From Herpomyces periplanetae (lineage: Eukaryota; Ascomycota; Laboulbeniomycetes; Herpomycetales; Herpomycetaceae): a DNA stretch of 64,000 bases. The translations under genes and the position numbers were made by a program. The stretch spans positions 119,951 through 183,950 of the forward strand of contig WMKJ01000011.1 in assembly GCA_009733715.1 (NCBI GenBank). The letters run 5' to 3'. The notes below the pieces were generated by a model. It had not been told where the DNA came from. It searched no databases and saw nothing but the letters and a program-made list of their open reading frames with translations. Positions 1 to 64,000 of this stretch are shown here, piece after piece (the first letter of the stretch is position 1; each line of letters opens with the position of its first letter).

Positions 1-1196
1 ATATACTAGCATGGATGCACGCAACAGCAGTTACAGAACAAGAATTATTAACAAGTGTATTAATGGGAAATTTCGAATTACCTCCCAAAATGCTTAACCA
101 AAGTAACCATGAGCACATTCCACGGGTAAAATCTTTCCAAGGGGGCGCAGTCATTACCGGGTTAATCGATAAAATTTTAACGGGAACCTCAAAAATGTTG
201 CGACAAAGACTAGAACAAATCATCCTATGCAATCAAGATGCAGCTCAAACTCTTCAGATAACATCTTATTATAGTCTATTTATAGAAACCTTTAGCAAAC
301 TTGTAGGAAAGTCTTGTCAGTTTATCAAAGTATTGCAAACGTTGCACGATATGAGCAAATTACACCTCCAAACTTTGATTGAAGGGCAAATCAGTTTTTT
401 ATCAAATGAATCTTTAAAAGTCCCCGAAAAATTATCAATTCCGACCTCACATCAGTATATATTTACCCTAATTGGTACCATGGTTCACATGATTGATACA
501 ATACAAGATCAAACTACCAATCATTATACATGGATCCGAAGTACAATCAAGAATACAGTAACCATGTATACTGCAGCATGGTCGTTAATGTATCGTGAAT
601 TTCCCGATCCTCAAAGAAGCATTCTCGCCTTGAATTGTCTCGATCATCTTCACAAAACCCTCCGTTCCCATTCCCATAGTTTCCCCGAACTTCTCCCCCA
701 CTTCTCCCACCCTTTAGCCGATCTCCTCGCCGCGGCTCATCTTCGGTCCTCCGGCCTCTCCCCCCTCCTCCCCGCCGCACGTGACCCCTCCCGTTCCCGT
801 GACGCCGTTGTCCAGACGTGTGCTTCTCCAACGTCACGTGCCGCGCCCCGCCCCGTGCTCCTGCCCGTCACGAGACTGGAACGGGCTTTGCAATGTGGTG
901 ATTTGGTGATGATGGGGGAAAAATTCCGTAAATTTATCCGTTTACGACACTTTGAGGCTTTTCCCGAGGGAAAATTACTGTTAAATCAGCAGATTCGAAA
1001 CAATATTATTGATATGGCAAAACGTCTCTTCTACCAACACTTCAAGTCAATTGAATCCCTGATAAATGACCTTGATTCCTACATGGCAAGTGAACTTTCT
1101 ATACAATCTTCTACATCTTTAGTCGAACAAATCTTTTCCGTGACTTCGGATAATTTGCACAACCTAATGTTTGAAAATGATGATTCAACCCTCTAA
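1..1196 (+). CDS. COG6: Conserved oligomeric Golgi complex subunit 6, C-terminal part (5' end outside window)
   Basis: COG6 is a lobe-B subunit of the COG tether, which captures retrograde vesicles at the Golgi. The frame is open from base 3, and the residues before the first internal Met (I-L-A-W) fit the family's conserved L-x-W-L/M-H block, so the gene starts upstream and the ATG at 15 is not the start. About 397 residues are visible. They follow the order of animal COG6: the YSLFIETFSKLVG segment, the MSKLHLQTLIEG segment, and the C-terminal 'LLLNQQIRNNIIDMAKRLFY' region before the stop at 1194-1196. Codons in roughly 650-885 are abruptly C/G-rich and encode a Pro/Ala/Arg/Ser-rich stretch that still lines up with the loop before the last conserved helices. 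It converges on the BolA-like gene. The assignment comes from remembered family motifs, not a search. Confidence 0.8.
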   Translation, partial: ILAWMHATAVTEQELLTSVLMGNFELPPKMLNQSNHEHIPRVKSFQGGAVITGLIDKILTGTSKMLRQRLEQIILCNQDAAQTLQITSYYSLFIETFSKLVGKSCQFIKVLQTLHDMSKLHLQTLIEGQISFLSNESLKVPEKLSIPTSHQYIFTLIGTMVHMIDTIQDQTTNHYTWIRSTIKNTVTMYTAAWSLMYREFPDPQRSILALNCLDHLHKTLRSHSHSFPELLPHFSHPLADLLAAAHLRSSGLSPLLPAARDPSRSRDAVVQTCASPTSRAAPRPVLLPVTRLERALQCGDLVMMGEKFRKFIRLRHFEAFPEGKLLLNQQIRNNIIDMAKRLFYQHFKSIESLINDLDSYMASELSIQSSTSLVEQIFSVTSDNLHNLMFENDDSTL

Positions 1197-1425
1197 ATCT
1201 TCTCTATCCCTCTTTTCTTGAATTAAAATATCATCCCATTTAAATCTTGCCTTTCTAATCCATAGTTTCTCCATCCAAAATCCCCCCCCCCTTCACCCCT
1301 GGCTTAAAAAATATGTCGAAATATTCCCTTCCGTCAATTATTATCATGATCTATTAACCTTTAATGAGATCTTGCCTACCACCCTTCCTGGGTGCTAATT
1401 ATACACCAACAGTCTCTCGCCAACT

Positions 1426-1888
1426 TCACTTAAACGTCATGCTGGCATAGTTCTCCGACCGTTTAATCCGATCCCATTCAGCTGGTGTATAACATTTACT
1501 TGTCCATGCGTGAATCCGTGCTAGTTCAAAGTGTAGTAAAAAGTGAACCATTTCGTTGCGAGCTTGTGTGGTTTTATTTTCGAAAAACCCCGACACAATA
1601 ATACTCTCGAACATTCTTTCATTACCAACTATTTCTTCGTTAGCTACTAGTGTTAAAAATCCCTCTCTTCCCTTACTGCTAGCTAAATCCCTCACCTGTT
1701 AAGTCTACTATCGCCACATGACTAGCGTTTAACCCGATCAAAAGCTTATCTTTAAGATACTCCGCAGTTATCACATTGGGTAATATAGAGGAAAATTTAG
1801 GATCCAGAAAATACTCAACATTTTGTAAATCGATAATATCTCCAAATAACGTTAATCCATCTTGAGACGTGGTATTTTGAAGTGCCAT
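1426..1888 (-). CDS. BOL2: BolA-like protein (Fra2/BOLA2 type), two exons
   Basis: BolA2/Fra2 works with monothiol glutaredoxins to handle [2Fe-2S] clusters and signal iron status in the cytosol. I infer two exons, 1696-1888 and 1426-1628. The 67-nt intron (1629-1695) begins GTGAGG, has a GCTAAC branch site and ends AATAG. Splicing joins the two frames cleanly into 131 residues. The core matches BOLA2: ITAEYLKDKL, ASHVAIVDLT, then FESIIVSGFF, the E-L-A-R-I-H-A-W block (cluster-ligand His region) and YTPAEW. The invariant histidine of IHA is present. About 42 residues precede the BolA fold, more than in cytosolic BOLA2; they could be a targeting segment or a mispredicted start. The gene is convergent with COG6 and divergent from the NIF3 gene. 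Confidence 0.8.
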
Positions 1889-3051
1889 GATTTATCCCTG
1901 AGATAAAGTATCGTAGATAAAACAATGTATGATTCCAAGAGAGCATTAAACTGGGTGAAGCGCACCCTCGCTGCCCGCATAAACTGGCCGAACTGTCGAG
2001 TATTTATGGAATTGGATCCACTATGTAGAAGTAACATTTACGAGTACGTTGAACTTTACTGTTATTTGATCGGCAAAGGACAAGTACCACAGTACATGTG
2101 CAAGGGTAAATGACAAGCTGGGGAACGTGGTTCGTAGGATGGAAAATGTTAAATGAGCGTCTGATTGACCAACACCTGTCTAATGTCTATTACTCTCGCT
2201 TGTAAGCGCGTGCGTCCCCGCTCGTAAGCTTAGTGTGACCAGGCAGGCTTGAAAGGCAGCATATATCGGAATACAAGGATTCCATTAAAATAATAGTGAA
2301 CATTAATGGAGCAATCTAGCAAGTTGACAAGAGCAATGACAACTACGACTAAAGAATATGCACACCACTAGTCATGCCTGCATGCATAGACTGTTACCAT
2401 GGGGCAAATTCGTTAACGTGTACATGTGAAGCCGACCATGTAAGCCTCAAAGAATTTTTTCATACACTAAAGCCAGACCCTCGTCTTACACTGAGGAAGT
2501 AGTCATAATAGTTAATCATGTGGAAGGGGACCACATCATATCGTAGTGCAATGTTATATAAAAACTGTCCACATACGTTAAGTGTGACCAACTGGTCTAT
2601 AAAAATATCCCGTTACCTAAAGAGCCGTTGATCGTACAGCTAAGCCGTTTTCTCCAATGTCTTTATTAGGTTCCATTGCTGCGTAAGGCTTGTTGTTAAA
2701 ACTTCATTTAGTCAACCGCAATTCATCCATTAATTACTCGTAAGAATTTTTAACCCTATAAACCACCCGTACCCGTTCATTGACTCAAAATCTCAAAATA
2801 TGCACTAAATAACTGAACGAGAAAGAATCCTTCATTGCACAAACTTGGTAAATAGCAAGTTTTCATCCCGTTTAAAAATTGTAAAAAAAATTTCATCGTG
2901 AAATGTTCGCGTCTAAAACCCGGTTTACATAAGCACGCTCTTGACTCAGCCCCGGAAAAGCGTGTACCCGGTCCCAGTGTGGCGCAAAACCGGCATCCGA
3001 AGCGAAGCCAAAATGGAGATTTTGTCGAGTTCGCGGTGATCAAGGGAAAAC
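1889..3051. other. Intergenic region between BOL2 (-) and NIF3 (+)
   Basis: About 1.16 kb lies between two divergent genes and should hold both promoters. Short open frames occur on both strands (for example + 1925-2113 and - 2777-3043), but none resembles a family I know, has an intron-like boundary or a convincing start context. No repeat, tRNA or transposon signature was seen. Confidence 0.5.
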
Positions 3052-4556
3052 ATGGCGAGCAAGTTGGTTAAACGAAGCAGTGGTTTAGCCTTTAAACACG
3101 CTGTGGTTAGTGCTATGCAAAAATTGTAAGTGTTGATAAATGAAAATTCGTACGGTTGTCCTGTGAGTTTGTTCTTGATGTTAATTTCATGGTGTGCACG
3201 GTTAGATATCCCTTGGAATACGCAGATAAAAGTTGGGATAACGTTGGTCGTGAGTTAATTCTAGGCTAAATGGCATGTCTGTAATACGCTTATTGACGCT
3301 TTAGCGCAGTTTTGGTAGACAGTCAAATTAGCGTGAATGACAATAATGCGTCGCGCAAAGTATTGTTAACCATCGACCTTACCAGTTCCGTTACCGATGA
3401 AGCTATACAGGAAAACGTATCCATGATAATAGCATATCGTAAGTAGGGTGAATTGAGCAGTGTGTACGCGTGTGTAAACGAATGTGGAATGCGTTAACGA
3501 AAAATTTACTGGCGTGTGTATCACAGATCCGATTATCTTTCGAGGTCTTCGCCAATTATCATGGCAAAATCCCCAACAAGCGTCAATCATGCGTCTTGTC
3601 GCACGAGGTATTAGCGTACGTAGCTTTATATTATCGTGTAGCCTATGCATATGACGAATCTTCATTAACCCATAATTCTATACACACAGGTATACTGTCC
3701 CCATACAGCCGTTGATAATAGTCCTGGTGGCCTATGGGATTGGCTTGCCGATATAGTTACAGCACGCATTAAATTACCCGATTCTACACGATCTTCAACG
3801 CTAAATAAACCATCAACGTTAAACGCTCGTATATTAACCTTTCGTCTGGGACAGCCTAGCCCACACTCACTTTACCACACACTAGACTTGTAAGTACGCC
3901 CGTGTACGTACTGAATGATACCGTTAATCATAACAAGTTATGCTAACATGGAAGCAATTTGTAGGGCAGCCGAACCCCATGATCGTGAACACGTTAAGGG
4001 AGAATGTAATGAACGTAAAAGTGATCAATATGTTAACTTGGGTAAGTGGGCTAGCTACCTGATAAGCTAACAATCAAACTAATGCATTTACGCTCACGCT
4101 CACGCTCACTCTCACGTTCCTGTAATAGCCAGTTTGCGAATTATCCGTTTCAAACAGGGACAACCACTACACGAAATTCTCGAGCGCTTGTGCATAGGAC
4201 TCGGTCGTTATGCAGATGGATTCGCGCTAGCATTACCCGCTAATGCGACAAGTGTAGACACAGTTACAATTCATACCGTCAGCTTGTGCGCCGGCAGTGG
4301 AGGTAGTTTGTTAAGCACAACTCGTACAGATTTACTCGTCACTGGTGAAATGTCTCATCATGAAGCACTAGCGGCCGTAGAACGTAATTCGTGCGTCGTA
4401 ACCTTTTTTCACTCAAATACGGAACGCGGATACTTAAAGCATGTTTTACAAGCTCGTCTAACCCAAGCGCTTGCAAATTCGTACCATGATGAGCAATTCA
4501 GCGTTAACGTGAGCCGTACAGACAAAGATCCTTTCACAACGGTAACTCTTGAATGA
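3052..4556 (+). CDS. NIF3/DUF34-family protein, seven exons
   Basis: NIF3-family proteins are dinuclear-metal, toroidal hexameric enzymes of uncertain substrate, widespread from bacteria to man. Inferred exons are 3052-3125, 3206-3249, 3310-3438, 3527-3615, 3690-3889, 3965-4041 and 4129-4556. All introns have GT...AG ends (mostly GTAAGT or GTGAGT) and the phases agree, giving 346 residues. Diagnostic blocks appear in order: YPLEYADKSWDNVGLLV, VLLTIDLT, IIAYHPIIFRGLRQL (metal-ligand His), VYCPHTAVDNSPGGLWDWLAD (the second metal site H-T-A-x-D), and near the end SLCAGSGGS, TGEMSHHE and HSNTERGYL with its His and Glu ligands. The metal site therefore looks intact. The gene is convergent with MCM2 and has far more introns than its neighbours. 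Confidence 0.88.
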
Positions 4557-4632
4557 ATATCCCGACAGTCTTGAATGTAAAATACGCAAAGACTGCCAGA
4601 GCAGGTCTAACATAAAAATATCTCCTAATCAA

Positions 4633-7206
4633 CTAACGAACAACATTGGTAACCGGCTTTTCCATATGAGTATACTTTGCAAACGCTCGTACCAGAGCAC
4701 GTTTGCAACTTAGCTTCTGAGATCCAACAAAACTGTGCACAGCAACATTAATAGCGCGATCCATATCACTCGAGTTACAATATTCCGACAAACGCATTTT
4801 CGAAAACGCTTCACAGCAACGTATAATGGCTTCCAGATGCCGAATTGTTATGGGAAATGCACCTGTAATAAGACTTTCCCGTCGCATGTCTGAAAACAAT
4901 TTGGCTAGTTTATCCTGATCAATTTGATATAATTTGGGTCGACAATGCTCCCGTGCGAATAATATATACTTTCGAAGTAGCTGCTGAGGTATTATCATCT
5001 TATCCGATGAATTTGCCATCATGGGATCAACTGCTTTATCATCAAGATCTGTAGATGAGGATACTATTTCAGATCCCTCCTCATGAGCACGATTGTGACT
5101 ATCAACCACAAATCTTGCAAGTCTCTCATCTTCTTCAGGTACAATAGTATCGCGAACAACACATAATATGTCAAACCGACTCAGAATTGGTTCAGTAAGT
5201 TCAACATTTTGACTAAACGGTAACGTACTATTATACCGCCCACCGATAGGATTTGCTGCGGCCACAATTGAACATCTGGCATGAAGTGTAGTAACGATTC
5301 CTGCTTTACTTATAGAAATAGTCTGCTGCTCCATAGCTTCGTGGATACTAGTTCTATCCTTATCGTTCATTTTGTCGAATTCATCAATTAAACATGTTCC
5401 TCGATCCGCTAAAACCAAGGCCCCTCCTTCTAGTGTCCATTCACCCGTTAAAACATCCTTGCGTACACTTGCAGTTAATCCTACAGCTGATGCTCCTTGA
5501 CCCGTAGCGAATACGGCACGATGAGCCGTTTGTTCAGCATATTTTAGAAATTGGGATTTTGCTGTTCCAGGATCACCAAGCAATAATACATTAATATCCC
5601 CACGAATAGAGTGTTTTCCCTGTGCTTCTTTGCCAACTCCACCGAATAAACTTAATGCAATCGCTACCTTAATATCATCGTGCCCGTAAATACTCGGTGC
5701 AATAGAAGCAACAATTCGATCAATGATACGAGGATCTTTGGAAAGTCGATGGATTTGACGTTCATCTTCTTCCGTAAGACGAAAACCTTCCATCTCCTCA
5801 TGTGATTTAATGATAAAATTGGCTTCAAGTACAGTCGCAAATACGGGAAATCCACTTTTAGTATTTAACGATGCGTCATAATTATTTCGATAAATCCCCG
5901 TAACATCAATGGCATCCCCTGGTTTCGCACTATCAATTAAATCCCATAGTAAAATAATCTCACGATGACGAGGTAAACGTCCCGCGGGTACACTACCGGG
6001 AGATTCCTGGAGCGTCATCTTTTGATAGTTTCGATAAACGGTCTTTTCCGAGTTAAGCGTAAACGGCCCACGTTTTTGACAATTTTGACAATAAGTTAAC
6101 TTAACCTCAACGTTGGATTCTTGATGAAAGGGTCCCAGCGTAACTCCACAATGAGTACAGTCAAACTTGACAAACTTAAGTTGCGGGAATACGCCTGTTC
6201 GACGAGTAACTACTCCGCTAACGCGTACAAGACAGTTAAGGTGAGATTGTCGAAGTTGCCGTAGCGTATAGCGAACGGGAAGATCGGTAATTCGAACGTG
6301 AATCTCCGAGTGTATACGTTCATAATCAGGATAATGTAACAGAGTAACTTCCATGGCCACACGATCAAAAATTTTAAGAATCTCCGTCGGTACATTCGCC
6401 AGAAAGTAGGCAAGCGTAGCTTTACTTTCGGTTAAATGATCAAATGAAACTTCAAGTGATTCCGCATTTACTTCTCCGAGTATACGAATCCGTGTGCCGT
6501 ACACTGATATCCCATTTTCATCCGTATACTCCGTAAGAAAAGAGCGGAATTCGCGCGCAATGGTACGATAAACTGCGCCTTGGTTAACCCAATCGATAAC
6601 ATTAGTAGCCTTAATATCTTGTAAACCTTCCAGCGTAAGTTCCTCCTTAAGAATGTCCTGTTCATCCAACGAGATAGCGTCATTATCAGCTTCTTCATCG
6701 TATAAATGCCTTTTACGACGTCCCAAGTTGGTAGCATCAAATTTACCCGTCAAATCATTCTCATCCTCCTGAAATATCGTAGGTAAACGACTGAAACGCG
6801 CCAAATCACGATCACGACGATTAAGTTTAGCCTCTAGGGCCCTACGTTCACGCGGATGCAAAGCTTCATATTCCCCTTCATCGTCAATATCCTGGGCATC
6901 GTAAACATCATCTTCCGCATTATGCGTGTAATCCTGTTCAAAATTTTCTGCGAATAAATCAATTCCAGCTTCATCTTCCACTTGTTCATCCAAATCATCA
7001 ATTTCATTAATTATTTCATCATCCGAAAGATTTTCCCCATCATCGTGAAAATCATCAGCGAATCTCGGTTGTAGTGGAGGTGATGAAGCCGGGGGACTAG
7101 AACGAAGTCCTATAGATGATGACGTAAGTTGATCATCAATATCACTATTAACCGATACACGCCCACGCTTCCGGCTAGATTGGACCCTAATCGGTGAAGA
7201 ACTCAT
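4633..7206 (-). CDS. MCM2: DNA replication licensing factor Mcm2
   Basis: This is a subunit of the hexameric MCM2-7 replicative helicase loaded at origins. A single exon encodes 857 residues, close to the size of fungal Mcm2. In order: an acidic/serine-rich N-terminal tail (about 1-130) of the kind that binds histones and is phosphorylated by Dbf4-dependent kinase; the family zinc finger with Cys at about 350, 353, 373 and 376; Walker A GDPGTAKS at 544-551; Walker B LIDEFD at 606-611; and the arginine-finger motif SRFD at about 676-679. Winged-helix residues follow to the end. The start is the first ATG of the frame, and the tail resembles known Mcm2 N-termini. The divergent promoter shared with the UBR7-like gene carries an MBF/E2F-like site. 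Confidence 0.97.
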   Translation of the reverse strand: MSSSPIRVQSSRKRGRVSVNSDIDDQLTSSSIGLRSSPPASSPPLQPRFADDFHDDGENLSDDEIINEIDDLDEQVEDEAGIDLFAENFEQDYTHNAEDDVYDAQDIDDEGEYEALHPRERRALEAKLNRRDRDLARFSRLPTIFQEDENDLTGKFDATNLGRRKRHLYDEEADNDAISLDEQDILKEELTLEGLQDIKATNVIDWVNQGAVYRTIAREFRSFLTEYTDENGISVYGTRIRILGEVNAESLEVSFDHLTESKATLAYFLANVPTEILKIFDRVAMEVTLLHYPDYERIHSEIHVRITDLPVRYTLRQLRQSHLNCLVRVSGVVTRRTGVFPQLKFVKFDCTHCGVTLGPFHQESNVEVKLTYCQNCQKRGPFTLNSEKTVYRNYQKMTLQESPGSVPAGRLPRHREIILLWDLIDSAKPGDAIDVTGIYRNNYDASLNTKSGFPVFATVLEANFIIKSHEEMEGFRLTEEDERQIHRLSKDPRIIDRIVASIAPSIYGHDDIKVAIALSLFGGVGKEAQGKHSIRGDINVLLLGDPGTAKSQFLKYAEQTAHRAVFATGQGASAVGLTASVRKDVLTGEWTLEGGALVLADRGTCLIDEFDKMNDKDRTSIHEAMEQQTISISKAGIVTTLHARCSIVAAANPIGGRYNSTLPFSQNVELTEPILSRFDILCVVRDTIVPEEDERLARFVVDSHNRAHEEGSEIVSSSTDLDDKAVDPMMANSSDKMIIPQQLLRKYILFAREHCRPKLYQIDQDKLAKLFSDMRRESLITGAFPITIRHLEAIIRCCEAFSKMRLSEYCNSSDMDRAINVAVHSFVGSQKLSCKRALVRAFAKYTHMEKPVTNVVR

Positions 7207-7299
7207 GATAAATTAATCTTGCTAATTGATCAATTTCTCTTCTTCAACATCACCGCGTCAAAATTTGACTGCGATCACGCTTCTCCGGTCACGTTGGAC

Positions 7300-7305
7300 C
7301 ACGTG
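7300..7305. promoter_or_regulatory. CACGTG palindrome in the MCM2/UBR7 divergent promoter
   Basis: A CACGTG E-box core (context CCACGTGATG) is present, of the type bound by Cbf1/bHLH proteins. The same hexamer recurs in many intergenic spacers of this window, suggesting a common promoter element; the binding protein is unknown. Confidence 0.35.
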
Positions 7306-7360
7306 ATGCATCTCTCGGATGTTTATTAGTGCGCTTCCGTGGGGTGTGGCGCGGCGCTGG

Positions 7361-7370
7361 AAACGCGAAA
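7361..7370. promoter_or_regulatory. MBF/E2F-like element in the MCM2 promoter
   Basis: The sequence AAACGCGAAA (TTTCGCGTTT on the MCM2 strand) lies about 155 nt upstream of the MCM2 start codon. It resembles the ACGCG core bound by MBF-type G1/S regulators and the E2F consensus. MCM genes are classic targets of such factors in yeasts and animals. Binding is inferred. Confidence 0.4.
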
Positions 7371-7471
7371 GTTGATTTGATGATAAATTTGCCGATGAAC
7401 GTTCAAGGGGGATAAGAGAACCACTGTATGAATTGGTTAATGGTTATATCAAGTACAATTAAAAATCCAAA

Positions 7472-9051
7472 ATGAGTTCACACGTATCTCAGGATGCGCA
7501 GACTGCGGAAGAGTGAGCCACAGAATCATGGTTGATTAAATGGCCCCATTGCTAACAATGAGTTTGTACACGCGATCGTGAATTTTCCTTGCTAGGTTTA
7601 TAGAAAATCAGTTACGTTTGGAATCTGATGCCCATCAAGCATTGCCGTATGTAAGTTAACATGCATATTTTCGAACGTTCGATAGTGGATTTTGATTTTT
7701 GGGGTGAATGACGACTAATTTAAGAGTGAATTACGCGTGTATGAAAACATTACAGCAATTCGATACTTGTACAAGACCTTTGGGAAGATTACGACAGTTG
7801 CTTTTTTCTTGTTTAACGTGCAATCCCCCTCAGGAAAATGAATTCCCAAATTATAGAGCTGCTGGAGTATGCTATTCCTGTTCAATATCATGTCATGGTG
7901 ATCATGACTTGGTTGAACTATTTACAAAGCGAGATTTCGTATGTGACTGTGGAACAACTAGATTTCCCACAACAGCAGTGTGTACATTGCAAATTAATCC
8001 CGACTCTGGCTTGAAAGGTGGCGTTCATTCAATTGAACCGTGCGCAGCAAATGCGTATAACAAAAATTTCCGAAATCGATTTTGTCAGTGCGATGAACAG
8101 TATGATCCATCGAGTAAGCATAGCACGATGTTTCAATGTTTAGGATTGTCAGGAGGATGTGGAGAAGATTGGTGGCATGCAGATTGTATTATGGGAAAAC
8201 GAAATATCGAAAAATCATCAAATCATAATGGTTTCAATGAAGTTGGATTACCCACCGGGTTTCCTGATGAAGACGAATTTGAATCATTTATTTGTTACCG
8301 GTGTATTGAAGCAAATCCATGGATTAAATGTTACGCAGCTGCTCAAGGCTTCATTCGTGTTAAGTTATGCGCTGCAAAAAATACTCAGGTGGTGAATGTC
8401 GATCCTAGTATGGAGGATGAAAGGGAAAAATCATCCCAGCATGTTTCACGTTCATCATTTAAAAGGCGCTTATCCCAAGTTGATACAGATGACAAAATTG
8501 AATCACCAGAACCATTAAAGAAACGAACAAGTCAATTATCAAATAATGTTAAACGTGAAGATTGCCGTCGATATCAATTGGAGCAGGGTAAAGACTTTTT
8601 GGATATCTGCAAAGAGCAATTTTCCCTTTTTTTGAAACGGGATTTTCGTGATCAGTTTTGTAAATGTTGTGAATGTTTTCCATATCTTCAGGCAAACCGA
8701 ATATTGCTTGAAGATATTGAAATCTACGAACCCCCCTTGTCAGATGATGAAGATAGTGAAGGTCGTAGTAGATCTCAAAGTTTGCTTGATTTGGGAGAAG
8801 CCGCATTAAGCAACGTTGATCGAGTACGCGCCATAGAAGGTGTTATGGCATATAATCATGTTAAAGAAAAGGTTAAAGCTTTCTTACAACCATTCGCCGA
8901 TAGTGGAACGCCCGTTAGCGCTGAGGATATTAAAGCCTATTTCGAACGGTTACGCGGAGATCGTGAAAACATGTTAACAGCTGCAAGGATGGCTGGTTCA
9001 AATTCTGCGGACAATACGGAAAAGTATCGTCGTGAAGGAGAGGGGTACTGA
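7472..9051 (+). CDS. UBR-box and PHD-finger E3 ubiquitin ligase, UBR7/Mlo2 type
   Basis: UBR7/Mlo2 proteins combine a UBR box with an atypical PHD finger; the human protein ubiquitinates histone H2B. Inferred exons are 7472-7512, 7596-7650 and 7756-9051, total 463 residues. The first two encode a short leader and the helix 'FIENQLRLESDAHQALPY' typical of fungal homologues, which joins in phase to QFDTCTRPLG. The ATG at 7708 would skip these. The UBR box runs from CTRPLG through CLTC, VCYSC, CHGDHDLVEL and CDCGT. The PHD region has FCQC, MFQCLG, CGEDWWHADC and ICYRC. A basic, probably disordered linker follows (about 230-290), then a conserved C-terminal part including 'GVMAYNHVKEKVKAFLQPFA'. 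It is divergent from MCM2. Confidence 0.88.
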
Positions 9052-9217
9052 GGGGCGATGCGAACTATACATTTGAACAGCTGGGCGGCCAGTAACGATA
9101 AACATTAAACATTTGGCTTGAACTTGTTTCACCTTTCTTTTTGCTTGCTCAATACTTTATCAGCTGGTATCCTCTCCTGCTTCTTTCATTGTGTCTTTCG
9201 CGCATTGAAGTATCATA

Positions 9218-10171
9218 ATGATTATCGTTGGATTAACCGGATCTATCGCCACGGGTAAATCTACCGTAGCAAAGTTATTGCAAAATTCACCTTATTTCAT
9301 TCCTGTAATCGATGCTGATCAAATTAGTCGAGATGTAGTTCGTCCAGGATGTCCTGCATATCGACAAATCATTCGGACTTTTGCCTCTGATACTCCCGAC
9401 CTATTATCACCGTCAGGCTCGGGTGATCCATTTATCAATCGAGATGCTCTTGGAAAACGTGTATTTGGAAATGATCCTGCAGCAGTGATTGCTCGTCAAA
9501 AGTTAAACTCAATCGTACATCCTGCTGTACGGCGCGCTATTCGTGGGAGAATTCTACGTGAATTTTTCTCGGGTTCATGGTGTGTTGTTCTTGATATTCC
9601 TCTATTATACGAACCCGCCGGTTTCTGGTTTCGCACTTTTGTATGCAGCAGTATTGTCGTGGTTGGTGTTAGCGACGCTAAAATTCAACTGGAACGGTTA
9701 ATGAATCGGAATAACCAATTAACGCGTACAGATGCTATTGATCGCATCAAGTCGCAAACTCAAATTCAAGAAAAAATGTCTTGGGCAAAACTGCGTGGTG
9801 AACCTTGGGGTTTTGTTATACTAAACGATATTGACGATGCTCGTTTTTCTCAAAATCACCCGCAAACTGCTTCGTCCCATGCGTGTAAACTTGATGATCA
9901 AGTATCTCGTATCATTTCCATTTTGCGGAGCTGTGAACCCCCTTATCGATCTCGTCTTCTCTTGTACTGTCCGCCATTAGCTTGTTTGGCCGCTGCAAAA
10001 TCCATGTGGACAAATGCTCAGTTACACTGGCAATGGGCTCGCAAGCAATTTATAACGAAGAACACAACATCAATTCCTTCAAATTTACGTATACCAGGGG
10101 AAAATTTGCTTTTAAGCATGATTAAACAACCACGATTCACCGTGCGATTGTTCTTGAAGCCTGCTTATTGA
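9218..10171 (+). CDS. CAB5: Dephospho-CoA kinase
   Basis: It catalyses the last step of coenzyme A synthesis, ATP-dependent phosphorylation of the 3'-OH of dephospho-CoA. The P-loop GLTGSIATGKST is at residues 5-16. It is followed by DADQISRDVVRPG (substrate-binding Asp), IVHPAVRRAI, VLDIPLLYE, and the lid region with Q-L-x-R-L-M-x-R-N and I-x-x-Q. At 317 residues it is longer than the roughly 240-residue yeast enzyme. The last 80 or so residues (from about 235, SCEPPYRSRLLLYCP onward) have no counterpart I recognise and include a hydrophobic patch. It lies 166 nt downstream of the UBR7-like gene on the same strand and converges on the serine-rich gene. Confidence 0.92.
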   Translation: MIIVGLTGSIATGKSTVAKLLQNSPYFIPVIDADQISRDVVRPGCPAYRQIIRTFASDTPDLLSPSGSGDPFINRDALGKRVFGNDPAAVIARQKLNSIVHPAVRRAIRGRILREFFSGSWCVVLDIPLLYEPAGFWFRTFVCSSIVVVGVSDAKIQLERLMNRNNQLTRTDAIDRIKSQTQIQEKMSWAKLRGEPWGFVILNDIDDARFSQNHPQTASSHACKLDDQVSRIISILRSCEPPYRSRLLLYCPPLACLAAAKSMWTNAQLHWQWARKQFITKNTTSIPSNLRIPGENLLLSMIKQPRFTVRLFLKPAY

Positions 10172-10332
10172 CGAAGAAACCATGTGTCCATGAACATGTA
10201 AAATTTTATGCTTGAAAGCTTAGTTAAACAGACAGTCGGCCTGTAAACCAAATTGTTTCGTTCATAAATATATTCCTCCGCTAATAGTAAGTAGTGCTAT
10301 TGTTAAAGTAGAGCCATTTAACTCAAATCATT

Positions 10333-12201
10333 TCATCGCCCTGGCACACGCTTGGAACCCATAGTTTTACCACATACCGTCGAACGACGTAATCTCTTGA
10401 CCCGTCTTTTGGTTGCTTTTGATGTTGATTCAACGATTTCCAATTCACTGCTTACTTCTTCCGATATTCGATTTTCGATCTTTGGCATAGGCGATGATAA
10501 TACCGTTGTTGATGGAGACGGTGATCTGGATAGTGGTAATGATGAAGATGATAATGGTCTAGCAGGCGGTGAATTGATAATTGAAGGTGGAGAGCGAGAT
10601 GGTAACGGTGATAAAGACGGTGATAATGAAGCTGATGGTGATGGAATCGGTGATGCTGTTGAAGAGGGTGCAGCTGAAGATGCAGATGACGATGATGATG
10701 ATGATGTTACCGATGATGACCGTAAGGATAATGATGAAGACTTCAATTTACCCCGCTGTCCACTTGATTTAATAGATGATGCTTTGCGCGCTCGAGTAGC
10801 CGATTTAACAACTGAACCCCTTCGCGATGTATTCCCAGATCCACATGTAGATTTATTCGTTGGTAATGATACACTAGTCTTACGACACGATGTTTGGGGT
10901 TTGGATCGTGCGGTTTTACTTGGGCATTTTGTTGTAGTTGCTGCTGTCGCTGTGGATAACACTAAAATATGCTTTCCCGATTGCCCAGTTCCACGAGTCG
11001 TTACAGGTTTGGTCGCAGCCGCTTTGGATTTCGATCGTACTGGTGCCGCTGACGTTGATGTGACTACGATAGAAGAAGTTTGCGACCCAGATAATGCCTT
11101 ATTCAGTGTAGTGGCTGTCTCCACTGTACTAGAATTCGATGACGGTGTCTGAGATTTACACAAGCCTGATGATCTAGTACTTGTCCCTGCTGAGCCGTTT
11201 GTGTTTTGAGAAGTTACTGATCTTCTGCTTCGTAACAAAGCCCCCTGTGTCGATGTTGATGCCGTCGTGACTGTGGACGCGGACCCAGATGTGGACGTAG
11301 ACGTAGAAGTAGATGTAGATATAGATGTCGGTGCAGGTACCATGACTATGTTAGAATCAATAACCTCACTTGTAGCAACTGGAGCTTTTACCCGCTTGTT
11401 TAATGGCTGCGGCTCGGGGGTATCCTCATAGCGAACCACCGGAGTCCGTTTTCGCTTTCCACTAAGTATAGCACCATTGGGAGAATCTCGATTTATTCTA
11501 CCACTAATGCTAGATCCAGCTGGATGAGAGGAATTACTCGTTCCTGAGGTCGTTCCGGTAGCTACCTCACGCTTTGACCTTTGACGTAACTCACGTCCAG
11601 CATTTAAATCACTATATCTCTGGGCATACGGATCCTGTAAATTTGGATCCTTTTTAGTGTCAAAAAAGTAGCCGTATAGATCAGCTTCTTTCATACCCTC
11701 AAATGCTGCAGTAGAGAGTAAATGTCGAACAGCTGATACAGGAGGACGATTTGGATGAGTTATATTTGATATTCTAGCGTCTAATACCATGTATTCTTCC
11801 TGCCATACTTTCATAACATTATGAGCCTTGTTGGCTAACTTATAGAGTGTTTCTGTAGACCGTTGATTGGGTTCATATTTCGTTAAAAGATCTACCAAAA
11901 TGTTATAATCCGTTAACGGTTTAAATGATGCTTCCATAATGCTCTGCACCGCGAGACTATGGTTAACCGCTGCGGACGTTGACTCCACTGGTCCCGCAAC
12001 ACGCTGTGGTACACTCGATAACGAATACGGGCCAGGAATAGATGAAAAATCAATCAATTCCTGAATTTCATCTTGATAACTAGAATTTTCAACAGATTGA
12101 CGATCTGTAACCGTCGTCGGGGCTGGCGATGAACGAGCAGACGACGCTGGTACACGAGCATCTAATGATGGTGAATTAGACCGAAAATTTATCGAAGACA
12201 T
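10333..12201 (-). CDS. Serine-rich basic protein with one conserved-looking N-terminal domain, function unknown
   Basis: I do not recognise a named family for this 622-residue protein. Residues about 85-215 look like a folded, conserved domain: a 'LTDYNILVDLLTKYEP' helix, 'ETLYKLANKAHNVMKVWQEE', then 'KEADLYGYFFD' and DPYAQR. The rest is low-complexity Ser/Thr/Ala with basic clusters. It includes KRKRTP at about 250, a tandem S-T run near 295-310 and a poly-Ser/Pro segment near 490-560; the C-terminus is strongly basic (KATKRRVKRLRR). The basic clusters suggest a nuclear, chromatin- or DNA-associated role, but this is inference. The long open frame on the opposite strand (10352-11152) comes from repeated TCA/TCN codons. 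It is divergent from the Mtc1-like gene. Confidence 0.65.
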   Translation of the reverse strand: MSSINFRSNSPSLDARVPASSARSSPAPTTVTDRQSVENSSYQDEIQELIDFSSIPGPYSLSSVPQRVAGPVESTSAAVNHSLAVQSIMEASFKPLTDYNILVDLLTKYEPNQRSTETLYKLANKAHNVMKVWQEEYMVLDARISNITHPNRPPVSAVRHLLSTAAFEGMKEADLYGYFFDTKKDPNLQDPYAQRYSDLNAGRELRQRSKREVATGTTSGTSNSSHPAGSSISGRINRDSPNGAILSGKRKRTPVVRYEDTPEPQPLNKRVKAPVATSEVIDSNIVMVPAPTSISTSTSTSTSTSGSASTVTTASTSTQGALLRSRRSVTSQNTNGSAGTSTRSSGLCKSQTPSSNSSTVETATTLNKALSGSQTSSIVVTSTSAAPVRSKSKAAATKPVTTRGTGQSGKHILVLSTATAATTTKCPSKTARSKPQTSCRKTSVSLPTNKSTCGSGNTSRRGSVVKSATRARKASSIKSSGQRGKLKSSSLSLRSSSVTSSSSSSSASSAAPSSTASPIPSPSASLSPSLSPLPSRSPPSIINSPPARPLSSSSLPLSRSPSPSTTVLSSPMPKIENRISEEVSSELEIVESTSKATKRRVKRLRRSTVCGKTMGSKRVPGR

Positions 12202-12520
12202 TAGATATTAAACAAGCTTAACACCAACAACATCAAGATCCCATTAACCAGTTACTCAAAAATTGAAATTTGATAAACTAATTAGCATGCAAGAAATAAA
12301 ATCCTTCATCTACATTTCTCTTAAAGACAAGTTCCGCTTCACACGGCAAGAAAGACTATCAGCCACTCTTTGCGCCACCACCGCCACAGCTGCCGGCGGA
12401 ACGTCTTTGATCGAGGCGGTGCATGTGGCGCAGATCATCTTCGATAAATTTTGACGTCGACGCGGTGTGATGGAGGAAGAAGTTCTTTTTGGGGCAGGAA
12501 TTTGCATTTTACGACAAATA
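12202..12520. other. Divergent promoter region between the serine-rich gene and the Mtc1-like gene
   Basis: Around 320 nt separate two divergent starts. Short open frames on both strands here (+ 12263-12454, - 12310-12654) have no family resemblance and the second overlaps the Mtc1-like coding sequence. No clear motif beyond AT-rich stretches near the serine-rich gene was identified. Confidence 0.4.
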
Positions 12521-13666
12521 ATGTCAAACGTTTCGAAAAGTAAGGAAGAGTTACTTGCGGAATTGGATTGGATTGGAGAGAGTGGCTCAAAGTTTGTTCC
12601 CGATCCACCTGTTGCTGAAACTAATGAAGTTGCGGATGAAAATGTCAGTAACAAGGTAGATCCGCTTCAACAATTGGAGAATTTAGCTCAAGAACCCTTG
12701 AATACTGGATCGTCTACGGCTGATACAAATTCTTTATCATCAACTTCTAATTCTAACTGGTTTTCGGGAATTATTTCAAGTGCCGTTAAACATGCGGAAC
12801 TAGGTGTTAAAGAACTTCAGAAGCATAGTAAACCTGATACTATTACGCGTCATATCAAGGAGAATGTTCAGGTAATCCGTGATCTTCGTCAAGACTTCAC
12901 CCAGCGTGCTATTCCCGCTGTGTCCGAGCTACTTCAGACCATTGCACCAAATCCTCAATCACAATCTACTGCATCTGGCACTTCGAATTCGCCTGCTGCG
13001 AATCGTGAAATATTACCTTTACACATAATATTACCCCATTATACAATGTTTGAAGATGCAAAGCGTGAATTGACTCCCATGATTCATCAGCTTTTTTCTT
13101 ATATCATTACTTCACATCAGCGGCTTACTCAAGTTGACACTACACTCGATAGAAAGACCATCCAAGTTAAAGATACCTCACCCAAAGTTTCAGAGCCTTG
13201 CACTACCACAACCTTAACCAGAGCTGCAGACCAACACATTCCTTCCATGGGTGATGCCGTTAATTTAGCCGTTCGCAAAGCTCGTGAATTCCTTTTTACC
13301 AATACCGATTATCCCTATATCATCTTGTCATTTCAACTCGCTTTACTCAATAATGAATACACCTTTGATGACTTAAAGCAGCTCGAGACCCCTTCACACT
13401 TACACATTACCAACCTAGACTGCCATGCCGATTCTACTTCCCAAAGTCTGGCTTTCTACGTTCACCTAATTGATACATCGACAAATATATCGATGTCGTG
13501 TTTGTCACAATCATTCCCACGAGCTTGGTTTGACTGGCAAATAACTCCCACTTCAGATAGTTCTGCTCACTATAACCTATGGTCGACACAGTATATGTCG
13601 GACGTCATTAGGCTGCTTGTCGCTACAATTGCGCAACGGTACATTGTACATAGAAATATGGTATAA
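12521..13666 (+). CDS. Mtc1-like protein (maintenance of telomere capping 1 family)
   Basis: Mtc1 is a fungal family of poorly defined role; in yeast it interacts genetically with the Cdc13 telomere cap and is linked to COPI/ER-Golgi vesicles. I start at the Met at 12521 (MSNVSKSKEELLAELDWIG) because the KEELL-x-x-LD block is the usual family N-terminus. The frame also has an earlier ATG at 12467 that would add 18 residues. The protein is 381 residues. Family features are a disordered Ser/Asn linker, 'NWFSGIISSAVKHAELGVKE' (about 78-97), RQDFTQRAIPAVSELLQTIAP, and the globular C-terminal half beginning LPLHIIL. I recalled the family from these motifs and did not search. Confidence 0.65.
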   Translation: MSNVSKSKEELLAELDWIGESGSKFVPDPPVAETNEVADENVSNKVDPLQQLENLAQEPLNTGSSTADTNSLSSTSNSNWFSGIISSAVKHAELGVKELQKHSKPDTITRHIKENVQVIRDLRQDFTQRAIPAVSELLQTIAPNPQSQSTASGTSNSPAANREILPLHIILPHYTMFEDAKRELTPMIHQLFSYIITSHQRLTQVDTTLDRKTIQVKDTSPKVSEPCTTTTLTRAADQHIPSMGDAVNLAVRKAREFLFTNTDYPYIILSFQLALLNNEYTFDDLKQLETPSHLHITNLDCHADSTSQSLAFYVHLIDTSTNISMSCLSQSFPRAWFDWQITPTSDSSAHYNLWSTQYMSDVIRLLVATIAQRYIVHRNMV

Positions 13667-13862
13667 AGTTACCCGGCAGTCATTCACCTACCCGTGAATA
13701 TTTACGACCTGACCATACTTCAACGTCCCGTTTATCTAACCACTCTGTAAAATCTTTGTATCACATACGCATTGCACCCCGTGAGACGTTCTATCCTACT
13801 TAAACAAATCTATCGATTAATCATAACATAAAATGCATATCACCCTCTCCATTTTGACGAAA

Positions 13863-14219
13863 CTATCTCGTTGGCTTCATGCCAGCATGATTGGCTAAAC
13901 GCCTTTCGATTTCGTTTATTCTTCCTGCAGTAAGCTTATTCTAAAAAGAACAAACGTCGGTATGTATTAGCCAACCCCTTTCAATCTGTGTCATCCGTAA
14001 ATAACCATGCCATTCACGAACCTTTAATGATCTCTTTTTCACCACACCTTGTCGCTTTTTAGAACAAAGTTTCCCAGTCTTAGTACGACCCGCCAAACCC
14101 TGTAAATTTTTACTTGATAAATTCCCCGATTTCTTTAAATTTAACATATTGTTCACGGCCATCGCACTAGTCGATTGACGATTCGACTTGACACAAAATT
14201 TAGATGAATTTTGCACCAT
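13863..14219 (-). CDS. Small basic UPF0390/DUF2462 protein, two exons
   Basis: A 91-residue, Lys/Arg-rich protein is encoded by exons 14022-14219 and 13863-13940, separated by an 81-nt intron (GTTCGT...TTTTTAG). The first exon alone would run into the intron and end as a spurious 92-residue frame. After splicing the C-terminus reads KKRSLKNKLTAGRINEIERR followed by LANHAG, which matches the LTAGxxxxIE...A..AG ending of the UPF0390/DUF2462 family (human C19orf53-like). These small proteins are nucleolar or ribosome-associated in some species, but no biochemical role is established. It is convergent with the Mtc1-like gene and divergent from Pelota. Confidence 0.65.
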
Positions 14220-14774
14220 AATGCTTTAAGGTTAAATTTTGTTTCAATCTTTCGGAAGCTATATCACACCAAATGAGCAAAGTTGCCCGTTAACAAATGA
14301 CACAACTTCTTGGGAAAAAGACGGAAGCCAAGTATGTACGAGCACGAGCATAAAAAATTAACGCTTCACACTACACATACACACAGGCTTACTCTACCAA
14401 AGACTTAATCAACCCTATGCTCGATACGTCGTACCTTCAGACCAAGTAATCTGACTACGATAAGCCAAGGTCAAATATCATACGCTTTGGAATATCACAA
14501 GTTTCATACGGAAAAACAAAAAGTTTCTCTTTCAGCGCGCACGAATTTTGGCGAGAGTTTCTTTTATATTAGGAATCACGTGACATTATAATCGCGTGAC
14601 TAATCTGCAGCTGGGCACCGCCACTGCAGATGATTCAGCCGATGCCCAACAATATAAGTGTGGCTTGATGCAGATTGGAATTGAGGTGAAAAGATTGAAT
14701 AGAGTAAAATTTCCTATGTTCACGACAATTTGCACGAGTGGCAATATTACGAACTTATTTGGGAGTGTGTCAAA
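14220..14774. other. Divergent promoter region, UPF0390 gene / Pelota
   Basis: This 555-nt spacer holds a CACGTG core at 14577-14582 (context AATCACGTGACA) about 190 nt before the Pelota start and a nearby TCGCGTGAC at about 14591. A 60-codon frame at 14596-14778 ends just past the Pelota ATG and is probably leader sequence rather than a gene. If transcribed it would act as an overlapping upstream ORF. Confidence 0.4.
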
Positions 14775-16201
14775 ATGAAATTACTGCGACGTAAAATTGA
14801 CTTTTCTGCTCGATCGGGCTTTGTAATTCTTTTACCCGAGGATTCTGAAGATATGGTAAGTTAGTAAAATGAATTTACAGTGTGATTAATCTATTTTTAC
14901 CCTACAAACGGTGAATGTTGACTCTAGCATTTATTAAAATTGTATAGTGGCATGCTTACAATTTAATTCATGTTGACGATACAATTCACGCTAGTACAGT
15001 CCGTCGTATTAAATCGAAAAATTCCCAAACCGGTAGCTCTACATCTTCACGCGTGAACACTAAATTAGCCGTAAAAGTTACATCTATGGATTTTGACGTT
15101 GCTTCTTCACATTTACGTGTAGCGGGTAAAGTTTGTGAAGCTAACGAACACGTTTCCCTTGGATCTTATCATACTCTAGATCTTGCCTTACATAAACCAT
15201 TTACACTGACAAAAACCAGCGGAACATGGGATAGTTTTACACTACAAACCCTTAATGAAGCTACCGATGGTAGCCGTAAAGCTCAAGCTTGGTTTATTTT
15301 AATGCGAGAAGGGTTTGCAAACATCTGTCTTGTCACCGAATATCGTACAGTTTTAAAGCTTCGGATTGATCAACCACTACCAAAGAAACGTTCAACTACT
15401 CGGTCTTCCGATTACGACACAGCATTACAACGATTTCACTCATCGCTTCTTTCATCCCTTCTGCGCAACATTGAATCAACTTTATCTTCTACATCACAAT
15501 CTTACACAGTATCGCCAACATCATTACCACCTTTAGTAATTGCGTCACCCGGGTTTGCTGCCAACAACTTTTTAAAATATGCTTGTCAAATAGCCTCCTC
15601 ATCATCAACAAATACTTCTTTATGTATACCGGGAAAGATCCTTGCATCGTACTTGAAATCAGTGCAAGTTATTCATTGTGCTAACTTATCCATTGCCAAT
15701 ATTAGCAGTTTATTAGCTAATCCTCAGCTGAGCAAATCTCTCGAATTAACGCGGACTGCGAACGATGCTGCATTCCTTGATCGTTTTAACCAATGTTTGC
15801 GCGAAGAGGCTATTGCAGAACATTCCACATACTATGGTGATAATATTTCAAATTCAACAAATTTTGCACCACGAGCTTGGTATGGTCGAACCCCAGCGTT
15901 AAATGCGTCCAGAAGAGGTTTAATTTCCCATGGGACGACAATTTTACTAAACGATTGTTTATTTCGTTTTGACACTCCAAGCACCCAGAATCGTGTTGGT
16001 AAAGAACCACTTTCTCCGAAACAAGTTTTAGCCGAGCATACTAAATGGGTTAAACTTGTAGACTCTGCCCGCTCCTCCGGCGCTGATGTACGTATTGTCA
16101 GTTATATTCACGACGTTGGTCGCAGATTAAACGCAATTGGCGATGTTGCTCTTCTCCTTGCTTGGGGTGTCGCCGATCTCGATCAACCGCCTCTCACGTG
16201 A
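14775..16201 (+). CDS. DOM34: Pelota/Dom34 ribosome-rescue factor, two exons
   Basis: Dom34 (Pelota) is an eRF1 paralogue that, with the GTPase Hbs1, enters the empty A site of stalled ribosomes and promotes subunit splitting. Exon 1 (14775-14855) encodes MKLLRRKIDF and ends GVILLPEDSEDM-type sequence; exon 2 (14948-16201) starts WHAYNLIHVDDTI. Together these form the classic Pelota N-terminal Sm-like domain. The 92-nt intron has GTAAGT and TATAG ends and phase 0. The total is 444 residues, longer than the usual 385 or so because of Ser/Thr-rich insertions in the central domain. The central VIASPGF and C-terminal RAWYGR...LLNDCLFR segments correspond to the family. No GGQ motif is seen, as expected. 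The stop codon overlaps a CACGTG palindrome (16195-16200). Confidence 0.92.
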
Positions 16202-16263
16202 CCCATACACTTTCCATCACGTGCTAGAAGTTACTAAGCTGCTTTCTGGGGTCGGTAATTTGT

Positions 16264-17524
16264 TTATCCTGGTTGGGTGTTGATTTGAACGCCGAAAAGG
16301 GAAAAATCTAAATTGATCAGTTCACGAATTTCTCCCGAAAGTAGAGGAGTTAATGATGGTGTAGATTGTTCTTGGGATTTTTTGGGAAATTCAGTAAAAG
16401 TGTGTGGGCCTTCTTCTTCGTCCAATTCACGCTGAATTTGTGATGTTGTTGGTAATACTAAATCACGTAGACCATGATCTTCAATGTCTACGTATTCATG
16501 ATATTCACATGTTAAACCTTTGGTTTGTGTATCAACAGTATCCTCGGGGAAGATATCGGACATTTCCGTTAGATCAATTTCACTGGGGCTTGATGAACTT
16601 TGAAGTTCCACGGTGATTTTATTCGTGGTCTCCATTTCTATTTCGGATTCCCTTGTTACAAAGGATACGACTAATTTAACTGTTAGCAGATATGTATATA
16701 AGATTGTGGTTATGTTGAGTATAATTTGCATATTTTTCGGGTCAATTACCTTTAGTTTTCCTTTCTTGGTTGATCAATTTGATGGAATTTTGTTGATCGG
16801 ATTTCTCAAGCTGGGGACTACGTTGTTGTTGTCGACGTCGTTGGTCGCTTTCTCCCAATCCATCGTATAGATCTTCTGATACACTTGAAGGCAGTTTTGT
16901 CAATCTTTGCCCATCATTATCGGAATTCTGGACTTCTAAAAGATCACCGCTCACGGGAAGCTTATCAGTTTTCTGGGCTAGAACTATTGATTCAGTTGTA
17001 TCTTGATTTTTCCCGACGGATTTACTTCCTGTACCTTGGCCGATTGAAAATTTTCCACCCCAAACAAAGCTTTCCATTACCCGTTTCATTTGGTGTTGCG
17101 AATGGCTAAACCCAGCCAACTGTGTTGCTAATCCTTGTGGTCGAAATCGACTAGCAAATTCGCCATTTACCTGCTTTGATGTCTTGTCATTTTCGTGGAA
17201 TTCATTGGTATCTGTTTCTGTTGAGGGAACATTTCTCTCTAATTCAACTTGTTTTTCCCGATATGTTCGTTGCTCACGTTGAATTTTTTGACGAACTTCT
17301 CTGTCTTGCTGTTCCTTTTCAAACTTCCGTTTACGCTGCTGCTCAGATTTACGCATTCGCTCCCTTAAACGTGACGCTCTTTCGTCTGCTTCAGCTTGTC
17401 TTTCGAGTCGTTTTTGCTCTTTCTCGGATAACTTTGGAATGGCTCCGCGTTGAGCATAAGCAATCCGTAGCTGCTTTAACGTTCGTGGAACGAATGATTT
17501 CTTGGTATTTGATCCCTTGGCCAT
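16264..17524 (-). CDS. Unrecognised charged coiled-coil protein, two exons
   Basis: I infer two exons, 16750-17524 and 16264-16670, joined across a 79-nt intron (GTAATT donor, CTGCTAAC branch, AAATTAG acceptor) with matching phase. This gives 393 residues. The first 115 or so residues are highly charged: 'LKQLRIAYAQRGAIPKLSEK' followed by a long Arg/Lys/Glu/Gln coiled coil. The middle holds GFSHSQHQMKRVMESFVWGG. The C-terminal exon is acidic and contains VLPTTSQIQRELDEEE, reminiscent of short linear docking motifs in fungal nuclear proteins. I cannot name a family or role. It is convergent with Pelota, 62 nt apart. Splicing is inferred from signals and phase, not from homology. Confidence 0.55.
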
Positions 17525-20500
17525 AATTTTGGACTAGCGTATCATTTGGTATAACAGATGATCCTCACATTCTACACGTTTACACTATAATATTAGTTTG
17601 GCTAAGTTCTTCTTTTTAATTTAATCCTTATCTTGTTCGTTGTTGGAAAGTATGAATTAATACTGCTACTGTCTGTCAGTAGTGTAAATTCAGAATCAGT
17701 ACCTTCGCTGTTTAGGTTTATGAAAGGACGAAGGTGTAAGTCGAGTGCCTACTAAGCACGGGTTAGATTAAAGAAACAAGTCTGTTTGAAAGCTTGTTCA
17801 TTTGCCAATGAGTAACTGATCAGTTAAATTCTACATAGTAACACACGCGTGGTCTTGATGAGTTTCACACTGCCTAAATCGTGTATCATACGAGATAGGT
17901 GATACCGTGGGTAAAATCCCTTGGCTCTGGTTAGATTATAGATCATATATTAATCTCTTCATGATTTATGTAAAATTTTATGGTTATATTGGTGTAGAAA
18001 CCATTAAAATCTTTGGATATTGTCTCCTCCAAAGTTCCAAACTCTTCGGCGTTTCCCAAATATCACGTGCACTATTGTTTCGCGCCGTGTGATGCGGTGT
18101 TTGACGATGTTTTTTTAACGGGGGTTTTGCAACTTGGCTTTCGTGATGTTGACTTTTTGCAATTGTTGATGTGTACTGGTGATGTTTAGGGTCAAGGAGA
18201 TGGCTAGATGTTCGGGTTCTTGTGTCATGAAGTTTATCAATAAATTTTGTTTGTTTTTAAGTTGTTATAGGACCCCTTGGTTGATATAATCCATCAGCTT
18301 TTAATTTGCTCGTTTTAAACATTTGCTCAAGATATATTTATGTATGTTTAGCATTAAATGTACAATATTTTTGTAAGTTTTATGAAGTTGTAGGGAGTTT
18401 TAAGGATGAAAGATTTTATATTTCCCGTAGGATTTAAGGACATTCAAAATTGTAAAAAAAAATTAAAACATAGTAAACTTGGGATGGGATTAGTTACATG
18501 GATTTAGTTAATTAAAGCAATAACGAGGAGGATGATTATATATAGTCTAATGCGGAATGAGAAATTGAAGATAAAATGGTGATCTATATTAAAGAAGGAG
18601 AATTAGGATGTAGGGTTGAGTCTGTATACTAAAACGAGTGCACCATTAGGTATATGAATATGCTTATGCACCAGTACGCGTACAAGCGCAAGTGCGAGTA
18701 CAGTTGCGCGCTTATACACATGTGCACATGCGGCACGACATGAAGGAATGAACCTGATGTCTGTACGTCAATATTCCAACACTACAATATACCTACTTAC
18801 CCATACATCTGTACATCTGTACATCTGTGCATCTATACATCTATACATCTATACATCTTTACACCTATACACCTGTACTCCTATAAACCTATACACTCGC
18901 ATCCTTATAAATTTACACAACTATACTCCCAGATGCCCATACACCTAAGCTATACACCTATACACCTATACTCCCACTCCCCTACAAACAGCTTTTCACT
19001 TCCATTTTATGGTACTCTGGACCTGGGAATCTTCTTCATATTTGACCCTTGGTCAGCGCTATTGAAAGGTAAGCTTAAAATGGGGTACTAGTTGGGTTAT
19101 GGGCCGTTTATGTCGCTACTCTAGACAGTTACCCAGTCCGCGCATCAGCGCTTTATCACCTAGCTCAGTAGAGTTAAGATCTACACGCTTAATTTACCCT
19201 CCAAATAATCAACTTCAACCAGTACAACGAAACGTCCTTCATTCTTCCTACCTCAACACAAAGTGCTTCACTCAAAGGATGTATCAATTCATTCCTTGTT
19301 AAACTTGCTACATGAATATTTTGGTTCATACTAGGTAACCTTTAGCTATATGAATAACAAAGGTAAATAAAATATAGAAAGTGTGGATGTTGAACAGAAG
19401 GATTAATTCTTTCTATTTACAAATTTACAACAAATACCCCACAATCTTTCAGGTTTACGCAGAATGGCCCGTAAAATATTTAGAGTTGCGTTAAAACTTA
19501 TTTGCACCCTCTCCAACTTATCAGTAGTGTTAGATCAAGGATATTCCTTGAATAACGGAGTTGATAATCCAGGTAAATTGTACGAAAATTCTTTAGCATA
19601 ATCCACGGGGAATGCTAGGCAAAAAAAGTAAATTCTCTCGATACACTGGAAAACCCTCCTTCAAACACACACTCTATTTTTCTCTCGACTAGTAAAATCG
19701 TCCACATCAAGTCCAAGCAAAGCCATTTCATACTTCTTCACTAAAGTGAATTTAATCAAGATTCAACCCTCGAATTCGATCTCTACTTAATATCCTTTCA
19801 TCCATTTCTGAGCGTCCCAACGTATTGCGTAGCATTTACATTTTCTCTGTCTAGCACAACCTGGCACATCGTGGCACTGGTTAGATGTTTTGTTCATTAA
19901 AATCCCCCAAATTCCCCATTTTCTTGCTTCACGATATCTCCAACTCTCATCTTTTACCCGCTTCCCGGCTTAGGATCAAATATTCTCCGGCATCCCCATC
20001 AAACTGGAAATTCGCGACTTCACGATCACACAGTTTGCAAATTTTTATCGGGGTGTTTTTTTCTTTTCCACAATTTACATTTTGTTTTCCTACTCTTGTA
20101 ATAAATGTTTAAATATTTTGTTAAGTTTACCCTTTTTTTATATAAGTTCATTAGTTCAATGTGACACTTTTATCATCATAATCACTCATCACCCTCTCTT
20201 CACTCTTACCCTTCCTTTCCCCTCTCTTCCTCAAATACTACACGATCCTTTACTTTATACTCTTATTTCCTTTGTCGCTCTACAAAATTAGAACATTTTT
20301 CATTCGATTGATATTCCCTTGAGCTTTTCCTCTTATTCATACTATCTATACTATATCCATAACTCGCATTTCCGCTAACTTCAACATAAAACACTTTGGT
20401 ATATTGCATATTACGTTGGCATTTTCATTATCGTTTCACCTTCCATCCATCCGCGTGTTCTTATGTGATATCGACAATCATCTATCCGTCTATCTCTCCC

Positions 20501-21019
20501 TCATCTCTACTCCCCGTTCCATTCCTGACCTTATCCTACCCTCCCCTCTAACTCCAGCTTTCTTCCTTATCTACATTTTACCTTACAACAAATGTAACTT
20601 TTCCCTTGCTATACACCCACATCCTTTACTTCCTGCTCCCTTCTCCATTGCCTTTCTATCAATACACATGGCGAACATGTTATGAATTTTCACCGTTTTT
20701 TTCATTAATTTTATCCTTACCTTCGTACCCAATTTTACACACTTTTTATCTTTAATTGCTTCATCTTTATTCTTACTCTCCATCCGTTAAACTAACCTTG
20801 CACTCTCTCATTTCCTCTACCATTATACTCCTCTACTCCTTTCATCCCTAACTCTCCCATCCCAAACTTTATATACATCTTTAAAACTCAAATATACCAA
20901 ATATTACCCACATCTACTTACTCGTATTTACTTATTCTATCCAGCTTGCTAAACCGCCAGTTTTTAGCTTTTCATCTCTTTAATTGTCCCGATTCTTCAA
21001 TTGATCTCACCTTAAAGTT
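17525..21019. other. Long intergenic region before the cNMP/F-box/LRR gene
   Basis: About 3.5 kb has no recognisable gene. 17.5-18.6 kb is AT-rich and featureless apart from a CACGTG at 18064-18069. A degenerate 8-nt tandem repeat lies at 18802-18975. From about 19.65 kb, and strongly from 19.88 kb, the plus strand becomes C/T-rich up to the 21020 start, which looks like a long pyrimidine-rich promoter or leader. Short open frames there (for example 19885-20112, 20404-20685) are Ser/Leu/Phe/Pro low-complexity by-products of the pyrimidine bias. Confidence 0.5.
18802..18975. repeat. Degenerate 8-nt tandem repeat (TATACATC-like)
   Basis: About twenty tandem units vary around TGTACATC, TATACATC and TATACACC (C-rich variants distally). 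The array drifts from TRTACATC to TATACACC to CCTATACT forms, as expected for an old minisatellite. It yields a meaningless Thr/Ile/Tyr/Leu-rich frame at 18748-18948. An alternating purine/pyrimidine stretch (GCGTACAAGCGC type) lies just upstream at about 18673-18735. Confidence 0.75.
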
Positions 21020-24000
21020 ATGCGTCGTTTCGGCCGCGCTTACGCCAATGGCCATAATACTGTTTCCAAGTCAAACAGTAGTAATAATAATGATGTTACT
21101 GATTCCATGTCAGTTATCAGGTCTTTCGATTCTGAAGTTATTCCAACCAGACCAATAGTCCCCTCCCCTCTTGCATCTTCGTCTATCGCAGGCATTCCTT
21201 TAGATTTACTCGATCGTCTAAGATCATTTCCACTCTTTAACTCTGCTCCAAACTCTTTTCTCGTGGAAATTGCAGCTCATTTGCATCCCCAACTTTTTTT
21301 GCCCCACGATTATATCATTACTGAAGGTGATAAGGCAAAGGCAATTTATTGGCTAGTTCGCGGCTCCGTTCGAGTTACCTCCCGTGATGGCGAAAGTACT
21401 TACGCAGAGCTTCTTCCCGGGGCATTCTTCGGTGAAATTGGCATACTTATGAACATCCCGCGAACTGCTACTATCATTGCTAAATTGAAATCTCTAGTAG
21501 TCCGTTTAAATCAAGAGGAACTTCGCCAAATATTACCACGTTTTCCCGATGTTGAGCGAGCCATTCTTGATGAAGCTAAGGAACGCTTGGCCATTTTACA
21601 GAGGAAAAAGAAGAATGAGCTTAAAGAAACCTCTCCCACCACTGGTGATGCGTCAACCACATCAAGCCAGTCCTCACCTGCATCAGCCCGGGGTATGAAG
21701 CGACCTCGTGATGGTGAAAATAGTTCCAACACACTGTGTGCCACTCCCGAATCAGAAACTTCTGACAACGATCCTCCCGTTTTTTGTAAAAAGCGGAAGT
21801 CTCCGAGCCCAAGCTTAGCCGAAGCCATAGCTTCCAGCGCCCTCTGTAGTGGCTCGTTAAACGTTCGTCAACTATTACGAGAATTTCCCTTATTCTCAAC
21901 TTTACCCGCCGAAACGCTCCACTCATTAGGATTAAATGCTATACCGCGATCCTATCCACCATTTTATGAAATAGTTAAACAGGGAACTGAAGGTCGAGAT
22001 GTGTACTTTATTGTGCGCGGTGAAGTCGAAGTTATCAATGAAGATAACGATCTAGCATCAACTAGTACTATGGATATCTTAGAAAGACATGCGGTCAGAG
22101 TAACCCTTGAACCATCATCCGGTACAACAACGCATATTCCAAGATCCCCAGGTCCCATTAAATCAAACATTAAGGCAAGACTTAAGAGTGGTCAATACTT
22201 TGGTGAAGTAACGAGCTTATCACTGGCGCCGCGAAGAACTGCAACGGTCCGATCGGTTACATGTGTAGAATGTTTAATTATTAGCGGTGACGTTCTAAAC
22301 AGTTTATGGCAGTCATGCCCAGTTTGGCTACGGGTACAGATGGAAAACACAGCACATGAGCGAATGATCAATCTAAATGATATAATTGACATTAAATCGG
22401 ATGAACAACATGTGGAAGCGTATACTTATGAAAAACTCACGGAATCGAGTGAATATGACTTGTCATCGTCTAGACCCACTGTACTAACAGGACCTTATGA
22501 AACGTCGCGCGGGAAGTTTACCGATGCTGGTAATCCATTAGAAGAGGAGGAAAGTCGTGCAACGTGTAGTACGACAGACCTTAAACTACCTTTAGGAGAG
22601 CTGGACCTTGGGATTCATTCTGAGGATTTCGTTAGTAAAACTAGAACCAAAGTATCCAAACCGCAGAGTCTTTCAAAATTAGCCATCACGAATAATTTTT
22701 CGGCTGGATTACAGTATTTGCTAAAAAATGGAGATGTATCACCTGCGATGTCAAATGAATTCGGCTCCAAAACAGAGTCACTTGTAAATCCTTTAAATAT
22801 TGAATCTTTAAGATTTACACCTCCATCTGATCATGCTGTACGGGGAAAGTTAAACAAGGCAATTCTGATTAAAATTTTCCGGCAGCTTGATATTGGTGAA
22901 TTAATGCGATTACGGCTAGTATCATCATACTGGATGCAACTGTTGACGACTAGTCCCGAGATACTTCATACTGTTGACCTTTCGACTTATAACAGAAGTG
23001 TAACGGATTATACCGTCAAAAAGTTTATCTGTCCGTTTATTCGGTGTCGGCCAAAGATTGTTGATATCAGCAATTGTTTCCATTTAACGGATGAAGGTTT
23101 CAGTGCGCTAGTTGAAGCATGTGGATCAGATGTTAGAATATGGAAAATGAAGAGTGTATGGGAGGTAACTGGGCAGACAATTTGGGAAATGGTTAACTTT
23201 ATCAAGGGACTTGAGGAGATAAATTTTTCCAATTGCCGAAAAGTTGGAGATAACTTATTAGCTCGAATTGTTGGTTGGGTTATCCCGGAAGTATCACCAG
23301 TTCCACAGGCCGGTGGTAGTTTAGCGGTAGATGGTGAGAATAGTACAGACAATGGTAATGATAATGCTAAGGTATCCAATGATAATGAACAGTCAGGCGT
23401 ACCAAATCCATCAATCTCAGAATCAAGCAATATCTGCGATCGTGAACAAAATTATCAAGATAAAAATTTGTTACACGATAATTCAAAAGTTCAGGATGTT
23501 AATACTACGGGTAGCCAATCAGCACCAAAGACACTAGCAGAATTATTTCCACCTGGCACCATTATCGGCTGCCCTAACTTGACAAAGTTAACGTTATCAT
23601 ATTGCAAGCACGTTACAGATAAATTCATGACCCATTTGGCGCAGCATGCGTCCGATCGCCTGGAGGAATTGGATCTTACACGCTGCACTACAATCACAGA
23701 TATTGGATTTCAACAGTGGAGTATCGTGGAATTTCCTCGATTGACGAAACTTTGTCTTGCCGATTGTACATATTTAACCGATAATGCTATGATATGGTTA
23801 ACTCATGCGGCTAAGGGTTTGAGAGAGTTGAATCTTTCGTTTTGTTGCGCTTTATCTGATATTTCTACGGAGGTTTTGGCATTGCGATTTTCAACGTTAA
23901 CATATCTGAATATGGCATTCTGTGGATCAGCAGTATCTGATGCATCAATGCGCGCGATTGGACTTTATTTACTTGAGTTACAATATTTATCCGTGCGAGG

Positions 24001-24214
24001 TTGTGTTCGAGTAACGGGAATTGGGGTTGAGGCAATTCTCATGGGATGTCGTCATTTAAAGGTTCTTGATGTTAGTCAGTGTAAAAATTTGCGGCCATGG
24101 CTTGAAAGTGGAGGAATAAATCAGATGACGGGAGATCGGGCCAGGCTTAACTTTGAAGAGTGCGAAATTCGGCATGAATTAATCCCTGATACACTGGCAA
24201 GATTGTCCAGTTAA
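21020..24214 (+). CDS. Cyclic-nucleotide-binding, F-box and leucine-rich-repeat protein
   Basis: A single exon encodes 1064 residues. Two cyclic-nucleotide-binding domains lie at about 70-190 and 285-445. Their phosphate-binding cassettes read FFGEIGILMNIPRTATI and YFGEVTSLSLAPRRTATV and keep the Glu and Arg that contact the cyclic phosphate. An F-box-like segment follows at about 605-655 (LNKAILIKIFRQLDIGELMRL), then AMN1/FBXL-type leucine-rich repeats to the end (LTKLTLSYCKHVTD, LEELDLTRC, LRELNLSFCCALSD). An Asn/Asp/Ser-rich insertion at about 767-840 interrupts the repeats. The logical reading is a substrate receptor of an SCF ubiquitin ligase whose activity may respond to cAMP or cGMP. 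Similar fungal proteins exist as annotated genomes go, but I know of no established function. Confidence 0.88.
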   Translation: MRRFGRAYANGHNTVSKSNSSNNNDVTDSMSVIRSFDSEVIPTRPIVPSPLASSSIAGIPLDLLDRLRSFPLFNSAPNSFLVEIAAHLHPQLFLPHDYIITEGDKAKAIYWLVRGSVRVTSRDGESTYAELLPGAFFGEIGILMNIPRTATIIAKLKSLVVRLNQEELRQILPRFPDVERAILDEAKERLAILQRKKKNELKETSPTTGDASTTSSQSSPASARGMKRPRDGENSSNTLCATPESETSDNDPPVFCKKRKSPSPSLAEAIASSALCSGSLNVRQLLREFPLFSTLPAETLHSLGLNAIPRSYPPFYEIVKQGTEGRDVYFIVRGEVEVINEDNDLASTSTMDILERHAVRVTLEPSSGTTTHIPRSPGPIKSNIKARLKSGQYFGEVTSLSLAPRRTATVRSVTCVECLIISGDVLNSLWQSCPVWLRVQMENTAHERMINLNDIIDIKSDEQHVEAYTYEKLTESSEYDLSSSRPTVLTGPYETSRGKFTDAGNPLEEEESRATCSTTDLKLPLGELDLGIHSEDFVSKTRTKVSKPQSLSKLAITNNFSAGLQYLLKNGDVSPAMSNEFGSKTESLVNPLNIESLRFTPPSDHAVRGKLNKAILIKIFRQLDIGELMRLRLVSSYWMQLLTTSPEILHTVDLSTYNRSVTDYTVKKFICPFIRCRPKIVDISNCFHLTDEGFSALVEACGSDVRIWKMKSVWEVTGQTIWEMVNFIKGLEEINFSNCRKVGDNLLARIVGWVIPEVSPVPQAGGSLAVDGENSTDNGNDNAKVSNDNEQSGVPNPSISESSNICDREQNYQDKNLLHDNSKVQDVNTTGSQSAPKTLAELFPPGTIIGCPNLTKLTLSYCKHVTDKFMTHLAQHASDRLEELDLTRCTTITDIGFQQWSIVEFPRLTKLCLADCTYLTDNAMIWLTHAAKGLRELNLSFCCALSDISTEVLALRFSTLTYLNMAFCGSAVSDASMRAIGLYLLELQYLSVRGCVRVTGIGVEAILMGCRHLKVLDVSQCKNLRPWLESGGINQMTGDRARLNFEECEIRHELIPDTLARLSS

Positions 24215-25038
24215 CCTTTGTTATACTATTTTCTATGCTTAAATGGCAAATTTTTGCATGAGAGATGTCTCCCCGATCTTTCCTAATTGTTCATTTAACC
24301 TCTATGAGTAGATTTATATCCTTACATTTTACGTTCTCAAGTACCATAGACTATTTTCAGTGCATGTGAGTATTTCCATATACAGACTTACCGCTTTATT
24401 TTTCAAACTAAATCGTCCCAATATACCAGACAGTCAAATAAGCCTATCTTGATAAACTCTACCAATCTTCTCACTATCTCTGTATATAAACCATATTTTA
24501 TTCCATTGACAAGTTTTTTCTAAATTTCGCTTTTGTCATGTGACCACAATCGGGTATCCAATTGTAATATCACGTGATCAGCATCGTCTCGTCTTGATTG
24601 GTTCTGTTCATACGGTCTTGTCTAATCGTGGCGTTTTGTCGGATTATTGTTAATGCGCAATTTAGAAAGGGATTTTATAAAGGTTTTTGGATTCGACAGT
24701 TAGGAATATCCAAGGTATTCTTTTATTACAAAATATTGCAGGTTTTCTTAACTTTATTATAATTCTTGGTTTCATAATTTCATATCAACCATACTTAATT
24801 ATTCCTGTTAAAAACTAGAAAACCCTTTCCATTAAACTTATATCCACACCCAAACTTCTGCACGTGTACATTTTTCAAGTAAAGACAACACGTGATTTGT
24901 ATGTTAATAAGCGGTACGGACGTGTATTTTGGACAAATTGTCGCGCGTTCAAAGTGGACTTTCTATACTTTTAAGTATCTTGACCACAAGGTTTAGGAAA
25001 GTTTTATATACCTTTTTTTTGATTTGTTTTACTTAAAA
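24215..25038. other. Intergenic region, tandem genes
   Basis: This 824-nt AT-rich spacer lies between two plus-strand genes. Three CACGTG cores occur, at 24571-24576, 24861-24866 and 24889-24894; the last two lie 140-180 nt before the next start codon. No open frame of note. Confidence 0.45.
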
Positions 25039-26258
25039 ATGGCGACCTACGCTTTCAAAGTTCCTTACTCGGTGAAATCATGCGGTATATGGGGTAGCCA
25101 ATTTAGGTATTTGAACCGGTGTACTAGGAAGGCGAACTCTGGCTACACAATTTCGACTTTTTCAACTCGAGCTTATACGAAGCTAAATGGGGGACATACA
25201 AACTTACAGAAATTTGGGACCTCGCGGAAAGCATTCCAAACTTTTCCAATATGTCAATACTTTGGTACGAACAGTTTCCAGCAACTAACTGCGCGTTGGA
25301 CGAAAAATTTATCGCATCAATTCAAGCAATCGCGTTTTTACACGGATCAAACTTATCCTTATTCTCCCTATGAGCCTGGTGCACTTCGTAAACGACTTCT
25401 TTATGGCGCGGGAATTTTCGGAGGGACTTTGTTGTTAATTAATCTTATCTTTAACGGAAATGATACTCTTGATTCCACACCTATGCCTATCTACGAAAGA
25501 AAGTATCTTAACGCTACTTTCTTACATACAGGCTTAGGGTTAGGAATTGTTGCCGTAACGGCCCGAGCTCTACACACTAGTGGTTGGAGTTACCGTCTTA
25601 TGCTATCGAACCCATGGCTAGTCGCAGGCCTTGGTTTAGTAGGTTCTTTTGCGACCATGTACGGAACTCGTGCTACATCACCCGATAAGTAAGTTTAGCA
25701 GCGCTAAGCAGGTGTGACTCTATTAAAACGAGAGTCTACTAACTTAATTACCACACTATTGTACACTATAGCTATGTTCAAAAGTATACGTTTTGGACTG
25801 CGTTCAATATTACCCAAGCCGCACTTTTATCACCCCTCCTATTCTTTCATCCAGCTATTCTAGCGCGGGCAGGTTTATACACAGTCGGACTTATGGGTTC
25901 GCTTTCTCTAGTGGGAGCCACGGCTAAACAAGAAAAGTACTTATACCTAGGCGGGCCTCTGCTAGCCGGGGTAACAGTTGTGGCCTTATCCGGGTTAGCA
26001 CCTTTGGTAATTCCGGCTACGGCAGCACGTACGCTTATGTTTACGGAAAAATTGTGGCTTTACGGTGGCCTGGCGGTATTCGGGGGGTTTACCTTGTATG
26101 ATGTTCAGCGAATTCGTCATCATGCTCAATTAGCAGAACAAGGCGTAGTTGCGCGGGACCCTGTTAACGAGTCCATTAGCTTAGAATTGGATTTTATTAA
26201 CATTTTTGTGAGAATGGTACAAATTCTTGCTATGCGAAGCAATAGTCAGCGTAAATAA
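25039..26258 (+). CDS. GHITM/MICS1-type Bax-inhibitor-1 family mitochondrial membrane protein, two exons
   Basis: Exons 25039-25688 and 25772-26258 join across an 83-nt intron (GTAAGT...CTATAG), giving 378 residues. The first 100 or so residues are rich in Arg, Lys, Ser, Thr and Gln with almost no acidic residues, consistent with a mitochondrial presequence. A multi-pass membrane region follows from 'RKRLLYGAGIFGGTLLLINL' through about eight hydrophobic segments. It includes YLNATFLHTGLGLGIVAVTA, LALSGLAPL-like and WLYGGLAVFGGFTLYDVQRI, the last followed by the family's conserved DPVNESISLELDFINIFVR-type ending. Animal GHITM/MICS1 keeps inner-membrane organisation and has been linked to mitochondrial Ca2+/H+ exchange. 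The ATG at 25039 was chosen as the first in-frame ATG. Confidence 0.82.
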
Positions 26259-27854
26259 TGGAGGGTAATTTGTTGGGATTGGCAAGTTTGGCTTTACATG
26301 TATGTAGTATGTTTGGCCCAATTGGAGCGATGTCATGAGGAAGATTGAAATAACACACTTCATTGGGCCGTATTGGAGATGGGTGTAGGTTTAAAACCTA
26401 TATCGCAGACATCAGACTTGTTCAATTTATCGATTAGTTTGATCCGGCCTCTGAATTTTCGAGGATACAATGTCTTGGTTTGGGTCAAAGTCTGGATTGG
26501 GGGGAGGGTAGGCTGTGTTGTTAAATACCGATTTGTACATGACATGTTTAAGATCTTGCTGTTTAATTTGGCATGTCAATGAGTGAATATCAGTGCATAT
26601 TAGTAGGAAAGGATTACAGTTCAATATGATGTAGGTGTATGGATTAATTTTATTTGTAGACAACGGCATATCTGGGGAAAATTTTCACCGATCAATTATC
26701 ATAAGTGGCGAAAGTGGTACAGGAATTGAGGGATATTTCAGAAAAATAATTATTATGATGAGTTTAATTGGCGTGTACTGGGAAGTTATAATGATTAGCG
26801 AGGTTGATGGGTCCGCTAGTGAGCGTTTATGTATAAAAGAATTTCAGTTGACTTTGACATGAATTCCAGACCGTAGGCAATAATTGGGGAGATTAAAGAA
26901 ACGAGCAGACGCCAAAAAATTGAAATTTAATGTTTAAAAATGGTCTGATAAGTCTAAGCATTGTCCATGCTTGCAAAGATTAAAATTTCAAACATTAAAA
27001 AAATCAAGTCCTTTAAAAATTAACTGTCACAAGGTTAGTGCGGGGGAAGAGTAGAGAAGTAAGCATTCGGGTTTTATGTAAATCAACATATAATTAAGTG
27101 ATTAGGTGTAAATATATTATAGGAGAAGACGAGGCTAGTCAATGACTAGAGCAAAGGTAAGGATGAAAAGTTGATAACAATAATTTAGAATGAAAATAAA
27201 ACTTAGTATATAGAGAAGAGTACTAAGGACAAATAAATCTGTATATGGATGGGCCAAAAGCAATGTAATAAAATGAGGACTCATAGTAGAATTAAGTATT
27301 GCGTAATTATTGCGCTTGGTGATCAAGCATATCAAACATAATGTTTGGCAAGGAATACATTGCATGATATATATGGGCTCTCTATGATGGAAATATTTGC
27401 CGAGAAGGAAAATTGGCCAAACCAATCGGAAGTACAGAGTTAAGACTATACTATACTGTACAATTTTGCACTGGACTGAACTGTCCCAAAAAAACGAACA
27501 AACTTTTTCCTTGACGTTTAAACATGTTTCCTGATTCGGCCAAAAAAAAACAAAACTGCCGCATCCATTGTCGGGGCAACAATACTCCACTAAACACCCC
27601 TAATACACTTAGCCTGTAATAACGAGAAAATCACATGACAAGCCCGGGGGAGTTTGAAAGGCGGAAGGGCGCGTCATGAAGATTTGAACGCGAGATAAAA
27701 GGTTTGGAAAAAAATAATGGAATGCGTGTGTAAGTGATAGCAAAGGGGAAAATATAAAGATTTGGTAGGATAGGTTGAGGATTGGAGATCTGTGGGTTTA
27801 TGAGTGAAAAAGGTACGTAGAGGAAAGAAATTGATATAACATTTTCAAAGGTGG
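26259..27854. other. Intergenic region, no gene supported
   Basis: About 1.6 kb of AT-rich DNA. Frames such as - 27135-27590 (151 codons, Cys/Leu/Phe-rich) do not resemble any family and lack a plausible start context. Around 26.92-27.00 kb two AT-rich blocks (TTGAAATTTAATG and AAATTTCAAACATTA) form a loose imperfect inverted repeat. The last 240 nt before the peptidase gene are purine-rich on the coding strand. Confidence 0.4.
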
Positions 27855-30800
27855 ATGGGAGAGTTTGCTCAAGTTTGGAGCATTACAAAGTTATATTTCA
27901 GTCCCCCACAAAATTTAGCTAACAAGATGCATGAGCAGGATAACTCTAATCAAACAAGCGAGCACAAACATACGAATTTTAAGCTTTGCCCCGCAGGTGT
28001 GGAGGTTACAAGGATGGTAACTTCGAATGGAAGAGTTTTCTCAAAACTTAACAGTATGAGCAGTGACAATACGTCTTGTCAGGCTCATTATCATTTGGCT
28101 AGTATGGATTGCTTTATAAATCATGGAAAAGGCCTGGATAAAACTAGCGGAAGAGACATGGGGGAAAAGATCAATATAAAGGCTGATGATACTAACGCTG
28201 AATTCGTCCCTCCATTGAAAGACACTAGGAAAAGTCGATTGAGTAAAAGTCGAAGAGTGTTTAACGGGTTGATAATTTTGATATTTCTTGTCAATTTTTT
28301 CCATACCCTATCCAAATTTAACTGGCCTACTAAATTGTATACGAGTGTCACAGGGCGACTCAGTTGGAATTTTCCTTGGGTTCCATCATCATCATCTTCG
28401 TCTACACTTTCTCAGTTTGCTTCGTTTGAAACTACAAAATCTACCTTTGGGGGGTGGGAGACTATGAATTACTTTCAGGCGCTAGCCAATGTTTATTTTG
28501 GCAGTTTCCCATTTTTTTTTTCTCTGAATTGGAATAATTTATTTGGCGTTAAAGACATTTTCGTTCAATTTGGTCAACCTTTGAACATAACTTACGATAT
28601 TATCGCCAACGTACCAACCAACGAAAGTATAGCCGAATCTCTATTCTATTACACATCGGGAGCGCATGTTGGTGGACGAAACTTCAGTCAAGCTTTGTGG
28701 ACTAAGGAAAAGTGGATCGGATACGGGATTGATAATGTTCACATTTCTATTTATGAACCATTTGTTACATACCCGATTGATCATAGTCTCAAGTTATTGA
28801 CAAGAAATAATAATGGCGGTGATAAAGGAGGTAGTGAATGGAAGGTTCAATTCACTGCAACACTCAAGGAAGATGAATTAATAGAAGATCCTACGACTTG
28901 CGATCCTAATGGTATACCGGCGTTTAACGCTTATAGTGCTAATGGAAATGTTACGGCATCCTACGTTTACGTTAATTATGGGTCATTCTACGATTTTGAA
29001 AGTTTGGTTAGAGCTTCCGTACCACTTGAAGGAAAGATAGCCATAGCTCGATACGGGAAAATTTCTCGTGGGATTAAAATGCGCAGAGCTCAACAACTTG
29101 GGATGGTCGGAATGTTATTATACTCGGATCCAGGAGATGATAATGGAATAACGGTAGAAAATGGTTATGAAGCTTATCCAAATGGACCAGCACGACAAGC
29201 TTCAAGTATTCAACGAGGCAGTGTTGCGTATTTTAGCTTATTATACGGGGACCCGACAACTCCTGGGTATGCAGCTAAACCGGGTGTTGATAGACAATCA
29301 CCAGATGAATTTTTACCATCAATACCAAGTTTACCCGTTTCTTATCGGGAAATTATACCCTTTTTGAAAGCGTTAAATGGAGTAGGAATGAAGGGAGAGG
29401 AATTTGGAGAAACATGGAAAACAGGGGGACTTTCATCCTATGGAATAAATTATAATGTGGGACCATCACCAGAATCGGTACAAATTAATTTGTATTCAGA
29501 GCAGAAACGAAGTTATACATCAATGTGGAATGTTATCGGGATAATAAATGGAACGTTGGGAGATGAGGTAGTAATAGTGGGAGGGCATCGTGATGCTTGG
29601 ATAGTAGGAGGGGCGTTGGATCCAAATGGGGGATCGGCAGTAATTGATGTAATGGTTAAAAGTTTTGGAGCTGCGTATAAGGCAGGATGGAGACCATTAC
29701 GAACGATTGTCTTTGCAAGTTGGGATGGAGAAGAGTATTCATTACTGGGTAGCTCTGAGTGGGTTGAAGAGCATGTTCCATGGTTAAAGGATGCGGCAGT
29801 ATCATATTTTAACTTGGATGGAGCAGCATCAGGACCCGTTTATTTTGTTGAAGGGTCTGGAATGTTAAGTCGAGTAGTTAGAGAGATAACAACAACGGTT
29901 AACTTACCCGGTGATAATACCAATGGAACTGGAGGAGTTAAAGTTTTTGAGGACTGGAATGGGGAATGTGAATTGATGGGAGGGGGATCTGATTTTGTAC
30001 CATTTTTAGATTTGGTGGGAGTGAGTAGTGTGTCAATGGTATTCCGAGCTAATGAGACGGTATATCATTATCATTCGAATTATGATAGTTATACGTGGAT
30101 GCAAAAGTTTGGAGATCCGGGTTTACACTATCATGTAACGCTTGCACGGTTAATGAATGCAGTGGTATTGCGTATGAGTAATTCATTGATATTACCCTTT
30201 GGGATAACTGGATACATTAAAGGTATGGGGAAGAAGCTTGAAGAGTTATTGAAGCCGTTTGAAATGATGCCGAAGGCGGAAATATGGTTAAATTCTACAC
30301 AGACCATGAGTATGGGGGGAGGAGAAGATGAAATGTTTGAGGGTGCAGGAATATTTAGTAAGGATGGGCCGACACATAAGTTATTTCCCCAACTTTTGCG
30401 TGAAGTGGTAGAATTACACACAGATGGTGTTGAGTTTGAGGAGCGGGTGGAAAGGTTTCGGCAAAGTTTTGAACCGGCTAACTTACCCAAGAAATGGGAG
30501 ATATGGAAGTTTATTAGTATGTTTGTCAAGGTGCGGAAGTTGAATAATGTGTATCGATCTTTTGAGAGGGATCACTTTATTCGGGAAGAAGGTTTGCCGG
30601 GTAGACGAACATTCAAGCATACATTGATAGCGCCTAGTTTATGGAATGGGTATAGCGCCGATGCATTTCCCGGTTTAGTATATGGACTGCAGCAACTTCG
30701 ACGTGCTAGGAGTGCAAGTGATGCATTAGCCGAAAGAATTCGAGGGAATCATACGGGAGGAGAACCGGAAGACGAGTATAAGCCGGATGGGGAGACTCGT

Positions 30801-30896
30801 GAGGTTTGGCCCGGTAAATTTTTACGCCAATGGGAAAGCATATACATTGAGCAGTTTAAGAAAGCTCGTAAGACTCTTAACACGGTAAAGTTGTAG
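27855..30896 (+). CDS. M28-family membrane metallopeptidase (glutamate carboxypeptidase II / Vps70 / transferrin-receptor-like)
   Basis: A single exon encodes 1013 residues with type II membrane topology: a cytosolic N-terminus, one transmembrane segment at about 136-152 (FNGLIILIFLVNFF) and a large lumenal part. A PA domain (GKIAIARYGKISRG region) is inserted before the peptidase domain. The zinc ligands are all present: His578 (GGHRDAW), Asp589 (LDPNGG), Glu627 with catalytic Glu626 (WDGEEYSLLGS), Asp655 (NLDGAASG) and His740 (YHYHSNYDSY). It should therefore be an active peptidase, unlike transferrin receptors. A helical dimerisation domain closes the protein. Yeast relatives (Vps70, Tre1/2) act in vacuolar and transporter sorting. 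Start uncertain: Met at 27927 would remove 24 residues. Confidence 0.9.
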   Translation: MGEFAQVWSITKLYFSPPQNLANKMHEQDNSNQTSEHKHTNFKLCPAGVEVTRMVTSNGRVFSKLNSMSSDNTSCQAHYHLASMDCFINHGKGLDKTSGRDMGEKINIKADDTNAEFVPPLKDTRKSRLSKSRRVFNGLIILIFLVNFFHTLSKFNWPTKLYTSVTGRLSWNFPWVPSSSSSSTLSQFASFETTKSTFGGWETMNYFQALANVYFGSFPFFFSLNWNNLFGVKDIFVQFGQPLNITYDIIANVPTNESIAESLFYYTSGAHVGGRNFSQALWTKEKWIGYGIDNVHISIYEPFVTYPIDHSLKLLTRNNNGGDKGGSEWKVQFTATLKEDELIEDPTTCDPNGIPAFNAYSANGNVTASYVYVNYGSFYDFESLVRASVPLEGKIAIARYGKISRGIKMRRAQQLGMVGMLLYSDPGDDNGITVENGYEAYPNGPARQASSIQRGSVAYFSLLYGDPTTPGYAAKPGVDRQSPDEFLPSIPSLPVSYREIIPFLKALNGVGMKGEEFGETWKTGGLSSYGINYNVGPSPESVQINLYSEQKRSYTSMWNVIGIINGTLGDEVVIVGGHRDAWIVGGALDPNGGSAVIDVMVKSFGAAYKAGWRPLRTIVFASWDGEEYSLLGSSEWVEEHVPWLKDAAVSYFNLDGAASGPVYFVEGSGMLSRVVREITTTVNLPGDNTNGTGGVKVFEDWNGECELMGGGSDFVPFLDLVGVSSVSMVFRANETVYHYHSNYDSYTWMQKFGDPGLHYHVTLARLMNAVVLRMSNSLILPFGITGYIKGMGKKLEELLKPFEMMPKAEIWLNSTQTMSMGGGEDEMFEGAGIFSKDGPTHKLFPQLLREVVELHTDGVEFEERVERFRQSFEPANLPKKWEIWKFISMFVKVRKLNNVYRSFERDHFIREEGLPGRRTFKHTLIAPSLWNGYSADAFPGLVYGLQQLRRARSASDALAERIRGNHTGGEPEDEYKPDGETREVWPGKFLRQWESIYIEQFKKARKTLNTVKL

Positions 30897-31173
30897 TGTG
30901 GGAGGGGGGGAGGTGGTGGAGCATTTCGAACGATGAGTTTGTATAGGCACGAATAGCTTTGTCTATGGAAGAAAAAAAAATGTTACCAAATTTGGTTATA
31001 GTTATAGTGCATATATACATTATGTGTTGTGGGAATAAAATTTTGTAAAAAAAAAACCTGATGAATGTTGAAAGAACAAATTCTCCCAAATGAATTAACT
31101 TCACCATGTCTTGACCTCATTAATCCCTAGTCCCACTTGCCACGCCTTATGTAATCTGAGTGGCGGTGCATGG
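30897..31173. other. Spacer between peptidase gene and tRNA terminator
   Basis: A 3'-flanking region with G-rich (GGGAGGGGGGGAGG) and A-rich tracts just after the peptidase stop. No coding potential seen. Confidence 0.4.
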
Positions 31174-31174
31174 T

Positions 31175-31180
31175 AAAAAA
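31175..31180 (-). terminator. RNA polymerase III terminator of the tRNA-Arg gene
   Basis: Six consecutive T on the minus strand lie 21 nt beyond the tRNA discriminator base. This is a normal position and length for a Pol III terminator. Together with the absence of T4 runs upstream within the split tRNA, it supports transcription across the whole 1.1 kb. Confidence 0.65.
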
Positions 31181-31996
31181 GTGCTTGGCAAAGCGAAGCG
31201 ACGACTCGAGTGGGACTCGAACCCACAGCCTTGGCCTCCCTCCGGGGTGGTAGAGAATCGACGGGAAATGACGGCGCGCCAGGGGGGGATAGAGCGCAGC
31301 CGGCAGAGATAGAGCCGGTGCGAGGGGTGAGTGGTACGCGGTGTGTGTGCTTGATGTGTGAGTAACGTGGAAGAGTTTACGACAGAGGGACGGACATAGA
31401 TTGCTACCGTCGGGTCATTTGACCCAGAGAAAGTCGAAGGGGACGGGGGATGGAACAAATTACATAAGAATCTTAGATGAAGGATGCGAGGCACCAGCAC
31501 GGAAACGTTGTCAAACTGTAGAGACAACTCCGGCACCAAACGATACCACCACACACACCTTCAGTCACCAAGTAACGGCACATCTGCCGAAATTTGGCTG
31601 AGCTCACGTGCTCTCAAGCTGGTGAGCACGCGTAGCCGGGGATTGCACTGAACGGTGTTGAGGAGGTGAAGATAGGGGGACGGGTAAGGTATTTGGGAGC
31701 CGGTGACGGAGAAATTGGGTAGAGTAGATAGCCAAAGTTGTGACTAGACTACTATGGTGGAGCCGGGTCGTGGTCCGGGCGTGGAGAGCCTAGAGGGAGA
31801 ACATATACACCACACACATAAACCCGTGCAGGCGAATTGCTCGAACAATGGAGGCAGGGCCGGCCACACGCAAGTTCCGGGTGCGTAGACGCTCACACCA
31901 CACCCGCCCACGCCACGCACATGCCCCCCCGCATATTCTACACCATATCCCCCAGATGTGGGCGGGATAAACTTGCCAAGTCACGGACTTGTGACC

Positions 31997-32020
31997 CCGG
32001 CGACATATCAATGTCGCCGG
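31997..32020. other. Perfect 10-bp hairpin inside the tRNA intron
   Basis: CCGGCGACAT and ATGTCGCCGG are exact reverse complements separated by ATCA, forming a GC-rich tetraloop hairpin when transcribed from either strand. It may help fold the long intron or belong to a nested RNA; both are speculation. Confidence 0.7.
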
Positions 32021-32230
32021 TCAGATACCCAACAGGCGCGGGGGGGATGGGAAAGCGATTAAAGAGAGCGCGGGGCGGGCAGCAAGCGGCGGGGCGATGG
32101 GTGATGTGTGTGCAACAGCATTTCACATATTATACGCCAGCATCCAGTCTCCGGGGGGGGAGTTGATGGTGCACGCACACAACACCCCACGATACACCTA
32201 CAAGCACACAGGCACACACATCCACGAGAA

Positions 32231-32267
32231 CGAAGGGGAGGAGGGGGGAGGGGGGAGGAGGAGGAAA
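32231..32267. repeat. G-rich tract with G-quadruplex potential
   Basis: The plus strand here is almost pure G and A with runs GGGG, GGGGGG and GGGGGG separated by single A or GA. It lies inside the tRNA intron near its 5' splice site, so the transcript would be C/T-rich. Confidence 0.6.
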
Positions 32268-32339
32268 GCGTAACGGGACATCTCTCGTGCGATATAACGT
32301 CGGTAGGAGGGCCACGCGCTACCATTGCGCCATCGAGCC

Positions 32340-33767
32340 AAGAACGGGGGTGAAAATTTAATTATATAATTAGTTTGTGTTTAACAATGGGTTAGGGTTA
32401 AGGATGACACGGGATAGTGTTGGGGGAAATAAGGTAAGCAGAAAGTATGGGTAATGTTAAGTATGACAGATTGGATGAGACGGGCGATACAAAAACTGGA
32501 CAAGACGATGGATGTGTAGGAAGGGATGATTAATGGTGCAAGCAAAGTAAAGCGTATCGTTGGACAAAATGGAATGTTTAAGGGGAAAAGTTAACAAAAT
32601 CGGATAAGGGTGGTGATATGAGGAGGTTGTAAGGTAAATAGGAAAACTGATGATAATAAATGATTGCAAAGTATAGACGTAGTCAATGATAATAGTTGAA
32701 GTAAAAATAAAAACCAAGACAGCAATAGCTCATACTTTGTGGAGGAAGCTTAGGGTCAGGGAAATAATGGGATAATTGATATCGAGTCCATGAGATGTTC
32801 GAACCATTATCATGAGCTAGTACATTAAATTAAGGCGATTTTTGAGAAGGATCTTCACTTTTAATGATAGTAACGAAAAATCAACAGGCAGTACAAAAAG
32901 GAATAAATAATGGAGTACGTACATACGGTGGTAAAATTGAAAATAACAGACAGATTTAACACAGGAAAGAAACTTGGGGTAAATTTCATAGAATGACAAC
33001 GATAAAACTCGAATATTTAGAATCCAAGAAGCGCTATTCCACACAATTTACACAACTATACAACAAAAATAGTAAATTAACCATGGACAGTTCCGATGAT
33101 ATGTGCGAAAGTGATAATCATTACCGAACAAGCCGAAGCGGCAAACGGGAAATCTAGAAGAATCGGGTACGGATGTGCATACGAGTTACGGGATGACCGC
33201 GCGACCTCATTTTCGTTTAAATGAAGCGGATGGATAATAAAAGGTTCGTTAAGCCATCAAGCATGCAAACTATCCGGTAACGATGCTGAAGTGAACGTTG
33301 CAGTGCACACAACACAACTCTACTAAACCCTCTATTGCATCTCGCTAAACTATTAATACTCTAGAATACTTCTTTTCACTTACCTGGCCCTGACCTGTCT
33401 AGCTATCCCATTAGGAAAAAAATTATTCTACCATAAAGTGCGCTACTCAGTTCCATGGTCTCGCCGTATCAACCATATCCCACATCCAATCCCTCGTTCT
33501 CCTCCCCATGCATCTTCACTTGACACCTTTTACACATCTCTGTACTATCTCCTCTTTACTTCACTCCTACACTAACATTTTCCCTTTCGGATAATGTATT
33601 CCACTGGTTTTTCTCAACGTGAATTTACCAACTAGGGTTAACTTTACCCAAGCACTTTTTGTGCAATAGTATTATTGTGTGCGTGCATAAAGCAAAAGGC
33701 TTTCCCCTAATCACTTTATACCCTATCCTTATACACTTAATTCATCCGGACGCACTTAATCTCAAGG
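32340..33767. other. Intergenic region between tRNA-Arg and the Y14 gene
   Basis: About 1.4 kb without a supportable gene. A short telomere-like sequence (GGGTTAGGGTTAAGG, about 32388-32402) lies some 50 nt upstream of the tRNA 5' end, and a related AGGGTTAA occurs near 33635. A T-arm-like TTCGAACC near 32797 lacks a pairing stem. The last 400 nt become C/T-rich ahead of the Y14 start. Confidence 0.4.
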
Positions 33768-34918
33768 ATGCCTGATGATATGGAAATCGACACTCTGAAC
33801 GAGTTACCCGTTCAAGTTAACACTACGGTAGGATACACGATTAATGGTAGCGCAAAACGTGAAGCTGAACGAATCGGTAATACAATCCAGTCAGACAGTA
33901 ATACGGTAGCATCATCTTCCTTAAAAAATTTCAAAATTAGACATGAGAAATCGGATGAAATGAACGATGACGATGATGATACCGGCGCCGCCCCGGCTGC
34001 TGCTGCTACAGCAGCAAGTGAAGACGGCGAAACAAATGATGCCTACGATGAACCAGACGATGATGATGATGATGATAATGACGACATTGCAAGTGATGAT
34101 ATTCACGTCAAGGGTTGCGGTATTGAATTGAGCAAAGTTATGGTGGATCCAACCATAGTCGTTAACGAGGTTAAATCTCCCTTAGGAAATACGAGAACCA
34201 AGAGATCATCGAATACGGAAAATGATCCGCGCAGGAATTTAGCGCGATCAGCTTCGGGAATCAGTGCCGTACGAAGCATCGAAGGATGGATTATACTTGT
34301 AACCAATGTTCATCCAGAAGCCAGCGAAGAAGACGTTAGCGACTTATTCGCTGATTATGGTAATATACGCAATCTACATATGAATCTAGATCGCAGAACC
34401 GGTTACGTTAAAGTAAGTAAACGTTAATATTGCTGATCATTATACAACCATTCCATCCTGCGACCGCACAACACTACAAGTCAAGCGTCAATTCATACAT
34501 TTGTGAATAATCTTACTTGTACATGCTGCACCCAAAATTCCACGGAATGTAATCATACATCACTCATGAAACCTGTTGGGGGAATGTTGTGTGGAACTAC
34601 GTAACTTGATATAGCATTCCTCCGCCATATATTGTATCATGATATCTTACCATGTAGTTTGGGCAAGCTTAACAATTTAGCTGTGTATTTGACTTGGAAA
34701 GCTAAATTAATTCTGCCACTTTTATCCTTTAGGGATACGCTTTAATCGAATACGCTAAGCTTAACGAAGCTAAAGCTGCCATTAAACAGGCTAACGGTAT
34801 TAAATTGTTGGATCAAACGCTTACCGTTGATTTTGCATTTGTTGTATCCCCCAAGAATACGAATTCCGATAGACCAACTCATCACAGGCGAAGCAGAAGT
34901 CCGAGTTACGAGCGCTGA
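33768..34918 (+). CDS. Exon-junction-complex RNA-binding protein Y14 (RBM8A), two exons
   Basis: Y14 pairs with Mago to lock eIF4A3 on spliced mRNA. Exons 33768-34412 and 34733-34918 flank a 320-nt intron (GTAAGT...CCTTTAG), giving 276 residues. The RRM begins [20 protein letters not shown]. It continues with [20 protein letters not shown] and G-Y-V-K (RNP1 region, split by the intron) then [17 protein letters not shown], closely following human RBM8A. An Arg/Ser-rich tail ([10 protein letters not shown]) ends the protein as in animals. The N-terminal extension of about 180 residues is much longer than in the 174-residue human protein. It contains Asp runs encoded by GAT repeats and an Ala tract. 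The start is the first ATG in frame. Confidence 0.92.
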
Positions 34919-36369
34919 ACCGTTTCGGTTTGCCCATCAACACGATACTAATTGCCTTGCAACTTTATCCCGTTAACCTTTTTTGGCCTAAGCAAGAAAA
35001 TATTGGAAAGCATTAAAAGTTTTCTTTTGACGTGTGTATTTCACCGCACACGCTCCCCTAAATTGTCCGTGTCAGTCTATTTTTTCCCTTAATTCATTAG
35101 ACAGTCAGTCGTGTAAACATTGGCAAGTTTATCCAACTTTATCATTTATTTGGATCTTGTGCAGTCCTTTATGTAGACAACTTCATCACGTTTAGTCGAT
35201 TCACCATAATTAAACCTTTTGCTCTTTTATGTACCATCATAATCGTGGTGGTATGTTGGATTCCGGGCCCCCCTTCTCGTATACTCGCGCCATTCAAATT
35301 ATTGATAGCGCATAAAGTCTACAGCTATTACTCTTCAATGTATACATGTATACATGTTTATTAGCACGTAATTTACTCTGTGACTGTCACGTCCATCCAA
35401 TTGAATATTTTGACATCCAAAATCCCCGAACAGACGCATGCACACACATACACACACACACCCATCCACCCACATATGTTCTGGCCACTTCAAAACAAAC
35501 TATACTCAGTAAACCCAACCCTTCATCTTCCACACTATCTACACCACTTTTTAAACCGTTTATTCCATCCCACACATCCATTTATCTCCGTGCTTTCGCC
35601 CTCCCGTCCATCAGAACGCTTTTTCTTCCCAAAACTTCCCCGTCGCCCCAAACCTCGCGCCACTCCACCGCCACTCCACCGCCACCCACTGACTCAGCTG
35701 CTGACTCAGCACCGGCTTGTCGCGAAATTTATTTTCGTTCCCGCCGAAAATCTCGCGAGAAGATTTCTCTTCTTCAATTTTCTTCGCACACTTCTTCCTT
35801 TCTTTTCTCTTCTTCTCTTTTTGCCCAATTATCTTCCGCATTTCACACCCTTCAATTCTTCCTTTTATTTCTTCTACCCTTTTGTCCGTACAATCTCTTC
35901 TCTTTTCGCCCTTTTTTTCCCAAAAAAAATCTCCCCTACGTTACCTCCGCCTCCTAATTTGATCTCATTTTCCTGCCATTCTCTTCTCTACTATCATACT
36001 CCCTTATATTCCCTCCACCCCGCTTCTCCCCTCCCCTCCCCCTCTATACCATTTCTTTTGATATACTAAACACCCACAGTTTTCTTCCCTCACCCCTCAT
36101 TCTACCTTCAAATTCATCATCATCATCATCATCCTTAACTTCACCCCTCCTCCCAATTACTTCTCCCTACTCTATTCTAGACATAATTCACCATTTTCAT
36201 ACTCCTCTCCCCTACAATCCTCCCATTTTCACCCTTATTCATCCCCATCGTCTACCTGCTTCCAACTCTACTCATCATTCTCTTACTTCCCTTCTCCCAC
36301 TATCATTCTCCCGGTCTGTTCCGATGAAATTTATCTATAGTTCACTTCTACTATTTACGCCCCTCTTCA
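34919..36369. other. Pyrimidine-rich upstream region of the Wee1 gene
   Basis: From about 35.45 kb to the Wee1 start the plus strand is dominated by C and T, including long CTTCTTTTCT-like and CTCCCC tracts and a short (CAT)n run at about 36114-36136. The long frames here (35346-35957, 35380-36069) are compositional artefacts. An ATG at 36324 opens a 27-codon upstream ORF that ends at 36407, overlapping the annotated Wee1 ATG in another frame. Confidence 0.5.
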
Positions 36370-39300
36370 ATGGATCTCCGCCTTCTTTCGTGCGCTCACC
36401 CTCCTGACTCCCCCGCTTCTCTACACGTATCCTCGCCCTCCACACACTTATCCAGTTTTTCCGTCATTCCCCGTTTGCCTCTAACTGCCAACTCAAATTC
36501 ACCCACCCCAACCCATCACTTTCATTCTAACATTTCTCCCAATTCTTCCTCATTGTCTCCCTTTTCCTTCAATTCCCATTTAAACGCGTCTACCCCCGGT
36601 ATGGACGCGTCAGAATCTACTAAAACTGCCTCTATTCCTTCGTACACTGTTCCTATTACTGCCACTACCTCCACCACTACTTCTGCTACTACCACCACCA
36701 CCACCACCACCGCCGCCCCTACATCGCCCTCGCTTGCCTCATCCCATACTGCAACCCCTCCTCGACCCTCTCTTTCCCAAGACCCCTCGGATTTCTTATT
36801 TTCTATTTCAACCCCCTTACCCATTCATGCTACATCTTTCTCTTCCCGAAAGTCCAACGTTTTCCCTCTACGCCGCAATACTCTGCGCCCTTCTCGTGCT
36901 GTATGTGCGCCTCGCACTTCAACTACTCGCTCGGCCTGGCCTGACTCGGAAAACTGCGCCAACCCGATAAATCCGTGTCATCATACCTCTTCCCCTTTCC
37001 CTTCTGCATCCCAAACTTCCCAGTTATCTTCCTTCAACTCAGCGTCAAATTCCTCTTTACTCTCCACTCCCTCTTTCGCCTTTCCAATTTCTCCTACTAA
37101 TGAAAATACATCCAAAATCTCTTCCTTCACGTCGTTGCCTGCTTCATCTGACCTAACTACGGTCACCAGTTCTAGCCGCTATCAGCTCCCTGCGAAAACT
37201 AGCCCTTTAAAGCGAACTGATGGTTTCGTTAATCTGGAACGTCCGTCTTTCTGCGCTCCCTTGCCAAAACGTCGTAGCTTGTTTCTAAATAACCATCATT
37301 CGGAAATTTCTTCCTCCAGTTACACATCATCCTGGTCTAATCTTGATTCGGCATCGATTGACGCTAACACGTCATTCGCCTCTTCATCTTCTTCATCGGC
37401 CTCTTCGTCAACTAATCCTCCTTCCTCTCCTGAACTAGTCTTGACTGCTAAGGTTAAGAAATCGTCTCCCCTCCCCTCACCCCGCAATATGCTTTCGGAT
37501 CAAACTGGTGCTCCCTTTAATTCTCCCACATCATCCTCCCAATGTCTCGCTTCTCCCTCATACTCCTCTTCCCAAGCACCTATCACAACCTTGTCAACAA
37601 GCGAATCTCGCCAGAACTGGCTCCCCTCGTTCTTACCTCCTCGTGCTCTCTCTCTTCGCCCTTCTACCCTTCAACAACGGCAAGATGCTCTTAACTCCTC
37701 CATTAAATCTCCCTCTGGCTCTGCATTATTACCCGTGGTACCTACATTATCCTCCCTTAAAAACCGTCAGCAGCAAAATCAACAACAAAATCTTTCGCCC
37801 AGTTTATCCTCCTCCTCCTCCCCTCTCTCGCACACTGCGAAGAGGGGAACTTCTTCCTTGCGAAATTGCACACCCTTATCCACTTCCATGTCTGGAAGCG
37901 GACCGTCCCATCGTTCACTTAAAAATCGGGAATGCGAGTCAAATATTAAAAATGGGAAACATACCCATACTTCCCCTGCGTCAAAGTCACCCATTTCTTC
38001 ATCAACGTTATCTTCGTCCACTCTTACCTTGGATTCATCTTCTCCTACCAATGTTACATCAACCCTCGGGCGCAAATGGAGCTCGAGTAACTCAAATGGT
38101 TCACGCCTTGCATCCGGTTTCTCAAGATCGTTACCTCTGGGTGTCAATCGTTCTGAGCTTCGCTTCGATGAAATAAATGTATCCGAATCTTCAAATCATA
38201 ATAAACTTTCTACTCCATCATGGAAAAATGCCAAACCTCATCCATCAGCTTTCATGTCAACCGGATTGATATCCAAACGAAATCGTGTTTCAGACGAAAA
38301 TCATACTTTACACCAAGGATATGCCATGCCGGATACCCCATCCAAACGTGTCTCGTACCCTTCACGTGTTGGTCAGTCGCCATCTTTCTCTTTACGCTTC
38401 TTGTCCAAGTCAACCACTCGTTCTGACTTTCCTTCTCCTGCGACTCCCCTAGTGTCGAGAAATAACACACCTTTATCCCATCAACTATTCGGAAAGGGTG
38501 CCAATATCATGGGAAGTAGAGTCAAAAAATCTTCTCATATACGTCGGAGAAGAGTTAGCGATTTAGACGGTACAACTTTTGAAGAAAAATCTTCCAGTGG
38601 AGAAGATGATTGTGAAAATATTTCACCTTTTCCAAGTGCTAATCTTGACAGTCAGTCAAGTAACGATGAACTACCACCCACTCCGACGAAGCCTGCGGGG
38701 TCAGGACGTCGTCAGAAGGAAAATAGCCTGCGTAGCAGTTTATTAGGGCGGAGAAAAGCACTGGCACCCGACCTATTCGTTCCACCGAAAAATTGTTGTA
38801 GTGGCAGCAGTGTAACGCCAGATTGTGATCAATTGGCAATTAAAGATTTTGACGGTAGCTCCGAAAATAGTCGTGTGGCTACCCCTTCACTCAATAACGC
38901 ACCATTATACGTCGCTACATCAAATCATGAATCAGTCCATAACCTATTGCCACATACTCCTCTGGGCCAGGCCACTCCATCGTCCCCTCAGGCTTTAGAT
39001 GAAACCTCTTCCCTATCCTGCTCTTCATCCGGTGAACCAGGCTCAATGCTATGCATGTCAATGGCCTCATTTGCCGCTGCGGCTGGATTCTCATCTGATC
39101 GTGGATTACCTTCTACACCTACTACATCCCGAGATAGTGTTGGTCAGTTTGGTGCTGGCTCACGGTACTCCGTTACGGGTGTTTGTGTCAACGACGTCGA
39201 CACCACGCTTACGAGTAGGTTTGGTATTGTTGCCTTGCTTGGTTCGGGTGAGTTCTCTCAAGTATTTCGAGTTGAAAAACCAGTCACATCCCATACACCA

Positions 39301-40601
39301 ATGAGGGCAGTTGATTCGTCTATTCAGTCGGATACGACAACATTTGTCTCCTCAAATAAACTTGGCTCCGCCACTGTATGGGCCGTTAAGAAGACCAAAC
39401 GTCCTTACACTGGACCGAAAGATCGCGAATGCAAAATCCTCGAGGCTGATATACTACGTTCCTTGCGAGGGCATGATCATGTTATCACATTTGTGTCATC
39501 ATGGGAATCTAAAAATCATTTATACATTCAAACCGAATTTTGTGAAAATGGAAATTTGAAGGATTTTTTAACCCAAGCGGGCTATAAAGCACGGCTAGAT
39601 GATTTTCGCATTTGGAAGATTTTACTTGAATTGTCTCTGGTAAGTTTAACTCCCCCTTTTACTCGTTGTTAAAGTGCTCATCACACTTTTTCGTAACGAT
39701 AATCATGACACATCAATCTACATAATATTTAGTTATGGTAGCTTTAACTTTGTCTAACCCGCGCCGTTACATTTTCTCGTAGGGTATCCGGTTTATTCAT
39801 TCGAACAACTTTATACACCTTGATCTTAAACCTGCTAACATTTTCATTGATTGGGGCGGACTACTAAAAATTGGAGATTTTGGACTTGCCAGTCCATGGC
39901 CAGCACCCGAGGGAATTGACGGTGAAGGTGATCGTGAGTATATTGGACCTGAAGTACTGGACGGTATATTCGATAAACCCGCCGATATCTTTGCCCTGGG
40001 AATGATAATGCTTGAGATTGCGGGAAATATTGTTCTACCCGACAATGGAATGTCGTGGCAGCGTTTACGTGTAGGAGATCTTCGTGATTTACCCAGTCTT
40101 ACCTGGAGTTCCGAAAGTACGTTGGCCCGTAATCAATTAGGTGACCCGGTTGATACCGATTCAAATTGTGATAAAGAACTTTTAAATGTCAGCGGTGGAT
40201 GTGACACAGGACGAAGTGCTTCATGTCCAAACCATATCAACTACTGTATGGCTAATAAGTCGAAGGATGGAACCTGTTCAACTTCATGCCAACATTTTTC
40301 TTTTGAATCAAGACTTATGGAAGAGTTGGTCCAGCCGCCCAAATTCATGCGGGATTCCGCGGATGATGAAGCCCTTGACCGGATAATACAGTGGATGATA
40401 TCACCAAATCCTCATGATCGACCTATTATTGACCAAGTTTACCTTCGCAAGGGTGTTCAATGGGTTCAACAAAGAAGGCGGGCCGGTGCAACTATCTACG
40501 AAGGGAATTGGGGGCCCGCCGATAGTGTTTTAGCCCACAGCAATGCAAAAATGGATACTGATGACGTTGATACTTGCGACATTGACATGGCAGATGCCTG
40601 A
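36370..40601 (+). CDS. WEE1: Wee1-type mitotic inhibitor kinase, two exons
   Basis: Wee1/Swe1 phosphorylates the inhibitory Tyr of Cdc2/Cdk1 and delays mitosis. Exons 36370-39639 and 39783-40601 flank a 143-nt intron (GTAAGT...CTCGTAG), giving up to 1362 residues. About 930 N-terminal residues are Ser/Thr/Pro-rich and disordered, suitable for multisite phosphorylation. The kinase domain has the glycine loop [13 protein letters not shown] at about 958, catalytic Lys1007 (WAVKK), and the Wee1-type catalytic loop [12 protein letters not shown] (Asp1104). DFG is at 1122-1124 and EYIGPEVL is the Wee1-specific activation segment. A long insert, typical of fungal Wee1, precedes the last helices. The first ATG is overlapped by an upstream ORF, so Met78 at 36601 is an alternative start. 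Confidence 0.9.
36652..36712 (+). repeat. Threonine-codon microsatellite in WEE1
   Basis: An ACC/ACT-rich trinucleotide array encodes a Thr run within the disordered N-terminal region of Wee1. Such arrays commonly vary in length between strains. Confidence 0.6.
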
Positions 40602-41531
40602 AACCCGTGAATTTTTTCTCTTCGTGCATTACCAATTTATCTTGGTGCTAACTTTTGTACACGCGCCCGCACGCTACCGAGTCCGTACTCCCGTCCCCAC
40701 CCATAACCGGCCCCAAGAATATTCCCTCGCGGTCCACAAGTTTCTGCCGTCAACCGCGCGTGCGCGGTTTTTGTTGACTATTTACAATTTCGTTCTATCT
40801 TTTCGGTGCAATTCGTCTCAAACTTCCTACAATCCCACAACTACCTCCACAGCGTTACATCACGCGTTCGTCGTGCGTGTATCGCCAGTTGGGCTCTTGT
40901 ATCGGACCGTCCATCCACTCAACTCCTCTTTACTCATCGCTGCGATTCAGCGCTCTCCCGCTACTTGAGCCGCTCGGATGGTGTTCACTACGCTTTTTCT
41001 GCTTACATTTTGTGGCACTTTTTGCTCAGCATCATCTGTTCTACCTTATCCAGTCATTTCCACTGTTTCTTCCATTTTTTTTCCCCCTGCTTTGCGCCGT
41101 CGTGTCGCTGCCCCCACGTTTCGCTGTTCATTGGGGTTTTCCATTTATCTTGTTTACGCCAGCCTACGCGTACACACTACCGCCATTATTGTGATATACT
41201 CTTCTATACATTAAATGTGAATTGTTCATAGACATTGTCACTCGCGTTTACCCTTCCTCCTCTGCCTACACTGTAAGCATTAATATGCATCGTCAACAGC
41301 GATTCTACCACTGATTGTAATCTAGGATAAGCTGAGATGATCTGCGCCGAGCTCGGCACGTTTGCAGGGTTCTAGACCAGCAAACAATGGTTTAAGTGGG
41401 TAAATGCACGCACCATTGTGAATAACGCAAAGCGGAGTGAAACACGCGGGGTACAAATTGTGCAGATATTGACGGCAAAGGATCCGGCGTGCGTCTGTTT
41501 GGCCATGATAAATCAAATGTATGCTCGCTAT
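40602..41531. other. Convergent spacer between WEE1 and the VAC7 gene
   Basis: This 930-nt C/T-rich region includes the 3' ends of two convergent genes. Open frames at 40543-41231 on the plus strand are low-complexity (Ser/Leu/Phe/His) and have no recognisable domain. Confidence 0.45.
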
Positions 41532-44081
41532 CTACTGTGAAGTGGCGAGAAGGCGGGTGGAGTGGATGAGAGGAATAGCAACATGATATTGGGATGACAT
41601 GGGCGTGGGCGTAGGTAGGGTATGTTGAAGAGTTTTGGAAGCATTAACTCCTACAACGTACTCACCAGCACAGGGATGAGAACGAGGTGTCGTCAAGGCA
41701 TGACATGGAGAAACGTTCAGCGTTGAGCTAGTCGTGGTAAAAAAGTACCGACGCAATGATGCAAGTGTTAAAGGAACAACTCGCCACAAACATACTGATA
41801 CGGGTAACTGATACGTTAACGTTCCTCGTACTAACAATAGAGTCCGCGTTGTGTTTTTGGTTAACCGCTGTCTACCTGCTGACGAGTCCGAACTCGGCTC
41901 ATGCGTAAGCCATGGTATCGACTCGCATTGTTCACACGTTACCATAACGTGCGCAAGAGTGCGCGTTTTACGATGATACCGTGAATCACGACCGAGTAAT
42001 GATGCGTTAATCCGTGAGGGTAATATTGTCGACACAGCCCGCCAAAACCCCATTCCAGGAAAGTTCACCGGTGCTTTAAGCGGATTAACCCGGCCCACCA
42101 GATACCGCCGAACTTGCCTCTCATGTTGCTCGTAATCCGATTTGATCGTTGACCATGCTTGAGGTAATGAAGGCGATGATGATAAACATTCCGTTAATGT
42201 ATCTTCAGGCCCATTTGCTTCGCCAACCTCCGTAAATACGCTCAAGTTAACGTTAGACACGCTAATATCAAATAACCCCGGATTAACCGCCTCAACGTGC
42301 AAGTCAAATGCTATCTCACGTCGCCCGATCTTAACATTAGCTATCCTGCGAACCGCAACGTCCTCCATTGGCCGTGATCCCAGTAAAACTATTATGACAA
42401 TTCCAGTCACAATAATAAGTATTAAACTGATCAATGAGCTAACTAGAGCACAACTTCGATAATTGAATGCACCTTCGGAAACCGATGATCCACCTAAAGA
42501 TAATTCCATGCGCCGCCGACGGCGCCGCCGTGATATCCGACCTTGTTCATTCGAGTTTATACAGCTCTCGATATCTCGATCAGATGCACTACTGTGCAAA
42601 CTATTAACTCGTCCACTACTACCCGTGCTATTTCTTTTTCCCAGTAATGGCGTGCGCTCATCATTTGGTGCAACTGACTCAATTTCGTATGATTTCATCC
42701 AAACGATTCCAGAACGTTTGGCAAACAAATCTGCTTCATCTCCACCCGCCGTTGGTGTTCTGCGATTTTGTCCCGAGTGATGATGATGGTGATGATGATG
42801 ATAATGATAAATATGATGATGGTGGCACTTTGATCGTGAATCTCGATGACTACCGTTAGATCGTTTGGTCCTCGATGTAGACGTCAGTTCGTCCCTTGCA
42901 AAAACTGTGGAAGCTTTCACGTTACTTCGCTGACTGCTGGTAATGTGATGATGTCCTATACTTCCAACTACCGTGTTACGAGACGGAAATCCACGACTAG
43001 TACTTTCTGAACGTTCCGAATATTCCCCCTCACCATCAGACGAGTAGCCACTCGTATTCTTGGAGAACTTAACCAATCGTTTACTTGATGGCGGGGTAGC
43101 AGATTGCGGTCCGGATGTACGAGATAGTTCAATGGATGATTGCCCTGGTAAACTTTTTCCTGGTGGTCCGGCAAAGCTTGCCATAGATGCAGCACTGGAT
43201 CGTCGTGATATTAACTTACTACCTCGTATTGTGGCATCAGGATTTGATTCGTAAACAAATGTTTCCTCAGAGTCTGTAGAATTTGCTTCGTCCACTGCGC
43301 TTGCAACCTTGGCTTCGAAAACTTCTGCCTTCGAGGACGCTACATTCCCAAATGTAACCAGTTAGCATACCTTAACCTACACGCTTTAAAGCGCAGCACA
43401 TTATCACCTATTACAGTGAATGAACCTTTATTCAAATGTATAATCCTTACCATTTCCAGAGTGTAAAGATGTAGCCTTGCGTGTGCTATACTTGCGATCT
43501 CTTTTCGGCCGAACAGAATCTGATGTGTTACTATGACCACGAACAGATCCACCGTTATCTGTAACATCTTTATCCTGTAGATTTCCACTTAGAGCTGTTT
43601 GAGCAACCGAGCTAATCGTCTCCGTCTCTACAGTCATTATTGGGCCTGACGTGTCAGCGGGTGTACGCCGCAAAGATGCCAAAGAGCTAAAGGAGGCACC
43701 AGCTCTATCATTTTTAGGGCGAGATAGTGATTCGGTCTGCTGAGTATCATCATGAATAGTAGCCGGAACTGTTAAATTTCGTTTTGGGCTTGTCGTAGAG
43801 TTAGGATCCACAGATAAAGGTGCAGATTCTGAAGAAATATCACGAGTGATGGAAGGGTCGGGTAGGGGAACGTTTTGCTCGGTACATTCATTTGAACTGT
43901 AAAAAGTTGTTAACCATGAGCAAATAAAAACCAGACAGTAAAATCTAGCTGTATATAAGGGGTACAATGCCGTGAAGAAAACGTACATGCATGAGTACTG
44001 AGGTGTTGATGAGACCGAGCTCCCTTCCTCAACAGTTTCTAGAGTTATAGCAACGTTCGATAGTCGTGCACTTGATTTCAT
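41532..44081 (-). CDS. VAC7: Vac7-like vacuolar PI(3,5)P2 regulator, three exons
   Basis: Vac7 is a fungal vacuolar-membrane activator of the Fab1 PI3P 5-kinase. Inferred exons are 43987-44081, 43451-43896 and 41532-43339, with introns of 90 and 111 nt (GTACGT...TTACAG and GTAAGG...ATGTAG), giving 782 residues. Family hallmarks are TVETETISSVAQTAL and, after the second splice, the FEAKVASAVDEANSTDSEET block completed by FVYESNP. The join makes this block continuous. A poly-His/Tyr stretch (about residues 340-360) precedes one transmembrane segment (LVSSLISLILIIVTGIVIIVLL). A lumenal LEA-like domain follows (REIAFDLHVEAVNPGLFDIS), as in other Vac7 proteins. It is divergent from the membrane-protein gene at 48.1 kb, though 4 kb away. 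Confidence 0.85.
42775..42832 (-). repeat. Histidine-codon (CAT/CAC) microsatellite in VAC7
   Basis: A CAT/CAC array on the coding strand, interrupted by ATT TAT, encodes a His-rich tract next to the Vac7 transmembrane region. It is absent from the Vac7 proteins I remember and may be length-polymorphic. Confidence 0.6.
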
Positions 44082-47000
44082 GGAGAAAAGGTCTAATAAT
44101 CAATATATGATTGACCTAAAGAGGGTAGATTAGTTGATAATTACATAGGTGTAATATACCTAGAAAGACAATCGTATAGCGTCGCGCATGGAAGGTAGGA
44201 TCTCACCGGTTATGAGGGGGAGGGAGGGGGGTATCAAAAGGTTAAGGAAAGCGTGAGTTAATGGGAAGCTGAAAAGAAAGTTGCAGTTTGTGCGCCAAAG
44301 TGAAGGTCAGATGGACATAAGATTTTGGATGAATCGAATGAAGTTGAAGTGATTAAAAATATAATAAAAAGTGCAATAATTGGTGGTTGCGATGCGCAGC
44401 GCAGCGCGCAATACAGACAGAGAAACGGTTTTTAACGGACGAGCCGAAATGTCATACATATGGAGTCTTAACGTCTTTATCCATTAGATCAAAGATAAAT
44501 TGAGATGGACTTGTTTGAGAAGTTTTGAAATGTATCAATGTGGTGAATTTGGAAGGGATGAAAAGAGAAAGCATGTAGACAAATGCGGTAAATATAGTAG
44601 AGGGATACTTTTGAATGTAACTTGAAAGCGTAACAGAGTTTAGAGAAGAGAGATTTAAAATAGCCAAAATAACTCAAGAGGTTAACGAAAGAAGACAAAG
44701 AAAGAGTTAAAATAAACGTTGGTTAACACGCGATCGTGGACGTTGATTTGAACGAAGTTGGTGATGAAGCGAGATTTCAAAGCCACAGAAGAGGCTGTGC
44801 CTGGTTTTGATTACATAAGCAAACAGGTAGGGATTTGCCCTGCCGAATTGGGATAGGGGGAAGATTATTTATCCGGAAATACTGGATTAGGCAGGCCTAC
44901 TTAATTTAGGCAGAGCGAGCGTGATTTGGAAGCTACCGCTACGCACATCTTCCCTAACTGGAATAGTCACGTGCAACGCTAATACGTAATTGGCTGATGA
45001 AGGCCCCTCCACATATGTCACGTGCTTATTGGCGTGGTTCATTGTTAGATGGGAGTACAGAAGAGGTGATGATCGATTTGATCATGTTTGCATGCTACGG
45101 GTTAATGGTTCAAGTTAGTAAATTTTAGTTGAGGATGTAGCGAGTAAACTGGGTTTGACATAAAGAAATGTTTGTAGATATATCGGAGCTAGAATATGCT
45201 TACCCATAAATCGGTTCTTTCGGGGTAAAATGATTTGACAGTTTCATAGTAGAGGTTTGCCAGTGTATGGCTACACGGGTTAAGGGAGATCAAATTATTC
45301 CTTGTTTTAATGGAGAGGTATTGGAACGTACAAGTAAAGTGAACGTGAAAGATGAAAGTAATTCCGTTTGCTCAATCAACACATTGTGTGTTACACAGTA
45401 TAGGATGTTATGTATACGTAAGACGTATAGTACAGATGTAATAACACGACAGGTGAATAAAGAGTAATACATAAAGGTTGTGCTACAGGGACCGAACTTA
45501 CAGAATACAAAAAATGCGAGAACTCTACCGAATCTGGTGAGTATAAGTGCAGCTCTACGTGCGTACGTGTACATATGCGTGTTCATGTTCGGGCTCGGGC
45601 TCATAATCGCATTCGTTTGCATATTGGTGTGCGTACACGTATGAAGATGTGTAAGTGTACGTATGTGCTTGTGCTTGTACGTGCGTGTGGGTGAGCATGT
45701 ATCCGGGTAGGGTGTAGTACGATACAATACGATTACCCGATGGAATGAGACCTACTAATTTATGTAAAAAGGGAATGTCTTCACTGCCAAATAATTTAGC
45801 TAGCGCAGAAATTTCGAAATTTATGGTTCACTACTAAAATTTAATAAATATTCCGCTAAGCCCTCATCAGTAATAGGATAAATAGTCAATAAATTTATGA
45901 AAGATCATCTTACAGACAACGCTTACCTGGTTTCCACCATAGGGGAATACTTATCCACTGATGTGTGTCCACGTACTGAAGAGGCAATCCATAGCTGAAA
46001 CCTCAAAAGGACATTTAACCCGGAAAAAATTCCATTCTTGTCAGCACGTATACCCACACCCATGATGATAATCACAGCCACAGCCACAGCCCCAACCACG
46101 CCACACCAGCCTCGAACGTCGACGTACACAGCCACCGCAGCCCATCTGCAACAAATGCTTGGCACAACGATGAAAATGTCACGTGTCAGTTGAATGAAGG
46201 ATCTAGCGAGGATCAGGATGGTGTGGGAAATTAATTTGAAATTCATCTTGTTACAACTTTTCCGATAACAAAGTTCGGCTTATGAAGGTTAAATTAATAT
46301 TTGTTCCCTATATTAGTTGACGTATTTATGAAAATATTTGCCACCTTCAAAATCACAATTGTTAGTATCTAGAAGGGGTAAATGAAGTGGCATTAGACTT
46401 TGACACGGATAATCCTTGTTCAAACTTGCCAATGTGATGCGATGCGATGGAAAAGGTGGGCTTAGGATATTTTTCTAAAAGATTGAATAATTGATGATAT
46501 ATTTTATTCGAGGGTAAATCGGTTTAGAAAGCCGGTATTAATACGAGCACAATAATTAGTAGTGCGAGTGACTGAACATATGCTTGCGTGCGTTCGTGCG
46601 TGATCTGCATGCAGACTGGCTGGTTTTTCAGCTAATAAAATTCTTTAAATTTATTAATTTACTTACTTTACATTAGCTAAACTTCATGACCTGCGAAAAA
46701 TCCTTATAATTTGAATAACATAGCTAACATGTGTGATGCTTCGGAGAAACGATCATACGGCTACACGGAGTTTTCGTTTTATCAGTGTATCAGATTTGAC
46801 CTGCCATTTTAGCTTTACAACATGAAACTATTAACGTGAGAAAGATTGCATAAGGATTACTACAGGGTATCAAATATTAATCTTCGTAAGTTGGCTAACG
46901 TACTTTTTGCTGTGGGGATGTGATTGAACTATGGAGTTTGGGATATTCGTCAAAAGTCTCGTTCAATTTGATACCCTTGTGAGCGTGGAGCACGCTTACC

Positions 47001-48104
47001 ATAGATGAAGATTGACTTTCTACACAATTCCAATCTTACTCAATATGAAAGTCAAATTACTGATAAGGCTTTTCATCCGAAGCAAAGTATTTGTTGTTTA
47101 CAATGAACTGGTGACTTAGCGCTTCGATAATTTGATTGTCCTACAATTGACGATAGTGAATTTATAGGTACCTAATCCAAATAGCGCATACAATATCGCG
47201 CCACCCAATCTTCAGGGGTGAGTGGCACTCTCGAGGCATGGTTAAATATCCCCTATTTAGGAATTGTCATGCGTACAGACCCGTCGATTAAACTATTGAT
47301 AGCATGCATGAATAATTACCGGCGATCGCATTGCGGGAAAAGTGAAAGGTCTAAAGGCCGGTTAAAAGTAATGTCGAGAAATTGATAATGTGTGACAATC
47401 CATCGGAGAAATGGTCATTTTGACCATACAAACAGCACCGTCTGGGGAGCCGGAATTAATCAACGTCCAACGGATGTATGAACTAGTGGACATGGAACTA
47501 ACTAGCGGAAATTTGGGATCTTGGTATGATTATTTACTACCTTTAGCAGCATTCCATGCGCATTGATAATCATGGGAAGTGGAATTGTCCCGCAAAGTCA
47601 ATTCAATTACATTCAATTACCCTTGAACGATGCTAATATGAGCTTTTACTACGCGCCCGCTGGAGTGCGCATGCGTGCGCGAAATCCTTCATCTCTTCCA
47701 AGTAATGATAAAGCCGACTTCATCACACAACCGAGCACAGGTAGTGACTAGGACTATCAAAAAGGGTAATGCTGATAGATAACTTTTTAACAATGTGCTG
47801 TGGCATAGACTATGTTTTATCCTGAAAACTACGTTATCAGCTGCCCAAGCGGATTGTCTTTCAGCACCCTCGAATCTGAGTAGCAAAGATTCAAAGTATA
47901 ATTCTCTTGCACTCTATTAAACTTTCTAGAGGATTTGCAACAACAGTGCTATAAAGGTCAAACTCGTCTAGATTGGAGTGTCAGCATGTCAGGGAGTTAA
48001 TTGCGTGTAATCGTCCAAACTAATATGATCTTTCATTCTGGTTTTTGTTAAAGTTTACCCGTTAAATCATCTACCATTACTATTACCATCATCATCGTCA
48101 AAAA
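44082..48104. other. Four-kilobase intergenic region, no gene firmly supported
   Basis: The first 650 nt are purine-rich on the plus strand, hence a pyrimidine-rich leader for the minus-strand VAC7 gene. CACGTG cores lie at 44968-44973, 45019-45024 and 46180-46185. A degenerate GTACGTGT-type region covers about 45540-45715. On the minus strand a frame ending at a good donor (GTAAGC, 45921-45926) could be an exon but has no family match. Short plus-strand frames at 47411-47572 and 47563-47751 are likewise unassigned. The rest is AT-rich and featureless. Confidence 0.4.
45540..45715. repeat. Degenerate GT-rich alternating repeat
   Basis: A low-complexity stretch is built from GTGCGTAC, GTACGTGT and GCTTGTGC variants. 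It alternates purine and pyrimidine over much of its length (possible Z-DNA-forming character). It is similar in style to the stretch at about 18673-18735. Confidence 0.55.
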
Positions 48105-48923
48105 ATGCCTGCAGTTTCATCATGGAATGTACACGACCAGCCGGTTCGTTCTCGTACTACTTCCCCCGGCGCTACAATTGGCATTATTATCGGATCGTTA
48201 CTCTGCTTCGCACTATTGTTCTGGCTTATCATCAACTTTTGTCGCGCAGGACGACGTCGAACTCACCAGTCTCGACGGTACCATCAACATCGCCCGACAT
48301 GTCGACATCGTCATGTTACGTATCGTCACCGAAATATTCACAGACATCGACATTCTCATCATCGTCATGACTACAATACAAACTTGGATCATCGTCGTTC
48401 ATCATACTCTCGTCGCTACTCCCAACAGTATCTTCCATCACTTGTAACATCAACTTCCTCGTCTTCACCATCAACGTCAACATATACGTTTACTCAGTCT
48501 ACTCGCCAGAATCCACCCAGTCAAACGGTCTCAACTTGGTCAACTTGCGATACCTTGTCGGATAAACCTTCTTCTTGTCAATTCCTTGACACATCTGATT
48601 ATCCTTCCTTTCCATCCAAACCCTTTTTTTCATCATCTCAAGAATATTCTTCATCACCACAAATATCCACTTCGCTCCCTTCATCTCTTCGTACACCATC
48701 ATCCTACATAACTCAACAGGATTCTTCACCGCAAAGGCCTTGCGTTTCCTTTGCTCAATCTCATCATCATTACTATTATTATCTGCCAGATTCCTCATTA
48801 CCTTCATCTCATTTATCACCAGGTACCTCATGTGGTTCTAACATTGGAAGCTTAGACGAAAAGACTCGGTACTCTCTTAACTCACCTTCCAATCGCTCCA
48901 CATCACCATCCTCATCTCCTTAA
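48105..48923 (+). CDS. Single-pass membrane protein with His/Arg-rich juxtamembrane region, function unknown
   Basis: A 272-residue protein has a short N-terminus, one strong transmembrane segment at about 23-46 (ATIGIIIGSLLCFALLFWLI) and then a remarkable basic and His-rich stretch (about 49-95) made of RH, HR and RR repeats. The remainder is Ser/Thr/Pro-rich and presumably disordered. The positive charge after the segment predicts a cytosolic C-terminus, and the short N-terminus lacks a signal peptide. I know no family. The His-rich part could bind metals or acidic lipids, which is inference. The three overlapping frames here are all long because of the CATCGTCAT-type repeats, but only this one has a membrane segment and plausible composition. 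Confidence 0.5.
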   Translation: MPAVSSWNVHDQPVRSRTTSPGATIGIIIGSLLCFALLFWLIINFCRAGRRRTHQSRRYHQHRPTCRHRHVTYRHRNIHRHRHSHHRHDYNTNLDHRRSSYSRRYSQQYLPSLVTSTSSSSPSTSTYTFTQSTRQNPPSQTVSTWSTCDTLSDKPSSCQFLDTSDYPSFPSKPFFSSSQEYSSSPQISTSLPSSLRTPSSYITQQDSSPQRPCVSFAQSHHHYYYYLPDSSLPSSHLSPGTSCGSNIGSLDEKTRYSLNSPSNRSTSPSSSP

Positions 48924-49284
48924 ATTATCTTGACCTATTTTTTTCTCCAAAAGCCTTTTAAACATTATCATTTTAACTCCCAAACTCCTGCTTCGCCCCA
49001 ACCTTCCTCAGCCACAGTCGTTGCTACGCCACCCTTGACACATCGCATACTAACTTACGTCATTATGAAGTGTGGCGAGTGTAGATTTTCGGGTGGGGCT
49101 TGAGACATTGTGTGGTTTGGGTAGCTTTAAAATATTTCGTCAGGTTGTTACGCTTTGGAAGTAAGTTTTAGGAACTCTTTTATATTGAAAAGATTAAATT
49201 TCTTTTAGCGTTGATACGGGATCTTTTTTATAAGGCTTTTTTGATCGTCCCAAATTCAGTTAACATTATCTAATTAATTCACAA
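48924..49284. other. Promoter region of SEC18
   Basis: 361 nt between two plus-strand genes. AT-rich with T-runs near the SEC18 start; no clear motif. Confidence 0.35.
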
Positions 49285-51847
49285 ATGTCACAGTCAGATT
49301 TTCCTACGCGTTCTAATCAAAATTCTAAGCATAGTTATTCTAGACTTACCAATACATCACTATCACCAGACTTTTCCTCAAGGACTACTTCCATAGGTGG
49401 TGAAACCGATACAACTTCCCTGTCAGGCGGTTCTCATCCTATACGCTTACGGCCGGTCAAAAGCCCGGGCGGAAATGAATACGCTTACGGAAATTTGTAC
49501 GCCCTATACACATCATTTTACTTTGTGTAGTTAACTAGCTAATTCGATGTACAGCGTCGCTTTATCACCTCTAGACTTCCGTAAAGCGCCAGGAAATACA
49601 CCACTCTATGTTATGATCAATGGATCTTATGTGGTTACATGTTTACTTACCCCAGCCTGTGATGTTGGTTGTATAGGTTTAACTGATCCTCAACGTTCAT
49701 GGATGCGAGTTAGTATCGGCCCTAATGACTTTGTTAGCACGGAAGTTTATGATTTCAAAAAGTTTGGAGCTCCCATAGTTGTTAACGCTGAACTTGAAAT
49801 TGGATTTGCTCTACGGCAACGTCAATCATCTGATGCGTACGATCAAGATGAGCTGGGAAGTCTAATTACGCAAAACTTTCATGATCAGTTTATCGCCTCA
49901 CAACAACAGCTTTTATTAAACCTTAAAAATATTCCATTACGTGTTACAGTAAAAAGTTTACAATTGGTAAACTTTGAACGTGATGGTCAAGTAACGGAAA
50001 ACCAAGTTTCCGAACCACTCAATCATATTCATGCCCGAGGTTTGATTACCAAAGATTCTCATTTTGTGTTCATTAAAGAACCGAATAGTAGCATTAACCT
50101 TAAAGCTTCACGCAATAGACCTGCTACGAATGCCATCTTGGACCTTTCCTCTGTTAACTTTAACACATTAGCGGTTGGCGGCTTGGATAAGCAGCTGGGC
50201 CTTATCTTTAGACGAGCGTTTGTTTCAAGATGTTTGCCCGCTTCAGTACTGGAAGATTTGGATATTCAACATGTTAAAGGAATTATGTTATACGGACCTC
50301 CTGGTACGGGGAAAACATTAATAGCACGAGAATTAGCCCGTGTACTGCGTGCTAGAAGTACTAAAATTGTTAATGGACCGGAAGTTTTGAGTAAATGGGT
50401 TGGACAATCTGAACAAAATATAAGGGAGTTATTCAGCGATGCTGAAAAAGAATATCAAGAAAAAGGTGATGAAAGTGGTACCCATGTTATTATTTTCGAT
50501 GAAATTGATACAATTTGTAAAAGTCGAGGATCGTCAGGTTCGGGGGGTACGGGTGTTAATGATAATATTGTTAACCAGTTGTTAACTAAGCTTGATGGTG
50601 TTGATCAGCTGAATAATATTCTCGTTATTGGTATGACCAATCGGCTTGATTTAATAGATCCGGCTATCCTTAGACCCGGTCGTTTTGAGTTGCACGTTGA
50701 AATTTCCCTACCCGACGAGAAAGGGCGAGCTCAAATTCTGGATATCATATTATCTAAACCTCGTGAACGCGGGAAATTATCACCGAATGTTAATGTTGAG
50801 GAATTAGCCAAAGTAACCCGAAATTTTACTGGTGCCGAACTTGCCGCTTTCTATAAAGCCGCATCATCATACGCTCAGCAACGTGTTGTTCCGGGATTTG
50901 ATGCAGCTGCAATTGCTACGGCCAAATCAGCTTCTCCAACGGCTCAGCCAACGCCAGGGGAAACGTGTATGGATGTAGTTGTAACAATGGATGATTTTTC
51001 TCGAGCATTGGACGATGTTAAACCAATGCACGGGGCGGATTTGCAATCTCTACAATCTTGTATAGCGTATGGAATAGTGGAGTACAGTGAAGTAGTTACA
51101 CGTATTATTGAAGCGGGTCAAAGACTTGTTAACTCCGAGCCCGATGAGATGCTAAATGGTGTTACGGTTAACATGCTATTACATGGTAATGCAGGATGTG
51201 GAACTACAGCACTGGCATGCCATATTGCTCTAATGTCCGGTTGTCCATTTATTCAATTAATTACTCCTGCTCAATTAGCTGGAAAAAGTCAGATCGAAGT
51301 TATCAACATTCTTCGACAAGCTTTTGACTCTGCATATAAGTCGGAGTCTGCCGTTCTAGTAATTGATCAAATTGAAGATATGATCCGTGCTCTGGATTTT
51401 GGTCAACGTCTTCATGCCGATACGTTATTTATGTGTAAAGCTTTATTCCGAGCCAATCCCCCCGAGAAGCGAAGATTAGCCATAATTGCAACCACTCAAA
51501 GTATATCAACTCTACGTGACGTCAAATTTCTATCAACGTTTCAAAATATTTTCTGCGTTCCCCCAATTGAATCTGCCGATTCTTTGACAAGAGTTATCGA
51601 AGCAACTGGCGTCAAACATTTAGATCCCAATGCCGCATGGGATGCTGCCACTGGTAATCCATATCATGATTCCGAGCAATTTAACCCGTCACCTACCGAC
51701 TCCTCATGGAAATCAAACATCGGTATAAAAGAAGTGTTTGTTGGTATTGGATCTGCCTTACGTGAAGATACTCCCCAAAAGCAAAACATCGCCTTCATCG
51801 ACTATTTTCGCGATCTCGCTTTTCGCTCCAGTTTGGCCCTAACCTGA
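49285..51847 (+). CDS. SEC18: Vesicle-fusing ATPase Sec18/NSF, two exons
   Basis: Sec18/NSF disassembles SNARE complexes after membrane fusion, with alpha-SNAP (Sec17). Exons 49285-49496 and 49555-51847 flank a 58-nt intron (GTACGC, CTAGCTAAT branch, TACAG), giving 834 residues. The Ser/Thr-rich first 65 residues precede the N domain (YGNFVALSPLDFR). The D1 ATPase has Walker A GPPGTGKT at 318-325, Walker B VIIFDEID, and the second region of homology 'GMTNRLDLIDPAILRPGRFE'. The D2 domain is recognisable (SAVLVIDQIEDM), but its P-loop reads GNAGCGTT at 615-622, so the invariant Lys is Thr621. D2 in NSF binds ATP for hexamer stability, so this change is unexpected. The following spacer to hexokinase is short. 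Confidence 0.93.
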
Positions 51848-52114
51848 CACGTGCCCCTTTACGTAATGCCTCACCATACCAGATTATGTAATGGCCTGTT
51901 CTGGACTTGGACGGGAGGATGAAGAGGAGATTTTGGCGACACAACTTTTAACTGCATCGTGTTCCGTATCGTTTATTGGGATATTTTACATTCTGTAATC
52001 TCCGAAATTTTCTCCTTTTCTCCAAATTTCCACTCGTTTATTCTCCTTCAAAAGAAAAAAAATTTGTTCCCCACCATCCCCCCCACTCCCTGCTGATTCC
52101 TCATCTGTTGTATC

Positions 52115-53880
52115 ATGGCTTCATGTCCTAATCCTCGTAAGCTCGTGCCTTTTTTCTCCGGTTTAATTTGTACGACTTTTCTACGTGTTTTCAAGCTAAT
52201 CAATTAGTTCGGTTGAAGATCAACAAGTTCAAAAGGACGTTGAAAATGAAATAACCCGATTGAGAGACTTATTTTATGTGTCACCTGAGAAACTAAAATA
52301 CATCACTCAACAATTTCAAATTCATCTAAAAGAGGGTCCGTCTTCATATATAACTGTTTTTTAATACTTCTATTGACGCCCTTTTTTACTCTTCTCTGTA
52401 GGATTGGCTCGTGACAATGGTCCTATTGTATGTTGGTCACCCTACTTCCCGTTCAAAAATTTCACTGACCCCTGTACTTTCTGTCTAGCCTATGATTCCC
52501 ACCTGGTGTATGGGTGAACCAAGTGGCTTGGAAAGCGGCACTATTCTCGCCCTCGATTTGGGTGGCACTAATATTCGTGCTTGTAAAATTGAGCTTACCA
52601 ACGATAAGGGAAAATTTAACGTTGAACAGTGCCACTTTCGTATACCCGACTCTCTAAAATCTGGAAGTGCCGAAAATTTTTTCTCCTACATTGTCGACGT
52701 ACTAGAAAAATTCTTGAAGCACATTGGGAATGTGGAAAATGGCAAAGTATTACCCCTTGGTTTCACCTTCTCATACCCCGTTACTCAACACTACATTAAT
52801 CAGGGTATCCTTCAACGCTGGACCAAAGGTTTTAGTGTCCAAGACGTCGAAAATACCGACGTTGTCGAACCCCTAGAACGTCTAATTGCCGAGCGAAAGC
52901 TCCCTATCAAGCTTGTAGCTTTAATTAATGATACCACTGGTACCCTTATTGCTACCGCTTATGGTATCAATGATGTTAAGATTGGCTGTATCTTCGGAAC
53001 AGGCTGTAATGCTGCTTATGTCGAGGACCTTAAATGTATCGGTAAATTAAAACAGTATAAAGATTCTCCCGGCCAAATGGTCATCAATTGTGAGTGGGGT
53101 GCTTTTGATAACGAATGCAAAATCTTGCCTCGCACGCCTTACGACGTTACACTCGATAAACAATCCCCTCATGTTGGTCAACAGATTTTTGAAAAAATGG
53201 TCGCCGGCAACTATTTAGGCGAAATTTTTCGACTAGCTCTCCTTGACTCTACGCGAATCCTTTCCGGTAAGATCTTTGCTGATCAAGAGGAAGGTCTCCG
53301 TAACCTGGAAAAACCTTATATTTTGGATTCTTCGTTTCCTTCGCTTATCGAAGGTGATCCTACATGTGACCTTGTCGAAACCTTTGAACTTTTCAAGAAC
53401 AAACTAGGTATAACACTAAAATGGGATGAAGCCGTGTTGGTTCGTCGGTTAGCTCAGTTAATTGGTGCACGTGCTGCTCGTTTGAGCGCTTGCGGTGTCG
53501 CTGCAATTTTCAAGAACAAGGATTGGCCACGTTGCCGTGTCGGCGCCGATGGCTCTTTATTCCTCAAGTATCCCATGTTTAAGGACCGTTGTCTTCATGC
53601 GTTGGGAGAAATTTTAGATTGGCCTCAACTTGAATGCAGTTCAACCGACGGTGTCAACCCTGACGATGTTGGATGGGTCGTGCACCGTTCCACTGTCAAG
53701 TATTCTACATCCGACACTTGCGACAAACGACCCATCGAATTCGTTTCCGCTTTGGACGGTTCAGGTGTTGGGGCTGGTATCGTCTCTTTATTAACTCTGG
53801 CAGACGTTCGCGAAGGTCGCGTTGACCACGTTCGCAATTGGCAATCGATGAAAGTTTTAGCCGAAAAATGCAATAAATAA
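52115..53880 (+). CDS. Hexokinase, four exons
   Basis: It phosphorylates glucose and other hexoses at the start of glycolysis. Inferred exons are 52115-52136, 52219-52335, 52402-52427 and 52489-53880, giving 518 residues. The short exons supply the family N-terminus ('LRDLFYVSPEKLKYITQQF') and the segment GLARDNGPIPMIPTW that joins the main exon. The 26-nt exon 3 is flanked by TGTAG and GTATGT. Key motifs are ALDLGGTNIRAC (phosphate loop), LINDTTGT with catalytic Asp203, IFGTGCNAAYVE and INCEWGAF. The exon 2 acceptor that keeps the frame is AAG at 52216-52218, whereas a stronger TAG at 52205-52207 would frameshift, so this boundary is the weakest part of the model. It is convergent with the helicase gene. 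Confidence 0.9.
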
Positions 53881-53931
53881 TTCGTATTTCAGTCTTCTCA
53901 TCCCTTGCTAATACATTCATCAATTACTCTA

Positions 53932-56900
53932 TTATTTACTTGACTGCTTTAGATGCGCAAAAAGTTCAAAGTAGAGATTAAGCCATTGATTTGCCAGAAA
54001 TTGATTTATCCGCAGAGGATGTGGTTGACGAGATGCTGTAATAAGCGTTGATTCCAGTGCAAGAGAGACATGGGTGTGAAGAGCACGCAACGCTATAAAG
54101 TGGTTTGGATGAGACAAGGTAAACCGCAAGCGTAAAACAGGTAACTTGGCTGAGGCATACAGTGACACTAACGATAGCATGGACCTAAAGACTAAGTTCA
54201 TGGGTCGTGGTATTAATGGCAACAAAAGCACTGTATGCGGTAATAGTGTAGTAAATCGAGCCACAGGTAGACTTGCCCCTGCGTTGGTGGAAGCGGTAGC
54301 CAAATCAATATACGTGAGCAGAGAAATATTTGATGATAACACCTCGCGTGTTAGCGAGTAATTTTGCGAGTAAAAGTGAACGCGCACTGCTGTCGAGGAC
54401 GTTAACGTGTACCATTTAACGGGCGGTGTAACGTCAAACGTGTATAGTACACTTGGGTAAAATGAAGCCACAATTAGTACGGCTTGAAGCATAGAATTAT
54501 CGTTATTCTCCCCAAGTACACTCTCACTTATCCGGTACGCAGTGTGCCTCTGGTCACCAACACTACTTGTAACGTCAGGCACATGTGAATCCCACCGTGA
54601 CACAGGTAACGTTTGAAAGTGACGTAAAAAGCGTGAATTTACCAGGGTATCCGTTAACTTTGACTTAATTTGATCAATTTGCGTTAATACGCCTAAACTC
54701 AATGGGCACTTATACGCAGAGTACTTTGGCGGATTCGAGTACGAGTTGACTAGTGTATTGCTCGCTTTCCACCTGCAATAGTGCGCATACACCGTCAGTA
54801 AATCTGATGTAGACTGACACGTTAACTTGTTAAAGTTAACACTCGATATCCATCCGGATTCTACACTGAGTATACTGGCTATCGTTAAGCCAAAATCTAG
54901 CATGGAAAATACTATCGAAAGCATAAGAACCTTGGCCGTCCGTGGATCCATACCCCACTGCGCGCACAATAGTCCCCAGAATGTTAACTTTTCCTCATTC
55001 TCCTCTAACACACCCATTTCAATTAACTGGCTAATCGTCCGAGCTATTTTCCCCTTAGCCGGTGCACTTTCACATTTTTCCAGCACTTTTTCAATCTTCC
55101 ACGTCTGCCCTTCAACTTTTTTCCGCTCCGATCCTTCCTCTTGTTTCGTCCCACTTCCTCCTTCCTTCCATAGCTTTGCCCCTGTTTCATCCCGGTTTAA
55201 TTCTCCGATTGTCTCAACGTTATTCTCAACATTGACTGCACCCACGTTATTGTTGAGACATGTCTCATCTTGTCGAGACGCTTTGTTGCGATGAAGCGTA
55301 GTTGAGCTAGTCGTAGTATCACCATTTCCGTTCATCGTGTCAGTTGGATCATCATTAAATAATGCTTTATACAATGGTACTCTCATAATTAACCCTTGTA
55401 AAGAAAGTCGTAGTATCTCCGGTTCGGCTTCTTCTTTCATGTAGTCTGTAAACCTCTGGTGCGTAAACATGTGGAAACAAATACCCTTTCCTACACGTCC
55501 TGCTCGACCACGTCGCTGCATAGCGTTCCATCGGCTGATAAACGCTTCTCGCAAACTCGATATACCCCGCTTTTCATCGTACCGCATTTCTTTGTGTTTG
55601 CCGCTGTCAATTACACACGTAATATCATTAATGGTTATACCACTTTCTGCCACGTTTGTCGCTATAACAATTTTGCGATAGCCTCCCTCCATTTTTGCAA
55701 AAACCTTTTCTTGGTCTATACTACTCATACTTGAGTAAAGCTTGAAGATCTTCCACCCACTTTCGAAGTACCTGTCATCTTCTATGACTTCCTTCATACG
55801 TTCAATTTCTCGTACACCCGGCATAAAAATTAAAAATGCCCTGGAATAGTGACTATACACTTCATTCTGGCTCATTTCACGTATAATCCACCGTATTAGC
55901 CCATAGTAAATCCCGTACTCGTCAAGTTGACGCACTAATTTTATCGTGGATGCAGAATAACCCTGGAGATTTCCATTATTCATGTCCGCACCAGCCAGGT
56001 TTTGTGCCATTTCCTTTTCATCGTCTAGTTCAGAGAAACGCTCAACTTCAATTGCTGCTTCCAAACATGATAAATCTCTTTCTTTGATAAAGCGTTCAAT
56101 CGCATCTTCTACGAATAGTACTTCAACGGGAAACGTTCGACCTGGCACTCCAATCATTCCACAATCTTCGCCCATGTAGCTTGAAAGTGTTGCCATATTC
56201 AGAGTTGCACTCATTAATACTACACGTAAATTTTGTCTACGCTTTACCAGCTCCTTTACTATAACCAGCAAAAAATCTCGTTCCAGACTTCGTTCGTGCA
56301 CTTCGTCAATAATCAAGTGTGTCACACTTCCCAAGTATTTATCACTTTCCAGCATCCGAAATACGATCCCGATAGTACAATAAATTAATCGGGTCCGCTC
56401 GTTAACGTTTGATTCAAATCGTACAACGTACCCCACTAAATCTCCTCCCCCCAACTCTTGGTTAACTCGTCGTGCCAGAGAAATTGCTGAAATCCGCCGC
56501 GGCTCTGTACAAATCACCCGGCAGTCTCGACCTTCATTCAATTCATGTTCAAATAAGTACCCCGGAATTTGGGTACTTTTTCCACTACCAGTTTCTCCTG
56601 ATACAATTACAATTTTATGTTCGCTTATAAGTTTGACTATTTCATCACGATATTTGCTCACCGGTAGTTTCATTCGCTCATTTAACATATAATTGTATAG
56701 TCTGTTTGCTTTCAATCGATTCCAGTAATTGCGGATTGCATTAAACGATGTAGTAGTAAGCGCAGAGTTGCCGTGAGGAACTAATTCTACCGCTGGCAAT
56801 TTATCGATAACGTCTTCATTTACTTTGCTAATTTCGTTAATTCCAATTATAGAGTTTCTCAGTGTATCATCTAAGCTAAGTAGCTCTACTACCGCTTCTT

Positions 56901-58509
56901 CACTCATGTTTACCCGTTTAACTTGAGCAAATTCATTATAAAGTGCTCTCCAACATGCACCTAATCGATTAGCAACTTTATCCCGTTCATTTACAGCGGC
57001 AAAAGCAAACAACACAGCCGTTGAAATATAGTTTTCACTGTCCCCTCGTTCGTACGTTGCAACACTTTTCATCCAAAATTTAAGCTCATTCCCACATCTT
57101 CGAACCTCAACCGCTGGAATATCTTTGTAAAATACTAGTGTTTTAGGGAACTTGGAAAATATAATCGATACTGAATGTTGAAAAGCCAAGCCTCCAGGTG
57201 CTTTGATTTTGTGTTCCATTTGTAACTCAATCGTATATCGACAGTCCAATGCTCCTAGTCGAGAGTGTAAATAATCAGATAGGATCCGTCGTATTGGTAA
57301 ACCCGGTGATTTATCGGACTGCCAAATTGTTATATCATTTAAATAGTCATCTTGAGATTCATTTTGTGGAGAAACAGTAGATTCTTCGAACAAAGAGCTT
57401 AAGAGTGCTTCATCATTATCGCTATCAAGGCCAGTCATTGTCGGCGTCGGTGTCACTGCTTGCTTCTTGCGTTTACCCTTGTGACCAAGCTCTTTCATTA
57501 AGGCAATCCTTTTCACCCGCCATATTAAACCTGCAGCTTGATCATCAAACAACACATCCTTTTCTATTAATATGGCGCGTCGCTTTAATTGTTCCAAAGC
57601 TTCACGACTTTCCTTAGCATCTTCTCCTAAACTCAATTCTAATAATTTACTTTGTATTTCTACCCATGCTGGAATGAGGTTTTCTGGTTCAAGCACTTCT
57701 TCAAGGTCTTCTACGTGGCTATTCCGCTCGATGGACTTGCTGACATCTACTTCTCTGACATTTTCCATAGGCTTTTCTGGTTTAGACTCTTTAAAAGTTG
57801 CAAGAGACTCATCACACTCCATCATTCCGGATTTGACAGTTAGCGCCTCAAAATGCCTTAAAAGTTGATTGTATGATAGCCCCTTCCAGCCTACAAAGTT
57901 AAGGCAAAACCACTCAAAGCATTCCTGAAATCCCCAAATAACATTATCGCTAGCGGTAATGCTATCCGAGAGAAAATTAATTGCCCATTTCCAACATTCC
58001 AAGAGACTATTTTCACATACGCCTAGTCGTTTAAAAGATAAATGTAGAGTCCAAAACTTGGCCAACACTTCATCTGAAATAGATTGTTTACCGGCACGTT
58101 GTCCATGGGACTTTTCATTGGCACAAGTTCGCTCCAGTTCGAGAACTTTATCTACCCATTCATCCGTAAAGAGTAGCGTGACATCTAAATCATTAACTTG
58201 CGAGCGAGTTACTCGTAAATCTGTTAAAAACCGATCAATTTGTCTTGTTGAATTTCGCAAGCATCTTTCACGATATTCCTCCCAGAATGATAGCAATGCC
58301 TCCTTACGCCGCTCTTTCTCGCACACTTCGTTTAACGTTCCTTCACTGTCAAAATGTTCTGCTTGAATAGGCAATGGTTGGATTTTCTTCACGTTTGCCT
58401 CAGCCTTAACTTCTTCCACATTCGCTGCCTTATTTTTGCTTGGTATGGACACAGTGCTAAATCCGCGTGATGTAGAACCTTTTGCAGTCGAACTTTTTTT
58501 CCGTGTCAT
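53932..58509 (-). CDS. DExH-box RNA helicase, DHX29/YLR419W type
   Basis: A 1525-residue single-exon protein. DHX29 helps 40S subunits scan structured 5' leaders; the fungal homologue is less studied. The N-terminal 620 residues are charged and helical, without a motif I can name confidently. The helicase core has Walker A GETGSGKST at about 638-646, then EPRRISAISLARRV, DEVHERSLERDF (DEVH rather than DEAH, as in DHX29/DHX57), SAT, NVAESGITI and QRRGRAGRVGKG. A large acidic Asn/Thr-rich insert (about 1050-1130) follows, then the helicase-associated (HA2) and OB-fold regions. The ATG at 58509 opens a Lys/Ser-rich N-terminus. It is divergent from GCN1. Confidence 0.85.
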   Translation of the reverse strand: MTRKKSSTAKGSTSRGFSTVSIPSKNKAANVEEVKAEANVKKIQPLPIQAEHFDSEGTLNEVCEKERRKEALLSFWEEYRERCLRNSTRQIDRFLTDLRVTRSQVNDLDVTLLFTDEWVDKVLELERTCANEKSHGQRAGKQSISDEVLAKFWTLHLSFKRLGVCENSLLECWKWAINFLSDSITASDNVIWGFQECFEWFCLNFVGWKGLSYNQLLRHFEALTVKSGMMECDESLATFKESKPEKPMENVREVDVSKSIERNSHVEDLEEVLEPENLIPAWVEIQSKLLELSLGEDAKESREALEQLKRRAILIEKDVLFDDQAAGLIWRVKRIALMKELGHKGKRKKQAVTPTPTMTGLDSDNDEALLSSLFEESTVSPQNESQDDYLNDITIWQSDKSPGLPIRRILSDYLHSRLGALDCRYTIELQMEHKIKAPGGLAFQHSVSIIFSKFPKTLVFYKDIPAVEVRRCGNELKFWMKSVATYERGDSENYISTAVLFAFAAVNERDKVANRLGACWRALYNEFAQVKRVNMSEEAVVELLSLDDTLRNSIIGINEISKVNEDVIDKLPAVELVPHGNSALTTTSFNAIRNYWNRLKANRLYNYMLNERMKLPVSKYRDEIVKLISEHKIVIVSGETGSGKSTQIPGYLFEHELNEGRDCRVICTEPRRISAISLARRVNQELGGGDLVGYVVRFESNVNERTRLIYCTIGIVFRMLESDKYLGSVTHLIIDEVHERSLERDFLLVIVKELVKRRQNLRVVLMSATLNMATLSSYMGEDCGMIGVPGRTFPVEVLFVEDAIERFIKERDLSCLEAAIEVERFSELDDEKEMAQNLAGADMNNGNLQGYSASTIKLVRQLDEYGIYYGLIRWIIREMSQNEVYSHYSRAFLIFMPGVREIERMKEVIEDDRYFESGWKIFKLYSSMSSIDQEKVFAKMEGGYRKIVIATNVAESGITINDITCVIDSGKHKEMRYDEKRGISSLREAFISRWNAMQRRGRAGRVGKGICFHMFTHQRFTDYMKEEAEPEILRLSLQGLIMRVPLYKALFNDDPTDTMNGNGDTTTSSTTLHRNKASRQDETCLNNNVGAVNVENNVETIGELNRDETGAKLWKEGGSGTKQEEGSERKKVEGQTWKIEKVLEKCESAPAKGKIARTISQLIEMGVLEENEEKLTFWGLLCAQWGMDPRTAKVLMLSIVFSMLDFGLTIASILSVESGWISSVNFNKLTCQSTSDLLTVYAHYCRWKASNTLVNSYSNPPKYSAYKCPLSLGVLTQIDQIKSKLTDTLVNSRFLRHFQTLPVSRWDSHVPDVTSSVGDQRHTAYRISESVLGENNDNSMLQAVLIVASFYPSVLYTFDVTPPVKWYTLTSSTAVRVHFYSQNYSLTREVLSSNISLLTYIDLATASTNAGASLPVARFTTLLPHTVLLLPLIPRPMNLVFRSMLSLVSLYASAKLPVLRLRFTLSHPNHFIALRALHTHVSLALESTLITASRQPHPLRINQFLANQWLNLYFELFAHLKQSSK

Positions 58510-60054
58510 ATTGATTATTTCGATTAGCGCCTACCCAAGAAAATAACTTCTTTGACAATTCAAATTCAACAAATTGTCATGCTACTCGTTTAAATAATTT
58601 TTCTTCGAGAAATAATGTTCCCAAGTATATGTTCCGTCCTTCATTTCCACGAATATCAAGTTACTACAAATTCACATCACGTGACCAAAGGTCTTCGAAC
58701 CAAACCGGGCTTTTGTAAGAGATGGAAGAGGTTAATGATATATTTAAGAAAAGTATTGATGAAAAGAAAGGATAATATGTGGAGATATACACGACACGGT
58801 TAAATTTAGTATGCAAAGGGATACGAGTTTTTCAAATTCAATGATCAATAAAACATTGCGCCGGTGTGTGATTTGGCTGATGACAGGTTAACTTAACAAT
58901 TTGTGCTTTAGGACATAGAATGTGAGTACTTGAATAAACGTTTAAAGATCAATAGAAAATTGAATAGGATAGAGCCAGTTTAGGTAGAATTTAAGGTGTA
59001 GATCAGTCTCGTTTGTTAAATTGGTTAGAAAATGTGTATTTGACATGTAACTATGATGTCATCATACAGCAGGCGGGTTGTCCTAGATGTGGAGATGTCG
59101 GAATTAGGATATGTGTGGGCGAATGATGTAAATGTGTGCGATTGAATCAAAATTTCATGTAGGTTGTTTTTAGGAGTACAAATAATATGCGAAATTATGT
59201 ATGAAAAGTGAGAAACAATAAATATAATTATTTTGATGTTCATGTGTAATAAAATGCCAAATACATAGTAAAACTGTTTTCCGTCTTACTGGGATAGTAA
59301 TTGCTAAGCATCCGATCAATATACTGGATAAGTAGGCGAATTGATGGAACGACCTTTCTGAATTGTTCGGGTTGAGAAAAAAGAATATCATTGGAATTTT
59401 GAAACTGCTGAATATGGTCTCGTAGTACAATTGGTGTTTGGCGAAAGTAAATACACTAAATATGTACTAGCAAAAATAAAATTCTGATCCATTCAGTGAT
59501 CTACCGTGGAGATTTTCAGGATTCGTAAGAACTTGAACTGATATTCCCCTTATGCACTGAACGTGCTACGATCTAGTTTCAATCCTCGTGTACACACTTA
59601 CGCTTATGTTAAATATTTAGTATTCGAACTAATTTGGTCAATTAAAACGCTTATTCTTTCTAGTATTATTTCAACGTCTTCGCTCAATTACCGATTCCTT
59701 GACCTAGCCTCATGGTTCATGCGCCACACTCATCATTCCAAATTGCCAGCACGAATCGGTCCGGTCCCGTGAAAGGAAAAGCCTCGAACACTTACGTAAT
59801 TTGCCTAGCGAATTCGCTCTCGAGGGGTTAAATTGCGTACACGACTTCGCTTCATTAGCTTTAATTTACTTTTTACCGTATTTTTTTCTCATAATTTTCT
59901 CTTTATTTTTTCCATGAAGCCTTTTCTTGATTAATTCATGATTAAATTTCTGTTTTACGTGTGGAGAAGTTATTCTGATATGACAATCGTTTCTTTTATC
60001 ATATTGCAGGAATTCTTTCATCCAGTACATCACGTATATTTATCAAGCTTTTAG
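58510..60054. other. Divergent promoter region between the helicase gene and GCN1
   Basis: About 1.5 kb of AT-rich DNA. A CACGTG core (58678-58683, context ATCACGTGACC) lies about 170 nt from the helicase start. No frame resembles a family, and no tRNA or repeat was identified. Confidence 0.4.
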
Positions 60055-63000
60055 ATGGAGCAAGAAAATCATGGCTTACTTCGTCCCAGCGAAGTTCGCC
60101 TAACTAAACTAAACAACCTTAAAACCCTTTCCCTGAGTACGTTAGATGTTTTGACTTATCTATACTATATTCTACACTACCTCTCAACCCAGCTAATCCT
60201 AATTGTTACCCTTCAGACCACAATGATGAAAATCATCACACCGAATTACTCGCTGAACTTACGCGGTATCGCATCAAGTACACTGATCGTGAATTTCGCC
60301 ATCAAATATTACACTCGCTTCACCAACTTTTATCCCAAGAAAATTGCACGGGTATTCTACCACCGTTACTGGACACCCTGTATACCCAACTCTCCACGTC
60401 GTTTTCCCAACCTTCGGAATCTTTCGTTATTCTTGAATGGTGCACTGTAATTAGTGATGTTTTATCCAGTAAACCAAATTTATGGAATAAACACTATACC
60501 AAGTTAATTGACGTCGAGCTCCTCGCCTTGAATCACTGTCTAACACGCAGCAAACGGCATAATATTGTTTCACGCAGTTTCGCTTTAATGCTTCGAGCTT
60601 ACGGTAAACTACTAGATTCCGGAACCAATTCCGACCAATATATAATTAATTGCCTAGATTATTTGACGGCTTCCTCTCCATTATGCGTACCCCGTGTCAA
60701 GTGTGCCACTCTTTTGGGTGCAATATCTCATGTTTGTCTCAAGTACGACTCTGAAGATTCTCTGATTACTCGTTCCAAGCCAGATATATTTTCGTTCATC
60801 GCTCGGGAAATTCTTGCTGCTAATACTCACATCGATCTCTATCTTGTCAATCACCTGGATAAGTTTTTTCTCCATAGTCACCCTTGATGAAGTTATCAAG
60901 TATTTCGCTTCACCTATTGAAAAAGGCTTACTTCGAAATCCAGAATATTTGCTTCAAGGATTACTATGCAAAGTGTTTGCTTTGATGAGTCCCTCCGTCG
61001 ACTTATCGGAATTTCTTGATGGTAAGCTTCTTGGAAACATAATACAATGTGTCAATTCTTCCAATTCTGCTCTTCGAAATGGTGCTGTTGATTTGTACGT
61101 CATATTACTTAGAAAGACTACGAATCATGCTGCAGTGGAGAGGATATTTCAATCTATTTCGGCTACACTAAAATCCTCGAACCTTGCACCTGAGAAACGT
61201 GCTGCTTGCTTGAAGATGTTAAATGTATTACCTTGCTCCGAGGGTCTTAGTAGCAATGTTGCTAGTACAATCGCTGCTCTAGCTACAAAGGAAACGAACC
61301 TATCAATTTTAGCCACGGCATGCTCTTCTTTAACTACTCACTGCCTTTCAGCGATTAAAGGTGGCCATAGTATCGATCAAATCACTTTCAATTCATTTAA
61401 ACAGGGTATCTCATCAGTCAATCCTGCCATTCGCAAGCATTGGGTTGAGTGTCTTGGGTCTATTTTATATACCCTCAACCCTCAAGATTTGTCTAGAGGA
61501 CCAGCTTCTCCTCTAGTTGAAATATTTCTAAATACCACGCTCAACATTTGGAATGAGATTATTGCAAATCCAGCTGTTGCTGGCGTTCAAGGAAATAGTG
61601 TGGTTGCTTATGTTATTGCCGTGGTTTTATTGACTCTTTTCAGCGATACTCAGTCTCATAAATTTGATAAAATGGTACAAAACTTTGGTATTTTAGCCCA
61701 GGCTTTATCTATTGATCCTAAATCTTCCATTTTATATTGCGAGAAAGTTTACATGCGACTAAATTCTGCAGATGATATATCTTGGGTCATTAAATTTCTT
61801 GACTCAGTGAGCATTTTACTCAATGACAATCCATCCCCCGATGTTATAAGTGCCTATACAAATTGCTTGACGTACTTGGCATGTTCAACGTACTCGTCGG
61901 CGGAAAATTGTTCTCGAGTCCTTTCGGTACTTTCACAAGTCTTTTTAAAACACCCAGTGGAAATTTTTTCTGCGACTCTTGAGAGCATATGGTATTGGAT
62001 TCGTTATAAATCCAATAGTAGTAGCTGTTCATCTGTGCCTAAAACGTCGAACTTGCAATATGATAAGCTACATTACGTACTCTTGGAGATCTTTCCACCA
62101 CCAGATTCGATCCGTGATAATCATGTTCAAGGTCTTTCATCGTTTCTTAGTGAAAAACTGCCTTTGGCTTTACCCTTGTGTCAACGCAGTTTAATTCCGA
62201 CAGCTTCGTGGACTCAGCTTTGCCTTCGGGTTGGAATTGATCCGTATCAAGTTGTTACCGAAAATGTTGATCAAATCATGCTGGGTTTGACGCAGACCCA
62301 TGCACTTCTAACTGAAGGTTTAGCCGTTGCAGATGCATTAGCTGAACTTACATTTATTGCCCCAGAGATTGTATTTCCTAAATGGGTTAACCTGATTCGT
62401 GAAGACTTATGCACAAGTCAACTTGATTCAATTGGCCCTACTGAGGCAGGTATATTCCGAACAGCCGAAGGACAGCTTTACTCTGACGTTATTGTCAATA
62501 ATACTTCTAATGCATCATTGTTGAAGAAAACTAAGGACTACGAAACTTTAAAATGGGAGGAGGATGTCAAAGCTCAATTAGCCGATAAAAAGGGTGAGTC
62601 TCGAAAGCTTAAGGCAGCAGATCAAGCTAAGGTTGATGCTCAACTGGCCAAGGAAAGCAGTTCCAGAAAACAAGTTCATGAAATACTTTATCGTATAAGT
62701 CGTGGACTTTCGTATATTCAAGCACTTCTTAACCGCTCACCCGTGGAAACTGGTCTTTGGTTATCTCCTGTGATAAACTGTTTGCTTCAAGTGATAAGAA
62801 GTGATAGATATGGTCTCCTTGACGCAAAACCAGTTGAACTTTTCCTCGAATGTAGTGATTATGTACCTCTACACGAAGACCGTATCAATTTGTTTTCTGG
62901 TGTTGCAACACTTAGGTTGCTTGATGCGCCTCACATTCCTTCAGAACTATTCCAAGAACCGCTCAATGATCTTTGTTTACGGATTCTTCATCGGTTACGG

Positions 63001-64000
63001 TTCTTGTCTGAGCAAAAATTACTAGATTTTGCAACATTAGTTTACGTAGAACCTCTTTTGATTACTACATTAGAACAATGTTGCAAAGCTGAAAGCATTA
63101 CTGATATTATAGATGAGCAAGTGATACTCGTGTTAGAAATACTCGAAGCACACATTGACTTGTTTGCGGATTATCGAATGAATCGCTCTGCTCTAATTTC
63201 AATTTTAATTCGCTCCTTAGAGAAGCTTACGTCGCATTTGAAAATTGTACGGAGTTGTCTCCTTAACTATTTACGTGCCTGTGCAACTGATATAATTGAA
63301 GAGGAATTAAAAGTGCTATTCGATGCGGCAATACGGCCTGATGTTACTGTCCGAAACACAATTTTGACAGCGGTTGATGCAGATATTAGCCTTGATGGAG
63401 GTAGGTACTACTATGAAATCTGGTTGGCGTGTCATGATGATGATGTGGACTGTGCTGCGTTGGCACGAAGTATCTATGAAGAAACGGAATTCCCTATCAA
63501 GGATGCCGATGTTTTCGATCTTATTTCACTTTTGTCATCTCAACACGAGCATTTGCGCAATGCTGCGGCTAAAACCATTGGAGAAACAGTTGACATGAAT
63601 CCTAGTGTCTTTGAAGAATGTCTAAATAAGTTACAAGCTGTATATATGGAACGCATTATGACTATTAGAAACGCCAAAGAGCATTTATTATCAATTCGAG
63701 ATCGAAAGAATGATTCGACGTGGACTGAACGACTCGGAATAGCTCTTACATGGGAGATGATGGCAAAATCATTTGATCCAGAACACACAGTATCGTTTAT
63801 GCAGTTTTTAATTCAAGAAAACGTGTTGGGTGATGGTAATACTACAGTCCGAGGTCGGGTTGTGAGTGCTGCTACGCAGATTATATCATTTCAGGGTCGC
63901 CAGGTACTTGAGGAACTTTTACTTCTTTTCGAAAACACATTAACGACAAACAAATCCAAGAAAAGTGAGACTACTGACTATGTCGACGAAGCATTGGTGG
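60055..64000 (+). CDS. GCN1: Gcn1 translational activator, N-terminal part (continues beyond window; apparent frameshift)
   Basis: Gcn1 is a giant HEAT-repeat protein that binds collided ribosomes and, with Gcn20, activates the eIF2alpha kinase Gcn2. Exon 1 (60055-60136) joins exon 2 (from 60217) across an 80-nt intron with GTACGT, GCTAATC and CTTCAG. Segments such as ILEWCTVISDVL and 'FASPIEKGLLRNPEYLL' match fungal Gcn1. So does KAQLADKKGESRKLKAADQA, part of the Lys/Ala-rich linker. The reading frame shifts by one at the T6 run 60864-60869: with one T fewer, the protein runs on through a Gcn1-like 'TLDEVIKYF' segment. Beyond it the frame stays open to the right edge. I regard this as one gene with a sequence error or a real indel. 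At least 1,280 residues are present. Confidence 0.88.

Follow-up and report, generated by a model that had tools for sequence, protein, structure and literature searches.

A tRNA-Arg(CCU) gene with an apparent 1,066-nt intron at position 37/38 in a Pezizomycotina-like ascomycete

Introduction

Two complementary halves of a tRNA lie 1,066 nt apart on the minus strand of the window (the whole 64,000-nt stretch of DNA analysed here), and the question is whether a nuclear tRNA gene can work across such a gap or whether the halves are the remains of a broken gene, two separate genes or a product of assembly. The initial annotation read them as a tRNA-Arg(CCU) gene split by an extreme intron. Eukaryotic tRNA introns are given as 6–133 nt in an excerpt of PMC10539383 and as 'less than 100 nt' in an excerpt of PMC4033280; archaeal tRNA introns reach up to 129 nt (excerpt of PMC3218864). 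No nuclear tRNA intron near 1 kb appeared in the literature titles and abstract openings among the matches listed, which lie mostly outside subscription papers.

The host is a Pezizomycotina-like ascomycete, with no close relative among the matches listed, because of the matches to two window proteins (searches scoring the 8,000 candidates that shared most words). The top match of MCM2 among the 120 best listed is 76% identical (Trypethelium), and many of the others belong to what we take to be Lecanoromycetes and Dothideomycetes; the 120 matches listed for the M28 peptidase are 43–48% identical, the named ones being Pezizomycotina.

Results

Exons and body of the tRNA

The gene (32339-31202, minus strand) is of nuclear type, complete, and consists of two 36-nt exons and a 1,066-nt intron. 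The 5' exon (32304..32339, minus) holds positions 1–37 with the anticodon, the 3' exon (31202..31237, minus) positions 38–73; the intron (31238..32303, minus; GC 0.57) interrupts the tRNA at 37/38 and is reported by ARAGORN as i(38,1066). The stems comprise 7 bp (acceptor, one G-U), 4 bp (D), 5 bp (anticodon) and 5 bp (T), and the anticodon loop is C-U-C-C-U-A-A with anticodon CCU. The two halves on the minus strand (32339-32304 and 31237-31202), the pairing of their acceptor stem (7 bp, one G-U) and anticodon stem (5 bp), the spliced tRNA-Arg(CCU) body with A and B boxes, and the gap between positions 37 and 38 had all been described in the initial annotation and were borne out.

A long-intron setting had been proposed there as a check. 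When introns of up to 3,000 nt were allowed, the window yielded a single ARAGORN call, Arg(cct) with the 1,066-nt intron; default ARAGORN and Rfam scans of the window reported no tRNA. As a chance control, the window was dinucleotide-shuffled 150 times in blocks of 2 kb; on these 9.6 Mb ARAGORN gave two tRNA matches, neither with an intron. Because no intron-bearing tRNA arose in 9.6 Mb of shuffled window, the split arrangement is not due to chance.

Gene set and copy number

The genome assembly is a 13.79-Mb draft of 220 contigs, in which a search with the Rfam tRNA model found 35 genes; it missed tRNA-Arg(CCU), nine other complete genes and one 5' half. From a B-box pattern search 40 stretches were fetched (36 of them covering unassigned GGTTCGANNCC matches), then 20, then 20 short ones. 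Seven candidates had a five-pair T stem, all seven called as tRNAs by ARAGORN; the remainder had at most four T-stem pairs, and ARAGORN gave no new tRNA beyond the seven in the 60 longer stretches, the 20 short ones being judged by the T stem alone. The survey took in all but one (C202:2709) of the 45 unassigned GGTTCAANYCC matches and left aside GGTTCAANRCC matches. A-box patterns added Pro(TGG), Trp and the 5' half of Leu(TAG): among 20 picked by eye from the 66 matches only Leu(TAG) resembled a tRNA half, known tRNAs were among the other 46, and C79 and C144, among 15 further matches of this survey, had no tRNA within ~340 nt.

In all, 45 complete tRNA genes were recovered, window gene included, and 35 of them carry introns. 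Intron lengths are 9–94 nt in 32 of the 35; the others are 273 nt and 359 nt, both in Gly(TCC), and 1,066 nt in Arg(CCU). GC is 0.55–0.76 in the 14 introns of at least 40 nt, against 0.41 for the window. Four ARAGORN assignments were corrected by hand (L021, Thr(CGT); L030, Phe; L033, Asp; L037, Arg(TCG)); L037 (G000:C183:48195-48298, minus; 32-nt intron) had been called Glu(TTC), its anticodon loop giving TCG.

Five arginine tRNA genes were found, one each of ACG, TCG, CCG, TCT and CCT. When the spliced 72-mer was searched against the genome (E up to 10) it returned its own two halves at 100%, Lys(TTT) at 83% and nothing else, the 5' exon having no other full match. A second tRNA-Arg(CCU), which the initial annotation had suggested looking for, was thus not found in the assembly by tRNA-model search or spliced-sequence matching at the sensitivity used; the model search is incomplete, nine other complete genes having come only from the later patterns. 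The suggestion that this gene might be the only AGG-decoding tRNA holds in part: no other gene with anticodon CCU turned up, yet the genome also has Arg(UCU) (L013), which wobble pairing may allow to decode AGG. Among the arginine codons of ten window ORFs, AGG is the least used (26/480). In yeast the single tRNA-Arg(CCU) gene bears an intron and is dispensable.

Some further observations concern the gene set as a whole. tRNA genes are few, most isoacceptors being found once. No gene for elongator Met, Cys, Gln(TTG), Ser(TGA) or Pro(AGG) came up in the assembly with these patterns or the model; such genes may have other box letters or long introns, or lie in assembly gaps. Leu(TAG) (L124; G000:C163:1-300, minus) is a 5' half followed by ~240 nt of intron and the contig end, and a search for its 3' half by the acceptor complement gave three matches, none with a T stem. 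Two Gly(GCC) genes adjoin with zero spacer (L018; G000:C158:87252-87393, plus). The two Gly(TCC) genes with long introns, L055 (G000:C151, 3593-4022, plus; 359 nt) and L058 (G000:C176, 50-393, minus; 273 nt), have identical exons.

Splice geometry

Anticodon-loop bases 32–35 (CUCC; 32306..32309, minus) can serve as the 5' strand of an anticodon-intron (A-I) helix whose 3' strand, intron bases −6 to −3 (GGAG; 31240..31243, minus), leaves a 3-nt bulge at the 3' splice site. The possible pairs are C32:G(−3), U33:A(−4), C34:G(−5) and C35:G(−6), four of four, which confirms the earlier remark that the last intron bases could pair with the anticodon loop. A 32:−3 pair (G-U allowed) is present in 34 of the 35 tRNA introns of the genome, counted on ARAGORN intron bounds with the four hand corrections; the sole exception is L019, to which ARAGORN gives a variable loop of 14 nt and in which, on our reading, C32:G(−3) would be regained if the 3' exon were shifted by nine bases. 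In a register test on 32 introns (those shorter than 14 nt dropped), the true register gave 31/32 first pairs and 84/128 pairs overall, eight shifted registers 5–18 and 46–66. Judged by complementarity, the A-I helix of tRNA-Arg(CCU) appears to fit the genome's own register.

The protein-free fold prefers a shifted A-I register reaching into position 38 and gives the canonical one near-zero probability. Forcing the canonical helix costs 4.4 kcal/mol in tRNA-Arg(CCU), 0–7.7 kcal/mol in eight other introns with four A-I pairs, and a median of 6.5 kcal/mol over 32 introns, among which the numbers of forced pairs differ (L019 and two introns shorter than 12 nt dropped). Since 4.4 lies within the 0–7.7 of the other four-pair introns, tRNA-Arg(CCU) is ordinary in this predicted cost.

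Set beside TSEN-type introns, the intron lies at 37/38; it has the base 32:intron −3 pair and 3-nt bulge as complementarity, the protein-free fold preferring another register; the mature body can form in the precursor, as predicted by the free minimum-energy fold; and two genes of the splicing endonuclease family PF01974 exceed the cut-off in the genome. Only its length, 1,066 nt, falls outside 6–133 nt, a range that is descriptive rather than a mechanistic requirement, because the free loop is said to allow varying lengths (excerpt of PMC10539383). By position and complementarity the intron is of the canonical endonuclease type; what distinguishes it from canonical tRNA introns is how long it is and how large a domain it is predicted to fold into.

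Promoter and terminator signals

The internal Pol III promoter is represented by an A box, TGGCGCAATGGTAG (32319..32332, minus; pattern match C10:152269-152282), and a B box, GGTTCGAGTCC (31213..31223, minus; pattern match C10:151163-151173), which lie ~1.1 kb apart. To our knowledge this exceeds the spacings tested for TFIIIC, and it is the main mechanistic puzzle of the locus. TATATAA (32362..32368, minus) stands at −29 to −23 from the mature 5' end. TATA, ATAT or TAAA starts at −38 to −24 in 34 of the 44 tRNA genes compared (Trp left out for its short flank); the same words start at −53 to −39 in 24/44, at −68 to −54 in 4 and at −15 to −1 in 2. The first Pol III terminator-like run downstream is a T6 run (31175..31180, minus); T runs of at least 5 occur within 60 nt downstream in 31 of the genome's 45 tRNA genes. 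A short telomere-like TAACCCTAACCC is seen ~20 bases upstream of the TATA element (window 32389-32400, minus).

A pattern search of the intron turned up neither TATA[AT]A nor a T5 run, nor any further A- or B-box match, and no T run in the intron exceeds three. TTTT occurs 0 times against 1.9 expected, and AAAA is likewise absent; because 11% of dinucleotide shuffles also lack TTTT, its absence is not significant by itself.

Predicted folding of intron and precursor

The intron has a predicted energy of −374 kcal/mol (z = −4.6 against 120 dinucleotide shuffles); 16 window segments of equal length, with 16 shuffles each, have a mean z of 0.19 (SD 1.5, range −1.7 to 4.1). A predicted long-range helix, 130-139/987-996 (10 bp, p = 0.97), joins the ends of the intron. 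All 21 cloverleaf pairs are present in the free minimum-energy fold of the 1,138-nt precursor, with pair probabilities of 0.86–1.0 (acceptor), 0.84–0.85 (D), 0.28–0.58 (anticodon) and 0.66 (T). When the entire intron was shuffled, the whole cloverleaf was kept in 0/60 and the anticodon stem in 0/60. Because the last bases of the intron pair with the anticodon loop and could explain part of this, the interior alone was also shuffled, with the first and last 15 nt kept; the whole cloverleaf then appeared in 0/80 and the anticodon stem in 0/80.

The long Gly(TCC) introns likewise fold below their shuffles (z = −4.8 for 359 nt, −2.5 for 273 nt), and eleven shorter introns of 40–94 nt range from z = 1.2 to −2.9. 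Anticodon-stem pairs retained in the free precursor folds number 0/5 for the 359-nt Gly intron and 5/5 for the 273-nt one; the D stem was not seen in either predicted fold. Insulation of the cloverleaf by the intron fold is accordingly no general rule in these models, because the 359-nt Gly fold lacks the anticodon stem and both lack the D stem. We read the window intron as long yet, in its predicted fold, compatible with tRNA folding, and infer selection for that compatibility.

Content and origin of the intron

In a sequence search of the genome the intron was found once, and its repeats are short and imperfect only, with inverted arms of 11–18 nt. A mobile element was rejected on this absence of a second copy and on the failure to find terminal repeats or element genes (6/19 ORFs). 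No Rfam family matched the tRNA-Arg(CCU) locus on either strand at E up to 5, and a group I/II intron or an embedded known RNA was rejected on that ground; so was a coding sequence or homing endonuclease, the six tested of the 19 intron ORFs all remaining below the Pfam cut-off (best E = 0.032). The phrase 'enlarged by an insertion' in the initial annotation gained no support from these searches of copies, repeats, Rfam and Pfam (6 ORFs). GC is 0.50–0.70 in every bin (up to 100 nt) of the intron, against roughly 0.4 in the surrounding kilobases. Sequence and length of tRNA introns seem to change fast in this genome while exons are held, because the two identical-exon Gly(TCC) genes have introns without detectable mutual similarity.

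Discussion

From its sequence, geometry, predicted folding and assembly copy number (at the sensitivity used), the locus is probably a functional nuclear gene for tRNA-Arg(CCU), present in one copy and interrupted by a canonical (37/38) intron of extreme length; it would be transcribed, spliced and used in translation. The reading as an extreme tRNA intron is supported by intact exons, promoter and terminator signals, a splice geometry shared with the other introns of the genome and a structured intron, and further by the finding of no other CCU gene and of two more long tRNA introns in the genome. Pol III would be placed by the upstream TATA together with TFIIIC on the A and B boxes, which are separated by ~1.1 kb, and would make a pre-tRNA of roughly 1.15 kb ending at the T6 run. 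The intron may then pack as a highly paired domain, the exons still being able to form the cloverleaf; the tRNA splicing endonuclease would recognise the tRNA body, the C32:G(−3) pair and the 3-nt bulge and remove the intron regardless of its length, and tRNA ligase would join the halves. Counted against a working gene are the box spacing, the shifted A-I register and the moderate anticodon-stem probabilities (0.28–0.58). Loss of tRNA-Arg(CCU) could moreover be tolerated, because AGG is rare (26/480) and Arg(UCU) exists; the same rarity may make a slow tRNA-Arg(CCU) gene tolerable.

How the intron became so long is a separate matter. Later enlargement of a functional short intron by a mobile element or genomic insertion, with splicing retained, is compatible with a working gene, since it concerns the origin of the length only and the two likelihoods overlap; we entertain it tentatively. 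The jump from 94 to 273, 359 and 1,066 nt in one genome needs some growth process, and the dissimilar introns of the identical Gly(TCC) genes speak for fast turnover. The searches found neither a second copy, nor repeats other than short imperfect ones, nor an Rfam match, nor a Pfam match (6/19 ORFs), and GC is raised along the entire intron (0.50–0.70); an old, decayed insertion would, however, look identical to the observed intron. Somewhat more speculative is the proposal that tRNA introns in this fungal lineage have been released from a length limit, structured introns from hundreds of bases up to 1 kb being tolerated in several genes because Pol III, TFIIIC with its boxes 1.1 kb apart, and the endonuclease still work, and that the excised 1-kb RNA persists as a new structured ncRNA.

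It is unlikely that the locus is instead the relic of a tRNA gene that was disrupted by a 1-kb insertion and has ceased to be expressed. Such a pseudogene would account for an intron length far outside the quoted 6–133 nt, and its loss would be tolerable with AGG rare and Arg(UCU) present. Yet every stem and box is intact, TATA and T6 are kept, and the interruption falls exactly at 37/38 with 4/4 A-I pairs; the predicted stability of the intron is far beyond chance, the cloverleaf survives in the free fold, and neither a repeat copy of the intron nor another CCU gene was found.

Separate transcription of the halves and joining in trans is most improbable here, even though a long apparent intron hid such a case in archaea (Aeropyrum tRNA-Asp; excerpt of PMC3218864). 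The 3' half has no promoter of its own before it and the 5' half no terminator after it: TATA precedes the 5' half and the T6 run follows the 3' half, the intron is free of TATA[AT]A, T5 runs and second A or B boxes, and its two TATAT words (at 8 and 497) are not close before the 3' half. The split gene was rejected on the lack of a promoter, terminator or box match inside the intron. An assembly chimera joining or padding two halves, conceivable in a draft of 220 contigs where Leu(TAG) breaks off at a contig end, is just as improbable, for the two halves pair in every stem and stand in the right order, the end of the intron matches the anticodon loop in the register shared across the genome, and a predicted 10-bp helix connects both intron ends.

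If the working tRNA-Arg(CCU) gene is spliced as proposed, the length of nuclear tRNA introns would be raised ~eightfold over the quoted 133 nt; TSEN would be indifferent to intron length, and Pol III promoters would work with 1.1 kb between A and B boxes, or the upstream TATA would compensate. Restricting a scan to short introns causes tRNA genes to be overlooked: this gene and ten others (one partial) escaped the Rfam-based search. As the two Gly(TCC) genes are identical in their exons but differ in their long introns, the growth of tRNA introns can be tested within one genome.

Comparison with known systems

Archaeal long introns and split genes (Aeropyrum tRNA-Asp; tRNA-Trp with C/D RNA) resemble the Arg(CCU) intron in having a length unusual for their clade. 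The apparent intron of Aeropyrum tRNA-Asp contains a promoter, and long archaeal introns hold such an internal promoter or a C/D RNA (excerpt of PMC3218864); neither was found in the Arg(CCU) intron. Group I introns of bacterial and plastid tRNA genes are, like it, large and mostly at 37/38 (excerpt of PMC4033280), whereas the Arg(CCU) locus has no Rfam match (E up to 5) and the splice geometry of endonuclease introns. The Gly(TCC) introns of the same genome (L055, L058) share with it the 37/38 position, C32:G(−3), folding stabler than shuffles and raised GC (0.61 and 0.64), but are about a third of its length or less (359 and 273 nt), have only 2 and 1 contiguous A-I pairs, and lack part of the cloverleaf in their predicted precursor folds. 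With canonical eukaryotic tRNA introns it has in common the position, the C32-intron pair, the 4-bp A-I helix, the 3-nt 3' bulge and the mature body; it differs from them in length, 1,066 nt against 6–133 nt, and in being itself a large, predicted folded domain.
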